49,258 nucleotides of DNA, from positions 1 through 49,258 of the IMG/VR virus record IMGVR_UViG_3300046328_000241; one strand, given 5' to 3'. The notes beneath the pieces are model-generated. The model searched no databases, was not told the DNA's origin, and saw only the letters and a program-made list of their open reading frames with translations. Made by a program: the position numbers and the translations under genes. Shown in pieces: positions 1-49,258 of the stretch. The stretch comes from a virus. Positions within the stretch are counted from its first letter, which is position 1. Every line of letters starts with the position of its first letter.

Positions 1-2
1 CT

Positions 3-1136
3 ATAAATTATATTCAAAATAATATTAATATAGATAATAATTTAATAGAAGTATTATCCAATCTAAAAAAAGAAAATTATAAAATAATCGTTGCATCAAA
101 CTCAATAAAAAATACAATATACACATTTTTAGTTAAAGCTGATATTATACATTATATTGATGTGGTTTATTCAAATCAAGATGTAATATATTCAAAACCA
201 AATTCAGAAATATATTTAAAAGCTATACAAAAATTTGGAAATACACCCCAAGAATGTTTAATTATTGAAGATTCACCACATGGTATAACTGCTGCATTGA
301 ATAGTGGTGCAAATGTTTTAAGAGTATCAAATCCAAATGGGTTAACATTAACTAAAATAATCAGTAAAATAGATGAAATTAATAATAATAAATTAAAAAA
401 TATGTGGGATGGTAGTGAATATAATATATTAATCCCAATGGCTGGTGCTGGAAGTAGATTTCAAAGGGCTGGATTTGATTTACCAAAACCATTAATAAAT
501 GTTAATGGTAAACCAATGATTCAATTGGTTGTTGAAAATTTAAATATAAAAGCTAATTTTATTTATGTTGTACAAAAAGAACATTATAAAAAATATAATT
601 TAGAGTATATTTTAAATTTATTAACACCAAACTGTAAAATTATACAGGTGGATAGTTTAACAGAGGGTGCTGCATGTACAACATTACTAGCAAAGGATTA
701 TATAAATAATGATAAACATTTAATAATTGCAAATTTGGATCAATTTATTGAATGGGATTCTAATTGGTTTTATTACAATTGTGAAAATAATAATATTGAT
801 GGTTCAATAGTAACGTTTCATGATAATAATCCTAAATGGAGTTATGCAAAGGTAGATGATCATACAAATAATGTTATAGAAGTTGCTGAAAAAAACCCAA
901 TAAGTAATAACGCCACAGTTGGTATTTACTACTATAAACATGGTTATGATTATGTAAAATATGCTGAACAAATGATAAATAAAAACATTAGAGTTAATAA
1001 TGAATTTTATGTGTGTCCAATATATAATGAATTTATATTGGATAATAAAATAATAAAAACTTATAACATAAAAAAAATGTGGGGAATTGGTATACCCGAA
1101 GATTTAAAATATTATTTAGAAAATTATAAAAATTAA
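3..1136 (+). CDS. HAD phosphatase / sugar nucleotidyltransferase fusion (5' partial)
   Basis: The frame is open from the left edge, so the true start lies outside the window. The N-terminal part is a HAD-superfamily phosphatase of the beta-phosphoglucomutase type: motif II VASNS, the motif III lysine in SKPNSEIY and the acidic motif IV in IIEDSPHG are visible. A second domain follows at once, an NTP-transferase fold with the glycine-rich loop PMAGAGSRF, the substrate lysine in LPKPLI and an Asp in ANLDQF. Such fusions can dephosphorylate and nucleotidylate sugars or polyols for surface glycans; the exact substrate cannot be read from sequence. It opens a packed operon of sugar genes, with the next gene 4 nt downstream. 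Domain calls are firm; the substrate is unknown. Confidence 0.8.
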   Translation: MNYIQNNINIDNNLIEVLSNLKKENYKIIVASNSIKNTIYTFLVKADIIHYIDVVYSNQDVIYSKPNSEIYLKAIQKFGNTPQECLIIEDSPHGITAALNSGANVLRVSNPNGLTLTKIISKIDEINNNKLKNMWDGSEYNILIPMAGAGSRFQRAGFDLPKPLINVNGKPMIQLVVENLNIKANFIYVVQKEHYKKYNLEYILNLLTPNCKIIQVDSLTEGAACTTLLAKDYINNDKHLIIANLDQFIEWDSNWFYYNCENNNIDGSIVTFHDNNPKWSYAKVDDHTNNVIEVAEKNPISNNATVGIYYYKHGYDYVKYAEQMINKNIRVNNEFYVCPIYNEFILDNKIIKTYNIKKMWGIGIPEDLKYYLENYKN

Positions 1137-1140
1137 AAAA

Positions 1141-1767
1141 ATGGTTGAAATAGAAACAAATAGTTACAATACAAATTGGCAAATATGTAGAATAAAATTT
1201 ATTCTGAATAAATATCCAGAGGAATTTTGGTCTGGAAAGACAGTTTTAGAATTAGGTTCATATAATGGTGTTATTGGCAATCATTTTAGAAAGTTAGGTG
1301 CAAATGTTACATCTGTTGAGGGTAGAATTGAAAATGTGAATAATATAAAACAACAGTTTAATCAATTAAATGTATTACAATCTAATTTAGATACAAATAA
1401 ATGGGAATTTGGTAAATTTGATATAATAATTAATTTCGGATTAATATATCATTTAGAATATTATCATAAAGAACACATTATTAACTGTATAAATAATGCT
1501 AATCTAATATTTATGGAAACTGTTGTATATGATTCAAACGATGATTTTTATTTTCGAAATGAAGATGGATTAGATCAATCATTATCTGGACGTGGTGGAA
1601 TACCAAGTAGAAAATATATTGAAAATATATTTAAAGAATATAATATAAATTATGAACTACACAACAATATCGAATTAAATGCAGATGGACACGTATATGA
1701 TTGGGTTGATGAAAATAATAATACCACAACTGGTGGTAATAGAAGATTTTGGATTTTAAATAAATGA
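1141..1767 (+). CDS. SAM-dependent methyltransferase
   Basis: This 208-residue class I methyltransferase carries the SAM-binding motif VLELGSYNG at residues 35-43, an acidic residue at the end of strand 2 (TSVEGR) and a motif IV-like strand FDIIINFGLIYHLE. The size and motifs fit FkbM/type-11-like small-molecule methyltransferases rather than DNA methyltransferases, because there is no DPPY or PC motif. It lies between a nucleotidyltransferase and a phosphodiesterase-like gene and overlaps the latter by 4 nt (ATGA). O-methylation of a sugar or glycan is the likely job, inferred from context. The target is not identified. Confidence 0.75.
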   Translation: MVEIETNSYNTNWQICRIKFILNKYPEEFWSGKTVLELGSYNGVIGNHFRKLGANVTSVEGRIENVNNIKQQFNQLNVLQSNLDTNKWEFGKFDIIINFGLIYHLEYYHKEHIINCINNANLIFMETVVYDSNDDFYFRNEDGLDQSLSGRGGIPSRKYIENIFKEYNINYELHNNIELNADGHVYDWVDENNNTTTGGNRRFWILNK

Positions 1768-2237
1768 TATTTATTTCGCATAGGGGTAATATAAATGGAA
1801 TAAATAATATTGATGAAAATAAACCAGAATATATATTAAATACAATAAATAGTGGATATGATGTTGAGTTTGATTTATGGGTTATAAATAATAAATTAAT
1901 GCTTGGTCATGATTTTGGTCAATATGAAATTAGTTTGGATTGGTTAAAAAGTATTAATACATATTCTTGGATACATTGTAAAAATTTGGATGCACTTTCA
2001 TTATTATCTGAATATAATATGTTTAATTATTTTTTTCATAATACTGATGATTATATACTAACATCAAAGGGTTATATATGGGCATATCCAAATAAATTAA
2101 CGAATAATAAATGTATATCAGTAATGCCTGAAATAAATAATACAAACACTAATAATGTATTTGGTATTTGTAGTGATAATATATATTTTTACAAAAAAAA
2201 ATATGAAAATAGCAATACTACTATCGGGATCAATTAG
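1764..2237 (+). CDS. GDPD-like phosphodiesterase (short)
   Basis: The 157-residue product resembles glycerophosphodiester phosphodiesterases: SHRGN near the start (His6-Arg7), then GYDVEFDLW with Glu35 and Asp37, and LGHD with His49. These match the HRG...E-x-D...HD catalytic pattern of the family. Full GDPDs are about 240-250 residues, so this is a short or minimal version ending soon after the first half of the barrel. It starts by a 4-nt overlap with the methyltransferase, and its 3' end overlaps the likely start of the next gene at 2203. It may process a glycerol-phosphate or lipid-linked sugar. The fold is likely; activity is uncertain because of the length. Confidence 0.6.
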   Translation: MIFISHRGNINGINNIDENKPEYILNTINSGYDVEFDLWVINNKLMLGHDFGQYEISLDWLKSINTYSWIHCKNLDALSLLSEYNMFNYFFHNTDDYILTSKGYIWAYPNKLTNNKCISVMPEINNTNTNNVFGICSDNIYFYKKKYENSNTTIGIN

Positions 2238-2958
2238 ATGTTTAGAATATACATTTAATTATTTTCAAAATAATTTAATAAATAAATTAAAACAAGATGG
2301 GCATGAGCCACATATATTCATTAATACATATAATGATAAATATATGTTTAAAATAAGAAAATACATAGAAGATTTTTCAAATGATATAAAAAATATAAAA
2401 ATATTTGAAAATATAAATTATGATGATGAATTTATGAATATGATATCATCAAAAAGAATTGGTGGACATTATAATAATTATAAACATTTTCTAGGACAGT
2501 TTAAAGGTATTGAAGATACAATTAAATTAATGATTGAATATGAAAAAAATAATTCATTTGAGTATGATTTAGTAATTAAAATGAGACATGATATAATAAA
2601 TTTAGTGCCAATTCAATTGCCTGATATAATAAAATTAAATACAATATATGTTTTACCATATGATAGACAGAATGGATATAGTGATAAATTTTATTTCGGA
2701 GATAGAAGTTCAATGTGTAAATTATGTTTTTTTATAGAAAACTTAAAACAAAATATGTCTGATCATGATTTTCTATCTGGTGAATATTTTTTAAAAAAAA
2801 GTATTGAATTAAATAATTTATCTGTGGAAGAGTTTTATAATCTAGTTTGTTTAGTTAGAGATTATGGTGACGAATTTCCACCATCAGAACGTGGTTGGTA
2901 TAGTAATCAAATAATTGGTGGTATAACAATTGATAATTTAATTAAAACAGAGATTTAA
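2203..2958 (+). CDS. Glycosyltransferase-like protein (LSGxxR type)
   Basis: The ATG at 2203 is preferred over one at 2155 because it begins the natural first strand MKIAILLSGSIR and avoids a long overlap with the preceding gene. This gives 251 residues. The N-terminal LSG-x-x-R pattern, the central segment YDLVIKMRHDI and the later GYSDKFYFGDRSSM are typical of a poorly characterised glycosyltransferase family in polysaccharide loci and large viruses, where R-x-D stands where DxD is expected. It directly abuts the acyltransferase gene (stop 2958, next ATG 2959). The family recognition is from memory of the pattern, and donor and acceptor are unknown. Confidence 0.5.
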   Translation: MKIAILLSGSIRCLEYTFNYFQNNLINKLKQDGHEPHIFINTYNDKYMFKIRKYIEDFSNDIKNIKIFENINYDDEFMNMISSKRIGGHYNNYKHFLGQFKGIEDTIKLMIEYEKNNSFEYDLVIKMRHDIINLVPIQLPDIIKLNTIYVLPYDRQNGYSDKFYFGDRSSMCKLCFFIENLKQNMSDHDFLSGEYFLKKSIELNNLSVEEFYNLVCLVRDYGDEFPPSERGWYSNQIIGGITIDNLIKTEI

Positions 2959-3549
2959 ATGGACGAAAATATATTTTTTGATAGATCAAAACTAAAATAC
3001 TGTGGTGAGAATGTTATAATTGGTAAGACAGTTAGAATAAGAAAGCCCGAAGAATGTAGTATTGGTGATAATACAATTATTGATGATTTTACATATATAT
3101 CATGTCCAATCCAAATAGGCAAGAATTGTCATATATCATCAAATATAAATATATCAGGTGGTGCTGGTTATTTTGAAATGGATGATTATTCAACATTATC
3201 ATCACATGTATCAATACATACATGTTCATCTGATTACATAAATTTATCATTGGATTTACCATCAGTACCAGAAGAAATGAGAACTGGTGGAGAGATTGGA
3301 TTGGTTAAGATTGGTAAATTTGTAACTGTTGGTTCACATTCTGTTATACTACCAAATGCAATATTGCAACATGGAACATCATTTGGTGCATTTTCATTAA
3401 TTAAAGATATAGATTATAAACAATTTACATTATATATTGGAAATCCTGTTAGAATATATGCGACAAGAAATTATGATGATTTATTAAAAAATAATTTATT
3501 TTCGGAAGAATTTTTTGAAAATCTAAAAAATAATATTATATTGCGTTGA
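2959..3549 (+). CDS. Left-handed beta-helix (hexapeptide) acyltransferase
   Basis: The 196-residue product has hexapeptide-repeat periodicity ([I/V]-G-x-x-x-x): VIIGKTVRI, CSIGDNTII, IQIGKNCHI, then an irregular loop and VKIGKFVTVGSHSVIL, closing with the family-typical IGNPVRI. The pattern is that of trimeric sugar O- or N-acetyltransferases of the WecD/NeuD/PglD/LacA type. His76-His77-like residues in the STLSSHVSIH region could serve catalysis, as in the family. It sits inside the sugar operon between two glycosyltransferase-like genes and probably acylates a nucleotide sugar or glycan. The acyl acceptor is unknown. Confidence 0.8.
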   Translation: MDENIFFDRSKLKYCGENVIIGKTVRIRKPEECSIGDNTIIDDFTYISCPIQIGKNCHISSNINISGGAGYFEMDDYSTLSSHVSIHTCSSDYINLSLDLPSVPEEMRTGGEIGLVKIGKFVTVGSHSVILPNAILQHGTSFGAFSLIKDIDYKQFTLYIGNPVRIYATRNYDDLLKNNLFSEEFFENLKNNIILR

Positions 3550-3550
3550 G

Positions 3551-4411
3551 ATGAAAATACTTTATAATTTTGCACATAACAGATTTATAAATGCACAAGA
3601 AAAATGTGCAGTAACTGCTGTTAGTGTCGGTGGTTTTGATAAAACATATAAATATAGAATGTCTGATATTGATGCAACATTTTATAATAAAAATAGACAT
3701 ATCTTAGATCAACCTAGAGGTGGTGGATATTGGCTTTGGAAATATTATTTTGCAGTTAAATTATTAAATGATATTAATATTCCAGAAGATAGTTATATTT
3801 TTTATTGTGATAGTGGTGCTCATTTTGTTGAAAACATTGATAAAATGATTGAGGTTATGGAAAAGCATAATGAAAGTATTATGACATTCAGACAAACCCA
3901 TTCAGCATATGTTTGGACAAAAAGAGATACATTTATATTAATGAATGCTGATGAACCTAAATATACACAAACTGGACAAAGAGTTGGTGGATTTTTCTTA
4001 TTTAAGAAAAATAATTTATCAAGAAAATTCTTTAAAGAATGTTTGGAATATGGTGAAGATTATAGAATTATAACTGATGCACCAAACCAATTAGGTGTTC
4101 CAAATTATGCTGGATTTAGAGATCATAGGCATGATGAATCATTAATATCCATTATGGCAAAGAAATATGATTTATTTCCATATAGAAACCCATGTCAGTT
4201 TGGATTTGAAAACGATGTAAATTATACAAATAATAGATACGATCAAGAGGGATATAATTTAATGATTGAGAAATTTGGGCCAATGAGTGATTGGATAAAT
4301 AAATATGGATGTTATTTTCATGGTGAATCAATTAAACAATATCCAGAAATTAACGTGGATGATAGGTCAACCTATCCCACTATTATAGATTTAACTAGGG
4401 ATGGAAGATAA
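3551..4411 (+). CDS. Glycosyltransferase-like protein (RGxGYWLWK type)
   Basis: The 286-residue product carries the signature RGGGYWLWK at residues 56-64 and an acidic strand end FYCDSG at 84-89. This pair is typical of a glycosyltransferase group in capsule and LPS loci and in large phages. A later DHRHDESLISIM segment resembles the C-terminal catalytic or metal-binding part of GT-A enzymes. It begins 2 nt after the acyltransferase stop and overlaps the following SDR gene by 11 nt, so translational coupling is likely. Function is inferred from motif resemblance and context. Confidence 0.55.
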   Translation: MKILYNFAHNRFINAQEKCAVTAVSVGGFDKTYKYRMSDIDATFYNKNRHILDQPRGGGYWLWKYYFAVKLLNDINIPEDSYIFYCDSGAHFVENIDKMIEVMEKHNESIMTFRQTHSAYVWTKRDTFILMNADEPKYTQTGQRVGGFFLFKKNNLSRKFFKECLEYGEDYRIITDAPNQLGVPNYAGFRDHRHDESLISIMAKKYDLFPYRNPCQFGFENDVNYTNNRYDQEGYNLMIEKFGPMSDWINKYGCYFHGESIKQYPEINVDDRSTYPTIIDLTRDGR

Positions 4412-5339
4412 AAAGAAAATATTAGTATTAGGTGGTAATGGATTTATGGGCATGAATATCCAATCCTATACAAAAAGAGATGATTCAATATTTTATTTTA
4501 AGAGTAGAAGAAATGGTATTGACTTACTGTTTCAGGATGGATTATTTAATTTTATTCAAGCGAATAATATTGATATTATAATCAATTGTGCAGCAGTAGT
4601 TGGAAGTGTACATTTTGTTTCTTCAAATAAAGAAAAAATTATTCACGACAATACTCAAATATATTTGAATCTATATGATGTAGTAAAAAAATATACTGAC
4701 GTATATAAAAGAAAGATTAAGATTATAAATCCAATATCTAACTGTTCATATCCTGGGGATACGAAGACACAAATTGAAAGTGAATGGTGGAACGGTAAAC
4801 CACATGATTCAGTATTTTCATATGCTATGTCAAAAAAGACATTGATTGGACTTGCAGAAACTTATGAGGGTGAATATATAACATCACATAATTTTATTAT
4901 GCCGAATGCTTTTGGTGTGTTTGATTATACCGATCCAAATAGAGTACATGCATTAAATGGCCTGATTATACGCATGATACAAGCACAAAAAGCTGGTGAT
5001 AAGCAGTTCACCATCTGGGGTAGTGGAGAGCCTATTAGAGAGTGGATTTTCATGGAAGATGTGGCTAAGTTCATCAATATATTAATTGATGAAGATAAAA
5101 AACATCAGATGTTTAATTTGGGTCAAAATAAAGGATATTCAATACTTGAATCAGCCGAACTAATAAAAAAACATCTTGACTATGATGTTGAATTTGTTTT
5201 TGATAGAACCAAAATAGATGGTGATAAAATAAAAATAATGAATAATGATAAGACCAAAGAATTATATCCAGATTTGGTATTTACTAAATATGATGATGGA
5301 ATAAAAAAAACAATTGACTATTATCTAAGAATTTTATAA
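4401..5339 (+). CDS. NAD(P)-dependent SDR, GDP-L-fucose-synthase-like
   Basis: This extended short-chain dehydrogenase has the dinucleotide loop GGNGFMG (residues 11-17), the strand end NCAAVVG, the Ser/Cys region SNCSYP (113-118) and the catalytic Tyr141-x-x-x-Lys145. The SNCSYP segment corresponds to SSCIYP of GDP-L-fucose synthase, including the cysteine used for epimerisation. A later PNAFGVFD...RVHAL segment matches the family's substrate region with its His. The predicted reaction is 3,5-epimerisation and/or 4-keto reduction of a GDP-6-deoxy-keto-hexose. A second, diverged member lies at 6024. ATG 4401 is inside the previous gene's 3' end. The exact product sugar is unknown. Confidence 0.75.
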   Translation: MEDKKKILVLGGNGFMGMNIQSYTKRDDSIFYFKSRRNGIDLLFQDGLFNFIQANNIDIIINCAAVVGSVHFVSSNKEKIIHDNTQIYLNLYDVVKKYTDVYKRKIKIINPISNCSYPGDTKTQIESEWWNGKPHDSVFSYAMSKKTLIGLAETYEGEYITSHNFIMPNAFGVFDYTDPNRVHALNGLIIRMIQAQKAGDKQFTIWGSGEPIREWIFMEDVAKFINILIDEDKKHQMFNLGQNKGYSILESAELIKKHLDYDVEFVFDRTKIDGDKIKIMNNDKTKELYPDLVFTKYDDGIKKTIDYYLRIL

Positions 5340-5340
5340 T

Positions 5341-6012
5341 ATGGATTTAACTTTAATACTCTGCATTCACAGCAAAACAAAACTACATGATGATTTATTC
5401 ATCAGATGTTTAACTGCATTAAGTAATCAAACAAAAAAAGATTTTATATTATTGATTAATTTCGATGATTGTCATCCATCAACATTCGAATTGTTTAAAG
5501 ACAAGATTCAAAACAATGAATTACAGTTCACCAATTATCAAGTTGTAATTTCAAATGAAAAGGCAATTGGACATGCAAATGCAAAAAATAAACTTATACC
5601 ACATATAACAACAAAATATACTGCGTTTCAAGATGCTGATGATTTTTCAGACGTTTTTAGATTGGAGAAACAATATAATTTTATGTTGGAAAATCAAGAT
5701 GTTGATTTATTGGGTTGTTTAGGATATAATTTTGTTGATAATAATCTTGATGTATTAAATGAGGTATATCCAACAAATAAATATACAACCGATAGCGACA
5801 TTAAAAATATTATCCATAGAGAAAATTGTATAATTAATGGATCTGTTATGTTAAAAACAGATGTATTACATAAATTAAATGGTTATAATATTAATCTAAA
5901 ATATGGTGAAGATTGGGATTTTTGGCGCAGAGGGGCATATTTGGGACTTAAATTTCATATTTTGCAAGAAAGATTATATTATTATAGTATTGGCACAACA
6001 ACAAGTTTTTAA
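5341..6012 (+). CDS. Family 2 glycosyltransferase
   Basis: A GT-A fold glycosyltransferase of 223 residues: the N-terminal strand LTLILCIHSK, CLTALSNQT as in family 2 enzymes, the DADD metal/nucleotide motif at residues 98-101 (AFQDADD), and a C-terminal GEDWDFWRR segment corresponding to the ED-Y/W-x-x-x-R acceptor/catalytic motif. No membrane segment is visible, so it should act in the cytoplasm. It lies 1 nt after one GDP-fucose-synthase-like gene and 11 nt before the other, consistent with using their product. The transfer target is not determinable. Confidence 0.75.
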   Translation: MDLTLILCIHSKTKLHDDLFIRCLTALSNQTKKDFILLINFDDCHPSTFELFKDKIQNNELQFTNYQVVISNEKAIGHANAKNKLIPHITTKYTAFQDADDFSDVFRLEKQYNFMLENQDVDLLGCLGYNFVDNNLDVLNEVYPTNKYTTDSDIKNIIHRENCIINGSVMLKTDVLHKLNGYNINLKYGEDWDFWRRGAYLGLKFHILQERLYYYSIGTTTSF

Positions 6013-6023
6013 ATATTAATAAA

Positions 6024-6944
6024 TTGAAAGAGAAAATAGTAGTAACAGGTGGTAGTGGTTTGATTGGTAAAGAATTACAAAAAATTGTAGGTAATAAAGA
6101 TATTTTTTATTTTTTGTCTTCAAAGGATTATAATTTAACCAAAGAATTGGATGTTATTAAATTATATTATGAATTAAAACCAACAAAGGTTATTCATTTG
6201 GCAGCCAGAGTTGGTGGTATATTGGATAATATGAATAATCAAACATTATATTTTAATGATAATATTTTGATGAATACATTGCTTGTTAAATATGCACATT
6301 TACATAATGTTAAATATTTCTTGGGCATAGCATCAACATGTGCATATCCAGATAAGGTAGAATCATATCCAATGGTTGAATCTGATTTCTTCAATGGAAC
6401 ACCAACCCAAACCAATTTCGCTTATGCATATGCTAAGAGATGTCAAGCTATTCAGATTGAAGCGTATAGAGAGCAATTTGGTGTAAACTATGGATACATC
6501 ATTCCAACAAATCTATATGGTATTGGTGATAAAAATGATGTAAATAAAAGTCATTTTGTAACAGCATTAGTAAAGAAAATAATTGATGCCAAAAGAAATA
6601 ATCAAGATGAAATAACATTGTTTGGTGATGGAACACCAATTAGACAATTTCTATTTGCTGAAGATTTGGCAAAAATTATATTGCATTATGTAAATAACGA
6701 TATAACCGAAAGTGTAAATATTTGTAATGATGAAACATATACAATAGATCAAATAGCGAGAATAGCATTGTTGGCAACTGATAGCTCCAACATAAAAATA
6801 AAATACGACAATACCAAACCAAACGGACAGTATAGAAAAGATGTAAGTAATCAAAAATTTAAAAATCTATATCCAGATTTTAAATTTACATCACTATATG
6901 ATGGTATTGAAAAAACATTTACTGAAGAATGCAAAAACCTATAA
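6024..6944 (+). CDS. NAD(P)-dependent SDR, GDP-L-fucose/colitose-synthase-like
   Basis: The start is TTG at 6024; no ATG precedes the first strand EKIVVTGGSGLIG. The family's catalytic set is visible: STCAYP (104-109, equivalent to SSCIYP with the epimerase Cys), Tyr134-x-x-x-Lys138 in YAYAK, and PTNLYG followed by a His in KSHF. This is a closer match to Fcl/WcaG than the paralogue at 4401. ColC, which makes GDP-L-colitose, belongs to the same family. The gene overlaps the downstream His-type DegT-fold dehydratase by 16 nt, which supports a shared pathway for a (deoxy-)GDP-hexose. Fcl versus ColC specificity cannot be settled by eye. Confidence 0.8.
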   Translation: MKEKIVVTGGSGLIGKELQKIVGNKDIFYFLSSKDYNLTKELDVIKLYYELKPTKVIHLAARVGGILDNMNNQTLYFNDNILMNTLLVKYAHLHNVKYFLGIASTCAYPDKVESYPMVESDFFNGTPTQTNFAYAYAKRCQAIQIEAYREQFGVNYGYIIPTNLYGIGDKNDVNKSHFVTALVKKIIDAKRNNQDEITLFGDGTPIRQFLFAEDLAKIILHYVNNDITESVNICNDETYTIDQIARIALLATDSSNIKIKYDNTKPNGQYRKDVSNQKFKNLYPDFKFTSLYDGIEKTFTEECKNL

Positions 6945-8086
6945 AACTAGTATCCGATACAATTAATAGAGATGATATAAACAAATTAATAGATTGGTTA
7001 AGTCAAGATCCTATACCAAAACTAAGTAAGGGTATTATAACAATTGAATTTGAAAAAAAGTTTTCAGATTATATTGGAACAAAATATTCTGTATTTGTAA
7101 ATTCTGGTTCATCTGCTATATTAATGATGCTTTACGCATTATTAACAAAAAATAGACTAAAAAATAAAAAGGTAGTAGTTCCAAATATATCTTGGGTAAC
7201 CGATGTAACTCATCCAATCCATATAGGATTAACACCACTATTATGTGATTGTAATTTAACTGATTTATCTGTTGATTTAAATCACTTGGAAGAGTTATTT
7301 AAAACTGAACAACCATCAGCATTATTATTGGTATCAGTGTTGGGATTAACACCTGATATGGATAAAATTGTTGAATTGTGTAATAAATATGGTGTTATAT
7401 TATTGGAAGATTTTTGTGAAAGTTTAGGTAGTGAATACAACAATAAAAAAATAGGTACATTTGGATTGATGTCTTGCACCTCTACATATTATGGTCATAC
7501 AATGGCCACAATTGAGGGTGGAATAATATTTACAGATGATTATGAACTGTATAACCAACTTAAAATGATTAGGTCACATGGTTGGGATAGAGACTTGGAT
7601 AAACAAGCCCAAGATGATTTAAGATCGGAATGGAATGTTGATGATTTTAAATCATTATACACCTTCTATACCACTGGATTTAACCTTAGATCAACTGATT
7701 TACAAGCATTTATAGGTATATCACAACTGGATAAATTGGATTCTTTCATTAAAAAAAGAAACAAAAACTTTCTATTGTATAATAATTTAATTAAAAATAA
7801 TGAGATTAAAATTGACATCAGCCAATATATCTCTAATTTTGCATATCCAATAATCAATCCAAACAGAAAAGCAATTGTTAAAGATTTAATGGATAATAAT
7901 ATTGAAGTTAGGCCATTAATATCTGGCTCTATGGGCAAGCAACCTTTTTGGATTGAATTATATGGTGAAGAAAGATTTTTTAATTCAGATAAAGTGGATG
8001 AATTTGGTTTTTATGTACCAAATCATCAGGATTTAAATGAAGAAGACATTATTAGGATTTGTGAAATAATTAATAAAAATATTTAA
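6929..8086 (+). CDS. DegT/StrS-fold PLP enzyme with His for Lys (ColD-like dehydratase)
   Basis: The 385-residue product has the DegT/DnrJ/EryC1/StrS fold: NSGSSAI phosphate-binding turn (58-64), LLEDFCES with the PLP-ring Asp/Glu (158-165), and the active-site segment TYYGHTMATIEGG (186-198). At the internal-aldimine position this family normally has Lys; here it is His190. In GDP-4-keto-6-deoxy-D-mannose 3-dehydratase (ColD) a His replaces Lys in this way and the enzyme removes the 3-hydroxyl instead of only transaminating. With the overlapping Fcl/ColC-like gene upstream, a GDP-3,6-dideoxyhexose (colitose-like) route is the best reading. The substitution is seen directly; the reaction is inferred. 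Confidence 0.75.
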   Translation: MQKPIKLVSDTINRDDINKLIDWLSQDPIPKLSKGIITIEFEKKFSDYIGTKYSVFVNSGSSAILMMLYALLTKNRLKNKKVVVPNISWVTDVTHPIHIGLTPLLCDCNLTDLSVDLNHLEELFKTEQPSALLLVSVLGLTPDMDKIVELCNKYGVILLEDFCESLGSEYNNKKIGTFGLMSCTSTYYGHTMATIEGGIIFTDDYELYNQLKMIRSHGWDRDLDKQAQDDLRSEWNVDDFKSLYTFYTTGFNLRSTDLQAFIGISQLDKLDSFIKKRNKNFLLYNNLIKNNEIKIDISQYISNFAYPIINPNRKAIVKDLMDNNIEVRPLISGSMGKQPFWIELYGEERFFNSDKVDEFGFYVPNHQDLNEEDIIRICEIINKNI

Positions 8087-8118
8087 CATTTATTTTGTTT
8101 TTTTTTTTTGACTTTTCG

Positions 8119-8150
8119 ATAATCTTTACATATTTATGTTAAAAGATTAT
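8119..8150 (+). promoter_or_regulatory. Hairpin covering the start codon of the delta-60 gene
   Basis: A 9-bp perfect stem ATAATCTTT (8119-8127) / AAAGATTAT (8142-8150) includes the first two bases of the ATG at 8149. It follows an uninterrupted T tract after the upstream gene. It could restrain translation or act with the T tract as a boundary. This is a structural observation only. Confidence 0.3.
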
Positions 8151-9249
8151 GAAATTTAACGGAGTAGTTAGGAGTGCTGTTCAGCAAAAAAGCAGCGAAT
8201 TTATATGTGTTGGTGATTTCACCACATATAGTTCAGATGCATCTAGCGGTGAAACCAAAAATAGAATTGTTAGATTATATAGTGGTGGCACTATTGATTC
8301 AACTTTTAAGACTGGCACTGGATTTAATGTCGCAGTACATACAGTATTGTTGCAACCAAATAATAAAATAATTGTTTCTGGTAATTTTACACAATATAGT
8401 GGACTTACCAAAAATAGAATTGTTAGATTGGAAGCAAATGGAACTGTTGATGAAACATTAAATATTGGTACTGGTTTTAATAATTTAGTTAATAGTACGG
8501 CATTACAATCTGATGGTAAATTAGTGTGTGGTGGTGCTTTCACAACATATGATGTTTTTTCTAGAAATAGAATTATTAGATTATCATCTGGTGGTACTGT
8601 TGATAGTACATTCCAAATAGGGAGTGGATTTAATAGTACTGTACGAGGGATTACTATTCAAAAAAATGGTAAAATACTTGTTGGTGGTGATTTTACATCA
8701 TACAGTGGTGTAACTAGAAATAAGATGGTTAGATTAAATTCAGATGGTTCAATAGATGGAAATTTTCTAATGGGTACTGGAATATCTGGTGGATTAAATT
8801 ATGTTTATAATTTCTATGAACAAACAGATGGAAAAATATTGGTTGCTGGTAGTTTTACATCATATAATGGAGTTTCTAGAAATAAACTTGTTAGATTAAC
8901 ATCTGGTGGTACTGTTGATAATACATTCCAAATAGGAACTGGATTTAACACTGGTGCAACACATATTAATTGTGTACAATCAAATGGAAAGATATTAATT
9001 GGTGGTAGCTTCACATCATACAGTGGCGTAACCAAAAATAGAATTGTTAGATTAGACTTTACTGGTGCAACTGATAATTCATTTGGCGTAACAAGTGGAA
9101 CAACTGGATTTAACACTGGAGCACCATTTGCTGGATTAATAACGTTAAATAATAAAATTTTAATTGCTGGTAATTTTACAACATATAATGGTGTACCAGC
9201 AGGTGGTTTAATTATATTAAACGATGATGGTTCGATTTATTTAAGTTAA
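8149..9249 (+). CDS. Delta-60-repeat beta-propeller protein
   Basis: The protein is seven tandem repeats of about 50 residues with the unit (D/N)-G-K-I-L-V-G-G-x-F-T-x-Y-x-G-V, then N-R-I-V-R-L, then G-T-V-D-x-T-F, then G-T-G-F-N. This is the delta-60 repeat known from large bacterial surface proteins; seven copies fit a seven-bladed propeller. There is no signal peptide and no catalytic motif. In a phage it is most likely a virion appendage or a host-surface/glycan-binding module. It lies between the sugar operon and a strong terminator. The start ATG sits in a hairpin. Repeat recognition is firm; the role is inferred. Confidence 0.8.
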   Translation: MKFNGVVRSAVQQKSSEFICVGDFTTYSSDASSGETKNRIVRLYSGGTIDSTFKTGTGFNVAVHTVLLQPNNKIIVSGNFTQYSGLTKNRIVRLEANGTVDETLNIGTGFNNLVNSTALQSDGKLVCGGAFTTYDVFSRNRIIRLSSGGTVDSTFQIGSGFNSTVRGITIQKNGKILVGGDFTSYSGVTRNKMVRLNSDGSIDGNFLMGTGISGGLNYVYNFYEQTDGKILVAGSFTSYNGVSRNKLVRLTSGGTVDNTFQIGTGFNTGATHINCVQSNGKILIGGSFTSYSGVTKNRIVRLDFTGATDNSFGVTSGTTGFNTGAPFAGLITLNNKILIAGNFTTYNGVPAGGLIILNDDGSIYLS

Positions 9250-9273
9250 ATATTTAATTATTTTAATGAAAAG

Positions 9274-9306
9274 CCCCATATAAAATTTGTTATATGGGGT
9301 TTTTTA
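9274..9306 (+). terminator. Intrinsic terminator after the delta-60 gene
   Basis: Perfect 10-bp stem CCCCATATAA / TTATATGGGG around a 6-nt loop, preceded by A residues and followed by TTTTTTATTTT. It ends the transcription unit of the sugar and propeller genes. Confidence 0.85.
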
Positions 9307-9341
9307 TTTTAATTTGTATTTCTAATAATAGAACACATACA

Positions 9342-9542
9342 ATGAAAAACAATATAATAAATTTCTTTAAAAGAATTTGGAACTTCATATTAATAACAAT
9401 TGATCCAGATGATGTAAAACCTAGATCAAAAAAGAGAATAAAATCCAATCCAAAAAAATCAACCAATAAAGTTGTTAAATCTAAAAAGCCAAAGGTTAAT
9501 TCAGCATCACAAAAATCTAAAAGAAAGAATCAAAACCTGTAA
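9342..9542 (+). CDS. Small very basic hypothetical protein
   Basis: ATG 9342 is chosen because an earlier in-frame ATG at 9294 lies inside the terminator. The 66-residue product has a hydrophobic N-terminal segment (IINFFKRIWNFILITI), followed by a lysine-rich, low-complexity tail with many KS/KK pairs. This looks like a membrane-proximal anchor or a nucleic-acid-binding tail. I do not recognise a family. Confidence 0.5.
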   Translation: MKNNIINFFKRIWNFILITIDPDDVKPRSKKRIKSNPKKSTNKVVKSKKPKVNSASQKSKRKNQNL

Positions 9543-9550
9543 TATTTTAA

Positions 9551-9877
9551 ATGATAAAACTAATTACAAAAACGGATATTATAAAAAATGTTCCAGTAAA
9601 ATATAGGAAAGCATATCCAACAAATTATGAATTTTTTGATGGTACATTCAGTGATGATGTTTATAATCAATTAATTAATAATATGGTGTCAACAGAAGAT
9701 GAAATTACTAAAATAATTGGTAATGATAGTTGGACAAGAAATGCTTGTGACGAATGCAATCAAGATGTGTTTACAGCAATTCAATTAGGCGAAGAAACTG
9801 ATTGGGAATCGAACACATTTAAGATTTGTCCAGATTGCTTAAATAAAACTAAAACGTTATTTGATAATAATATATGA
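9551..9877 (+). CDS. Small protein with a zinc-ribbon-like four-cysteine motif
   Basis: The 108-residue product has ACDECNQ and ICPDCLN, two C-x2-C knuckles about 25 residues apart, consistent with a zinc ribbon in the C-terminal third. The N-terminal half (KYRKAYPTNYEFFDGTFSDDVY) has no recognisable motif. Its stop overlaps the start of the GT25 gene by 4 nt, so the two are probably translated together. Function is unknown. Confidence 0.6.
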   Translation: MIKLITKTDIIKNVPVKYRKAYPTNYEFFDGTFSDDVYNQLINNMVSTEDEITKIIGNDSWTRNACDECNQDVFTAIQLGEETDWESNTFKICPDCLNKTKTLFDNNI

Positions 9878-10533
9878 ATATAAACGAACAATTTAAAAAC
9901 AAAATATGTATCAATCTTGATAGAAGATTGGATAGGTGGGAGACTGTACAAGCAGAATTTCAAAAACATGATATACAAGATGTTGAACGTTTTTCAGCAA
10001 CAGATGGATCATTATTAACTGATATTCAACAATTCGGGAAATCATATCAAGCTGAATTTGGTGGAACATTAAGCCATTATAATGCAATTAAATATGCAAA
10101 ACAAAATAAGTTTAAGAATATTGTTATATTTGAAGATGATGTTATTTTTATAGAAAATTTTAATAGTTTATTTGATTGGTTTATAGAAAACCCACCAGCA
10201 AAATGGGATGTTATATTTTTTGGTGGAAATCATACAGGTGGATTTACAAAATATAATGATTTCTATAATAAGATATTTAGAACATATGCAATACATGCTT
10301 ATATAGTCAATTCAACTGCATATGATAAAATACTTGCACATTTGGAAAAATCTATTGAACTTGTGAAGAATTCAACAGAAAAATTAATGCCATCTGTAGC
10401 TGCTGATTATTTTCTAGCACAAATCCAACCAGATATGAATTTTTATTCATTTAGCAAACACTTGGCTTGGCAATCTGAATCATTTTCAGATATCCAACAA
10501 ACAGTTGTTAATTATGATTTTTTGAAGAATTAA
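9874..10533 (+). CDS. Glycosyltransferase family 25 (LPS-type)
   Basis: GT25 hallmarks are in order: INLDRRLDR at residues 13-21, ERFSATDG at 38-45, GTLSHYNA at 64-71 and the catalytic FEDDV at 86-90. The 219-residue length is normal for LPS-type galactosyl/glucosyl transferases. It lies outside the main sugar operon, 4-nt overlapped with a zinc-ribbon protein. Family assignment is strong; the sugar and acceptor are unknown. It could glycosylate a phage surface protein or host glycan. Confidence 0.8.
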   Translation: MNINEQFKNKICINLDRRLDRWETVQAEFQKHDIQDVERFSATDGSLLTDIQQFGKSYQAEFGGTLSHYNAIKYAKQNKFKNIVIFEDDVIFIENFNSLFDWFIENPPAKWDVIFFGGNHTGGFTKYNDFYNKIFRTYAIHAYIVNSTAYDKILAHLEKSIELVKNSTEKLMPSVAADYFLAQIQPDMNFYSFSKHLAWQSESFSDIQQTVVNYDFLKN

Positions 10534-10544
10534 ATATTATAATC

Positions 10545-10763
10545 ATGGAAAAAGAAATAGTAAATGAAATTATTGATTTTTTAAATAATAGAAAAGGATT
10601 TGATGATTGGTGGGGTGATATTGATGATGATATTAAAAACGAAATTAAACAAGAATTAGAGAATATTGTCAAATCTAAACAAATTAAGGTATTAAATAAT
10701 TTAGATGATAAAATTAAATCATGGGATGATGGTGGTTGTTCAACAGGTTTAAATGAAGATTAA
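10545..10763 (+). CDS. Small acidic hypothetical protein
   Basis: A 72-residue acidic protein, MEKEIVNEIIDFLNNRK followed by GFDDWWGDIDDDIKNEI, predicted mainly helical with a Trp-Trp pair in an acidic loop. It is the first of six consecutive tiny genes. No family is recognised. Confidence 0.5.
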   Translation: MEKEIVNEIIDFLNNRKGFDDWWGDIDDDIKNEIKQELENIVKSKQIKVLNNLDDKIKSWDDGGCSTGLNED

Positions 10764-10770
10764 TATAATT

Positions 10771-10944
10771 ATGGATAATAAACAAAAAGATAAAATATCT
10801 CTTGTTAGGGGAGAGTTGAAGTTAAAAGTATTATCAACAATTTTTACATTCGAATCTAAAGAAGTGTCTGAATATGGTAATATAACTGATGAGGATATTA
10901 TAAATGTACTATCATCAATAATAGCTAAAAGAACTGAGAAATAA
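10771..10944 (+). CDS. Small hypothetical protein
   Basis: ATG 10771 (MDNKQKDKISLVRGELKLK) is preferred over 10753, which would overlap the previous gene. The 57-residue product ends EDIINVLSSIIAKRTEK and looks helical. It resembles phage accessory proteins in size and charge only; no family is recognised. Confidence 0.45.
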   Translation: MDNKQKDKISLVRGELKLKVLSTIFTFESKEVSEYGNITDEDIINVLSSIIAKRTEK

Positions 10945-10948
10945 TACT

Positions 10949-11164
10949 ATGTTTAACATATTCAAATCCAAAGAAGATAAATTAAAATTGAAAATAAAAC
11001 AAGAAAATCTTGATTTATTGGATATTGACGAAGTAAATGATAAATATTATTTACAAAAATTATTGGATTGGCAAGAAGAATATGATTATTTGGATTGGAT
11101 AGAATTTAAAGATTATTGCAACAGTTATGATAATAATTTTTGTATTTGTTATGCTCGAAATTAA
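10949..11164 (+). CDS. Small hypothetical protein, charged N-terminus
   Basis: A 71-residue product with a charged helical N-terminal half (KSKEDKLKLKIKQENLDLL) and an aromatic, cysteine-containing C-terminus (NFCICYARN). It lies in the run of tiny genes, 4 nt after the previous one. Unknown function. Confidence 0.45.
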   Translation: MFNIFKSKEDKLKLKIKQENLDLLDIDEVNDKYYLQKLLDWQEEYDYLDWIEFKDYCNSYDNNFCICYARN

Positions 11165-11176
11165 AATATAATATAT

Positions 11177-11395
11177 ATGGACGATAGAGATTATGAAGCG
11201 ATGAACAAAAGAGCCAATTTTGATTGGGATAAATTTGCCATTGCATTAAGAGATAAATTTGGTAAATCTTTAATTAGTGAATCATTAATTAATGAAGATG
11301 GTGATGAAGATAACCCATATAATTGGTGGCTCGAAGATGTAAAAGTTTCCGATATTGTTGACTTTGTAATGAATCATCGACAAGATGGTAATTAA
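11177..11395 (+). CDS. Small acidic hypothetical protein
   Basis: A 72-residue product with FDWDKFAIALRDKFGKSL and an acidic patch INEDGDEDNPYNWWLED. It shares with the 10545 gene a Trp-Trp dipeptide next to Asp residues, but this is not enough to call homology. Unknown function. Confidence 0.45.
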   Translation: MDDRDYEAMNKRANFDWDKFAIALRDKFGKSLISESLINEDGDEDNPYNWWLEDVKVSDIVDFVMNHRQDGN

Positions 11396-11396
11396 T

Positions 11397-11600
11397 ATGG
11401 AAGATAAAAACATAAAAATAAAATTAACAGAATATGGTCATCATTGTGGTGATGGCTGTTGTTACAATTATGGAACTATTACATCTGTTAATGGTGTAGA
11501 ATTACCCTCCCATAATCAAGATGCTGAAACAATAGTTAAACAAATATTGGAACATTTAGGTTATAGTGTTGAGATTGAATACGATGAAGATATTGATTAA
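11397..11600 (+). CDS. Small Cys/His-containing hypothetical protein
   Basis: ATG 11397 (MEDKNIKIKLTEYG) is chosen over 11385, which overlaps the previous gene. The 67-residue product has HHCGDGCCYNYG, a cluster that could bind metal, and a Q-I-L-E-H-L-G-Y-S-V-E-I segment typical of small alpha/beta phage proteins. Its stop is immediately followed by the next ATG. Unknown function. Confidence 0.5.
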   Translation: MEDKNIKIKLTEYGHHCGDGCCYNYGTITSVNGVELPSHNQDAETIVKQILEHLGYSVEIEYDEDID

Positions 11601-11834
11601 ATGAAAACAAAACTAGAAATATTTATTAATAGGTTAGAAAAAATCAATATTAGATTGGATTTGTTCTCAAACTATCCTTGGATTTATATTAATAAAATAA
11701 ATGATAAGGTAGTAAAAGAAAAATATCAATCCGAACATGGATTTACAATAGCATATTATCCAATCCAAAAAGATCAAGAATTTAAGTTTACTGACTTAAA
11801 ACAAATATTTGAATTAATAAAAAAATATAAATAA
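11601..11834 (+). CDS. Small conserved-looking phage protein (NYPWIY motif)
   Basis: A 77-residue protein with FINRLEKINIRLDLFSNYPW, then HGFTIAYYPI, then FTDLKQIFELIKKY. I associate this order of motifs with a small uncharacterised protein found repeatedly in Bacteroidota phages, which supports the host inference. The association is from memory and needs a search. No biochemical role is known to me. Confidence 0.55.
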   Translation: MKTKLEIFINRLEKINIRLDLFSNYPWIYINKINDKVVKEKYQSEHGFTIAYYPIQKDQEFKFTDLKQIFELIKKYK

Positions 11835-11837
11835 CAT

Positions 11838-12611
11838 ATGAAATTAGGTATATCCTACAATCTATTTGATTGTGAAGAATTATTAGAGCCATCGATATTG
11901 GCAATTAGAAATAATGTTGATTATATCTCTGTGGTATATCAAACAGTATCCAATTTTGGAAATCCAGCATCGGAAGATTTGGAAGAGATATTGGAATCAT
12001 TAAAATATGATAAAATAATTGATGACTATATTAAATACACACCAAAGTCATATGGTGGACATTTTAATGAATTAACAAAAAGAAATCTAGGTCTTGAATT
12101 ATCCAAGAAGAAAAAATGTACACATCATTTATCATTAGATTCTGATGAATTTTATTTATCAGAGCAATTTGATAATGCAAAGAAGTATATTGAGCAAAAC
12201 AATATAGATACGTCATTCTTGCAGATGAGAACCTACTATAAAGACCAGATATATCAATTAGATCCACCAGAAGATTATTATGTATCGTTTATACATAAAT
12301 TAGAAAAAGATACACAATATGTATTTAATGGTCAATCACCAGTATTGGTAGATCCAACCAGAAGACCAAGTGGTGTATTTAACTATAAAATATTTTCAAG
12401 AGAAGATATTGAAATGCACCATATGTCAGGCATAAGGGATGACTATAGAAAAAAATTGGAAAATTCATCAGCAAATGTTAACTTTATGCAACATATAGAT
12501 TCACTTGTTGAATATTATGAAAAATGGCAATATCCAAATGCAGCCTTATGGCCAGGATTGCCACCAAAACTGCAAAATATTATTAAAGTGGATAAATTAT
12601 TTGATTTTTAA
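11838..12611 (+). CDS. GT-A glycosyltransferase-like protein
   Basis: The 257-residue product has an N-terminal strand KLGISYNLFDCEELL, a segment TKRNLGLELSKKKKCTHHLS and the metal-binding DxD-type motif SLDSDEFY at residues 99-106. This combination (an N-x-G-x-x-x-A-like helix followed by a DxDE-F strand) is typical of GT2/GT92-like enzymes encoded by large phages. A Trp/Pro-rich C-terminus follows. It sits apart from the sugar operon among tiny genes. Family is probable; specificity is unknown. Confidence 0.65.
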   Translation: MKLGISYNLFDCEELLEPSILAIRNNVDYISVVYQTVSNFGNPASEDLEEILESLKYDKIIDDYIKYTPKSYGGHFNELTKRNLGLELSKKKKCTHHLSLDSDEFYLSEQFDNAKKYIEQNNIDTSFLQMRTYYKDQIYQLDPPEDYYVSFIHKLEKDTQYVFNGQSPVLVDPTRRPSGVFNYKIFSREDIEMHHMSGIRDDYRKKLENSSANVNFMQHIDSLVEYYEKWQYPNAALWPGLPPKLQNIIKVDKLFDF

Positions 12612-12614
12612 ATT

Positions 12615-12740
12615 ATGGAAAAATTTATAATACCTATTGGAATATTTATAATATTATTAACAAATCTAATAAGTTTATATCTATGTATTGGATTGACTAT
12701 TGGTAGTTTAGGACAAAAATTGGATTGGTGGAATAAATAA
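12615..12740 (+). CDS. 41-residue single-pass membrane protein
   Basis: Starting at ATG 12615, 3 nt after the glycosyltransferase stop, this small ORF encodes one long hydrophobic segment (IIPIGIFIILLTNLISLYL) and a short polar tail QKLDWWNK. It is probably an inner-membrane peptide. Small phage membrane peptides can act in lysis or superinfection control, but nothing here shows which. Confidence 0.5.
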   Translation: MEKFIIPIGIFIILLTNLISLYLCIGLTIGSLGQKLDWWNK

Positions 12741-12778
12741 CAAAACATACATACTTCTTTATAAACAGTTTATTTGAT

Positions 12779-13255
12779 ATGGAAATAAGAGAAATGATTA
12801 ATAAGATGAAGAACTTTGGTACAACAAAAGTATACACATGTGTTGATGGTATTTACGATAAAAATAAAAAAACTTTTGATTATTTTGCTGTTAATTTAGA
12901 ATATGCAAAACACTTTGGCGATAATTGTTATATGGTGACTTTAAATACATCAAAGTTTAAAGTATTAGAATTTGGGATGTGGAATATAATGTATACAGAA
13001 AAAACTGGTTTAAATGGTAATAAATATAATCGAAATCAAGGTATTTTTGTAGTTGGAGAACAAAATTTATTAACCAATTATGAAGAGCCTGTCACTAGAT
13101 TCAAAGAAGCGTTAGGTGATGAAATTACTAATAAGTTTTTAGATGAACTAAATAATTGTGACGCTGTTTATGGTGAAGATGCTGGATATGTTGATGAATT
13201 TGTTTTTGCAGTAAAAAATAAAGATATGGTGATTAAAATCGAAGCACTATCGTAG
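12779..13255 (+). CDS. Hypothetical protein, weak ADP-ribosyltransferase resemblance
   Basis: A 158-residue protein. The segment FDYFAVNLEYAKHFGDNCYM followed by VTLNTSKFKVLEF resembles the (S/A)-x-N-x-x-Y-A-x-x-F-G strand-helix-strand block of some ADP-ribosyltransferase-fold proteins, and an acidic C-terminal stretch (YGEDAGYVDEF) is in the right half for a catalytic Glu. The evidence is weak and no R-S-E triad can be confirmed by eye. It stands alone after a 38-nt gap. Treat it as unknown with an ART-like hint. Confidence 0.5.
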   Translation: MEIREMINKMKNFGTTKVYTCVDGIYDKNKKTFDYFAVNLEYAKHFGDNCYMVTLNTSKFKVLEFGMWNIMYTEKTGLNGNKYNRNQGIFVVGEQNLLTNYEEPVTRFKEALGDEITNKFLDELNNCDAVYGEDAGYVDEFVFAVKNKDMVIKIEALS

Positions 13256-13319
13256 TATTGTACGATGAACCAATCCAAAAGTTAGTAAAATTATAATTAA
13301 AAAAATTGAAATGTAGAAA

Positions 13320-13493
13320 ATGGAAATATATTTAGGTGAAAAAGTAAGACACAAAGAAATTTACAATGGTAAAGAAATAGTTGAAGTTATTGGATTGAAA
13401 AGGGGTGAAGTGTTGCTTAAAGGTGATTTTTCTGGTGGAACTCACGCTGTTGAACAGGAAAGTTGGATGCCGATTAAGGGATTAATTAGATAA
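13320..13493 (+). CDS. 57-residue hypothetical protein
   Basis: ATG 13320 opens MEIYLGEKVRHKEIYNGKEI and continues with GLKRGEVLLKGDFSGGTHAV to TAA. The pattern of short strands and glycines suggests a small beta-barrel (KOW/SH3-like) protein. It has sensible codon use and is followed 3 nt later by another tiny ORF. No family is recognised. Confidence 0.45.
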   Translation: MEIYLGEKVRHKEIYNGKEIVEVIGLKRGEVLLKGDFSGGTHAVEQESWMPIKGLIR

Positions 13494-13496
13494 AAT

Positions 13497-13571
13497 ATGT
13501 GGGGAGCATGGATTGACCCTGATGATAATTTCTTTGAAAGGATTACTAAAAATGCTGGCCCACGTGATTAA
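13497..13571 (+). CDS. 24-residue peptide ORF
   Basis: A short ORF MWGAWIDPDDNFFERITK, ending GPRD, begins 3 nt after the preceding stop with a TAAAATATG context like its neighbours. It may be a genuine micro-gene or chance. Evidence is limited to spacing and context. Confidence 0.25.
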   Translation: MWGAWIDPDDNFFERITKNAGPRD

Positions 13572-13596
13572 ATAAATTATATAAAATTTATACAAT

Positions 13597-13905
13597 ATGG
13601 AGAAAACAACAAAAGATGAACTTATTAAAAAGTGGGAGGATAGTGGAATATTAGATGGACTTACTAAAATGGATGAAAATAGTAAAATTGTTAAATTATT
13701 TGAACCTAATTTAACACAAAAGATTTTTGAGAAAACAATACCCAATGATGATAAAAAAATCGAATTAACAACTGATGAGTTACTTAATTTACTAAAGGAG
13801 GCATATAGAAACGGCTATTCAACATATGAAATGGTGGATGCTGGATTAGAGCATTACGATGCTGATGGTTATGCAAGGTGGGTGCTTTTTGGATTGAAAC
13901 AGTAA
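13597..13905 (+). CDS. Hypothetical protein
   Basis: A 102-residue protein with N-terminal DELIKKWEDSGILDGLT, a middle NSKIVKLFEPNL segment and a C-terminal helix LLNLLKEAYRNGYSTYEMV. The shape suggests a small helical phage protein, possibly virion-associated or a regulator. I do not recognise the family with confidence. It is followed 10 nt later by a zinc-knuckle protein. Confidence 0.5.
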   Translation: MEKTTKDELIKKWEDSGILDGLTKMDENSKIVKLFEPNLTQKIFEKTIPNDDKKIELTTDELLNLLKEAYRNGYSTYEMVDAGLEHYDADGYARWVLFGLKQ

Positions 13906-13915
13906 TTAAAATACA

Positions 13916-14152
13916 ATGGCAGATCAGAAACTAATTGATAAATATCTTAAAGAATTTTATGAGGTACAAAGATTGAAAGTACCAATAGAATTAAATAGTT
14001 ATCTTCATAGAATGATAGATGAAGCTTTACATATACATGGTGTTAACATTTTGATTTGTGAAAAGTGTAATAAAAATGAACAATACGTAGAAGAAAATCC
14101 ACTATGTTTAACATGTTTATTAGAAATTTATGATAAACAAAATAATAGTTAA
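13916..14152 (+). CDS. Small protein with C-terminal zinc ribbon
   Basis: A 78-residue protein: a helical N-terminus (DKYLKEFYEVQRLKVPIEL) and a C-terminal four-cysteine motif CEKCNKNEQYVEE followed by CLTCLLEIY. The C-x2-C...C-x2-C spacing fits a treble-clef or zinc-ribbon structure. It could bind nucleic acid or a protein partner. Function is unknown. Confidence 0.55.
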   Translation: MADQKLIDKYLKEFYEVQRLKVPIELNSYLHRMIDEALHIHGVNILICEKCNKNEQYVEENPLCLTCLLEIYDKQNNS

Positions 14153-14179
14153 TAGATATATAAAAATTAGTTTATACCT

Positions 14180-14359
14180 ATGAAATACGAAGCACTTAGA
14201 AAAGAATATTATGCGGTTTATGAAAAAGAACCAGCACATCAAAACGAGAAAAATGGTGTGATATTAGCACCATATAATACAAAAGAAGAAGCTGAAAAAG
14301 CGAGAGTTAAATATGGATATGGTAATAATAACTATTATGTAGATAAACTCATAAATTAA
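14180..14359 (+). CDS. 59-residue hypothetical protein
   Basis: ATG 14180 begins MKYEALRKEYYAVYEKEP and the product ends NNNYYVDKLIN. The internal motif PYNTKEEAEKARVKYGYG looks like the strand-helix of a small SPOR-like or DUF-type domain in which residues after NTKEEAE form a helix. Frame and context are good; function is unknown. Confidence 0.5.
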   Translation: MKYEALRKEYYAVYEKEPAHQNEKNGVILAPYNTKEEAEKARVKYGYGNNNYYVDKLIN

Positions 14360-14382
14360 TTTTTATTTAAAACGAAAATATT

Positions 14383-14580
14383 ATGAATAACGAAAAAGTT
14401 GAAAATTTAGATATTAGCAGTAATAAATTACTTTTATCTGGCGTTAGTAGTACACTTACATTAAGTGGTGTGTTAAATATTAATGCAACTTCAAATGTAA
14501 CAACTAAAATAAGTGGATGGTTTAGTGATAATTACAAGACTTATTATGTTGATGAAAGTGGTAAAAAGCATTACAATTAA
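14383..14580 (+). CDS. 65-residue Ser/Thr-rich hypothetical protein
   Basis: The product is rich in Ser, Thr, Asn and Leu with beta-like alternation (LLLSGVSSTLTLSGVLNIN), unlike its charged neighbours, and ends DESGKKHYN. This composition resembles fragments of the fibre proteins in this window (for example SGV repeats), but I cannot show homology. Unknown. Confidence 0.45.
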   Translation: MNNEKVENLDISSNKLLLSGVSSTLTLSGVLNINATSNVTTKISGWFSDNYKTYYVDESGKKHYN

Positions 14581-14609
14581 TGTTTACAAATATATAAAAC
14601 TTAATTATT

Positions 14610-14792
14610 ATGGATGAATTAAAATTTGACAAAGAAACAGCAGTAGCACTTTATCGTATATTCTGTGGATTAAGTACAAGTTGTTATCAAAATGCAGAAG
14701 TATATGATAAAGCAAAACCTAATATGAAAACTGCATACGATAAAGTGATTGAATGGGGTAGGAAAAATTGTGATAATATTCATGGAAATTAA
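14610..14792 (+). CDS. 60-residue hypothetical protein
   Basis: A small soluble protein, DELKFDKETAVALYRIFCG then a Tyr/Ala-rich helix, with three cysteines and an ending WGRKNCDNIHGN. It overlaps the next gene's start by 11 nt. Unknown function. Confidence 0.45.
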   Translation: MDELKFDKETAVALYRIFCGLSTSCYQNAEVYDKAKPNMKTAYDKVIEWGRKNCDNIHGN

Positions 14793-14976
14793 ATTTATTG
14801 AAAGCCATAGCTTTGTGGGTGAATCTATGTATATGGTGGTAAACGAAAATTCACATAGTTTAGAAATGGATAAAAACCAAACATATGCACAACATGCGAT
14901 AAAGCTGCTAAAAGATATTTATAATATTGATAAGAAAATAGAAGATATTGAATTTGTGTGGGATGGTACTCTTTAA
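14782..14976 (+). CDS. 64-residue hypothetical protein
   Basis: ATG 14782 (MEIKFIESHSFVGESMYMVV) is chosen over an earlier in-frame ATG at 14749 because it avoids a long overlap. An alternating strand pattern is followed by a helix (YAQHAIKLLKDIYNIDKKI) and a closing strand EFVWDGTL. The last base of its stop is the first base of the next ATG. Unknown function. Confidence 0.45.
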   Translation: MEIKFIESHSFVGESMYMVVNENSHSLEMDKNQTYAQHAIKLLKDIYNIDKKIEDIEFVWDGTL

Positions 14977-15287
14977 TGGAGCAAACTTTAAATAAATACA
15001 AAATGAACTGGACAACAATTTTTAAAAGGGAAAAACCAACTGCGATAATGCCTGAACCAAAATTTGAAGATAATTGGAGGCAAGAACGTTATGAACAAAA
15101 TGTAAAAGATGGTGTTTTATCTTTACAGAAAGGTAAAAGTATAAAAATAATGGATGATGGTAGAGGATATGAATTAGCATTGGAAATAAAACACCGCTTT
15201 ATGTTAGAATACCAAAAGCAATTGTCAGAAAAAATAAAAATTAATGGTAGAGATACAATTACAGTGTCGTTCCAAAATGGCATATAA
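14976..15287 (+). CDS. Hypothetical protein at the edge of the cassette island
   Basis: ATG 14976 overlaps the previous TAA by one base (TAATG), which favours this start over 14958. The 103-residue product has a charged middle (FEDNWRQERYEQNVKDGVL) and a C-terminal alpha/beta segment ending RDTITVSFQNGI. It ends exactly where the hairpin-rich island begins (TATAACGG at 15285). It may be the last true phage gene before foreign DNA. Unknown function. Confidence 0.5.
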   Translation: MEQTLNKYKMNWTTIFKREKPTAIMPEPKFEDNWRQERYEQNVKDGVLSLQKGKSIKIMDDGRGYELALEIKHRFMLEYQKQLSEKIKINGRDTITVSFQNGI

Positions 15288-15358
15288 CGGCTGCGTGTAT
15301 GAAACGTAATGGATTATAACCACGAAACTTAATACGAAGTAGAAACGTAGCATTTGAT

Positions 15359-15442
15359 ATAACGGTTGTGGATATGAGAAAAGAAAAAATACCAAATTCA
15401 AAAATAGAAAAAGATTTTTTACTTTCTTATATCCGTTGTTAT
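15359..15442 (+). repeat. Long imperfect inverted repeat A (attC-like)
   Basis: The left arm begins ATAACGG at 15359 and the right arm ends CGTTGTTAT at 15442. Between them GGATAT pairs with ATATCC and the A-rich inner arm pairs at 18 of 21 positions with the T-rich inner arm, around a loop of about 23 nt. The ATAAC...GTTAT outer boxes and an interrupted stem resemble integron attC sites, but the cores do not fit the classical RYYYAAC/GTTRRRY consensus. A second, unpaired left arm with ATAACGG lies just upstream at about 15286. No gene is seen in 15,288-15,519. Confidence 0.5.
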
Positions 15443-15519
15443 CGGTCTGTAAAATTTCAATAATTATTTTTTTTGAGGGGAGGAATTAATCAATTTAATG
15501 TTTTAATAAAAACAACAAA

Positions 15520-15609
15520 ATGGAAAATATATTTGTGAATTACGAAATAGCAAAACAACTAATGAAATACGGATTTGCTGAAAAATGTGTGGCTTTGCAC
15601 ATACTTTAA
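15520..15609 (+). pseudogene. Truncated 29-residue cassette gene
   Basis: The ORF MENIFVNYEIAKQLMKYGFA ends after EKCVALHIL. The N-terminus resembles small Bacteroidota proteins that begin with a NYE-IAK-x-LK-x-x-GF motif and normally run on for more than 80 residues; that link is from memory. The reading frame stops inside a hairpin arm (TGTGGCT at 15588), as if the 3' part was replaced. Probably a broken gene. Confidence 0.4.
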
Positions 15610-15656
15610 AATTATAGATAAATTTATTTAGCCACATTACTTATACACTTTGTTAT
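15588..15656 (+). repeat. Partial inverted repeat B (attC-like right half)
   Basis: TGTGGCT (15588-15594) pairs with AGCCACA (15630-15636). The right side continues with CTTATACACTTTGTTATAG, which has the same design as the other right arms here (CTTATA...GTTAT). Its outer left partner is missing. This looks like a recombined or decayed site. Confidence 0.35.
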
Positions 15657-15682
15657 AGGTATGTAAAATAAAACGGATTAAT

Positions 15683-15895
15683 ATGAACAATAAAATAAAT
15701 AACAAAATGAATAAGGAAACAAGAAGTTTTATTTGGGGCTTAATTTTAGTCCTAATCTGTGGAAGCGGATTTGTTGTTCACATAATCGAAATTAAAATCG
15801 GGAAGCCAAGAGATTGGTATGATTGGACATTAATGGTATTAACTCTTTACGGATTAATCTCTGGTGGATGGCGTGTCTTTCGTGCTATCGATTAG
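15683..15895 (+). CDS. Two-TM membrane protein in a cassette
   Basis: A 70-residue product with two hydrophobic segments, FIWGLILVLICGSGFVVHII and WTLMVLTLYGLISGGW, joined by a charged loop (KIGKPRDWYDW). Codon use is less AT-biased than in the phage genes around it. Hairpin C begins 9 nt after the stop, giving a one-gene-one-hairpin layout. Likely of bacterial origin; function unknown. Confidence 0.5.
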   Translation: MNNKINNKMNKETRSFIWGLILVLICGSGFVVHIIEIKIGKPRDWYDWTLMVLTLYGLISGGWRVFRAID

Positions 15896-15903
15896 GGTTG
15901 CCG

Positions 15904-15994
15904 ATAACGTTTTGCGTATATACGAGGTACGCCTTAACGAAATTTTACATTATAAACAAATGCTTGTAGGCGTATCTTGTATATACGCTGTTAT
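15904..15994 (+). repeat. Long imperfect inverted repeat C (attC-like)
   Basis: The left arm 15904-15933 starts ATAACG and contains GCGTATATACG...GTACGCC. The right arm 15969-15994 is GGCGTATC...GTATATACGC followed by TGTTAT. They pair over about 25 bp with a few bulges and a 35-nt loop. It is the longest GC-containing stem in the window and sits exactly between two tiny genes. The 91-nt size, ATAAC...GTTAT boxes and bulged stem are attC-like. Confidence 0.55.
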
Positions 15995-16014
15995 AAGCTG
16001 TAAAAATTACGATT

Positions 16015-16161
16015 ATGGCAACAGTTTACAAAGTAGAAGTAGTATCTCATTGGATTAGCTACTCAAAGGAAGAACTCGAAAAGATACTGACAGAAGCAGT
16101 AAAGGAGATTGAACGTGAAAAAGGAAATGAGATACAGATTAGAGTGGAAGAACGTAAGTAA
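16015..16161 (+). CDS. 48-residue cassette gene
   Basis: ATG 16015 opens MATVYKVEVVSHWISYSKEE and ends RVEERK before TAA at 16159. An N-terminal beta strand is followed by a long amphipathic helix. Codon use (CTC, CTG, CGT, GAG) is unlike that of the phage genes. It lies between inverted repeats C and D. The N-terminal pattern resembles short Bacteroidota proteins; no function is known. Confidence 0.5.
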   Translation: MATVYKVEVVSHWISYSKEELEKILTEAVKEIEREKGNEIQIRVEERK

Positions 16162-16162
16162 T

Positions 16163-16199
16163 TTTTATTGCTTATAACGATTATATATAAGCAATAAAA
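16163..16199 (+). repeat. Perfect 13-bp hairpin D
   Basis: TTTTATTGCTTAT pairs perfectly with ATAAGCAATAAAA around AACGATTATAT, 1 nt after the stop of the cassette gene. It also contains a TATAACG box. It could be a terminator or the end of the cassette island. Confidence 0.6.
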
Positions 16200-16284
16200 T
16201 ATAAAGTATTGAAAATTAATATTTTACAACACGAAAACTACTGACTATTACGAAATTTGTAAACAAAAATTGAAATATTAACAC

Positions 16285-16896
16285 ATGTTATCAAACCTAG
16301 CAAATATCATCTCAGATGATTCATTATTTAATTATAGTAATATCCCCTATATAAACTATTATAGTTCAACAGACACAATAATAGATACTAAATTACCAAC
16401 ACTAATAATTGGTTATAAACTAGCAAAACAAATATACAATTCTGGGATTGATATATTAAATAAGGTTGTTGCACCAAACCAAAAATATTGGACTTTTACA
16501 GCTGAGGAAAGAAATTTAGATTATATAAAAGATACCAAGCATTTTGTTGATAATGTAATAGGATATTATCAATCCAATCAGAAATATATCAATTATGATC
16601 CATTATTTGCAAACAGTAAATCAATATATGATTTTATTGATTATATAAAAAATAAAGAGATAAAATCATATAAGAATAAATATTCATTATATATAAAAAC
16701 TGAAGATACAATTTTTGGATTTGATATGAGAATAATAGATAAATACTATCCAAATAACAATTTAATAAATATTATATCAAACAAATCCAATTATTATCTT
16801 GATGATAATAATCTTATATTAAGCAGTTGTATAAAAAAATATGGAAATGAAATAAGTAATTGTAAAAAAATAATTGTTAATCTAATATCTGAATGA
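16285..16896 (+). CDS. Hypothetical protein, 203 residues
   Basis: An AT-rich phage-type gene after the island. The N-terminal region is MLSNLANIISDDSLFNYSNI; the middle has KLPTLIIGYKLAKQIYN, which looks like a strand-helix core, and a long KYWTFTAEERNLDYIKDTK segment. It is rich in Tyr, Asn and Ile with no transmembrane segment. I do not recognise it. Its stop overlaps the next start by 4 nt (ATGA). Confidence 0.6.
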   Translation: MLSNLANIISDDSLFNYSNIPYINYYSSTDTIIDTKLPTLIIGYKLAKQIYNSGIDILNKVVAPNQKYWTFTAEERNLDYIKDTKHFVDNVIGYYQSNQKYINYDPLFANSKSIYDFIDYIKNKEIKSYKNKYSLYIKTEDTIFGFDMRIIDKYYPNNNLINIISNKSNYYLDDNNLILSSCIKKYGNEISNCKKIIVNLISE

Positions 16897-17140
16897 AACA
16901 ACATATTATAAAAGACTATAAACTAAAAGTCCAACATGATTTTCTCGTACTAGAGGCGGTATTTATATCATCACAAATTCAAAATATTTGGATTCAATAT
17001 TAAATGAAATTGTTTTTAATAATTTCACAAAAGAAGAATATATTGAGATGTTATCAAATATGCGTGAAAATCCAAATGAACAGACTTCAAGTTATAAAAC
17101 GGCTATTAATGGTTTATTCGTTAACGTTTTAAAATTATAA
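16893..17140 (+). pseudogene. Frameshifted member of the CxYI(L)EI small-protein family
   Basis: An ATG at 16893 opens a frame that ends at 17003. A second frame, open from 16940 to the TAA at 17138, lacks an ATG before its conserved part but encodes SKYLDSILNEIVFNNFTKEE, which matches the family signature (CKYILEIHQLIVDNLTxxE) of the array at 25-28 kb. Joining the two frames near 16940 gives one protein of about 80 residues. Either a frameshift broke the gene or programmed slippage joins the halves. A sequencing error is also possible. Confidence 0.5.
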
Positions 17141-17141
17141 T

Positions 17142-17423
17142 ATGGTACTTAGAATTATTAAATGTAATAATATATTGTTAAAATCAATATCTGGGATTAT
17201 TCCTAGTGATATTTTAAGTCCAAATGGTAAATTTATTTATATTCAGTTATCAACTAATAGTTTATATTTAGATGAGATTTTACGGATGATTTTAAATAAT
17301 TTAACCAACGAAGAAAATTCGGATTTGATGGGGTGTATAAAAACATATAAGTTTATTAGCGAAAATAATCATTATCAAAAGAGATTACTACATGGTTATT
17401 ATTGTAAAATAATTGAATTGTAA
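17142..17423 (+). CDS. Divergent CxYI(L)EI-family small protein (93 aa)
   Basis: The middle of the protein, SLYLDEILRMILNNLTNEE, aligns with the family helix; the Cys is replaced by Ser. The N-terminal 45 residues (VLRIIKCNNILLKSISGII) are an extension not seen in the main array. The C-terminus (YQKRLLHGYYCKIIEL) carries the usual closing aromatic strand. Two nt separate it from the broken member upstream. Function unknown. Confidence 0.5.
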   Translation: MVLRIIKCNNILLKSISGIIPSDILSPNGKFIYIQLSTNSLYLDEILRMILNNLTNEENSDLMGCIKTYKFISENNHYQKRLLHGYYCKIIEL

Positions 17424-17434
17424 TATATTACCAG

Positions 17435-17659
17435 ATGATAAAAATAGTTAATAATTGCTCAAGTTATTTAAATCCAATCCTAAATCAGATTCAAGATTCG
17501 TTATTACCAATTGAAATATTTGATTATATTGGTTATGAAATTTATATGAAAATTGGAAAACAGTTGTTAAATGTAAATGGTGGTAAAATATATTTAGAAA
17601 CAGCTAGATATTATATAATAAATGATTTGATATATGTTAAATGCGTTTTAAATGAATAG
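17435..17659 (+). CDS. Divergent CxYI(L)EI-family small protein (74 aa)
   Basis: NNCSSYLNPILNQIQDSLLP fits the C-x-x-Y-[IL]-x-x-I-x-x-x-I pattern of the family, and the C-terminal half ends with alternating strands (ARYYIINDLIYVKCVLNE). It overlaps the next gene by 8 nt, as array members do. Function unknown. Confidence 0.45.
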   Translation: MIKIVNNCSSYLNPILNQIQDSLLPIEIFDYIGYEIYMKIGKQLLNVNGGKIYLETARYYIINDLIYVKCVLNE

Positions 17660-17846
17660 TTTAAATGTTGATATTAAATTTAAGTGCTGTAAACATGTTC
17701 AAGATATTATTATATTGATAGATAAAAACCTTTTAATAGATGAAAGATCAGATTGGTTTGATGTTACCAGAATCTATTATCGTGAAAAATTAGAAAATAA
17801 ATTCAATGTGATTGGAGATTTAATTTATTTGGAAATAACCGATTAA
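17652..17846 (+). CDS. Divergent CxYI(L)EI-family small protein (64 aa)
   Basis: FKCCKHVQDIIILIDKNLLI has the Cys-x-[YH]-[IV]-x-x-I-x-x-x-I spacing of the family, then a variable middle and a closing strand GDLIYLEITD. It is the last member of this cluster; a promoter-like CTATTTATA follows 21 nt after the stop. Confidence 0.45.
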   Translation: MNSLNVDIKFKCCKHVQDIIILIDKNLLIDERSDWFDVTRIYYREKLENKFNVIGDLIYLEITD

Positions 17847-17867
17847 ATAATATTTTCTAACTAATTA

Positions 17868-17876
17868 CTATTTATA
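17868..17876 (+). promoter_or_regulatory. CTATTTATA promoter-like element
   Basis: The 9-mer ends 17 nt before the ATG at 17894 and sits in a 47-nt intergenic gap. It is one of eight intergenic copies. Confidence 0.5.
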
Positions 17877-17893
17877 TAAAATATATTAGTAAT

Positions 17894-18076
17894 ATGGAAA
17901 ATATAAATGACAAACTAAGTGCATTTTTGGGAAAAAAAGATGTAAAGAAATCCAGAAAGAATATTAATAACGATAATGGTACAAAGATAATTCAAGAAAA
18001 GGATGGCTTGCTTGAGCGTATTGATGTAAAATTCATTACAGAAGATGGTAAACAATTACTTACCGAAGTTTATTAA
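17894..18076 (+). CDS. Small charged hypothetical protein
   Basis: The 60-residue product starts MENINDKLSAFLGKKDVKKS and ends with the strand DVKFITEDGKQLLTEVY. It is highly charged and likely partly disordered. It has its own upstream promoter-like element and precedes two probable virion proteins, so a structural or assembly role is possible. Not recognised. Confidence 0.5.
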   Translation: MENINDKLSAFLGKKDVKKSRKNINNDNGTKIIQEKDGLLERIDVKFITEDGKQLLTEVY

Positions 18077-18102
18077 TATTTAACATAAATCCAAAAAACA
18101 TT

Positions 18103-18789
18103 ATGAAAAAAAGAAACGAATTATCGGATTTCAAAAAGAAATTTGGATATATATTAGAATATAAAATCAACAACGAATCCAATCTAATGAGAGAGGATTT
18201 CGATGATGATACTATTGCTGGCCAAATGAATAGTATTGAAGAAGCTGATGAAACACCAGCAGAACCAAAACCTGATGCGTCTGGTGGTGATGTTAAACCA
18301 GCACCAACCGTTCCAGCACCAGAAAAGCCAAAACAAGAGATTAAACCAGATCCAATGGCTGAACCACCAACATCTGTTGGAAATGAACCACCACAAGGGC
18401 CACAAGGCGAAGTTATGGGTAATGGTGAACCAGTTGAAAATCCACAAAATGATTTAATGAGAGATCAAGTATCATTTATGGAGAAGTTTGTAACAACATT
18501 GCAATCAATTGACAGTAACATGTCTCTAATGAATCAAAAAATGGATAAATATCAACAAGAACTCAATAAGATGAGATTGGATGTTGAAGAAGTTAGAGAA
18601 CCATCTGATGAAGAGAAACTTGAGATGCAAAGCTTAAAAGCTTATCCATATAATCAAAAATTAAGTGATGTGTTTGGTGATAAATTTAGAAATGATGATC
18701 AAAGCGTAAAGAAAGAATTTTCAACGGAATTTATTCCAAATGTAAATATTCAAGATAAAACAGTTTCAGATAGTTTTAACGATTTTTAA
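18103..18789 (+). CDS. Pro/Glu-rich coiled-coil protein, putative virion or scaffold
   Basis: The 228-residue product has three regions: a charged start (KKRNELSDFKKKFGYILEYK), a disordered Pro/Glu/Lys-rich linker at about residues 50-118 (PAPTVPAPEKPKQEIKPDP), and a predicted coiled coil at about 120-170 (IDSNMSLMNQKMDKYQQELN). It ends SFNDF. Such a layout is common in phage prohead-core or head-neck accessory proteins, but no family match is claimed. It is followed 1 nt later by another helical protein. Confidence 0.55.
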   Translation: MKKRNELSDFKKKFGYILEYKINNESNLMREDFDDDTIAGQMNSIEEADETPAEPKPDASGGDVKPAPTVPAPEKPKQEIKPDPMAEPPTSVGNEPPQGPQGEVMGNGEPVENPQNDLMRDQVSFMEKFVTTLQSIDSNMSLMNQKMDKYQQELNKMRLDVEEVREPSDEEKLEMQSLKAYPYNQKLSDVFGDKFRNDDQSVKKEFSTEFIPNVNIQDKTVSDSFNDF

Positions 18790-18790
18790 T

Positions 18791-19243
18791 ATGTCTAAGA
18801 ATAAACAAAAATTATTTGAAATGATGAGTAAGATTGATTCATCATTTAAAAGACCAATTAATGAAGCTGTTGATTTAAACGTTGTTAGAAAACAAATCGA
18901 ACAATATTATTCCAAATTTAAAGAATTGGAGAATAAGTTAAATCAACATTCAACAGATGAATTAATAAATAATTATATATTCAGTGAGGTTTTTGATGAA
19001 GTGACAAAATTAAAAGAGTCTTTCAATAATATAGATACTGCATTTTATAACGATTTTAATCAGATTGGTGATGATACACCAGAAGAATCAACTATATATG
19101 ATGAATATTCAGAAGTTGATAATGAATTAGGTAAATTTAAAAATCTGGTTGATAATTTTTATGATGATTTGGAAACGATGAAAAGTGCATTTGATATGCT
19201 TGGTGATTTATCTAGAGGAACAAGATATTTTAATCCGAGATAA
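18791..19243 (+). CDS. Helical protein, putative virion-associated
   Basis: A 150-residue protein predicted almost all alpha-helical: MSKNKQKLFEMMSKIDSSFK, then VVRKQIEQYYSKFKELENKL, and a C-terminal helix DDLETMKSAFDMLGDLSRG. It starts 1 nt after the coiled-coil gene, and the pair ends with a terminator at 19271, so they form one short operon. Function unknown; a capsid or neck role is inferred from context only. Confidence 0.55.
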   Translation: MSKNKQKLFEMMSKIDSSFKRPINEAVDLNVVRKQIEQYYSKFKELENKLNQHSTDELINNYIFSEVFDEVTKLKESFNNIDTAFYNDFNQIGDDTPEESTIYDEYSEVDNELGKFKNLVDNFYDDLETMKSAFDMLGDLSRGTRYFNPR

Positions 19244-19270
19244 ATAACAACATTAAATAATAATATTTAA

Positions 19271-19300
19271 GGCTACACATTAATTTATGTAGCCTTTTCT
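19271..19300 (+). terminator. Intrinsic terminator
   Basis: Stem GGCTACA / TGTAGCC (19271-19277 and 19288-19294) with a 10-nt loop, then TTTTCT. A promoter-like element starts at the end of the T run. Confidence 0.75.
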
Positions 19301-19307
19301 ATTTATA
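19299..19307 (+). promoter_or_regulatory. CTATTTATA promoter-like element
   Basis: Ends 17 nt before the ATG at 19325, directly after a terminator: a clean boundary between two transcription units. Confidence 0.6.
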
Positions 19308-19324
19308 TATAAAGAAAATATAAT

Positions 19325-20701
19325 ATGTCATTCCACAGATCCTATTTTGAGAAAAATAATACATTAATTTACCGAAATGTAACTAATAATGGAAAAAATC
19401 CAGTAACCGAAATATTTTATGGTGGAAGAGTGGATGATATTAATTTCAGTAGGTTTATATTTAAACCCAATCTAACAGATTTAACACATAAAGTAACTGG
19501 TGATACATTATTGCAAACAAATATAACATCACATAAGTTAAAAATATTCAATACAATATCCTATAGACCAGATTTGATTGGTGGATTATTTTCAGACCAA
19601 ATAACAAAAAGAGCATCAAGCTTTAAATTAATACTGTTCAAGATAAACCAAGAATGGGATGAAGGTAATGGATTTGAATTCTATTATGATACAACAACAT
19701 TACAAGGAATAATTTATAGTGGACATTCAAACTGGTTCTATGCAAAAAACTATATTGCTTGGAGTGGTGAAGGTGTATATAATTTTACACCAGAGATTAT
19801 AACCACATTGGATTATGATAATGGTGATGAAAATATCGATGTAGACATATCAAATTATGTTAATAATGTATTATACTCTGGTGCTACAAATTATGGCATT
19901 GGAATAGCGTTTTCATCATCCACTGAGCAAATTATAACCACACAAAGATATGCCGTTGGCTTTCATACAAAATATACAAATACATTCTTTGAACCATATG
20001 TTGAAACAACATTCAATGATAATGTAACTGACGATAGAAACTTCTTTTATTTAGATAAAGCAAATAAACTGTATCTAATACCAAGATTCGGTAATTCATT
20101 ATCAGATGTAACAGTTAATTCAGTAACTATATACGATTTTAATGATTTAGTTATTGATACATTAACTGGTAATTCAATTAATAGATTATCAAAAGGAATC
20201 TATAATATAGATTATTCAGTATTATCAGCAGACTATCCAGATGCTGTTATATTCAGAGATGTGTGGAATGTTACATATAATAATATAACAAAAGACATAG
20301 AACAAGAGTTTTATTTGATAGATCAATTTAATTATTATAAATTTAATGATAATAAAATATCTAACGAAAGAAATTATTCAGTATCGTATTCTGGAATCGC
20401 AGATGATGAATCAATAAGGCCAAATGGTGTTAGAAAAATAAAATTATATATAAAACAATTCTATCAACATAATAATCTACCTTTTGAAATAGATTATAGA
20501 ATATATGTTAAACAAGGTGATAATATACATATTGATGTAATCCCCTTTACAAATGTTAATAGATTGGGAAACGATTATTGGTTTGACCTAGATACTAACT
20601 GGCTAATCCAAAATACATACTTTATCGAACTTAGATTAAAATTGGATGGACAATATTTTATAAAATCACCAATCAAATTTAAAATAGTCGGCAATAAATA
20701 A
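19325..20701 (+). CDS. Putative virion appendage protein with DNRLRE-like domain
   Basis: A 458-residue beta-rich protein. Residues about 90-230 resemble a DNRLRE-like carbohydrate-binding/adhesion domain: SSFKLILFKINQEWDEGNGF, then VDISNYVNNVLYSGATNYG, then FFEPYVETTF. The N-terminus (MSFHRSYFEKNNTLIYRN) is a likely attachment segment. The C-terminal half looks like two beta-sandwich modules (GNDYWFDLDTNWLIQNTYF). It is the sole gene between a promoter-like element and the next such element at 20735. Tail, neck or fibre protein is the best reading; I do not recognise a named family. Confidence 0.6.
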   Translation: MSFHRSYFEKNNTLIYRNVTNNGKNPVTEIFYGGRVDDINFSRFIFKPNLTDLTHKVTGDTLLQTNITSHKLKIFNTISYRPDLIGGLFSDQITKRASSFKLILFKINQEWDEGNGFEFYYDTTTLQGIIYSGHSNWFYAKNYIAWSGEGVYNFTPEIITTLDYDNGDENIDVDISNYVNNVLYSGATNYGIGIAFSSSTEQIITTQRYAVGFHTKYTNTFFEPYVETTFNDNVTDDRNFFYLDKANKLYLIPRFGNSLSDVTVNSVTIYDFNDLVIDTLTGNSINRLSKGIYNIDYSVLSADYPDAVIFRDVWNVTYNNITKDIEQEFYLIDQFNYYKFNDNKISNERNYSVSYSGIADDESIRPNGVRKIKLYIKQFYQHNNLPFEIDYRIYVKQGDNIHIDVIPFTNVNRLGNDYWFDLDTNWLIQNTYFIELRLKLDGQYFIKSPIKFKIVGNK

Positions 20702-20734
20702 TTTATTATATTTAATAATAAAATATTTTTCTAA

Positions 20735-20743
20735 CTATTTATA
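20735..20743 (+). promoter_or_regulatory. CTATTTATA promoter-like element of the gp32 gene
   Basis: The 9-mer lies 187 nt before the gp32 ATG, unlike the other copies, which lie 12-22 nt before a start. It therefore predicts a long untranslated leader. Confidence 0.45.
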
Positions 20744-20762
20744 TTAGAATAAACGTGAATGT

Positions 20763-20878
20763 AATAAATCTAAAAATATTATAAGAAAAATATTTTTAGA
20801 TTTATTCAAAATAAAATTGACAACTGAATTAATATAGATGATATTTGTGTCATCAAGTAATGAAAAACATTCGAATGT
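20763..20878 (+). promoter_or_regulatory. Structured 5' leader of the ssDNA-binding protein gene
   Basis: Three inverted repeats lie in the leader: an 18-bp perfect stem (20763-20780 with 20789-20806, loop 8 nt) not followed by a T tract; a 5-bp stem GATGA/TCATC at 20837-20854; and the perfect palindrome ACATTCGAATGT at 20867-20878. T4 gp32 represses its own mRNA through a structured leader followed by an unstructured AT-rich stretch; the same kind of control is inferred here. Confidence 0.45.
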
Positions 20879-20929
20879 AACAAACTTGAAAATTAAAATA
20901 AACAATTATAAACAAAACGTGCTAAACAA

Positions 20930-22042
20930 ATGGAAAACGAATTTGAAGACTCATTGGATGAATTATTAGATCATTATAATTCAACACATGAAAAAAAGGG
21001 ATCAGGTGTAATCCCAAGAGAAGAACTAATGAAAAAGTTCTTTGTACCACAAAATGCCACAGAAGAATTTAGAGTGGTTAAACAACCATCTAAAGACGGT
21101 GATAAACTTTCATACACCGAGACTGCTCACTTTCACGAAATCAAAGTAGGTGAAAAATATAGAAAAGCTTATTGCTTTAAACACAATGATGACACCAGAT
21201 GTCCAATGTGTGAAATGGAAGGATTTCTTTTAGGTAAACAATTGAAAAAGAAGTTTGCTGACATGACTCCAGAAGAAAAAGAAAAAAATGATAAGATTTA
21301 TAAATTGTCATTAAAATTCAAAGCAAAAAAATTCTATATCATCAAAGGTCTTGATAGAGGTCAAGAAAAAGATGGTGTTAAATTCTGGAGATTTAAACAC
21401 AATTATAAAATGCAAGGTGTTTATGATAAACTGGTAGCAGCAGTTAAATTTTCAAAACAAGAAAATAATATCATTTATACTGATGTACTTAATGGTGTCG
21501 ATCTACAAATTAATGTAGCTGATGATAAAATGCCAAACGGCAAAAAATTCAAAACAGTTACATCAATCATGGCCAAATCCAAAACATCTCCTTTAAGTTT
21601 GGATGATGCAAAACAAAAAGCATGGTCAACAGACACACTAAAGTGGACAGATGTATTTAAACCATTGAAAGCACCACATGTGGATGAAATTAAGTTCCTA
21701 GAACTTGCAGCTAAAGGTGTAGCACCATTCTATGATGAAAAAGTTAAAAGATGGTATGCACCAGAAAATCCAGATTTGGAAGCTAAAATGAACGAAAGAA
21801 CTCAAAATCTTGAAGCCAAAGAAGAAGAATCATCTTTTGGTGGTGATAATGAGTTTGAGGATGAAATTAGTCAATTAATGAACGATAAAAAAGCTGCATC
21901 AAAAACTGCTGATATTGAATCAATGCCAACATCACAAGTCGCAACCAAAAAAGCATCAACCAAAGAAGCAGTTAAAGAAACTGTTAAAACTCTGGATGAT
22001 AATGATGGTCTAGGCTTTGATGATGATGACCTACCGTTCTAA
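20930..22042 (+). CDS. 32: gp32-like single-stranded DNA-binding protein
   Basis: The 370-residue protein matches T4 gp32 in design. It has a zinc-binding set of His69 (in AHFHE), Cys82, Cys91 and Cys94 (RCPMCEMEGF), a core with many Lys and aromatic residues, and an acidic C-terminus. The tail ends DNDGLGFDDDDLPF, which is the amphipathic C-terminal peptide of bacterial SSB rather than the T4 type. It should coat ssDNA during replication and recombination and recruit partners through that tip. It is followed by a terminator and then by a gene with the same tip, then uvsX. The long structured leader suggests autoregulation. Assignment is strong. Confidence 0.9.
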   Translation: MENEFEDSLDELLDHYNSTHEKKGSGVIPREELMKKFFVPQNATEEFRVVKQPSKDGDKLSYTETAHFHEIKVGEKYRKAYCFKHNDDTRCPMCEMEGFLLGKQLKKKFADMTPEEKEKNDKIYKLSLKFKAKKFYIIKGLDRGQEKDGVKFWRFKHNYKMQGVYDKLVAAVKFSKQENNIIYTDVLNGVDLQINVADDKMPNGKKFKTVTSIMAKSKTSPLSLDDAKQKAWSTDTLKWTDVFKPLKAPHVDEIKFLELAAKGVAPFYDEKVKRWYAPENPDLEAKMNERTQNLEAKEEESSFGGDNEFEDEISQLMNDKKAASKTADIESMPTSQVATKKASTKEAVKETVKTLDDNDGLGFDDDDLPF

Positions 22043-22057
22043 TCCAAAATAACCCCT

Positions 22058-22120
22058 AATCCATCTATTTCATAATTTAGTTATATTATATAATTAGAGA
22101 GTGAAGTAGATGGATTTTTT
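22058..22120 (+). terminator. Intrinsic terminator after gp32
   Basis: A 15-bp stem (22058-22072 with 22102-22116, one G-U pair) with an AT-rich loop, followed by TTTTTT. It separates gp32 from the next gene and could set their ratio. Confidence 0.75.
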
Positions 22121-22135
22121 ATCCCTATTAAAAAA

Positions 22136-22663
22136 ATGAAAACTTTTAAAAATAAAGATGATTTTAAAACCAATATAATCAAATATATTTTGATTGGTAT
22201 TGAAAATAATACTTTTAAAGTAGAATTTGATTATCCAAGTGGTAACCTATTAAATTTATCAAATGATTATATATTCAGTTGTAACTTTTATGAATATGAT
22301 GATCATTCATTTAACATTCAATATACTTTTTCAAATATTGCAGATTGTTTAAATCTAACAAAAGATGAATATAATTTAATCATGTATGCTTGCTATGAAC
22401 ATACCTATAGTAACGATATAATGAATGGATTATTGGATTTGATTAAAGAAAATGAAGATAATTCACATTTTGATGATTCATTGAATAATGATGATGACTT
22501 ATTAAAAATGGTTGATCTTATTGATAATAAATGGAATGAATATAGAAATATTACTAATAATAATGATGCTTGGACTTTTAAAGAGTGGTTAAAAAGTAAA
22601 TACGATAATAGGAATGACGTTTTTGGATTGGATGAAGCAAAGGATGATGACTTGCCCTTTTAA
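22136..22663 (+). CDS. Unknown protein with SSB-type C-terminal tip
   Basis: The 175-residue acidic protein has no recognised domain: an N-terminal FKNKDDFKTNIIKYILIGIE, a central IADCLNLTKDEYNLIMYACY helix and a Trp-containing DAWTFKEWLKSKY. Its last nine residues, EAKDDDLPF, repeat the tip of the gp32 next door. Position between gp32 and uvsX suggests a replication/recombination accessory factor that competes for or shares the same SSB-tail partners, perhaps a mediator or loader. This role is inferred from context and tail only. Confidence 0.65.
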   Translation: MKTFKNKDDFKTNIIKYILIGIENNTFKVEFDYPSGNLLNLSNDYIFSCNFYEYDDHSFNIQYTFSNIADCLNLTKDEYNLIMYACYEHTYSNDIMNGLLDLIKENEDNSHFDDSLNNDDDLLKMVDLIDNKWNEYRNITNNNDAWTFKEWLKSKYDNRNDVFGLDEAKDDDLPF

Positions 22664-22693
22664 AATAATAAAAAATATAAACAAATAAATACA

Positions 22694-23752
22694 ATGACAA
22701 CAGTACGTGGAGCAGTAAAAAAGAAAGAGTTTTCCCTTGGTGATTATAAGAAAACAAAGGGAATTGATAAAACAATGAGAAATAAGCCAGATAGGTGGAT
22801 ACCAGCATCAAAGGCATTTAAAGAGATAACTGGCTTACCAGGAGCGATTTATATGTCTGGATCGCACTTTATATTCGGCTATGAAAATTCTGGGAAAACG
22901 ACTTTAATCCTAGAAGCGGCTATATCAGCCCAGAAAATGAATATACTCCCAGTATTCTTAATGACCGAACAAAAACATAAATGGGATCATGCAAAGACGA
23001 TGGGTTTTGAAGTTAATGAGATTGTTGATGCAGATGGTGTTGTAAGCTATGATGGATTTTTTTTATATTATGATAGACATAATTTTAGTACAGTTGAAGA
23101 ACTTGCTAAAGTTATTCATGGTTTAATTGATGACCAAGAAGCTGGTAAATTACCATATGATTTATTGTTTCTCATTGATAGTTTTGGAAAATTAAACTGC
23201 GATAAGGGGGTAAAAAATAAGAACCAATTCAACCCTCAATGGATCAGTTCTTCCATTGCACACGAATTTGGAGCTAGTGTAATTCCAAGAATTAATATGA
23301 GTATTAGTGAAAAATCTCAATATACAAACACACTTGTTCAAATTATTCAACCTTGGACTGAACTACCAGATGTATATGGTGCTTTACCAAAGTTAACGCC
23401 AAAGGGTGGTAAATCATTACCACAAGATTCATCAATTGGATATAAATTTGGATCTAATACAAATAGTGGCACTTCAAGTATGAAGTTGAAAAAGAAGGGT
23501 CGTGAAATTGTTTGGGGTACTAGAACCAAAGTTGAGGTTGTGAAAAATCACATCACAATGTTATCGACTAAAGGTAAATTAATCGCAACACCACATGGTT
23601 TTATTCTTGAAGATGAAGAAAAGGAGTATCTAGCAAAACATGCTGAATATTTTCTAGCACAATTAAATACAGATAGTTTTGATGATGTGGAATTTTTTGA
23701 AGAAGATAATTCAGATGATGAACCAACCACAATAGAAGATATACTTGATTAA
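22694..23752 (+). CDS. uvsX: UvsX/RecA-like recombinase
   Basis: The 352-residue RecA-superfamily ATPase has the Walker A motif GYENSGKTT (62-70), close to the GPESSGKT of RecA, and a Walker B strand DLLFLIDSFGKL (156-167). A TEQKHKWDHAKTMGF segment lies at the position of the catalytic Glu (residue 92 in MTEQ). A C-terminal acidic tail (FDDVEFFEEDNSDDE) is present. It should form filaments on ssDNA and drive strand exchange in recombination-dependent replication. It lies just after gp32 and its companion and is closed by a terminator. UvsX is the best symbol given the T4-type context. Confidence 0.85.
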   Translation: MTTVRGAVKKKEFSLGDYKKTKGIDKTMRNKPDRWIPASKAFKEITGLPGAIYMSGSHFIFGYENSGKTTLILEAAISAQKMNILPVFLMTEQKHKWDHAKTMGFEVNEIVDADGVVSYDGFFLYYDRHNFSTVEELAKVIHGLIDDQEAGKLPYDLLFLIDSFGKLNCDKGVKNKNQFNPQWISSSIAHEFGASVIPRINMSISEKSQYTNTLVQIIQPWTELPDVYGALPKLTPKGGKSLPQDSSIGYKFGSNTNSGTSSMKLKKKGREIVWGTRTKVEVVKNHITMLSTKGKLIATPHGFILEDEEKEYLAKHAEYFLAQLNTDSFDDVEFFEEDNSDDEPTTIEDILD

Positions 23753-23757
23753 AATTA

Positions 23758-23800
23758 ATATATTGGATTTGACCAAACCAATCAAATCCAATATATTTTT
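23758..23800 (+). terminator. Intrinsic terminator after uvsX
   Basis: Perfect 15-bp stem (23758-23772 with 23782-23796) with a 9-nt loop and a run of five T. It isolates uvsX from the homing endonuclease behind it. Confidence 0.8.
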
Positions 23801-23810
23801 CACAATTTAA

Positions 23811-25031
23811 ATGGAAGATAATATAATATACAAAATTTATGGATTATATGCTTTAGATGATGAATCTAAAATAATTAGATATGTTGGATATACAAAAAGA
23901 ACGATTAAAAAAAGATTATCATCACATATTCACCAATCCAAAGAACGTGATACACATAAAGATCGATGGATAAGAAAAAATAATCGTAATATTGATGTTA
24001 TATTAATTGAAGATAATATAAATACGTATGAATTGGTTTTAGAACGTGAAATATATTGGATTGATTATTATAAGAAAATTGGGAATGATTTAGTAAATAG
24101 TACTGCTGGTGGTGATGGCACTAAAGGTAGATCACCATCAATGGCTGAACGTGAGCGTTCTAGAAAGTTAAATTTAGGTAAAAAATTATCTGAAGAACAT
24201 AAAGCTAAAATAGGTAAGTCACATAAAGGTAAAATACTATCATTAGAACATAAGCAAAAATTAAAAGATAAAAAACAAAATGTTAGTGATGAAACCAAAC
24301 AGAAAATGTCGATTATGGCCGTTAGGAGATTTTTGAGAGAGAAAAATATATTTGTTGATGATTTATTAAATGATGAAATAGTTCACATAAAACAATTAAT
24401 AATTGAATATGATAATTTAATAAAACAATTGGTAAAAACCCCAAATGATGATATCGAGTTTTATAAAAATAAGAATTTTGAAAATAAATTAAATTATGAA
24501 TTAAAAAAATCCGAAGAGTATAAATTAGGAATTTTAACAAATAATGCAATAGCAATAAAAATAAAAGAAGATAAATTAAATATAATCAGAGAGAGAGAAT
24601 TAAAAAAGAATTTTTTAATTCAAGAAAAAATTAATAAACAGCAATTAATTAAAACCGAAAGAGAATTAAAGAAACAAAAAGAATATGAATCCAGACAAAA
24701 ATTAATTGATTCGGGTGATCTATATCAAATGGTTAATTCACTTGGTAAATTGATTTGGGTTAGAAAAACGTCTGAACAAACCAAACAAAAACTTAGAGAA
24801 GCTAATCTTGGTAAGAAATATAGTGAAGAAACAAAAAGAAAACATTCTGAAACCAATTTTAGGATTAGAAATGGTAAAAAGGGTGTAAAATTAACCGAAG
24901 GTGATATTAGAGAAATTAGAAGATTATGCGATAATGAGAAAACAACTAAAGAATTGACAGAAATATATAATATGGATTATTCAACAATCAGAAAAATAGT
25001 CCTAAGAAAATTATGGTCAGACATTAAATAA
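23811..25031 (+). CDS. GIY-YIG homing endonuclease with NUMOD3 repeats
   Basis: The N-terminal catalytic domain shows GLYAL (GIY position, 11-15) and RYVGYTKRTIKKRLSSH (YIG position 24-26 and the downstream Arg/His), with the catalytic Glu in VLEREIYWI. Next come NUMOD3 DNA-binding repeats (KLSEEHKAKIGKSHKGK and LSLEHKQKLKDKK), a long charged coil, a further repeat GKKYSEETKRKHSE and a C-terminal helix-turn-helix (NMDYSTIRKIVLRKLW). It is a free-standing mobile endonuclease of 406 residues, typical of T4-like genomes. It sits between uvsX and the paralogue array, which may share its history. The gene looks intact. Confidence 0.85.
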   Translation: MEDNIIYKIYGLYALDDESKIIRYVGYTKRTIKKRLSSHIHQSKERDTHKDRWIRKNNRNIDVILIEDNINTYELVLEREIYWIDYYKKIGNDLVNSTAGGDGTKGRSPSMAERERSRKLNLGKKLSEEHKAKIGKSHKGKILSLEHKQKLKDKKQNVSDETKQKMSIMAVRRFLREKNIFVDDLLNDEIVHIKQLIIEYDNLIKQLVKTPNDDIEFYKNKNFENKLNYELKKSEEYKLGILTNNAIAIKIKEDKLNIIRERELKKNFLIQEKINKQQLIKTERELKKQKEYESRQKLIDSGDLYQMVNSLGKLIWVRKTSEQTKQKLREANLGKKYSEETKRKHSETNFRIRNGKKGVKLTEGDIREIRRLCDNEKTTKELTEIYNMDYSTIRKIVLRKLWSDIK

Positions 25032-25032
25032 C

Positions 25033-25263
25033 ATGCAATCAAATATAATTTGGCTCAACACAATACATTATGAATGGTATTCACAGCTTGTTCCAACAAA
25101 CATTGAATCATGTGATTATGTGAAAGATATTTTAACTGTAATTATAAATGATAACTTTGAATATAAAGAACTCCAACAATTATCTTATTTTGAAAAGATT
25201 AATTATTCTAGGGGGTGTAGATTTATAAATAAATCATTAAATTTCTATATAAATGCAATATAA
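25033..25263 (+). CDS. Array member 1, CxYI family (76 aa)
   Basis: Starts 1 nt after the homing endonuclease stop. The family helix appears late, as SCDYVKDILTVIINDNFEYK, after a 26-residue N-terminal extension. The variable part has a second Cys (SRGCRF). It overlaps member 2 by 11 nt. It is one of the more divergent members. Function unknown. Confidence 0.55.
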   Translation: MQSNIIWLNTIHYEWYSQLVPTNIESCDYVKDILTVIINDNFEYKELQQLSYFEKINYSRGCRFINKSLNFYINAI

Positions 25264-25474
25264 CATAGCTTGTAAATATATATTGGATATACATCAATTA
25301 ATAATTAATAATCTAACAGTTGAAGAAATTGATTTGTTTGAAGATGATTATCAACCCGATGGTAAATATAAATATTATCCATTTTTTACAATTTCTAAAA
25401 TATTGTATAGTGAACATACCTATTATGCTGGAATGCAGACAACATATATATTTAAATTATATGATATAGAATGA
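25253..25474 (+). CDS. Array member 2, CxYI family (73 aa)
   Basis: MQYNIACKYILDIHQLIINN is a canonical N-terminus followed by LTVEEI. The variable part (EDDYQPDGKYKYYPFF) ends in a hydrophobic strand TYIFKLYDIE. It shares its first five residues with member 14, the other end of the array. The stop overlaps member 3's ATG (GAATGA). Confidence 0.65.
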   Translation: MQYNIACKYILDIHQLIINNLTVEEIDLFEDDYQPDGKYKYYPFFTISKILYSEHTYYAGMQTTYIFKLYDIE

Positions 25475-25671
25475 AGAAGCCTTGTAAATATATATTAGAA
25501 ATTCATCAATTAATTGTTGATAATCTAATAGATATTGAAATATTTGGATTGGATGAAACACTGGATAAATATTATTTATCCTCAAGTGAATTACCATCAA
25601 TCCATATAAGCAATATTGAATATATATGGAAATTTAATAATGGCATCTATTTAGGTGTTAAACAAAAATAA
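25471..25671 (+). CDS. Array member 3, CxYI family (66 aa)
   Basis: The N-terminus CKYILEIHQLIVDNL is the family consensus. The 44 nt from 25481 are almost identical to those of members 10 and 14. After the helix the sequence is unrelated to other members (FGLDETLDKYYLSSSELPSI), with a closing strand YIWKFNNGIYLGV. Confidence 0.65.
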   Translation: MKKPCKYILEIHQLIVDNLIDIEIFGLDETLDKYYLSSSELPSIHISNIEYIWKFNNGIYLGVKQK

Positions 25672-25675
25672 GAAC

Positions 25676-25873
25676 ATGAAGCCTTGTAAATACATAATAG
25701 ACATACATTCAAATATCGTTACTAATCATTTCATTGATGAAGAATTTATTGGCATTAAAAATAAATATCATTGGGTAGAAGATCAAATTATTTGCGATTA
25801 TATTTTTGATTGTGGAATAATATATAGATATAATTGGACAACGAATGAATTAACATTAACAACATATGAATAA
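25676..25873 (+). CDS. Array member 4, CxYI family (65 aa)
   Basis: The ATG at 25676 is chosen so the protein begins MKPCKYIIDIHSNIVTNHF like its relatives; an upstream GTG at 25655 would overlap member 3. The C-terminal half has the strand pair QIICDYIFDCGIIYRYNW. The next ATG lies inside its last codons (8-nt overlap). Confidence 0.6.
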   Translation: MKPCKYIIDIHSNIVTNHFIDEEFIGIKNKYHWVEDQIICDYIFDCGIIYRYNWTTNELTLTTYE

Positions 25874-26087
25874 AGTTTGTAATCACATATTAATAATACA
25901 CTCTACAATTGTAAAAACATTTTTGCAAGATGATTTTAAGGAATTAAAATGCAACAGTGAAACATATTACGATATGAACATAAAATCAATTGTCGTTAAT
26001 TATTGGTTTAAATCATTGGATATAAGATATAAATATTATTACAACAGCGAATTAGTTTCACTAAGATCACCAGATATTATAAAATGA
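25866..26087 (+). CDS. Array member 5, CxYI family (73 aa)
   Basis: MNKVCNHILIIHSTIVKTFL retains Cys-x-[HY]-I-L-x-I-H; the Asn-Leu after the helix is lost. The closing strands SIVVNYWFKSLDIRYKYYYN follow the family's aromatic pattern. It overlaps member 6 by 4 nt. Confidence 0.6.
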   Translation: MNKVCNHILIIHSTIVKTFLQDDFKELKCNSETYYDMNIKSIVVNYWFKSLDIRYKYYYNSELVSLRSPDIIK

Positions 26088-26293
26088 TAAACAACATAGA
26101 GAAAACAATATATATGAAACATTCTCATAATTCAAATCTAAGATTGCACATGGAATCTGAATGTTGTTTTTATGTAAATGAAATTTTGCCAAATATATTA
26201 AAAAATATTACATTTATGGAATTGTCTGATTTTACATATTATAAAAATCATGCATATAAAAGATATATGAATAAATTAATTTATATTTATTAG
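26084..26293 (+). CDS. Array member 6, divergent CxYI family (69 aa)
   Basis: A 27-residue extension precedes CCFYVNEILPNILKNITFME, which keeps the Cys-x-Tyr-[IV]-x-x-I-x-x-x-I-x-x-N-[IL]-T spacing. The C-terminal part is short (YKRYMNKLIYIY). It ends with TAG 2 nt before member 7. Confidence 0.55.
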   Translation: MINNIEKTIYMKHSHNSNLRLHMESECCFYVNEILPNILKNITFMELSDFTYYKNHAYKRYMNKLIYIY

Positions 26294-26295
26294 TT

Positions 26296-26493
26296 ATGAA
26301 ACTTAAACCATCTTGTGATTATATATTAGAAATTCATGGTATTATTGTTAAAAATATAACAACAGAGGAATTATTTGATTTTGTTGACATAATATCACCA
26401 ATCCTATATAGTCCAAATGATTTTGGATTAATTAAAAAATATTATTTTATGAAAATTGGATTAGTTTATGATAGAGAATTTGATTATGGTTAA
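26296..26493 (+). CDS. Array member 7, CxYI family (65 aa)
   Basis: SCDYILEIHGIIVKNITTEE is a good match. The variable middle contains IISPILYSPNDFG, partly echoed in member 8 (AHSPIINNPY), and the closing strand is YYFMKIGLVYDREFDYG. Members 7 and 8 look like a recent duplicate pair. Confidence 0.6.
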   Translation: MKLKPSCDYILEIHGIIVKNITTEELFDFVDIISPILYSPNDFGLIKKYYFMKIGLVYDREFDYG

Positions 26494-26674
26494 ACCATGT
26501 AATCATATATTAGAAATACATCAGTTAATTATTAATACATTATTAGATGATGAAATAAATGAATTAGCGGATGCACATTCACCAATCATAAATAATCCAT
26601 ATTTAAAAATGAATTATTGTTATTTCTTTTTCACAAAGTTTTATATCAAATACAGTAGAGAATTTATATTTTAA
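26486..26674 (+). CDS. Array member 8, CxYI family (62 aa)
   Basis: The ATG at 26486 (MVKPCNHILEIHQLIINTLL) is chosen over an in-frame ATG at 26468, since it aligns with family N-termini and overlaps member 7 by only 8 nt. The C-terminal strand YCYFFFTKFYIKYSREFIF resembles that of member 7. Confidence 0.6.
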   Translation: MVKPCNHILEIHQLIINTLLDDEINELADAHSPIINNPYLKMNYCYFFFTKFYIKYSREFIF

Positions 26675-26676
26675 CA

Positions 26677-26862
26677 ATGCAATATCAGGATAGACCATCG
26701 CAATATATTAAAGAAATTCATGATATGATTTATGGAAATCTAACCAAAGATGAATTATATGATTGGATAAAATTATTAGAAACTGATCCAAGTTATTATG
26801 TACTGCCAATGTTTCAAAATGCAATTGATATTTATATTTTAAAATGTGATCATTTAGTATAA
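26677..26862 (+). CDS. Array member 9, CxYI family (61 aa)
   Basis: MQYQDRPSQYIKEIHDMIYG aligns with the family, but the conserved Cys is replaced by Ser, and NLTKDELYDW follows. The C-terminal part is short (NAIDIYILKCDHLV). It is the smallest member. Confidence 0.55.
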   Translation: MQYQDRPSQYIKEIHDMIYGNLTKDELYDWIKLLETDPSYYVLPMFQNAIDIYILKCDHLV

Positions 26863-26865
26863 CCA

Positions 26866-27066
26866 ATGAAACCAGCTTGTAAATATATATTAGAAATTCA
26901 TCAATTGATTGTTGATAATTTATTGATTATTGATGAAGTATTACCACTATTTGATGGTAATTATATTGGCGACTATAAATATTTAACATCAATTAGTTCA
27001 ATCAAATATATAATATTAATTATTCCTTCAAGGAAATATATAATATACCAAACGAATGAATATTAA
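26866..27066 (+). CDS. Array member 10, CxYI family (66 aa)
   Basis: ACKYILEIHQLIVDNLL is consensus and the 44 nt from 26876 nearly match members 3 and 14. The variable half (IIDEVLPLFDGNYIGDYKYL) and the strand IKYIILIIPSRKYIIYQT are its own. It overlaps member 11 by 11 nt. Confidence 0.65.
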   Translation: MKPACKYILEIHQLIVDNLLIIDEVLPLFDGNYIGDYKYLTSISSIKYIILIIPSRKYIIYQTNEY

Positions 27067-27262
27067 ATCAGCTTGTAATTATATATTAGAAATACATCAA
27101 CAAATTATTGATAATATAACTATTGATGAGGTTAAGGAGATATGTACGATATTGAATGATGATATTCAGGTTACTAATTTTATATTAAAAGCCTATTACA
27201 TCGAGATTTATCCAATCCAATATAGATTTAGTTGGAGAACGTTTAACTATAAACAACAATAA
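27056..27262 (+). CDS. Array member 11, CxYI family (68 aa)
   Basis: ACNYILEIHQQIIDNITIDE is consensus. The C-terminal strands FILKAYYIEIYPIQYRFSW share YPIQY(R/K) with member 13, a sign that C-terminal pieces can also be shared or exchanged. Confidence 0.6.
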   Translation: MNIKSACNYILEIHQQIIDNITIDEVKEICTILNDDIQVTNFILKAYYIEIYPIQYRFSWRTFNYKQQ

Positions 27263-27266
27263 AATA

Positions 27267-27488
27267 ATGAGTAAATCTAGATTAATATACAAGTATTATT
27301 ATTATGAGCATGAAACATGTTGTAATTATATAATTAAAATTGTTGATACTATTTTTGATAATATGAATTATGCTGAAGTTAATGAACTTGTTCAAGAACG
27401 TAGATTATTAATGGATTGGGACATAACAAAAGAGAATGTATTTTTGATTTGTTATTTGCGTTATATAGAAACAACATATCCGTTTTAA
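27267..27488 (+). CDS. Array member 12, divergent CxYI family (73 aa)
   Basis: A 17-residue extension precedes CCNYIIKIVDTIFDNMNYAE. The His of the consensus is Val here. The C-terminal strand NVFLICYLRYIETTYPF closes the protein. One nt separates it from member 13. Confidence 0.55.
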   Translation: MSKSRLIYKYYYYEHETCCNYIIKIVDTIFDNMNYAEVNELVQERRLLMDWDITKENVFLICYLRYIETTYPF

Positions 27489-27489
27489 T

Positions 27490-27705
27490 ATGAAAGTTGC
27501 TTGTGACTACATATTGGAAATACATCAATTAATTGTCGATAATTTAACATCTGGCGAGATAGTATTATTTATGTCAAGATTGGAAAAGATAAATGCTATT
27601 CAAAATCGGATATTATTATATCCAATCCAATATAAATATTTTTCACTAATTTCAGTGACAAATCAAAAAATTAAGATTGAATATGTTAAGACATTAATAT
27701 ATTAA
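27490..27705 (+). CDS. Array member 13, CxYI family (71 aa)
   Basis: ACDYILEIHQLIVDNLTSGE is consensus, followed by a variable helix (VLFMSRLEKINAIQ) and strands RILLYPIQYKYFSLIS and KIKIEYVKTLIY. Five nt separate it from member 14. Confidence 0.6.
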   Translation: MKVACDYILEIHQLIVDNLTSGEIVLFMSRLEKINAIQNRILLYPIQYKYFSLISVTNQKIKIEYVKTLIY

Positions 27706-27710
27706 ACAAA

Positions 27711-28028
27711 ATGCAATATAACATACCTTGTAAACATATATTAGAAATTCATCAATTAATTGTTGATAATTTAACTGGTGATGAAATTTATAAAATAGCT
27801 GATGATGGTATTGAAATTCGTTTAGGGCAAAAACATTCATCAATATCATTAACAATAAATAATATATATTATATTCCAGATAGTGTGTTTTGTAATTATG
27901 CAAAACAATTTAATATTAAAACCATAACAAATGAAGAAGAACAAAACAAAAACATTGCTGGTGGATGCCACATATTTATTAAAAAGGTCATTAACTGGTT
28001 CAAAAAACACATACGTTGGTGGAGATAA
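27711..28028 (+). CDS. Array member 14, CxYI family, extended (105 aa)
   Basis: MQYNIPCKHILEIHQLIVDN and LTGDEI are consensus. At 105 residues it is the longest member, because its last 32 or so codons run on in a different frame through the first 98 nt of the exonuclease gene, giving a basic, Trp-rich tail (KKVINWFKKHIRWWR). The family-like portion ends near residue 73, so the tail is probably a read-on after loss of the original stop. Confidence 0.6.
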   Translation: MQYNIPCKHILEIHQLIVDNLTGDEIYKIADDGIEIRLGQKHSSISLTINNIYYIPDSVFCNYAKQFNIKTITNEEEQNKNIAGGCHIFIKKVINWFKKHIRWWR

Positions 28029-28992
28029 TAATGTTGGTATTTATACATTCATAACTACATTAAGAAAATTAATTAATGAAACCAAAGTAAATAGGGTTGT
28101 ATTATGTTGGGATGGTGAGAATTCTGGGAAGCGCAGATATTTGATTTCTAGCGACTACAAAGCCAATCGAAAGGGAAAGAGTTGGTATAATAAAATTCAG
28201 TTAACTGAGGCTGAAATTAAGTACCTAGAAAGGGATAAACAATCAGAGCTATATCAAAAAGTTAGAATACAAAACTATTGTGAGGAATTATTCATTAGAC
28301 AAGTTGAGATTGACGAAGTTGAAGCTGATGATATGATTGCACAATACGTAATAAATTTTTCAGAGATAGAAGATATTATTGTATACACAAATGATAAAGA
28401 TTATATTCAATTATTAGATTATAACATATCTGTATATCTTAATTTTATTGGTTTAATAATTGATAAAAATGATTTCTTCATGCATTTTCCATATCATTAT
28501 AAAAATTCATTAACCATTAAAATAATGTGTGGTGATAGTGGTGATAATGTAAAGGGAATTAAAGGATTTGCTGAACCAACATTCATGTCTTTATTTCCAG
28601 ATGCAAAAGATAAGCATTTAATGGTAAAGGATGTTATTAGATTGGCCAAACAAATCCAAAAAGATAGAATTGATAATAAGCAAAAACCATTAAAGGTTAT
28701 TGAGAATATAATAAACGGAAAAGATATTTATATTTTAAATAAACAATTGGTGGATCTATCATCACCATTATTAAATGAAGATGAGAAGAATATTATATTA
28801 GATTTAGCATTGCCATTAGATTCTGAAAATAGAGGTTCAAAAAATTTAATTAGATTAATGAATGAAGATAAATTTTTATCAAATTACAATGGAAATAGAT
28901 CTGATTTCGCTTCATATGTTGAGCCATTTTATATTATAATCTCAAGTGAGAAAAAATTATTTGAAGAATATTCAAAAAATATAAAATATTAA
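27931..28992 (+). CDS. 5'-3' exonuclease (T4 RNase H/FEN-like)
   Basis: The 353-residue protein has the PIN/FEN nuclease acid residues in order: LLVDATYLL with Asp12, LCWDGENSGKRRYL, the cluster EIDEVEADDMIAQY, YTNDKDYIQLL, and the helix-3-turn region MCGDSGDNVKGIKGF. The size fits T4 RNase H (about 305 residues) with a C-terminal extension. It should remove RNA primers and flaps behind the fork. Its ATG lies inside array member 14, out of frame, so the two are translationally linked. The next gene follows 64 nt later. Family is secure; I leave the symbol empty because T4 rnh orthology is not proven. Confidence 0.8.
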   Translation: MKKNKTKTLLVDATYLLKRSLTGSKNTYVGGDNNVGIYTFITTLRKLINETKVNRVVLCWDGENSGKRRYLISSDYKANRKGKSWYNKIQLTEAEIKYLERDKQSELYQKVRIQNYCEELFIRQVEIDEVEADDMIAQYVINFSEIEDIIVYTNDKDYIQLLDYNISVYLNFIGLIIDKNDFFMHFPYHYKNSLTIKIMCGDSGDNVKGIKGFAEPTFMSLFPDAKDKHLMVKDVIRLAKQIQKDRIDNKQKPLKVIENIINGKDIYILNKQLVDLSSPLLNEDEKNIILDLALPLDSENRGSKNLIRLMNEDKFLSNYNGNRSDFASYVEPFYIIISSEKKLFEEYSKNIKY

Positions 28993-29056
28993 ATTGCGAG
29001 TTATATTAAAGTAGATTAGATTTGTATTATTAATTAAACCTATAAACAAAACAACA

Positions 29057-29710
29057 ATGTTACCATTAACAAAAAGAGTAGAAAATAATTTTAAATTAGG
29101 AATTTATCTAGTAAACGAATCTGATTCTAACATTTCATCGGAAACAATTACGGAAAGAATTTTTTGTGCTGACCAGTATTCACCAGCAGTTAGATCCAAT
29201 GTGGATATTAAGAGTTATTATACCACAATTCTAAAGGGTATTAATAAAGTATTTGGTAGAGATTCATATAATCATAATATTAATGGTTATAATGTATTAT
29301 CTAGGTATGAGAAAGCTGAAGCATTATATGGTAACGAATATAATTATGGAAATTCTAAATTATATAGACCAAGTATTAAAAATATTTTTATTGATGATAA
29401 AATGAATGTGGGTTCTAAAATAGAAATATCTGGAACACCTATTAAGATTGGTCTTTATCTAAATGATGCACCAATCATTGAAAGAATTATTTACACAAGA
29501 AAATATAACCCATCTGTTAGATTCTCAAAAGAATTATACGATTTCGTATTGGATACCGTATCCGATATTTCGGAAGACCTTAGAGCAAAGGATATTATAT
29601 ATCAGTTCAATGAACAATATAACCAATCCAATAAAGGTACATTAATCCCCACACAGATTGGTGAATTTAGCAGAGAGAAAAGATTAGAATTATTGAACAA
29701 AGTTTATTAA
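29057..29710 (+). CDS. Unknown protein with an internal duplication
   Basis: A 217-residue protein preceded by an AACAAAACAACA leader without Shine-Dalgarno. Two related halves are visible: FKLGIYL...TERIFCADQYSPAVR...IKSYYTTILKGI near the N-terminus and IKIGLYL...IERIIYTRKYNPSVR...LYDFVLDTV near the C-terminus. Each half has the shared core [FI]-K-[LI]-G-[IL]-Y-L...ERI-x-x-x-x-Y-[SN]-P-[AS]-V-R. No catalytic motif stands out. It lies between an exonuclease and the replicative helicase, so a replisome accessory role is possible but unproven. Confidence 0.6.
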   Translation: MLPLTKRVENNFKLGIYLVNESDSNISSETITERIFCADQYSPAVRSNVDIKSYYTTILKGINKVFGRDSYNHNINGYNVLSRYEKAEALYGNEYNYGNSKLYRPSIKNIFIDDKMNVGSKIEISGTPIKIGLYLNDAPIIERIIYTRKYNPSVRFSKELYDFVLDTVSDISEDLRAKDIIYQFNEQYNQSNKGTLIPTQIGEFSREKRLELLNKVY

Positions 29711-29751
29711 AATTTATTTTTAATAAATCAATAATTTTTTAAAACATCTTC

Positions 29752-29760
29752 CTATTTATA
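29752..29760 (+). promoter_or_regulatory. CTATTTATA promoter-like element
   Basis: Ends 22 nt before the GTG start of the helicase gene, within a 72-nt AT-rich gap. It is the only such element inside the 22-36 kb replication block. Confidence 0.5.
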
Positions 29761-29782
29761 TTCACCCTCTAACAAAAAAAAC

Positions 29783-31264
29783 GTGGACAACAAAAAAGAC
29801 ATCGGATATTTAGGCTCGTCATTTCAATTAAAATCAATATGGCAATTGCTTACAAACAATAAGTTTGCATCAAAAGTTATTGATTTATTGGAATCGAGCT
29901 ATTATGATGACTCTAATTACAAACAACTGGTTATCTTTATTAAAGACTATTATCAAAAACATGAAGTATTTGCTTCGATTAAAAATGATTCAATAGTTGA
30001 ATACATTAATCATAAGTTTGGACAAAGAGATTTAAGCGAATCCGAAAAAATTCAAAAGGAAACATTATTAAAGATAATCGATAAGATTAGAGTTTATGAC
30101 GAAAGAGTTTCCAGTGGTGATCTAAATGATGATAGTACAGTTGTTATAAAACAGATATTAGAATTTGTTAAACAACAAGTATATTATAATTTAGGTATTA
30201 AGATTATATCTGATGTGGAATTAGGTTCGTTCGGTGAAAAAACGATTGATTCTATTGATGACATGTCAAAAACTATCACCAAACTATCAGATAATTATGA
30301 TGAAGGTGAGAATGTATTTGATGATATCGATAGTGTGCTTGATGATGATTTTAGAGAACCAGTAGCAACTGGAATAGGTAAATTGGATTTGCTAATGGGT
30401 GGTGGTTTAGGTAAGGGTGAGATTGGAATGATATTAGCACCATTAGGATCTGGAAAGACAACATTATTAACAATGTTTGCTCAACATGCCCATAGAATGG
30501 GTAAAAACGTGTTGCAAATCTTCTTTGAAGACACCACTAAACAAATCAAAAGAAAGCATTTTACCAAAATATCTGGAATAAAGTTATCTGAAATCGAGCA
30601 CAATAAAGAGTTTGTTAAAGAAACTGTTCAAAACTATTACAAAAATTGTGAATCTAAATTAGTGCTTAAAAAATTCTCTCAAGATGGAACAACAATTCCA
30701 AAAATGAGAAGATGGATATTGGATTATCAAAAAACAAATAACATTAAATTCGATATTATATTATTGGATTATATAGATGTTGTTGAATCACATAGAAAAA
30801 ATGTCAATGGTGATACATTATCGGATGAACTACACGTATTTAGATGTTTCGAAGATTTGATTAGTGAGTTAGATATTCCAGGTTGGTCAGCTATTCAAGG
30901 CAATAGAGGCTCAATTGCTGCTGAAATCGTTGATACTGACAAGATGGGTGGAAACATCAAAAAAGCACAAAAAACACACTTCTTGATGTCGGTTGCAAGA
31001 CCATTAGCCCTAAAGAAATTAAAAAAGGCAAAGTTCTCAATACTTAAATCAAGATTTGGTGGTGATGGTGAAATATTTGATGACTCAACATTTGACCATG
31101 ATAAAATGTTTGTTGAATTCGATAAAAAACCAGAAGAACCAGAAGAAGATAGACGTACTTATAATAAAAAAAGTACAATAAAAAATCTGGAAAAAATGGT
31201 CAATGATAATAATGACGAAAATCCATTTGATGTTAAATTAATTGCTGAATTGTTGGGTGAATAA
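29783..31264 (+). CDS. DnaB/gp41-like replicative helicase
   Basis: The start is GTG 29783 (VDNKKDIGYLGSSF). The 493-residue protein has an N-terminal helical domain and a RecA-type core with Walker A at 219-227 (APLGSGKTT), a catalytic-Glu strand FFEDT (248-252), Walker B KFDIILLDYID (322-332) and a Ser/Gln sensor region GWSAIQGNRG. The order fits the DnaB/T4 gp41 superfamily SF4. It should form the hexameric 5'-3' helicase at the fork. A C-terminal charged tail (KPEEPEEDRRTYNKKST) may bind primase or a loader. Replicative helicase is secure; orthology to gp41 is likely. Confidence 0.85.
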   Translation: MDNKKDIGYLGSSFQLKSIWQLLTNNKFASKVIDLLESSYYDDSNYKQLVIFIKDYYQKHEVFASIKNDSIVEYINHKFGQRDLSESEKIQKETLLKIIDKIRVYDERVSSGDLNDDSTVVIKQILEFVKQQVYYNLGIKIISDVELGSFGEKTIDSIDDMSKTITKLSDNYDEGENVFDDIDSVLDDDFREPVATGIGKLDLLMGGGLGKGEIGMILAPLGSGKTTLLTMFAQHAHRMGKNVLQIFFEDTTKQIKRKHFTKISGIKLSEIEHNKEFVKETVQNYYKNCESKLVLKKFSQDGTTIPKMRRWILDYQKTNNIKFDIILLDYIDVVESHRKNVNGDTLSDELHVFRCFEDLISELDIPGWSAIQGNRGSIAAEIVDTDKMGGNIKKAQKTHFLMSVARPLALKKLKKAKFSILKSRFGGDGEIFDDSTFDHDKMFVEFDKKPEEPEEDRRTYNKKSTIKNLEKMVNDNNDENPFDVKLIAELLGE

Positions 31265-31325
31265 TAAACGTTTTTGGATTGGGGTAAAATAAATAAGGTT
31301 TTAAAAAGTAATAAGTATATAATAT

Positions 31326-33632
31326 ATGGGTAATAATATATTCGTAAAAAAAAGATCAGACGAAAGGGAATTATTGAATTTTGAAAAAATAAATAAAGTT
31401 TTATTGTGGGCAACTGAAAATATTGCAGGTGTTTCAGCATCGGATGTGGCAATGAATGCACATTTACAAATATTTGATGGGATAACAACAAAACAAATTC
31501 ATGAAATATTAGTAAGATCAGCATCGGATTTGATTAGTGAAAAAACACCAAATTATCAATATGTTGCTGGTAATCTATTAAATTATTTAATAAGAAAGGA
31601 TATATTTGATGCATCAAATAATCTACCATCACTATATGATGTTATAGTAAATAATGTTGATTTGGGTGTTTATGATAAATTAGTTTTAGAAAAATATAGT
31701 AAAAACGATATTGATGATTTGGATAAATTAATTAAACACGATAGAGATTATAATTTTACATATGCTGGTATTCAACAATTAGTTGATAAATATCTATTAA
31801 AAGATAGAAAAACTAATAGACTGTATGAAACACCACAATATGCATATATGCTAATCGCAATGACCGTGTTTGCTGATTCAACTGATAGGTTTAGATTGGT
31901 TAAAGAAGCATATAATCAATTTTCAACACATAAAATTTCATTACCAACACCAATTATGTCTGGTGTGAGAACACCGAATAGACAATGGTCATCATGCACA
32001 TTAATTGATGTTGGTGACTCATTAGATTCAATATTTCATAGTAATAGTGCTGTTGGGTATTATACATCTAAAAGAGCTGGTATTGGATTAAATATGGGTA
32101 GAGTTAGAGCAATGGGTGATACTATTAGGGGTGGTGAGGTTGTTCACACTGGTGTTATACCATTTCTTAGAATGTTTCAATCAACAACTAAATCATGTAC
32201 GCAAAATGGAATCAGGGGTGGGCATTCCACCACGCATTTTCCATTTTGGCATAGAGAAATTGAAGATATTCTAGTGTTAAAAAATAATAAGGGAACTGAC
32301 GATAATAGGGTTAGGCATATGGATTACTCAATCCAAATGAATAGACTTTTTTATAGAAGATTTATGCAAGGTGGTGATATCTCATTATTCTCACCAAATG
32401 ATGTTCCAGATATGTATGAAGCATTTTTTCAATCCAATAATAAATTTGAAGAATTGTATGAAAAATATGAGAAAAATAAAAAAATAAAAAAACAAGTTGT
32501 TAAAGCTAGTGATTTATTTAATCAATTAGTGCAAGAACGAATTGGTACTGGTAGAATATATATAATGAATGTTGATCATGCAAATGAACATAGTGCATTC
32601 AATGATAGTGTATATATGTCCAACCTTTGTCAGGAGGTTTGTCTTCCAACTTCCCCAATAAATAATGTTAATGAGGGTATTGATGGTAATGGTGAAATTG
32701 CATTATGTGTATTAGGTGCTGTTAATTTAGGTGTACTAAAAGATATTAAAGATTTAGAACTGACTATGAATATTTTAGTTAGATGTTTAGATTTTATTAT
32801 TGAAAATCAAGATTATCCAGTTGAAACAGCAAAAAAAATGTTATATAGAAGATCACTTGGTATCGGTATAACAAATTTTGCATATTGGCTTGCAAAAAAT
32901 AATGTTAATTATGATACACCAGAGACATTACCATTGGTGGATGAATTAATGGAACATATTCAATACTATGGTCTAAAAGCTTCTGTTGAATTGGCAAAAG
33001 AGTTTGGAAAGTGTGAATATTTTAATAAAACAAAATATAGTCTTGGAGTATTACCTATTGATACATATAATAAAAATGTTGATTCTATTGTTAATAGAGA
33101 ACATTCATTAGATTGGGAAGAACTGCGTGATGAAATTAAAATTTTTGGACTAAGAAATAGTTGTATATCTGCTGTAATGCCATGTGAATCAAGTAGTTTA
33201 ATAACTAATTCTACCAATGGTATTGAACCAATACGTGATTTTGTAACAACAAAAAAATCGAAACAAGGTTTAATAAGAATGGTTGTCCCAGAAATTGGAA
33301 AATTAAAAAATAAGTATCAACTTGCATTTGATTTGAATGATAATAGAGGTATAACAAATATTCAAGCTGTGATAACAAAATGGATTGATCAAGCAATATC
33401 TGGAAATCATTATTACGATATTACAAAATTTGAAAATAATGAAATACCTATGAGTACTGTGGTTAAAGATATTATGTATGCATATAAGATGGGTGTGAAA
33501 ACACTATACTATGCTAATACAAATGATGATAAAAATGATGAATTTACACAAAAAAATAATGAAAAAAATAAACAATCAGAATTAATTGAAGAAACTATTG
33601 ATGGTTGTATAGATGGCGCATGTACAATTTAA
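31326..33632 (+). CDS. nrdA: Ribonucleotide reductase large subunit (class Ia type)
   Basis: The 768-residue NrdA has an N-terminal ATP-cone (FVKKRSDERELLNFEKINKV to about residue 90). The active site shows Cys224 in WSSCTLID, Asn433-x-Cys435-x-Glu437 in SNLCQEV (thiyl radical site), Cys461 in ALCVLGAVNLG, and the radical-transfer tyrosines in KTLYYANT. The C-terminus ends GCIDGACTI, with the redox cysteine pair C-x4-C. It reduces ribonucleoside diphosphates for phage DNA synthesis together with NrdB, which follows 12 nt later. All key residues are present. An additional, separate NrdA-like tail lies at 36.2 kb. Confidence 0.95.
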   Translation: MGNNIFVKKRSDERELLNFEKINKVLLWATENIAGVSASDVAMNAHLQIFDGITTKQIHEILVRSASDLISEKTPNYQYVAGNLLNYLIRKDIFDASNNLPSLYDVIVNNVDLGVYDKLVLEKYSKNDIDDLDKLIKHDRDYNFTYAGIQQLVDKYLLKDRKTNRLYETPQYAYMLIAMTVFADSTDRFRLVKEAYNQFSTHKISLPTPIMSGVRTPNRQWSSCTLIDVGDSLDSIFHSNSAVGYYTSKRAGIGLNMGRVRAMGDTIRGGEVVHTGVIPFLRMFQSTTKSCTQNGIRGGHSTTHFPFWHREIEDILVLKNNKGTDDNRVRHMDYSIQMNRLFYRRFMQGGDISLFSPNDVPDMYEAFFQSNNKFEELYEKYEKNKKIKKQVVKASDLFNQLVQERIGTGRIYIMNVDHANEHSAFNDSVYMSNLCQEVCLPTSPINNVNEGIDGNGEIALCVLGAVNLGVLKDIKDLELTMNILVRCLDFIIENQDYPVETAKKMLYRRSLGIGITNFAYWLAKNNVNYDTPETLPLVDELMEHIQYYGLKASVELAKEFGKCEYFNKTKYSLGVLPIDTYNKNVDSIVNREHSLDWEELRDEIKIFGLRNSCISAVMPCESSSLITNSTNGIEPIRDFVTTKKSKQGLIRMVVPEIGKLKNKYQLAFDLNDNRGITNIQAVITKWIDQAISGNHYYDITKFENNEIPMSTVVKDIMYAYKMGVKTLYYANTNDDKNDEFTQKNNEKNKQSELIEETIDGCIDGACTI

Positions 33633-33644
33633 TTTTAAATAAAA

Positions 33645-34721
33645 ATGGAAAATAAAACAATTATTAATTTAGATTTGGTTGACTATAAAAAAGAACCAAT
33701 ATTTTTCGGTAAAGGATTAAATATTCAAAGATATGATGATCCAAAATATCCAGTATTTTTTGAATTTTTTAAAAAACAACTTGGATTTTTTTGGAGGCCA
33801 GAAGAAGTAGATGTTTCTAAAGATAGAAATGATTTTAACATATTAACTGAACAAGAAAAATTTATTTTTACACAAAATTTATCTTATCAAATTTTATTAG
33901 ATAGTGTTCAATCCAGAGGTATTGGATATTTATTGAATGATGTATCATCACCAGAGGTTGAAGCATTTGCAAAATCATGGGAATTTTTTGAAACATTACA
34001 TAGTTATTCATATACTTACATTATAAAAAATGTGTATTCAAATCCAACAATAGTTTTTGATAATATTTTATTAGATAAAGAGGTTTTAAAAAGAACATCA
34101 TCGGTAACACATTATTATGATAGTTTAATTAATTCCATACCTGAAGATAGTATAGATGAAAAAAAGAAAAAATTATACCTAACAATAATGTCTATTAATA
34201 TATTAGAAGGTATTAGATTTTATGTTTCATTTGCTTGTTCATTTGCGTTTGCTGAAAATAAAAAAATGGAGGGGAATGCTAAAATTATTGCTTTAATTGC
34301 TAGAGACGAAAATCTACATCTTGGTTTTACACAAACAATATTGAATTTATTTAGAAATGAATCCTCCGAAGGATTTCAACATATTGTTAAAGAATGTGAA
34401 CCAATCGTAAAAAAAATGTTTGAAGATGCAGCAAAAGAAGAAATGGCATGGGCTGATTATCTTTTTGAAAATGGATCAATGCTTGGTTTAAATTCAGAAA
34501 TTCTAAAAAAGTATATGAAATGGTTAACCAATAGAAGAATGAAAGATATTGGATTAGAACCAATTTTTGAAAAAACAATCAATCCAATAACATGGATTAA
34601 CAATTGGATTTCATCAAAAGGCGTTCAGAACGCACCAATGGAAACTGCCATAGAGAGTTACATTATTGGTTCATTTAAACAAGATTTAGATACTGCTGAT
34701 TATAGTGAATTTGATTTTTAA
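33645..34721 (+). CDS. nrdB: Ribonucleotide reductase small subunit (class Ia type)
   Basis: The 358-residue NrdB aligns with E. coli NrdB. Iron ligands are Asp86, Glu116, His119, Glu188, Glu222 and His225 (FFETLHSYSY, NILEGIRFY, ARDENLHLG), and the radical tyrosine is Tyr123. The C-terminal tail LDTADYSEFDF is the NrdA-binding peptide type. It lies in the same operon as nrdA and is closed by a terminator 17 nt after the stop. All radical-site residues are intact, so a functional enzyme is expected. Confidence 0.95.
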   Translation: MENKTIINLDLVDYKKEPIFFGKGLNIQRYDDPKYPVFFEFFKKQLGFFWRPEEVDVSKDRNDFNILTEQEKFIFTQNLSYQILLDSVQSRGIGYLLNDVSSPEVEAFAKSWEFFETLHSYSYTYIIKNVYSNPTIVFDNILLDKEVLKRTSSVTHYYDSLINSIPEDSIDEKKKKLYLTIMSINILEGIRFYVSFACSFAFAENKKMEGNAKIIALIARDENLHLGFTQTILNLFRNESSEGFQHIVKECEPIVKKMFEDAAKEEMAWADYLFENGSMLGLNSEILKKYMKWLTNRRMKDIGLEPIFEKTINPITWINNWISSKGVQNAPMETAIESYIIGSFKQDLDTADYSEFDF

Positions 34722-34737
34722 AAAATAAAATAAATTA

Positions 34738-34770
34738 AAAGACCAGTTTAAAAGATTGGTCTTTTTTATT
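34738..34770 (+). terminator. Intrinsic terminator after nrdB
   Basis: Stem AAAGACCA.T / A.TGGTCTTT with a loop of about 8 nt and a following TTTTT run. It ends the nrdAB unit. The 34,771-34,899 gap otherwise holds only AT-rich sequence. Confidence 0.75.
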
Positions 34771-34899
34771 TTACTCGGCATTATTGTAATTAATAGTCAA
34801 TAAAAATTTAGAAATTTACAAAAATTATAACAATAATAATGGGCATAATGCTATGAAATAATTTTTTCATAACTAATTATAATAAAAATATATTTAGTT

Positions 34900-36189
34900 A
34901 TGGAAAATAATAAAACATTTAAAATTAATAATCATGAAATTAGGACAACTAGAGGAATTAAAGATTTTTTTAGAAGAAATAATCCAGACAAGGTAACATT
35001 GAATATAGAAAATCATGAAATATGTTGCATATTTATGGGATATTATAATATTGTTGAATACAATAAAATGTATGAAACATTACTATTATATGCCGATGAT
35101 ATTAAAGGATCTAACATAAGAAAAACAATCCAAGAATTGGGTGATGATATCTTTTGTCCTAAAAGATATTTACAATATATTGAATATAAGAAAATAAATC
35201 CACAGGATGTTAATTCTGATACATGTTATAAATTGAAATTTGGTGATAATTGGGAAGAAATTAAAAAATGTAATTTTAATAATAGAAAATCACCATACGA
35301 CCCTGAATATATTTCAAAAAAATATAATATTTGTTTAGATGAGGCTATTAAATATGTTGAAAAATATAAAAGTGATAAATCAACTTCGAAAGAAAATTTT
35401 ATAAAAAAACATGGTGAAGATATTGGTGGTGAAATGTTCGATAAATTTCAAAAAACATCAAAACATACAAAAGAAAAATATATAGAAAAATATGGTGAAT
35501 TAGATGGTATAGATAAATGGAATGAATATGTTAGAATTAAGAAAGTAACTAGTAAAAGATCAATTGATTATTGGCTAAAGTTAACCAATAATGATTTTGA
35601 ATATGCTGAAAAATTAAGATATGATCATCATATTAAAAATTTCAATACAGCATCAGTTAATTTTTGGATTAATAAAGGATTATCTGATGATGATGCAATA
35701 AAAAAAGTTAAAGAAATATATAATAAAAAACAATTATTTTTTGCGAGAGCCTCTAAAGAAAGTTTGAAATACTTAAATCCGTTAAAAGATATCTTCGAAA
35801 ATTTAAATTATAGGGTATATCTAGGTATTGATAATTATCATGAATTTACCTTATATGATAAGCCTAATAAAAAACTAAAATTTTATGATTTCACAGTACC
35901 AGAAATTAAATTAATAATTGAATATCATGGCGAAAAGTATCACCCTAATCCAAATAAATTAACAAAAGAAGAATGGGATAATTGGCAATGTTACAATTTT
36001 GATAGAAATAATAAAAATTATAGTAAAATAAATGCTAACGATAAATATGAAATTGATCAATATAAAAAAAATTTAGCAATTAATAATGATTATACATATA
36101 TTGAACTTTGGAGTTCTGATTCATATGATATTAATATGGATAAGATTAATACATATCTAAAATCAATCCAATCCAATATCCGTAATTAA
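34900..36189 (+). CDS. Homing endonuclease-like protein, PD-(D/E)XK/Vsr-like
   Basis: The 429-residue protein has N-terminal DNA-binding repeats of the form K-x-G-x-x-x-G-x-x-x-[WF]-x-x-[YF] (for example IKKHGEDIGGEMFDKF and IEKYGELDGIDKWNEY). The C-terminal nuclease-like domain contains FYDFTVPEIKLIIEYHGEKY and HPNPNKL, fitting a D...E-x-[IK] restriction-type core with a following His. This is the general design of Vsr/EDxHD-type phage homing enzymes. It is free-standing between two terminators, directly before a stray NrdA-like C-terminus, which recalls the invasion of nrdA by homing endonucleases in T4-like phages. Domain call is from motifs only. Confidence 0.7.
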   Translation: MENNKTFKINNHEIRTTRGIKDFFRRNNPDKVTLNIENHEICCIFMGYYNIVEYNKMYETLLLYADDIKGSNIRKTIQELGDDIFCPKRYLQYIEYKKINPQDVNSDTCYKLKFGDNWEEIKKCNFNNRKSPYDPEYISKKYNICLDEAIKYVEKYKSDKSTSKENFIKKHGEDIGGEMFDKFQKTSKHTKEKYIEKYGELDGIDKWNEYVRIKKVTSKRSIDYWLKLTNNDFEYAEKLRYDHHIKNFNTASVNFWINKGLSDDDAIKKVKEIYNKKQLFFARASKESLKYLNPLKDIFENLNYRVYLGIDNYHEFTLYDKPNKKLKFYDFTVPEIKLIIEYHGEKYHPNPNKLTKEEWDNWQCYNFDRNNKNYSKINANDKYEIDQYKKNLAINNDYTYIELWSSDSYDINMDKINTYLKSIQSNIRN

Positions 36190-36277
36190 AAATTTTGATA
36201 TTGAGAATATTAAAACCGATGAGGGAATCACATGTTCATTGGATAATCCAGATGAATGTTTAATGTGTGGTTCATAA
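36161..36277 (+). pseudogene. Orphan NrdA-like C-terminal tail
   Basis: In the frame different from the endonuclease, the sequence from 36161 reads, near its end, IKTDEGITCSLDNPDECLMC then GS and TAA (36275). Cysteine-ended tails of this form close many class I NrdA proteins in Bacteroidota and their phages, where the Cys pair re-reduces the active site. There is no ATG before it, and a stop lies in frame at 36158. It is therefore a leftover 3' exon of another nrdA allele, or a gene-in-pieces remnant. The identification is by pattern. Confidence 0.55.
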
Positions 36278-36295
36278 TTCATACAACATAACATA

Positions 36296-36328
36296 AAAAG
36301 CCAATCCAATCGGGTTGGCTTTTTTTAT
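36296..36328 (+). terminator. Intrinsic terminator after the nrd remnant
   Basis: Stem AAAAAGCCAA / TTGGCTTTTT with loop TCCAATCGGG and seven T. It fits the original 3' end of an nrd-type gene and closes the replication block before the fibre region. Confidence 0.8.
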
Positions 36329-36361
36329 TTATATGCACATCACCACAACATTTTGTAATAA

Positions 36362-36370
36362 CTATTTATA
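36362..36370 (+). promoter_or_regulatory. CTATTTATA promoter-like element
   Basis: Ends 20 nt before the ATG of the 1320-residue fibre gene, after the terminator at 36296. Confidence 0.6.
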
Positions 36371-36390
36371 CTATATAAACAATATTATAA

Positions 36391-39300
36391 ATGGGTGGTA
36401 GAAAAATAACCATTAAGCAAATTGATGCGACATTAATTCCAGATGGAAAAATTGTAAAGGCTAGTGGTGGTACATTGGTATTTACAAGTGAAACAACTGG
36501 TGTTGTTGATGGTGACAAAGGTGATATAATAATATCAAATACTGGTCAGACTTATGTTATTGATCAAAAAGCTGTTACTTATGATAAGATTCAAGATACA
36601 TTAAACACTAATATTCTAATAGGTAGATATGACCCTGCTGGTGGTGTATTACAAGAAATTATGATTGGTACTGGTTTGTTAATAACTGGTGACACATTGG
36701 TGTCAACTGCTGCATTTTTTGGTAGTGGTGGAACATCTGGTGAAATAAATACCGCAAGTAATTTAGGAACTGGTATTGGTTTATATAGTACAAAAGTTGG
36801 AAGTGATTTAAGATTTAAATCAATAATGGCTGGCCCAAATATAATTATATCTGGTAATAGCTCAATGATTATAATTTCTGGCTCACCTAGTGGAGAAATT
36901 AATACTGCATCAAATGTTGGTACTGGTGTTGAATTGTTTAAACAAAAAAATGGATTTGATTTAGAATTTAAAACAATATCAGGTACTCCAAATCAAATAA
37001 CTGTTATAAGCGGAAGTAATTTGATTAGATTGGCTTTGCCACAGGATATTGCTATTACATCAAGTCCAACGTTTTTAAATGTAAATGCTGATAATATAGT
37101 TACCACAGGAAGTAATCAAACAATAAGTGGTGTAAAAACATTTGTTAATAATATTATTGCCAGTGCATTAACATTAACAGTAACAACTGGAAAGCCACCG
37201 TTAGTAGTAAGTTCATCAACAATGGTTGTGAATCTAAATGCGGATTTAATTGATAGTATTCAAGGCGTGGATTTAGTTACTGGTGGTACAAATTTTGGTG
37301 GAGGTATAAGTCCTTTTACAACTAAAGTTGCAAAAGATTTATTATTTAGAGGTCTAACTGGTAGAACGAATCAAATAATCATATCGGCTAGTACTTCGTT
37401 AATTACATTTAGTTTACCACAAGATATTGGTGGTACATCTGTACCACAATTTGGTGGATTAAATATTTCAAATAATATAGTATCAAGTGCAATAACAGTA
37501 ACGAATAGTGCTAGGTTGTTATATATAACTGGTACAACGAATCAAACATTAGTATTAACACCGAATGGTGTTATATCAGCAACGACAATTGCCATTATTG
37601 CAAATACGAATATAATAACTGGTGGTACAAATTTTGGTGGAGGTATTGCTGTATATTCAGGTAATAATGTTAATAATTTATTCTTTAGAACATTAACAGG
37701 TAGAACGAATCAAATAATTATTTCAGCTAGTACTAATTTGATTACATTTGCTTTACCACAAGATATTGGTGGCACATCTGTACCACAATTTGGTGGATTA
37801 AATATAACAAATAATATAACAACTAGTGCAATAACAATTACAAATAGTGCAAGGTTATTATATATTACTGGTACAACGAATCAAACATTAGTCATAACAC
37901 CGAATGGTATCATATCGGCAACGACAATTATTGATAATGGTGAAGTAAATACTGCTAGTAATATAGGTGGTGGTGTTGGCGTGTTTTCTGATAAATCAGG
38001 TGTTGATTTAAGATTTAAAACTTTCAGCGGAACATCAAATCAAGTAATTATATCAGCTAGTACTGATATGGTTATATTTAGATTACCACAAGATATAGCA
38101 ACTACATCAAGTCCTACATTTAGGAATATAACAACAAGTGCTATAACAGTAACAAATAGTGCAAGATTATTACACATTACTGGCACAACTGATCAAATAC
38201 TGACTTTAACACCAAATGGCGTAGTATCAGCAACAACAATTGCCAATTATTATAATGAAATATTTCCAGAAGATGGTGCATCATCGAATGTAACAGTAAC
38301 TGGTTGGACAAGGGTAGCAATGCGAACATCATCAAGTGGTAGAGGTCAATCTATTGTAACAATCTATTCTAGGGGTGGTAATTCAGCAACAGCATCAGTT
38401 CAATTATATTGGGGAACTAGTAGTAGTTCATCATCTGCTGAATTAAGAATTGTTGGAGGGCATTTAAGAGTACAAGGTCTTGAAGATGATGGTGTAACAC
38501 CAGTATTTAGAAGTGTACTAGAAAATACAGTTACATATCTAGAAATGGAAGTAATTTCAGTACCAAGAAGTTATTGGGCAAGAGTTAATAATGTTGGTTC
38601 AACATTATATCCAACAACACCACTAAACTTTGAATTATCACCATTAACTGGTACAACAGTTGCAGAGATACCATATACTGCATTATATGTAAAAGACTTT
38701 CAAGTTAATTTAGATGGTTCAGTATCATCAAGGAATTTTATTACAGCTAGTGGATTTACATCAACAGTACCAATTGGTACTGCACCTTTAGTTGTAAATT
38801 CATCTACATTGGTAAATAATTTAAATGTTCAATATTTTGATGGATTAGAAAGTAGTGATTATGTTAACGTTAGTAGTCCACAATCAATAACAGGTGTTAA
38901 AACATTTAATAATGATATTATTGTAAATAAAAATATTATAACAAGTGCTATAACAGTAACGAATAGTGCAAGGTTATTATACATTACTGGTAATACCAAT
39001 TTAGCATTAATATTAACACCGAATGGTGTTATATCGGCAACGACAATAAATACAAATAATAATATTGGTACAATCACTGGTGGAACTAATTTAGGTAGTA
39101 ATTTTAACATATTTAGCGGTAATAGTGGTAATAATCTATTTTTTAGAACAATTATTGGCGGTGGTAATATATCAATATCGGGTAATAATACAACAATTAT
39201 TATATCTGGTTCATCTGGTGCTAGTGGTGAAGTAAATACAGCTAGTAATATAGGTAATGGTGTTGATATATTTGCAAATAAATCAGGTGATGATTTAAGA

Positions 39301-40353
39301 TTTAGAACATTAAGTGGAACACCTAATCAAATAAATATATTTAGTGGTACATCATTATTAACTTTTGGTTTACCACAAGACATTGCAACAACATCAAGCC
39401 CAACATTTAATAATTTAAATATTACAAATAATATTGTATCAAGTGCAATAACGATAACAAATAGTGCAAGGTTATTATATATTACTGGTACAACGAATCA
39501 AACATTGGTATTAACACCGAATGGTGTTATATCAGCAACTACAATTGCCATTATTGCGAATACGAATATAATAACTGGTGGTACAAATTTTGGTGGAGGT
39601 ATTGCTGTATATTCAGGTAATAATGTTAATAATTTATTCTTTAGAACATTAACTGGTAGAACAAATCAAATAATCATATCAGCTAGTACTGATTTGATTA
39701 CATTTAGCTTACCACAAGATATTGGTGGTACTTCATCGGTCAATTTTTCAAATTTAAATATTAGTAATAATATTATAACAAATAATATTATTAGTGGTGG
39801 CTCTTTAAGTATAAATAGATTAGTTGTTGCATCAGCATTTACATCAACAGTTAGTACTGGAACACAACCAATAAGTGTACAATCAAGAACATTGGTTACG
39901 AATCTAAATGCTAGTTTATTAGTTGGTCAGAGTGACACATTTTATGTTAACACAGGTACAAGTCAGACAATAACTGGTATAAAGACATTTGTTTCGGATG
40001 TTGTTGCAATTAGAATGATAACAGCAAGTGCATTAACACTTACAGTAAGAACTGGAATGCCACCATTGGTAGTGAGTTCATCAACAATGGTTGTGAATCT
40101 AAATGCTGATATGATTGATAATATTCAAGGTAATCAATTAATAACAGGTGGAACTAATCTAGGTGGTGGTGTACAAATATTTTCTGGAAATACACCATAT
40201 AATTTAAATTTTAGAACGGTATTTGGTGATCCAACAATACAAATAAGTGCTAATACAACAACAGCAACAATAATGTATAAACCAATCATTATCGTAACTG
40301 GCGATTCACCGACTGGCGTATATCCAGATGGGGCGATTTGGATACAAATCTAA
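36391..40353 (+). CDS. Long repetitive tail fibre protein (1320 aa)
   Basis: The protein begins MGGRKITIKQIDATLIPDGK, a likely attachment segment, and then consists of repeated modules. Module a is GTNFGGGI...LFRTLTGRTNQ, IIISAST-x-LITF and LPQDIGGTS. Module b is VTNSARLLYITGTTNQ then LVLTPNGVISATT. A third is GTGVELFKQKNGFDLEFKT-like. At residues about 630-790 a non-repetitive domain with Trp-, Ser- and Gly-rich stretches (YWGTSSSSSSAEL, VPRSYWARVNNVG) interrupts the repeats and may bind receptor. It ends YPDGAIWIQI. No chaperone or peptidase signature is visible. Beta-helical trimeric fibre is the likely fold; function is inferred from repeats and context. Confidence 0.8.
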   Translation: MGGRKITIKQIDATLIPDGKIVKASGGTLVFTSETTGVVDGDKGDIIISNTGQTYVIDQKAVTYDKIQDTLNTNILIGRYDPAGGVLQEIMIGTGLLITGDTLVSTAAFFGSGGTSGEINTASNLGTGIGLYSTKVGSDLRFKSIMAGPNIIISGNSSMIIISGSPSGEINTASNVGTGVELFKQKNGFDLEFKTISGTPNQITVISGSNLIRLALPQDIAITSSPTFLNVNADNIVTTGSNQTISGVKTFVNNIIASALTLTVTTGKPPLVVSSSTMVVNLNADLIDSIQGVDLVTGGTNFGGGISPFTTKVAKDLLFRGLTGRTNQIIISASTSLITFSLPQDIGGTSVPQFGGLNISNNIVSSAITVTNSARLLYITGTTNQTLVLTPNGVISATTIAIIANTNIITGGTNFGGGIAVYSGNNVNNLFFRTLTGRTNQIIISASTNLITFALPQDIGGTSVPQFGGLNITNNITTSAITITNSARLLYITGTTNQTLVITPNGIISATTIIDNGEVNTASNIGGGVGVFSDKSGVDLRFKTFSGTSNQVIISASTDMVIFRLPQDIATTSSPTFRNITTSAITVTNSARLLHITGTTDQILTLTPNGVVSATTIANYYNEIFPEDGASSNVTVTGWTRVAMRTSSSGRGQSIVTIYSRGGNSATASVQLYWGTSSSSSSAELRIVGGHLRVQGLEDDGVTPVFRSVLENTVTYLEMEVISVPRSYWARVNNVGSTLYPTTPLNFELSPLTGTTVAEIPYTALYVKDFQVNLDGSVSSRNFITASGFTSTVPIGTAPLVVNSSTLVNNLNVQYFDGLESSDYVNVSSPQSITGVKTFNNDIIVNKNIITSAITVTNSARLLYITGNTNLALILTPNGVISATTINTNNNIGTITGGTNLGSNFNIFSGNSGNNLFFRTIIGGGNISISGNNTTIIISGSSGASGEVNTASNIGNGVDIFANKSGDDLRFRTLSGTPNQINIFSGTSLLTFGLPQDIATTSSPTFNNLNITNNIVSSAITITNSARLLYITGTTNQTLVLTPNGVISATTIAIIANTNIITGGTNFGGGIAVYSGNNVNNLFFRTLTGRTNQIIISASTDLITFSLPQDIGGTSSVNFSNLNISNNIITNNIISGGSLSINRLVVASAFTSTVSTGTQPISVQSRTLVTNLNASLLVGQSDTFYVNTGTSQTITGIKTFVSDVVAIRMITASALTLTVRTGMPPLVVSSSTMVVNLNADMIDNIQGNQLITGGTNLGGGVQIFSGNTPYNLNFRTVFGDPTIQISANTTTATIMYKPIIIVTGDSPTGVYPDGAIWIQI
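37472..37760 (+). repeat. Direct repeat copy 1 within the fibre gene
   Basis: About 290 nt that recur with few changes at 39428-39716 (offset 1956 nt, a multiple of three). Both copies encode modules b and a of the fibre. Shorter, more diverged copies lie between them (near 37840 and 38140). Confidence 0.75.
39428..39716 (+). repeat. Direct repeat copy 2 within the fibre gene
   Basis: Partner of 37472-37760. Changes are mostly single-base and third-position. In-frame recombination between the two would remove or add 652 residues. Confidence 0.75.
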
Positions 40354-40376
40354 TTATGATATCTAAACAAAATAAA

Positions 40377-40385
40377 CTATTTATA
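40377..40385 (+). promoter_or_regulatory. CTATTTATA promoter-like element
   Basis: Ends 18 nt before the ATG at 40404, within a 50-nt gap between two fibre genes. Confidence 0.55.
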
Positions 40386-40403
40386 AGAGATTAAATATAG
40401 TAA

Positions 40404-42038
40404 ATGTCCAATTTTACAACACGTCCAAATTTAGATAACAGAGATTTTACACAAACAAGTGGTTCATCATTAAGTTTATATGGTGTAACTACTGTTGTTA
40501 ATGATGGTGAATTAAATATTGATGGTATATTAAGGTCAAAGGGTATAATAATTGATGCAACAACAGGTGGAACTGGTTCAACAATTGGATATGGTTTAAT
40601 ATTTAATGGCGAAAGGATTTTATTACAACCAACCCTATCTAATGTTTCTTGGGGTAGTATTAATGGTGTATTATCTGGGCAAACTGATTTATGGAGGGTT
40701 ATTAGTGGGACAACATCAAATGTTGGTGATATAACAGGTGCAACCAATGGTTTAACAAAGGTTGATAAGGATATTAGATTAGGTGGTAGATTAAGTGGTA
40801 CAACCACAATTATATTTGAGCAAACTGGTTCAACATATGGAAATATATCATATGTTTTAACAATTGGTGAAGAGGAAAATGCGTTTAATATAAGAACGAC
40901 AAGCAATCAAGCAACAAATCCAATAACTGAGATAAAATCAAATGCATCAGAAATACAGTTATCACATTCTGATGATATAACAGTTAGTACGGTTAATGTT
41001 GGCGATTCTGGTAATGAAATGTTAACGCTTGATGTTACTGGTGGTAGTTATAGTAAACAATCAACTGGCATTGATCCACAAATCAATTTACCATTTGCAA
41101 AAATGGAAACTGTTAGGAGTGATAATTCAGCAGTTAATCAAATAAGGGTTATAAGAACTGGTATTACAATAACATTACAGAATTTTAATAATTCGGATTT
41201 AGTTAAATTAGAATTTTCAAATGATGGTGGAACTAAATATACCGATAATAGAATAATTAATACTGGTATTGAATATGCTGGTAATTATAGAACTGGTTTT
41301 ACACAATTTACATTAGTTGATAAGGGATTTGTTGAACAATTAGTTAGTAATACATCTGGTTCAACAGTAGTATTACCATCAGCAATAACAAGAACTGAAT
41401 TATTTACATATATATCATCAGCTAGTACATATACTGTAAGTACACCAGCTATTGATGTTTTATTTTTAGATGTTAATGGTATTGTACAAAGAAAAAATAT
41501 TGATTATAGTGTTAGTGGAAATGTAATTACATTATTATCAACATATGATAACGGTGATATCATTCAAGTCGTATATTATCAAGATTATAATCACACAATA
41601 ACTGTTGAAGCTTTTTGGGGTGATATATATGGTACATTGACTGCACAAACTGATTTGGTTAATTATATTGACCAACAAATATTAGCATCAACACCACCCT
41701 CTCCATTACCAACAATATCTGGTTATACCAATATATCAGCAGTTACATCAATAAATTTTAGTAATTATAATATATTTAAAGCAAACGTAATTGGTGATTT
41801 ATCACCATTATTAACTGGTGGAACAGAAGGTTTAACATATGTTTTAAGATTGAGAAATGAATCCACTGGAACAACATATAATTTGTTTTGGTCTGGAAAT
41901 ACTTATTATAGAACCGATTCAATTCCATTGTTAAATATAATAGAACCTAGTACAACTAATGATTATTATATTTTTAGACTTGATAATTATTATAAAATAA
42001 ACGTAGATTATTCGATAGCCATAGTTACAACATCATGA
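40404..42038 (+). CDS. Tail fibre/appendage protein (shared N-terminal module)
   Basis: The 544-residue protein begins MSNFTTRPNLDNRDFTQTSG, which is repeated almost exactly at the N-terminus of the protein at 45708; it is likely the common virion-docking segment. Next come beta-rich stretches with GDITGATNGL and SVSGNVITLLSTYDNGDIIQ, typical of fibre shafts, and a C-terminal domain ending YKINVDYSIAIVTTS. It overlaps the next gene by 4 nt. Fibre identity follows from the docking module, composition and position. Confidence 0.7.
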   Translation: MSNFTTRPNLDNRDFTQTSGSSLSLYGVTTVVNDGELNIDGILRSKGIIIDATTGGTGSTIGYGLIFNGERILLQPTLSNVSWGSINGVLSGQTDLWRVISGTTSNVGDITGATNGLTKVDKDIRLGGRLSGTTTIIFEQTGSTYGNISYVLTIGEEENAFNIRTTSNQATNPITEIKSNASEIQLSHSDDITVSTVNVGDSGNEMLTLDVTGGSYSKQSTGIDPQINLPFAKMETVRSDNSAVNQIRVIRTGITITLQNFNNSDLVKLEFSNDGGTKYTDNRIINTGIEYAGNYRTGFTQFTLVDKGFVEQLVSNTSGSTVVLPSAITRTELFTYISSASTYTVSTPAIDVLFLDVNGIVQRKNIDYSVSGNVITLLSTYDNGDIIQVVYYQDYNHTITVEAFWGDIYGTLTAQTDLVNYIDQQILASTPPSPLPTISGYTNISAVTSINFSNYNIFKANVIGDLSPLLTGGTEGLTYVLRLRNESTGTTYNLFWSGNTYYRTDSIPLLNIIEPSTTNDYYIFRLDNYYKINVDYSIAIVTTS

Positions 42039-42586
42039 GCATATTAGATTCATCAGGTAATAATCTACCACCAGAAATTGGATTGGAAGGTCATTGGTTG
42101 ACTAAATATGGTAAACCAATAACTAACACTGGTTTAATACCTAGTAGAGTAGGTAAAACTGACAGATTTCCTGTTAGTGGGTCGTGTATTGCTCTCGATA
42201 AAACGGACGATTATGTTAATGTTGGTAATTTAAATACATCAGCTTCAACGATATGTGTTTGGGTTAAACCAAATAGTGTAACAGCAGTTGTAAATTATTT
42301 AATACAATTCACAACAAGACAATCAATTAATTTTATTAATGCTGTTGTAGCCCCAAGCGGTATTACAAATACAATAATATATGTTAATGGTAATTCTGGT
42401 TCAACGTTAACAACAAACTGGAATCATTTAGTGGTAACTACACCAAATCCAATAAATTTAACAGATGTTACTATTGGAAGATTTGAGGGAAATAAATATT
42501 ATGGTGGACAATTATTTGATTTGATATTATATTCAGATGTAAAAACATTATCATTTATTAACGAATTATATAATAGTTATTTGTAA
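42035..42586 (+). CDS. LamG/concanavalin-like protein
   Basis: The 183-residue protein fits one LamG-like jelly roll: IALDKTDDYVNVGNLNTSAS, then TICVWVKPNS, then NWNHLVVTT and IGRFEGNKYYGGQLFDLILY. LamG folds bind carbohydrates; here it is probably a small tail appendage or an adapter for the next, larger LamG protein. Start and stop overlap both neighbours (4 nt and 1 nt), so it is co-translated with them. Confidence 0.7.
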   Translation: MSILDSSGNNLPPEIGLEGHWLTKYGKPITNTGLIPSRVGKTDRFPVSGSCIALDKTDDYVNVGNLNTSASTICVWVKPNSVTAVVNYLIQFTTRQSINFINAVVAPSGITNTIIYVNGNSGSTLTTNWNHLVVTTPNPINLTDVTIGRFEGNKYYGGQLFDLILYSDVKTLSFINELYNSYL

Positions 42587-44709
42587 TGGCAGATTTAACA
42601 CAAAATACTATATTAAGATTTAAATGTGATGAATCAACTGGAACGACAGTTTATGATTCATCTGGTAATGCAATACATAAAGCATTAATTGGTAACATAC
42701 CAAGAACATCACAAAACATATATTCATTTGCAAATGAAGAAGGATATACATTAAGTGGTTCAACAAGAATACCAAAACTAAATAATTCAAATACATTGGA
42801 TGTATTTGGAAATCAATTAACATATAAAGGTAAGGTAAGTTATCCAGCAGAGTTTGTTGAAAGTAATGCTCTATCATTCGACACAATCGATGATTATGCT
42901 GAATTTCCAAATCCATATTCTTTTTTAAGAACAAATGGATTTACAACAGATTTACCTGTTAGTATTTTTGCGAGAGTTATGTTTAAGGAAAATGGATCTG
43001 ATGTTATTGTATTGGGTGCTTCTGAGAATGTCGCATCAAGTGCTGATAGTGATTTTGTTGTATATACTGATTCTGCAACAAATAAACTCAGATTCTCTAT
43101 ATATAGTGCAAAAGCAAGTTCATCAAATCCAAATAGAATAAGTGTTTATCAAGCTAGTTTAATACCAACATTAAATAGATATTATAATATTGTAATAACA
43201 TATAATGGAAATCGTGATTCAACATCTGTAACATATTATGTTGATGGTATTTCAACATCTGTGGATTTATATACATTTATTGGTGTTGGTCATTATACTG
43301 GAAAAACACAAGCATTAAGAAGTACTTGGCAAGTATCTAAATTTGGAAGTATAAACTTCAGTTCAAAAGAAATATCTGCACTTAGTATTTATAATTCAGT
43401 ATTAACTGCACAAGAGGCTTTAAATTTACATAATGGTATATTTACAAAACCAGCAGTAGTATTTTTTCCATTTTCAGAAGGTATTGGAAATAATACATAT
43501 ACGACAAGTGGAAGTATAATTACTGGCGCAACATTATTCGGTGGTGTTACAAGATCAAAACAGGATATATATCCATATAACCAATTAAATAATCATTGGC
43601 AGTATGTATCAGGAAACACAAGTGGACAAACTGTAACATTATATAGTCCAATAGATTTAACTAATAGTGTACCAACTGGATTTACATTTAGTAGATTTGT
43701 ACAAGGTTCGAGATATTATTTAAATGGAAGTGAATCCAAAGTAAATTTTAATTATTATAATGCACCCAAGACAAATTTATTGCCAACTGGATATACGCAA
43801 CAAACATCACCTAGTTCATTTCTTTTTTATAGAAATATTTTGGTTAGTAGTGGTACATCCGAATTTTTATTATATCCAGTAATTAACAATGTGAAAATAG
43901 TTAATAAAATTGCTAATTATTCTAGGTTAACAAATATCACCGATAGTGATGTTTTAAATGTTATATCTATTATGACTGGATTAACAAAAAATGAACAATA
44001 TGGTTTAAATTATTTAATAACATATTTAAAATTAACTAATTTATGGAATAAGTTAAAAGCTATTTATCCATTTATTGGGCGAACGTCAGCGAATCATAAG
44101 TTTAATATCAAAAATCCTTTAGATACTAATGGTGCTTTTAGATTAACATTTTCTGGTGGTGTAACACATAACGAAAATGGTGTAACATTTGATGGAATAA
44201 ATGGATATGCAAATACTTATTTTACACCAACTGCACAACTTACTCAAAATAGTGAATCAATAATTTACTATTCTAGGTCTTCTGGTGTTGGTGCAGCAGG
44301 TGTACAAGATGACATTGGTACTGCAACGTCAATAATAATTCGAAGTGGTATGATTGTTCGTAATGATGTTGGTAATTTTGTATCACAAATGAATAGCGTA
44401 ACAAATGGACTTACAAGTGTATCGAATCCAGATGGTAAAGGTATTTATGTTTCTAGTAGAATTTCTTCAACATCTGGGAAATTATTCAAAAATAAAAAAG
44501 AAGTTGCATCTAATATAAATGCAAATAATGGTACATTAGGAAATTCAAATCATTATATAGGTTGTAGAAACGTCAGTAATGTTGCCCAAAGTTTTACACC
44601 AAGAAATACAGGATTTGTTGCACTTGGTGATGGGTTAAGTGATATTGAAGCTATTAATTTAAGTAATATAATAGAAATAACACAAGTAATTTTAAATAGA
44701 AACGTATAA
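42586..44709 (+). CDS. LamG-like tail protein with a C-terminal phage module
   Basis: A 707-residue protein. The first half holds a LamG-like domain: SFDTIDDYAEFPNPYSF, YYNIVITYNGNRDSTSVTYY and SALSIYNSVLTAQEALNLHN. A middle repeat-like part follows. The last third starts LWNKLKAIYPFIGRTSANHK and FNIKNPLDTNGAFRLTFSGG, then YANTYFTPTAQLT. I associate that sequence with a frequent C-terminal module in Bacteroidota phage tail proteins, which supports the host inference. It is probably a receptor-binding protein. The module recognition is from memory. Confidence 0.7.
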   Translation: MADLTQNTILRFKCDESTGTTVYDSSGNAIHKALIGNIPRTSQNIYSFANEEGYTLSGSTRIPKLNNSNTLDVFGNQLTYKGKVSYPAEFVESNALSFDTIDDYAEFPNPYSFLRTNGFTTDLPVSIFARVMFKENGSDVIVLGASENVASSADSDFVVYTDSATNKLRFSIYSAKASSSNPNRISVYQASLIPTLNRYYNIVITYNGNRDSTSVTYYVDGISTSVDLYTFIGVGHYTGKTQALRSTWQVSKFGSINFSSKEISALSIYNSVLTAQEALNLHNGIFTKPAVVFFPFSEGIGNNTYTTSGSIITGATLFGGVTRSKQDIYPYNQLNNHWQYVSGNTSGQTVTLYSPIDLTNSVPTGFTFSRFVQGSRYYLNGSESKVNFNYYNAPKTNLLPTGYTQQTSPSSFLFYRNILVSSGTSEFLLYPVINNVKIVNKIANYSRLTNITDSDVLNVISIMTGLTKNEQYGLNYLITYLKLTNLWNKLKAIYPFIGRTSANHKFNIKNPLDTNGAFRLTFSGGVTHNENGVTFDGINGYANTYFTPTAQLTQNSESIIYYSRSSGVGAAGVQDDIGTATSIIIRSGMIVRNDVGNFVSQMNSVTNGLTSVSNPDGKGIYVSSRISSTSGKLFKNKKEVASNINANNGTLGNSNHYIGCRNVSNVAQSFTPRNTGFVALGDGLSDIEAINLSNIIEITQVILNRNV

Positions 44710-44710
44710 T

Positions 44711-45229
44711 ATGAAAATAATTTTCCCATTAAACACGGCATTACAGAGTGGTAAATATGCAAATCTAATATTGGATTTACTAATATTTCCATCAGCACAA
44801 CAGCATTACATAAATGAGAATGCTAAATCATTAGAGATTTCGGATAGAGATTTTGGTGTATGGTGTCAATTCAATGCAACAACACCGATTACAAAAATTA
44901 AAGAAATTGCTGATGATATTATATCAGCAAATCAAACATATGGATTTACAACACCAGATATATTAGAAATACCATTATGGATAAAAGGTGATATTGGAAT
45001 ATTGGATAGTGAATATATAACTGGAACAACGTATAGACAATTACATGAATCTGATTATCCAAATGCGCCATTTGCTACCAATGGAAGTGAATGTATAATT
45101 AGAATTCCTAATTGGGAGAATTGTGATATGGATTTCTTTTTGGAATTATATAATAAGCAAGGTGGATTATACAATATGTCTTTATTAACAGTAACACAAA
45201 TGCAAACATTAACAACAAGTTGGATATAA
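44711..45229 (+). CDS. Unknown protein in the tail cluster
   Basis: A 172-residue protein starting MKIIFPLNTALQSGKYANLI with a Trp-containing middle (GVWCQFNATTPITKIKEIA) and a Cys-rich strand SECIIRIPNWENCDMDFF. No repeat, no membrane segment and no known motif. It lies between the LamG protein and a DUF1353 protein, 1 nt after the former. A chaperone or small baseplate part is possible. Not recognised. Confidence 0.55.
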   Translation: MKIIFPLNTALQSGKYANLILDLLIFPSAQQHYINENAKSLEISDRDFGVWCQFNATTPITKIKEIADDIISANQTYGFTTPDILEIPLWIKGDIGILDSEYITGTTYRQLHESDYPNAPFATNGSECIIRIPNWENCDMDFFLELYNKQGGLYNMSLLTVTQMQTLTTSWI

Positions 45230-45240
45230 ATTATAAAAAA

Positions 45241-45681
45241 ATGAAAAATAAAACAACAAAAACACAAGAAGATAAACTATTACATTATTTTGATGAGGAA
45301 AAGAACAAAAGAATGTTCTCTTACGATAAGGATGAATATTTTATTATTGATGGTGTAAAATATCTAGTTCCATCTCATTTAAATAATGAACGTTTCTATT
45401 TCGATGGGGCAACTGTACCAAGAATATTTTGGTGGATATTTCCACCTACAGGTAAAGCATTTAAGGCAGCATCATTGCATGATGTATTTTATGTTAGTGG
45501 ATTTATAGATCAAATAACAAAAGGTAAGGTGACTAGAAGATTTGCTGATAAACTGTTTTTAAAACATATGTTACAAGATAAAGTTCCAGCAATTCAATCC
45601 CATACTTTTTATATTATGGTTAGAGCATTTGGTGGCATCAAATTTTGGTTAGATGAGAGAAAAAGAAATAAATCCAAATAA
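45241..45681 (+). CDS. DUF1353-family phage protein
   Basis: ATG 45241 is preferred over a TTG at 45220 inside the previous gene. The 146-residue product shows the DUF1353 pattern: FDGATVPRIFWWIFPPTG, AASLHDVFYVSG, TRRFADKLFLKHML and VRAFGGIKFW. The conserved His-Asp in LHD and the Arg-x-x-Asp after it suggest a metal or active centre, but the biochemical role of DUF1353 is not known to me. It is common in phage tail or lysis regions. Confidence 0.75.
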   Translation: MKNKTTKTQEDKLLHYFDEEKNKRMFSYDKDEYFIIDGVKYLVPSHLNNERFYFDGATVPRIFWWIFPPTGKAFKAASLHDVFYVSGFIDQITKGKVTRRFADKLFLKHMLQDKVPAIQSHTFYIMVRAFGGIKFWLDERKRNKSK

Positions 45682-45690
45682 CTATTTATA
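45682..45690 (+). promoter_or_regulatory. CTATTTATA promoter-like element
   Basis: Starts at the first base after the preceding stop codon and ends 17 nt before the GTG at 45708; it continues TATAAATA. Confidence 0.55.
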
Positions 45691-45707
45691 TATAAATATC
45701 ATATTTC

Positions 45708-46538
45708 GTGAGCAACTTTACCACAAGGCCAAATTTAGACAATAGAGACTTCACACAAACCAGTGGATCAACATTAAATTTATATGGTAACATCATTTTT
45801 GATAAATCTATCATATTAAATGGTGTTAATATAAATGCATCGACTGGTTCATCACTATTTGGATATGTTTTAACACATACAGCTAATGGTATTGAATTAA
45901 AAGCACCATCTGGATTCACATCGGGTGGTGGAAGCGGTGGTGTTGGTGATATAACTGGTGCTACGAATATTGGTGGTGGTGTTGGAGTATTTGCACAAAA
46001 GAATAATAAAGATTTTGAATTTAAATCATTTATTCCATTAAGTGCCATGACAATATCTGGCAATTCAGATCTAATATACTTTGGAGTAAATATTGATGAA
46101 ACTAGAACACAAAACAGAAATACAGTTCCCAATAGTAAATTATTGGATGATCAATTAATAATTATTAATACTGGTGCAACATTTAATAGATCATATCAAT
46201 TACCAGTTGCATTAATTAGTGGAATATCCAGCACATATATAATAGATTTATCACAGGGTGAATTACATACATTGTTATTGTCAGGAAATACTACATTAAA
46301 TTATACTGGTCATACGATTGGTAAGACATATACGTTAATAATAAAAAAAGAAACAACAAATAAAACATTATCATTTACAACTGGTAGATATATGTTTCCG
46401 TTTGGAACAGAACCAGTTACAACCGATCCAACAGCGAATGGTAGTTCACCAGCAAAGAGTGATGATATATTAACATTATTATGTGTTGAATCAGCAAGAA
46501 TGGCAGTTGTTTCAACACCAAATCTAATAAACAATTAA
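45708..46538 (+). CDS. Short fibre protein (shared N-terminal module)
   Basis: The start is GTG 45708; the protein begins MSNFTTRPNLDNRDFTQTSG, the docking module also found at 40404, and both genes have the promoter-like 9-mer at the same distance. The rest (276 residues in all) has fibre-type GDITGATNIGGGVGVFAQKN, as in the long fibre, and a C-terminal domain with a regular beta pattern (NTTLNYTGHTIGKTYTLII). It is likely a shorter alternative fibre or base. Role inferred from the shared module. Confidence 0.7.
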   Translation: MSNFTTRPNLDNRDFTQTSGSTLNLYGNIIFDKSIILNGVNINASTGSSLFGYVLTHTANGIELKAPSGFTSGGGSGGVGDITGATNIGGGVGVFAQKNNKDFEFKSFIPLSAMTISGNSDLIYFGVNIDETRTQNRNTVPNSKLLDDQLIIINTGATFNRSYQLPVALISGISSTYIIDLSQGELHTLLLSGNTTLNYTGHTIGKTYTLIIKKETTNKTLSFTTGRYMFPFGTEPVTTDPTANGSSPAKSDDILTLLCVESARMAVVSTPNLINN

Positions 46539-46542
46539 TAAA

Positions 46543-48780
46543 ATGTTATTTGGATTTAGAGGACATTGGAATGGGGTTATAGATACCACCGCAAATGGTG
46601 AGGTGAGTGTTGGATTGATACAAATGAGAGTTTCAATAGCATCACCTGATATATTTAGTGGTGTGGTTGATATTGTTCCATTTTATTATGAAGCAGATGT
46701 TAATAGTGGTGGAACACCATTGAATATTTCATTAAATGGTACATTTGTATCAGCAGCAACCACAACAAATAGAAGTGGATTTATTAGAGAAGGAACATAT
46801 TCTTTACCAACTGATGGATATGGTGCAGCAACTCTTAGTGGCAGTAGAACGTTCGGATCACAATACGTAGAACCAATTTCACCATTAACTAGAAGAAATA
46901 GATTTAATATATCTAGACCTGATTTGATTGAAGCAATAGATATTACAACATTATCAAATAATGGTGGTAAATCAAATACATCAAATCAACAGAGGAATAT
47001 TAATTTTGACGATTATTCTAGATTTACGAATCTAAAATATATATCATTTAATGAAGGATATATTTCAGGAATGACTGGTAATTTACCAAATAGTTTAGAA
47101 TATTTAAGAATTGGTGAACAACCAGTATTAAGAAATATTCCTAAAATTAATAATGGATTAAAACATTTTATTCTAAATGAAACAGCAATCCCAACATCAG
47201 CAATAACATACACACTATCAGGTGTTTCAACATTAGAAACATTAAATTTTATAAATTTTTCGCCATATCCAAGTGTTAATGCTAATATACAACAATTATC
47301 TAATAATCTTGATTTAATAACTAATACATCGTTAAAAAATTTATATATAATTAATAAATCAAGTGGTGATATTTTTTTACACAATAATCATAATCAATGG
47401 GTTGATTTTTATGTGAGAAATTCAATGTACACCAATATTGGATATATAAATAGTTTATTTACAGGTTCAACCGTTAGAGATTTATTTATTGATGGAAATG
47501 GTTTATCATGGAATAGAAATATCGATAGTGATGATATAAATAATAATATGAGATATTGTTATTTATATAGTACCAATATTAGTGGTAATTGTATTATTAC
47601 AGATAATAAACCCAATCTAATCGATTTTAGATTAGGTAATAATACATTAAGAAGTGGTGTACAACTAAATTCACATCCAATAGTAAATATTAGTGGTTTA
47701 ACTGCTTGTGAAACGATTGATTTGAGTGGATGTAATGTTGAAGAATTAGAGCTACCTGTTAATACTGTTTGTACTTCTTTAATTTTGCTTGATAATAGGT
47801 TAGATATCGGTATTAATCCAAATTTAGTGGCTAAGATTAATGCGATGACCGCATTGGTTACATTGCAATTATCGAACAGCACCAATTTTTCTGGAGGCGC
47901 AGCAACGGGGCAGAATTCTACAAATGGATTGGGCGCAAACCCCGATTTATCAAGTCTTGTAAATGCAACCACTATTTTTATAGGCTCTTGTAAAATTACA
48001 GGAATATTAACTCTTCCAAATGTTAATAAATTAACTCAATTAACAGTTAGCGAAAATACAGGACTGACAAGTATCGCTAATATTGCACCCCATGTTTCTT
48101 TGCTTTTATTTAGAGCAATAAACTGCCCTGCATTAGTCATTGCAAATCTTGCAACGTTTCCTGTGGCTACAACATTTCAAGCAGGAAAATGCACATTTAC
48201 GTTATCTGATTACTCAACAAGGACTTCTGCAACAGAAATTAACCTTGATTTAAGAGAATGTGTATTTTCTAGTGGAGACTTTATATTTCCTTCTGTTGCT
48301 GGAAGGTTTCAAATACCGAACAATGGAAATCTATTAATAACAGATTCGCCCACATTAACCGCTTTGACGAATTCTGAATTTATAACAGTTCAATCTTTAA
48401 CTAATTCAACAACATTTAATGTGTCTAATTGTGCTATAAATCAAATCATACCTTTTGGTCAAAATTCATTCCTGCCGAGAACAATGTTAGTACAAGGAAA
48501 TGGAATGAATGTTACAAATGTTGACGGCACAATAGATTCAATTTATCAAAATAGTGCAAAATGGGATAGAACAGTTGTTCACATATTAAACATCGCTGGC
48601 ACAAACGCCACACCAAGTGGTTCATATGCTGCACCATCTGGTTATATACAAGCTGATGGCGTTACAAATGGTAATGATGGATCACCAGTAAGTGCCAAAG
48701 AACAAATGTATGTTTTAGTAAATCAAAACGTAGATTTAACAACAACAAAGAAATATAATTGGACGATAACAACAAGTTAA
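46543..48780 (+). CDS. Leucine-rich-repeat surface protein
   Basis: The 745-residue protein has leucine-rich repeats from about residue 150 on, seen as LKYISFNEGYISGMTGNLPN, LEYLRIGE, LETLNFINFS, VRDLFIDGNGLSW, CETIDLSGCNVEELELP and TSLILLDNRL. It resembles BspA-like LRR proteins of bacteria. The N-terminal 130 residues form a beta domain for virion attachment. The 3' part (about 47,700-48,560) differs in codon use (more CTT, GAC, GCG, TCT) from the 5' part. The end GYIQADGVTNGNDGSPVSAK looks like a fibre-tip. A host-binding adhesin is the best guess. LRRs are clear. Confidence 0.75.
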   Translation: MLFGFRGHWNGVIDTTANGEVSVGLIQMRVSIASPDIFSGVVDIVPFYYEADVNSGGTPLNISLNGTFVSAATTTNRSGFIREGTYSLPTDGYGAATLSGSRTFGSQYVEPISPLTRRNRFNISRPDLIEAIDITTLSNNGGKSNTSNQQRNINFDDYSRFTNLKYISFNEGYISGMTGNLPNSLEYLRIGEQPVLRNIPKINNGLKHFILNETAIPTSAITYTLSGVSTLETLNFINFSPYPSVNANIQQLSNNLDLITNTSLKNLYIINKSSGDIFLHNNHNQWVDFYVRNSMYTNIGYINSLFTGSTVRDLFIDGNGLSWNRNIDSDDINNNMRYCYLYSTNISGNCIITDNKPNLIDFRLGNNTLRSGVQLNSHPIVNISGLTACETIDLSGCNVEELELPVNTVCTSLILLDNRLDIGINPNLVAKINAMTALVTLQLSNSTNFSGGAATGQNSTNGLGANPDLSSLVNATTIFIGSCKITGILTLPNVNKLTQLTVSENTGLTSIANIAPHVSLLLFRAINCPALVIANLATFPVATTFQAGKCTFTLSDYSTRTSATEINLDLRECVFSSGDFIFPSVAGRFQIPNNGNLLITDSPTLTALTNSEFITVQSLTNSTTFNVSNCAINQIIPFGQNSFLPRTMLVQGNGMNVTNVDGTIDSIYQNSAKWDRTVVHILNIAGTNATPSGSYAAPSGYIQADGVTNGNDGSPVSAKEQMYVLVNQNVDLTTTKKYNWTITTS

Positions 48781-48781
48781 T

Positions 48782-48955
48782 ATGCAATATGCTTTTTTTC
48801 ATAAGGATAAAATATTAGTAGATGTATATGAATATACTGGTGGAACAATATATACGGCAAATAGTTTATATATCGGCACTATTCAAGAAGCTATTAAAAT
48901 ATTTAAATTACAAAAGATAGATTATTCCTTATTAACGGAATTAAATCTAATCTAA
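48782..48955 (+). CDS. 57-residue hypothetical protein
   Basis: ATG 48782 starts 1 nt after the LRR gene stop and encodes MQYAFFHKDKILVDVYEYTG followed by GTIYTANSLY and a helix IQEAIKIFKLQKID. It is short and mixed alpha/beta. A tail-assembly role is possible only by position. Not recognised. Confidence 0.45.
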   Translation: MQYAFFHKDKILVDVYEYTGGTIYTANSLYIGTIQEAIKIFKLQKIDYSLLTELNLI

Positions 48956-48959
48956 TAAT

Positions 48960-48968
48960 CTATTTATA
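48960..48968 (+). promoter_or_regulatory. CTATTTATA promoter-like element
   Basis: Ends 12 nt before the ATG at 48981, the shortest spacing of the set. Confidence 0.5.
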
Positions 48969-48980
48969 ATAAAGAATTAA

Positions 48981-49258
48981 ATGAAAAAATTTTTCATAAA
49001 AAAAGATTCAACATTTCCATCATTGGAAATACCATTAACTGATATATCTGAAAGATTTGATATAACTGATGATATGTGGGAGAATTGTGCTGTTACATTT
49101 TCAATGTATGATACTGAAAAGAAAGTATATAGAATAGCAAATAAAGAAGGTCAATTAATAGTTAGAGATAGAATACAACAAATTATAAAACCATATAATT
49201 ATTTTGTTGGATATACGTTTGAAACAAAAGATACAAAATATTCTGGAATATATCATGG
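48981..49258 (+). CDS. Tail/baseplate-like protein (3' partial)
   Basis: The frame runs off the right edge. The visible 92 residues start MKKFFIKKDSTFPSLEIPLT and continue through TDDMWENCAVTFSMYDTEKK and VYRIANKEGQLIV. The pattern of an N-terminal FxIKxxDxxPSLE strand with a later VTFSM strand resembles baseplate upper/tail proteins (BppU-type N-terminal domains), where it forms an attachment beta-sandwich. Only the N-terminus is available, so the call is tentative. Confidence 0.5.
   Translation, partial: MKKFFIKKDSTFPSLEIPLTDISERFDITDDMWENCAVTFSMYDTEKKVYRIANKEGQLIVRDRIQQIIKPYNYFVGYTFETKDTKYSGIYH

Follow-up and report, generated by a model that had tools for sequence, protein, structure and literature searches.

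A tandem array of fourteen small orphan genes with a conserved core and divergent tails at a viral recA-exonuclease junction

The gene array and its genomic site

The window analysed here is the whole 49,258-nucleotide stretch of the IMG/VR virus record IMGVR_UViG_3300046328_000241. Fourteen small paralogous open reading frames (ORFs) lie in tandem on the + strand at 25033-28028 (Table 1), directly downstream of a GIY-YIG homing endonuclease gene and separated from it by 1 nt. The NUMOD3 match of this endonuclease (E 8e-4) lies just under the cutoff of Pfam. Array and endonuclease together fill a 4.2-kb insertion reaching from recA to an exonuclease gene, the homologue of which in Flavobacterium phage immuto is annotated as 5'-3' exonuclease.

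About 4.2 kb separate recA from the exonuclease gene here, whereas 64 of 79 related loci have no more than 128 nt between the two genes and, in another set, 35 of 43 have no more than 151 nt. At this junction, some relatives hold other homing endonucleases or fragments of them (L208, L189 and L111) or accessory genes, among the latter tandem genes with the constant N-terminus MDNFDLKKYLVENKVTTNSRM and unrelated bodies. Two genes of this type lie immediately upstream of the terminase gene in immuto. Relatives were identified by an alignment-based recA scan, whereas scans with recA and helicase peptides returned none because the chosen peptides are not conserved.

Between 25031 and 28030, 14 forward ATG ORFs of at least 58 residues are present, as against 0.26 expected (maximum 2 in 200 dinucleotide shuffles), and the fourteen consecutive ORFs reported in the first-pass annotation are all present. 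The tight packing described there also stands, with junctions of -11 to +5 nt after correction of the starts (for member 8, ATG 26486 is the best start and 26468 the alternative), but the one longer overlap does not. The range of 61-105 residues given for the ORFs holds for them as such; the members span 61-76 residues except for member 14, which reaches 105 because its ORF extends by 98 nt, in a different frame, into the exonuclease gene (true start 27931). The approximately 480 tail codons of members 1-13 are all open, which would have a probability of 1e-22 without selection. Most of the proteins are acidic, and the tails are rich in Tyr (13.9% versus 4.2% in other proteins). A membrane-protein reading was dropped because of GRAVY values near zero. 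Neighbouring copies are no more alike than distant ones (Mantel r about 0), and no block-duplication signal was detected along the array.

A second small cluster of the family with three or four diverged members is located at about 16893-17846, in another gene junction that is tight in relatives. Read by eye, the probable frame-broken copy has IYI..TNSxYLDxIL..I..NN.TxEE in common with the ORF at 17142, in a frame that differs from that of its upstream ATG.

Table 1. Features of the array, its borders and the second cluster
Feature	Position	Strand	Evidence and remarks
Probable frame-broken member, second cluster	16893..17140 (about)	+	by-eye reading
Diverged member, second cluster	17142..17423	+	core profile E 1.6e-3
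Probable diverged member, second cluster	17435..17659	+	profile only E 4.5; position, length, alignment
Diverged member, second cluster	17652..17846	+	core profile E 1.4e-4
recA/UvsX-like recombinase, left insertion border	22694..23752	+	RecA E 2.4e-6; UvsX-like PHROG 97 E 1.9e-8
GIY-YIG / NUMOD3 homing endonuclease	23811..25031	+	PHROG 314 homing endonuclease E 6.7e-22
Array member 1, class B	25033..25263	+	no core His, 26-residue N-terminal extension; core profile E 1e-9
Array member 2, class A	25253..25474	+	core profile; model helix-helix-3 strands, pLDDT 65.7
Array member 3, class A	25471..25671	+	core profile; core 98% nt-identical to members 10, 14
Array member 4, class A	25676..25873	+	core profile; best start ATG 25676, preferred over GTG 25655
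Array member 5, class A	25866..26087	+	core profile
Array member 6, class B	26084..26293	+	core profile
Array member 7, class A	26296..26493	+	core profile; tail homologous to member 8
Array member 8, class A	26486..26674	+	core profile; tail homologous to member 7
Array member 9	26677..26862	+	core profile; Ser in place of core Cys
Array member 10, class A	26866..27066	+	core profile
Array member 11, class A	27056..27262	+	core profile
Array member 12, class B	27267..27488	+	core profile
Array member 13, class A	27490..27705	+	core profile; model helix-helix-beta-hairpin, pLDDT 72.9
Array member 14, class A	27711..28028	+	core profile; last ~32 residues overlap exonuclease gene out of frame
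5'-3' exonuclease, right insertion border	27931..28992	+	homologues 45-54% identical in related virus contigs

Conserved core and divergent tails

A core of about 22 residues, C-x-[YH]-I-L-E-I-H-x-x-I-x-x-N-[LI]-T-x-x-E, is common to the array. The core profile, built from most of the members, finds all 14, and the back-translated pattern occurs nine times compared with none in 100 shuffles. The core begins at residues 4-8 in eleven members and at residues 19-28 in members 1, 6 and 12, which carry N-terminal extensions of 18-27 residues. Thus, the shared core claimed earlier is real but not invariant, since His is absent from these three members and Ser replaces Cys in member 9. Judged by its substitution pattern (pS 0.47 versus pN 0.21 in class A; 182/89/244 changes by codon position), the core is kept by purifying selection.

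By about 60 nt from the Cys codon, nucleotide identity has fallen from 0.84-0.75 in the core to background (0.34 versus 0.32). Synonymous divergence in the core is 0.49 compared with 0.73 ± 0.07 at saturation (0/200), an argument that rests on pooled data because the core is short, with 14-15 comparable codons and about 5-7 synonymous sites per pair. On average, the tails cannot be aligned with one another (mean z 0.39 versus 0.24 for unrelated ORFs). For members 3, 10 and 14, the closest core pairs and selected by similarity, core DNA is 95-98% identical and tail z only 0.5, 1.5 and 3.0, whereas z is about 19 for simulated duplicates of whole genes in which 20% of sites had been randomised. 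Core DNA, including synonymous sites, is closer among the copies than the unalignable DNA that follows it. This speaks against neutral drift of whole genes in its simple form and favours tails that evolve fast or as mosaics. With moderate confidence, the tails appear to diverge faster than core synonymous sites. A constant module joined to an unusually variable one, as proposed at first, agrees with these data, and the tails are nearly unrelated on average as was also stated, though not in members 7 and 8, where homology is recognisable.

AlphaFold models of two members, 2 and 13 (pLDDT 66-73), suggest two helices and a beta-hairpin, and the variable part probably retains one architecture, a second helix plus beta-hairpin. 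Fold searches with Foldseek/VIA gave no match with E below 0.001. One C-terminal fold with neutral drift had been named in advance as evidence against diversification; a single architecture is probable from these models of low to moderate confidence, and simple neutral drift is disfavoured.

Searches for related proteins

No significant profile match for the family was obtained in Pfam, PHROGs or PDB sequences, and the known family that would have spoken against the first-pass annotation was accordingly not found there. A tblastn search of member 10 against 50,697 phage records gave no match, and when 25 related or similar virus records were searched in full with the profile, contigs of 265, 365 and 371 kb and one 484 kb phage among them, only weak partial matches of 10-15 residues appeared; the 265 kb relative has no comparable small-ORF array. 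Pattern scans of IMG/VR returned no strict match and eight loose ones, which were read in frame, and a scan of 84,980 genomes returned 43 matches, which were scored with the core profile; none resembled a family member. The core alignment-based scan was likewise without a confirmed relative. By core profile, the core is absent from all window ORFs outside the array and the second cluster. Among the window proteins scanned, which cover part of the ORFs of a fragmentary contig, no reverse transcriptase was seen, such as would lie near the targets of a diversity-generating retroelement together with template and variable repeats.

The family is thus carried by a single record among those searched, and by these comparisons the array proteins are a new orphan protein family. 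Gene number differs between relatives as had been expected, with 14 here and none found in the relatives. The earlier view that no described family has this layout is right for the family and not for the layout, which has counterparts in T4 internal proteins and the MDNFDLKKYLVENKVTTNSRM arrays of relatives.

Comparison with known systems and alternative explanations

The T4 proteins IPI, IPII and IPIII are likewise encoded by small accessory genes with a constant N-terminal peptide and divergent bodies (PMC9026906, PMC12373910), and Ip1-3 differ in the GmrSD enzyme that they block (PMC12373910). By analogy, the array might encode internal virion-packaged proteins with the core as capsid-targeting signal and the tails as ejected effectors, and the MDNFDLKKYLVENKVTTNSRM genes at the recA-exonuclease junction of relatives, with two near the terminase gene in immuto, would be in line with this. 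Such a role is nevertheless improbable. No sequence relation to the T4 proteins was seen, and the core does not match the MDNFDLKKYLVENKVTTNSRM (MDNF) peptide of relatives (hhalign probability 0.3% local and 0.1% global). In members 1, 6 and 12 the core lies away from the very N-terminal end, so that not every member has it as a cleaved terminal peptide, and it occurs in no further window ORF. In addition, the array lies in a replication module, has 14 copies and encodes mostly acidic proteins, whereas T4 internal proteins are basic. The cleavage motif of the T4 prohead protease gp21 is L/I-x-E. In the inspected alignments, no (L/I)-x-E site follows the core, as the residue two before Glu varies and Ile/Leu/Val comes next. 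Membership in the T4 internal-protein family was rejected, with neither the terminal propeptide nor the cleavage motif present. The MDNFDLKKYLVENKVTTNSRM arrays (L107-L110, L112, L163) share the junction, the tandem arrangement and a constant N-terminus with a sharp DNA boundary before unrelated bodies, but their constant peptide is non-homologous, their bodies are larger (up to 300 residues) and several copies have a conserved leader and a terminator-like stretch before each gene, unlike the array here.

A free-standing GIY-YIG homing endonuclease beside tandem small genes is also known from SegB arrays of T-even phages, where it drives amplification of anti-defence genes (PMC13096335). Dosage amplification of one such gene, as with SegB in T6, is highly unlikely here and already contradicted by divergence unless it was the remote origin of the array: SegB arrays are fresh near-identical copies, as expected of a dosage array, whereas the core proteins are mostly 30-70% identical between copies with unalignable tails, so that no recent dosage amplification is visible. 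Small T4 anti-defence genes such as tifA recombine and amplify under selection (PMC9391042) and resemble the array as small accessory phage genes with copy number responsive to host defence, but tifA does not form a diversified family of many members within a single array. The proteins might instead be paralogous subunits of one hetero-oligomer, with the core helix as shared interface and tails that diverged without a host target. The conserved, amphipathic-looking helix, the operon-like packing with overlapping genes and the similar predicted architecture of two members fit this rather unlikely possibility; it would be unusual for an assembly to have fourteen subunits whose tails cannot be aligned, and the family is missing from the syntenic replication modules of relatives and is therefore dispensable there. 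Slightly less plausible still is that the genes are passengers, selfish or decaying, of a homing-endonuclease insertion and have tails lacking a selected function. The array adjoins the endonuclease in a recurrent homing site and a copy in the second cluster seems to have a broken frame, but neutral decay would close array ORFs, all 14 of which are open (1e-22, see above), the core is under purifying selection and lengths are narrow apart from member 14.

Proposed role and implications

The best explanation, although tentative, is a lineage-specific, homing-endonuclease-associated repertoire of small accessory proteins for host interaction or anti-defence with a shared helical handle. Precedents for it are the T4 Ip1-3 proteins with their separate GmrSD targets and the GIY-YIG-driven amplification of anti-defence genes described above. 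In a jumbo-type tailed phage, an accessory island may have inserted between recA and the exonuclease gene, with or beside the GIY-YIG homing endonuclease, and expanded by duplication into 14 small-protein genes. In each protein, the N-[LI]-T-x-x-E stretch would be a helix-capping turn that closes a conserved N-terminal helix; behind it would come a second helix and a beta-hairpin, which may diversify quickly. Recombination or gene conversion between copies probably helps purifying selection to keep the core, and either selection or recombinational replacement would let the tails outpace core synonymous sites. Most likely, the proteins would serve as a host-interaction repertoire (anti-defence or host-takeover) and be expressed along with the replication module. 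The shared helix might fold against the tail, pair with other copies or dock on a common partner, and the hairpin would face different host targets.

It is also conceivable, if somewhat unlikely, that the core acts as a recombination handle, its approximately 50 nt being exchanged or converted and the tails replaced or changing very fast. This would yield a combinatorial repertoire of small binders with a common helical adaptor in a homing-endonuclease hotspot, with no retroelement.

This new orphan family with an extreme constant/variable split lies at a junction of the replication module into which homing endonucleases and other genes with constant heads and variable bodies have been inserted repeatedly in related phages. 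If the tails are target-specific inhibitors, each array would be a ready-made library of phage counter-defence proteins, and the recA-exonuclease junction a place to seek more.

Tandem array of small paralogues

The tandem array of 14 small paralogues that the first-pass annotation had described is real. Fourteen forward ATG ORFs are packed into 3 kb, against an average of 0.26 and a maximum of 2 in dinucleotide shuffles, and a 27-residue core profile, itself made from members, recovers all 14 (E 1e-15 to 6e-8). The core consensus is C-x-[YH]-I-L-E-I-H-x-x-I-x-x-N-[LI]-T-x-x-E. It lies close to the N-terminus in 11 members (class A); in class B (members 1, 6 and 12) the core His is missing and an N-terminal extension of 18–27 residues is present. 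Member 14 owes its length solely to an out-of-frame overlap with the exonuclease gene (true start 27931). The family proved slightly larger than described, as a second small cluster at 16940–17846 had been overlooked. Two of its ORFs, left out when the profile was built, are diverged members (see table), and neighbouring ORFs look related.

The array is protein-coding. Differences between class A cores split 182/89/244 over the three codon positions, pN (0.21) is lower than pS (0.47), and the other two forward frames are closed by stops in 10 of 10 cores tested. The tails, the variable remainders after the core, of members 1–13 stay stop-free over about 480 codons (chance about 1e-22 at local base composition). 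No Shine-Dalgarno sequence is evident at the start codons; start codons of Bacteroidota phages likewise lack one.

Features of the window
Feature	Position	Remark
366-aa protein	8149–9249	about seven repeats of type GDFTTYSGVTKNRIVRL...GTVDSTFQIGTGFN
Six consecutive ORFs, 63–77 aa	10545–11834	paralogous neither mutually nor to the array
Apparent frame-broken array-family member	16893–17140	second cluster
Diverged member	17142–17423	second cluster; core profile E 1.6e-3
Diverged member	17652–17846	second cluster; core profile E 1.4e-4
UvsX/RecA-like recombinase	22694–23752	replication block
GIY-YIG/NUMOD3 homing endonuclease	23811–25031	PHROG 314, E 6.7e-22
Array	25033–28028	between homing endonuclease and exonuclease
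5'-3' exonuclease	27931–28992	start matches start of homologues
DnaB-like helicase	29783–31264	replication block
Ribonucleotide reductase subunits	after DnaB-like helicase	replication block
1320-aa ORF	36391–40353	DUF1081 match

Divergence of core and tail

Among class A members, pairwise nucleotide identity is 0.84 and 0.75 in the core, and within about 60 nt of the Cys codon it has dropped to 0.34 (background 0.32). Gapped alignments of tails reach a mean z of 0.39 for DNA and 0.29 for protein, compared with 0.24 and 0.00 for unrelated small ORFs of the window, and plain tail homology exists only between the neighbouring members 7 and 8. Simulated whole-gene duplicates still gave a tail z of about 2.7 with 65% of tail sites randomised and about 19 with 20%. 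Core synonymous divergence is 0.49, whereas saturation under the codon usage of the array itself would give 0.73 ± 0.07 (none of 200 draws was as low). The contrast is sharpest in members 3, 10 and 14, with core DNA 95–98% identical, 0–1 synonymous differences and tail z of 0.5, 1.5 and 3.0. Therefore, either the tails outpaced the synonymous sites of the core, or the cores were homogenised, or the tails were replaced; confidence is only moderate because the numbers are small (5–7 synonymous sites per pair). The evolutionary side of the first-pass proposal, a constant module joined to a variable one, is borne out at this moderate strength.

Predicted shape and distribution

AlphaFold2 models made with a 17-member paralogue alignment predict helices 6–17 and 21–37 and strands 46–56 and 59–69 for member 13 (pLDDT 72.9). 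For member 2 (pLDDT 65.7) they give helix 8–19, a short helix 23–27 and three strands. In these models the conserved N-[LI]-T-x-x-E would form the turn and capping box of the second helix. Tyr makes up 13.9% of the tails versus 4.2% of other proteins, in keeping with aromatic strands. No significant match came from Foldseek or VIA-align.

The protein family is new. No match was found in Pfam, PHROGs or PDB sequences, by tblastn over 50,697 phage records, or, as anything resembling a family member, in pattern scans of IMG/VR and 84,980 genomes; in 25 whole records of related or similar viruses, searched by profile, matches were weak and partial at most. Among searchable data the family is restricted to the window, and very near relatives may lie outside those data.

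Genomic setting and insertion site

The 49,258-base IMG/VR virus record is AT-rich (GC 0.23–0.30), and no tRNA genes were found in it. Sugar-metabolism genes on the left (HAD, epimerase, glycosyltransferase, DegT aminotransferase) are followed by many small ORFs and then by the replication block, whose order is that annotated in Flavobacterium phage immuto (ssb-recA-exonuclease-DnaB-RNR); Microcystis phage Mel-JY01 has recA-exonuclease-like gene-helicase. Several similar reverse-frame segments suggest internal repeats in the 1320-aa ORF. Because contigs of 265, 365 and 371 kb are among its closest relatives by exonuclease and recA, the window is probably a fragment of a jumbo-type phage genome. 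The DnaB-like helicase of the 265-kb relative (L009:11691–13937) has an apparent intein-like insertion at its Walker A motif (GLGTGK, then AQPLTAKVLTPNGW...VTHN, then TTML).

The recA-exonuclease distance is about 4.2 kb in the window. It does not exceed 128 nt in 64 of 79 related loci (453–1907 nt in the other 15), nor 151 nt in 35 of 43 loci of the closer clade, the two sets sharing some loci and some rows being the same contig. Inserts at this junction in other loci include a GIY-YIG-like ORF (L208), a fragment of one (L189) and an HNH-type ORF (L111), all read by eye. L009 has a phosphoesterase-like ORF there, and L107–L110, L112 and L163 have tandem genes with unrelated bodies that share the constant N-terminus MDNFDLKKYLVENKVTTNSRM (the MDNF peptide). 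The junction (window 23753–27930) is therefore a site where homing endonucleases and accessory genes have landed repeatedly across a large phage clade. The second cluster, too, lies between two genes that adjoin each other in relatives.

In L107, L108, L110, L112 and L163 (e.g. L108:11140–12838), the MDNF-peptide genes show a sharp DNA boundary, and a conserved leader and a terminator-like stretch often precede such genes. Their N-termini are possibly a capsid-targeting sequence family in those phages.

Possible origin and role

The window holds an island with an array of conserved cores and fast-changing tails. The island may have entered with or beside a homing endonuclease, the array would have grown by duplication, and purifying selection, possibly with conversion, would have kept the core. 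For growth, the nearest parallel is SegB, a GIY-YIG endonuclease promoting amplification of anti-defence genes (PMC13096335). For use, the nearest tested parallel is the set of T4 proteins Ip1, Ip2 and Ip3, which have similar targeting peptides and different bodies and inhibit three different GmrSD enzymes, one apiece (PMC12373910, PMC9026906). Both were rejected as the type of the array, because the core does not form a terminal cleaved propeptide throughout the array and does not match the MDNF peptide of relatives, and because divergence among the copies is too great for a SegB-type dosage array. The layout is a variant of already known phage accessory-gene diversification, and it is plausible that the phage would use the array as a putative repertoire of host-interaction proteins.
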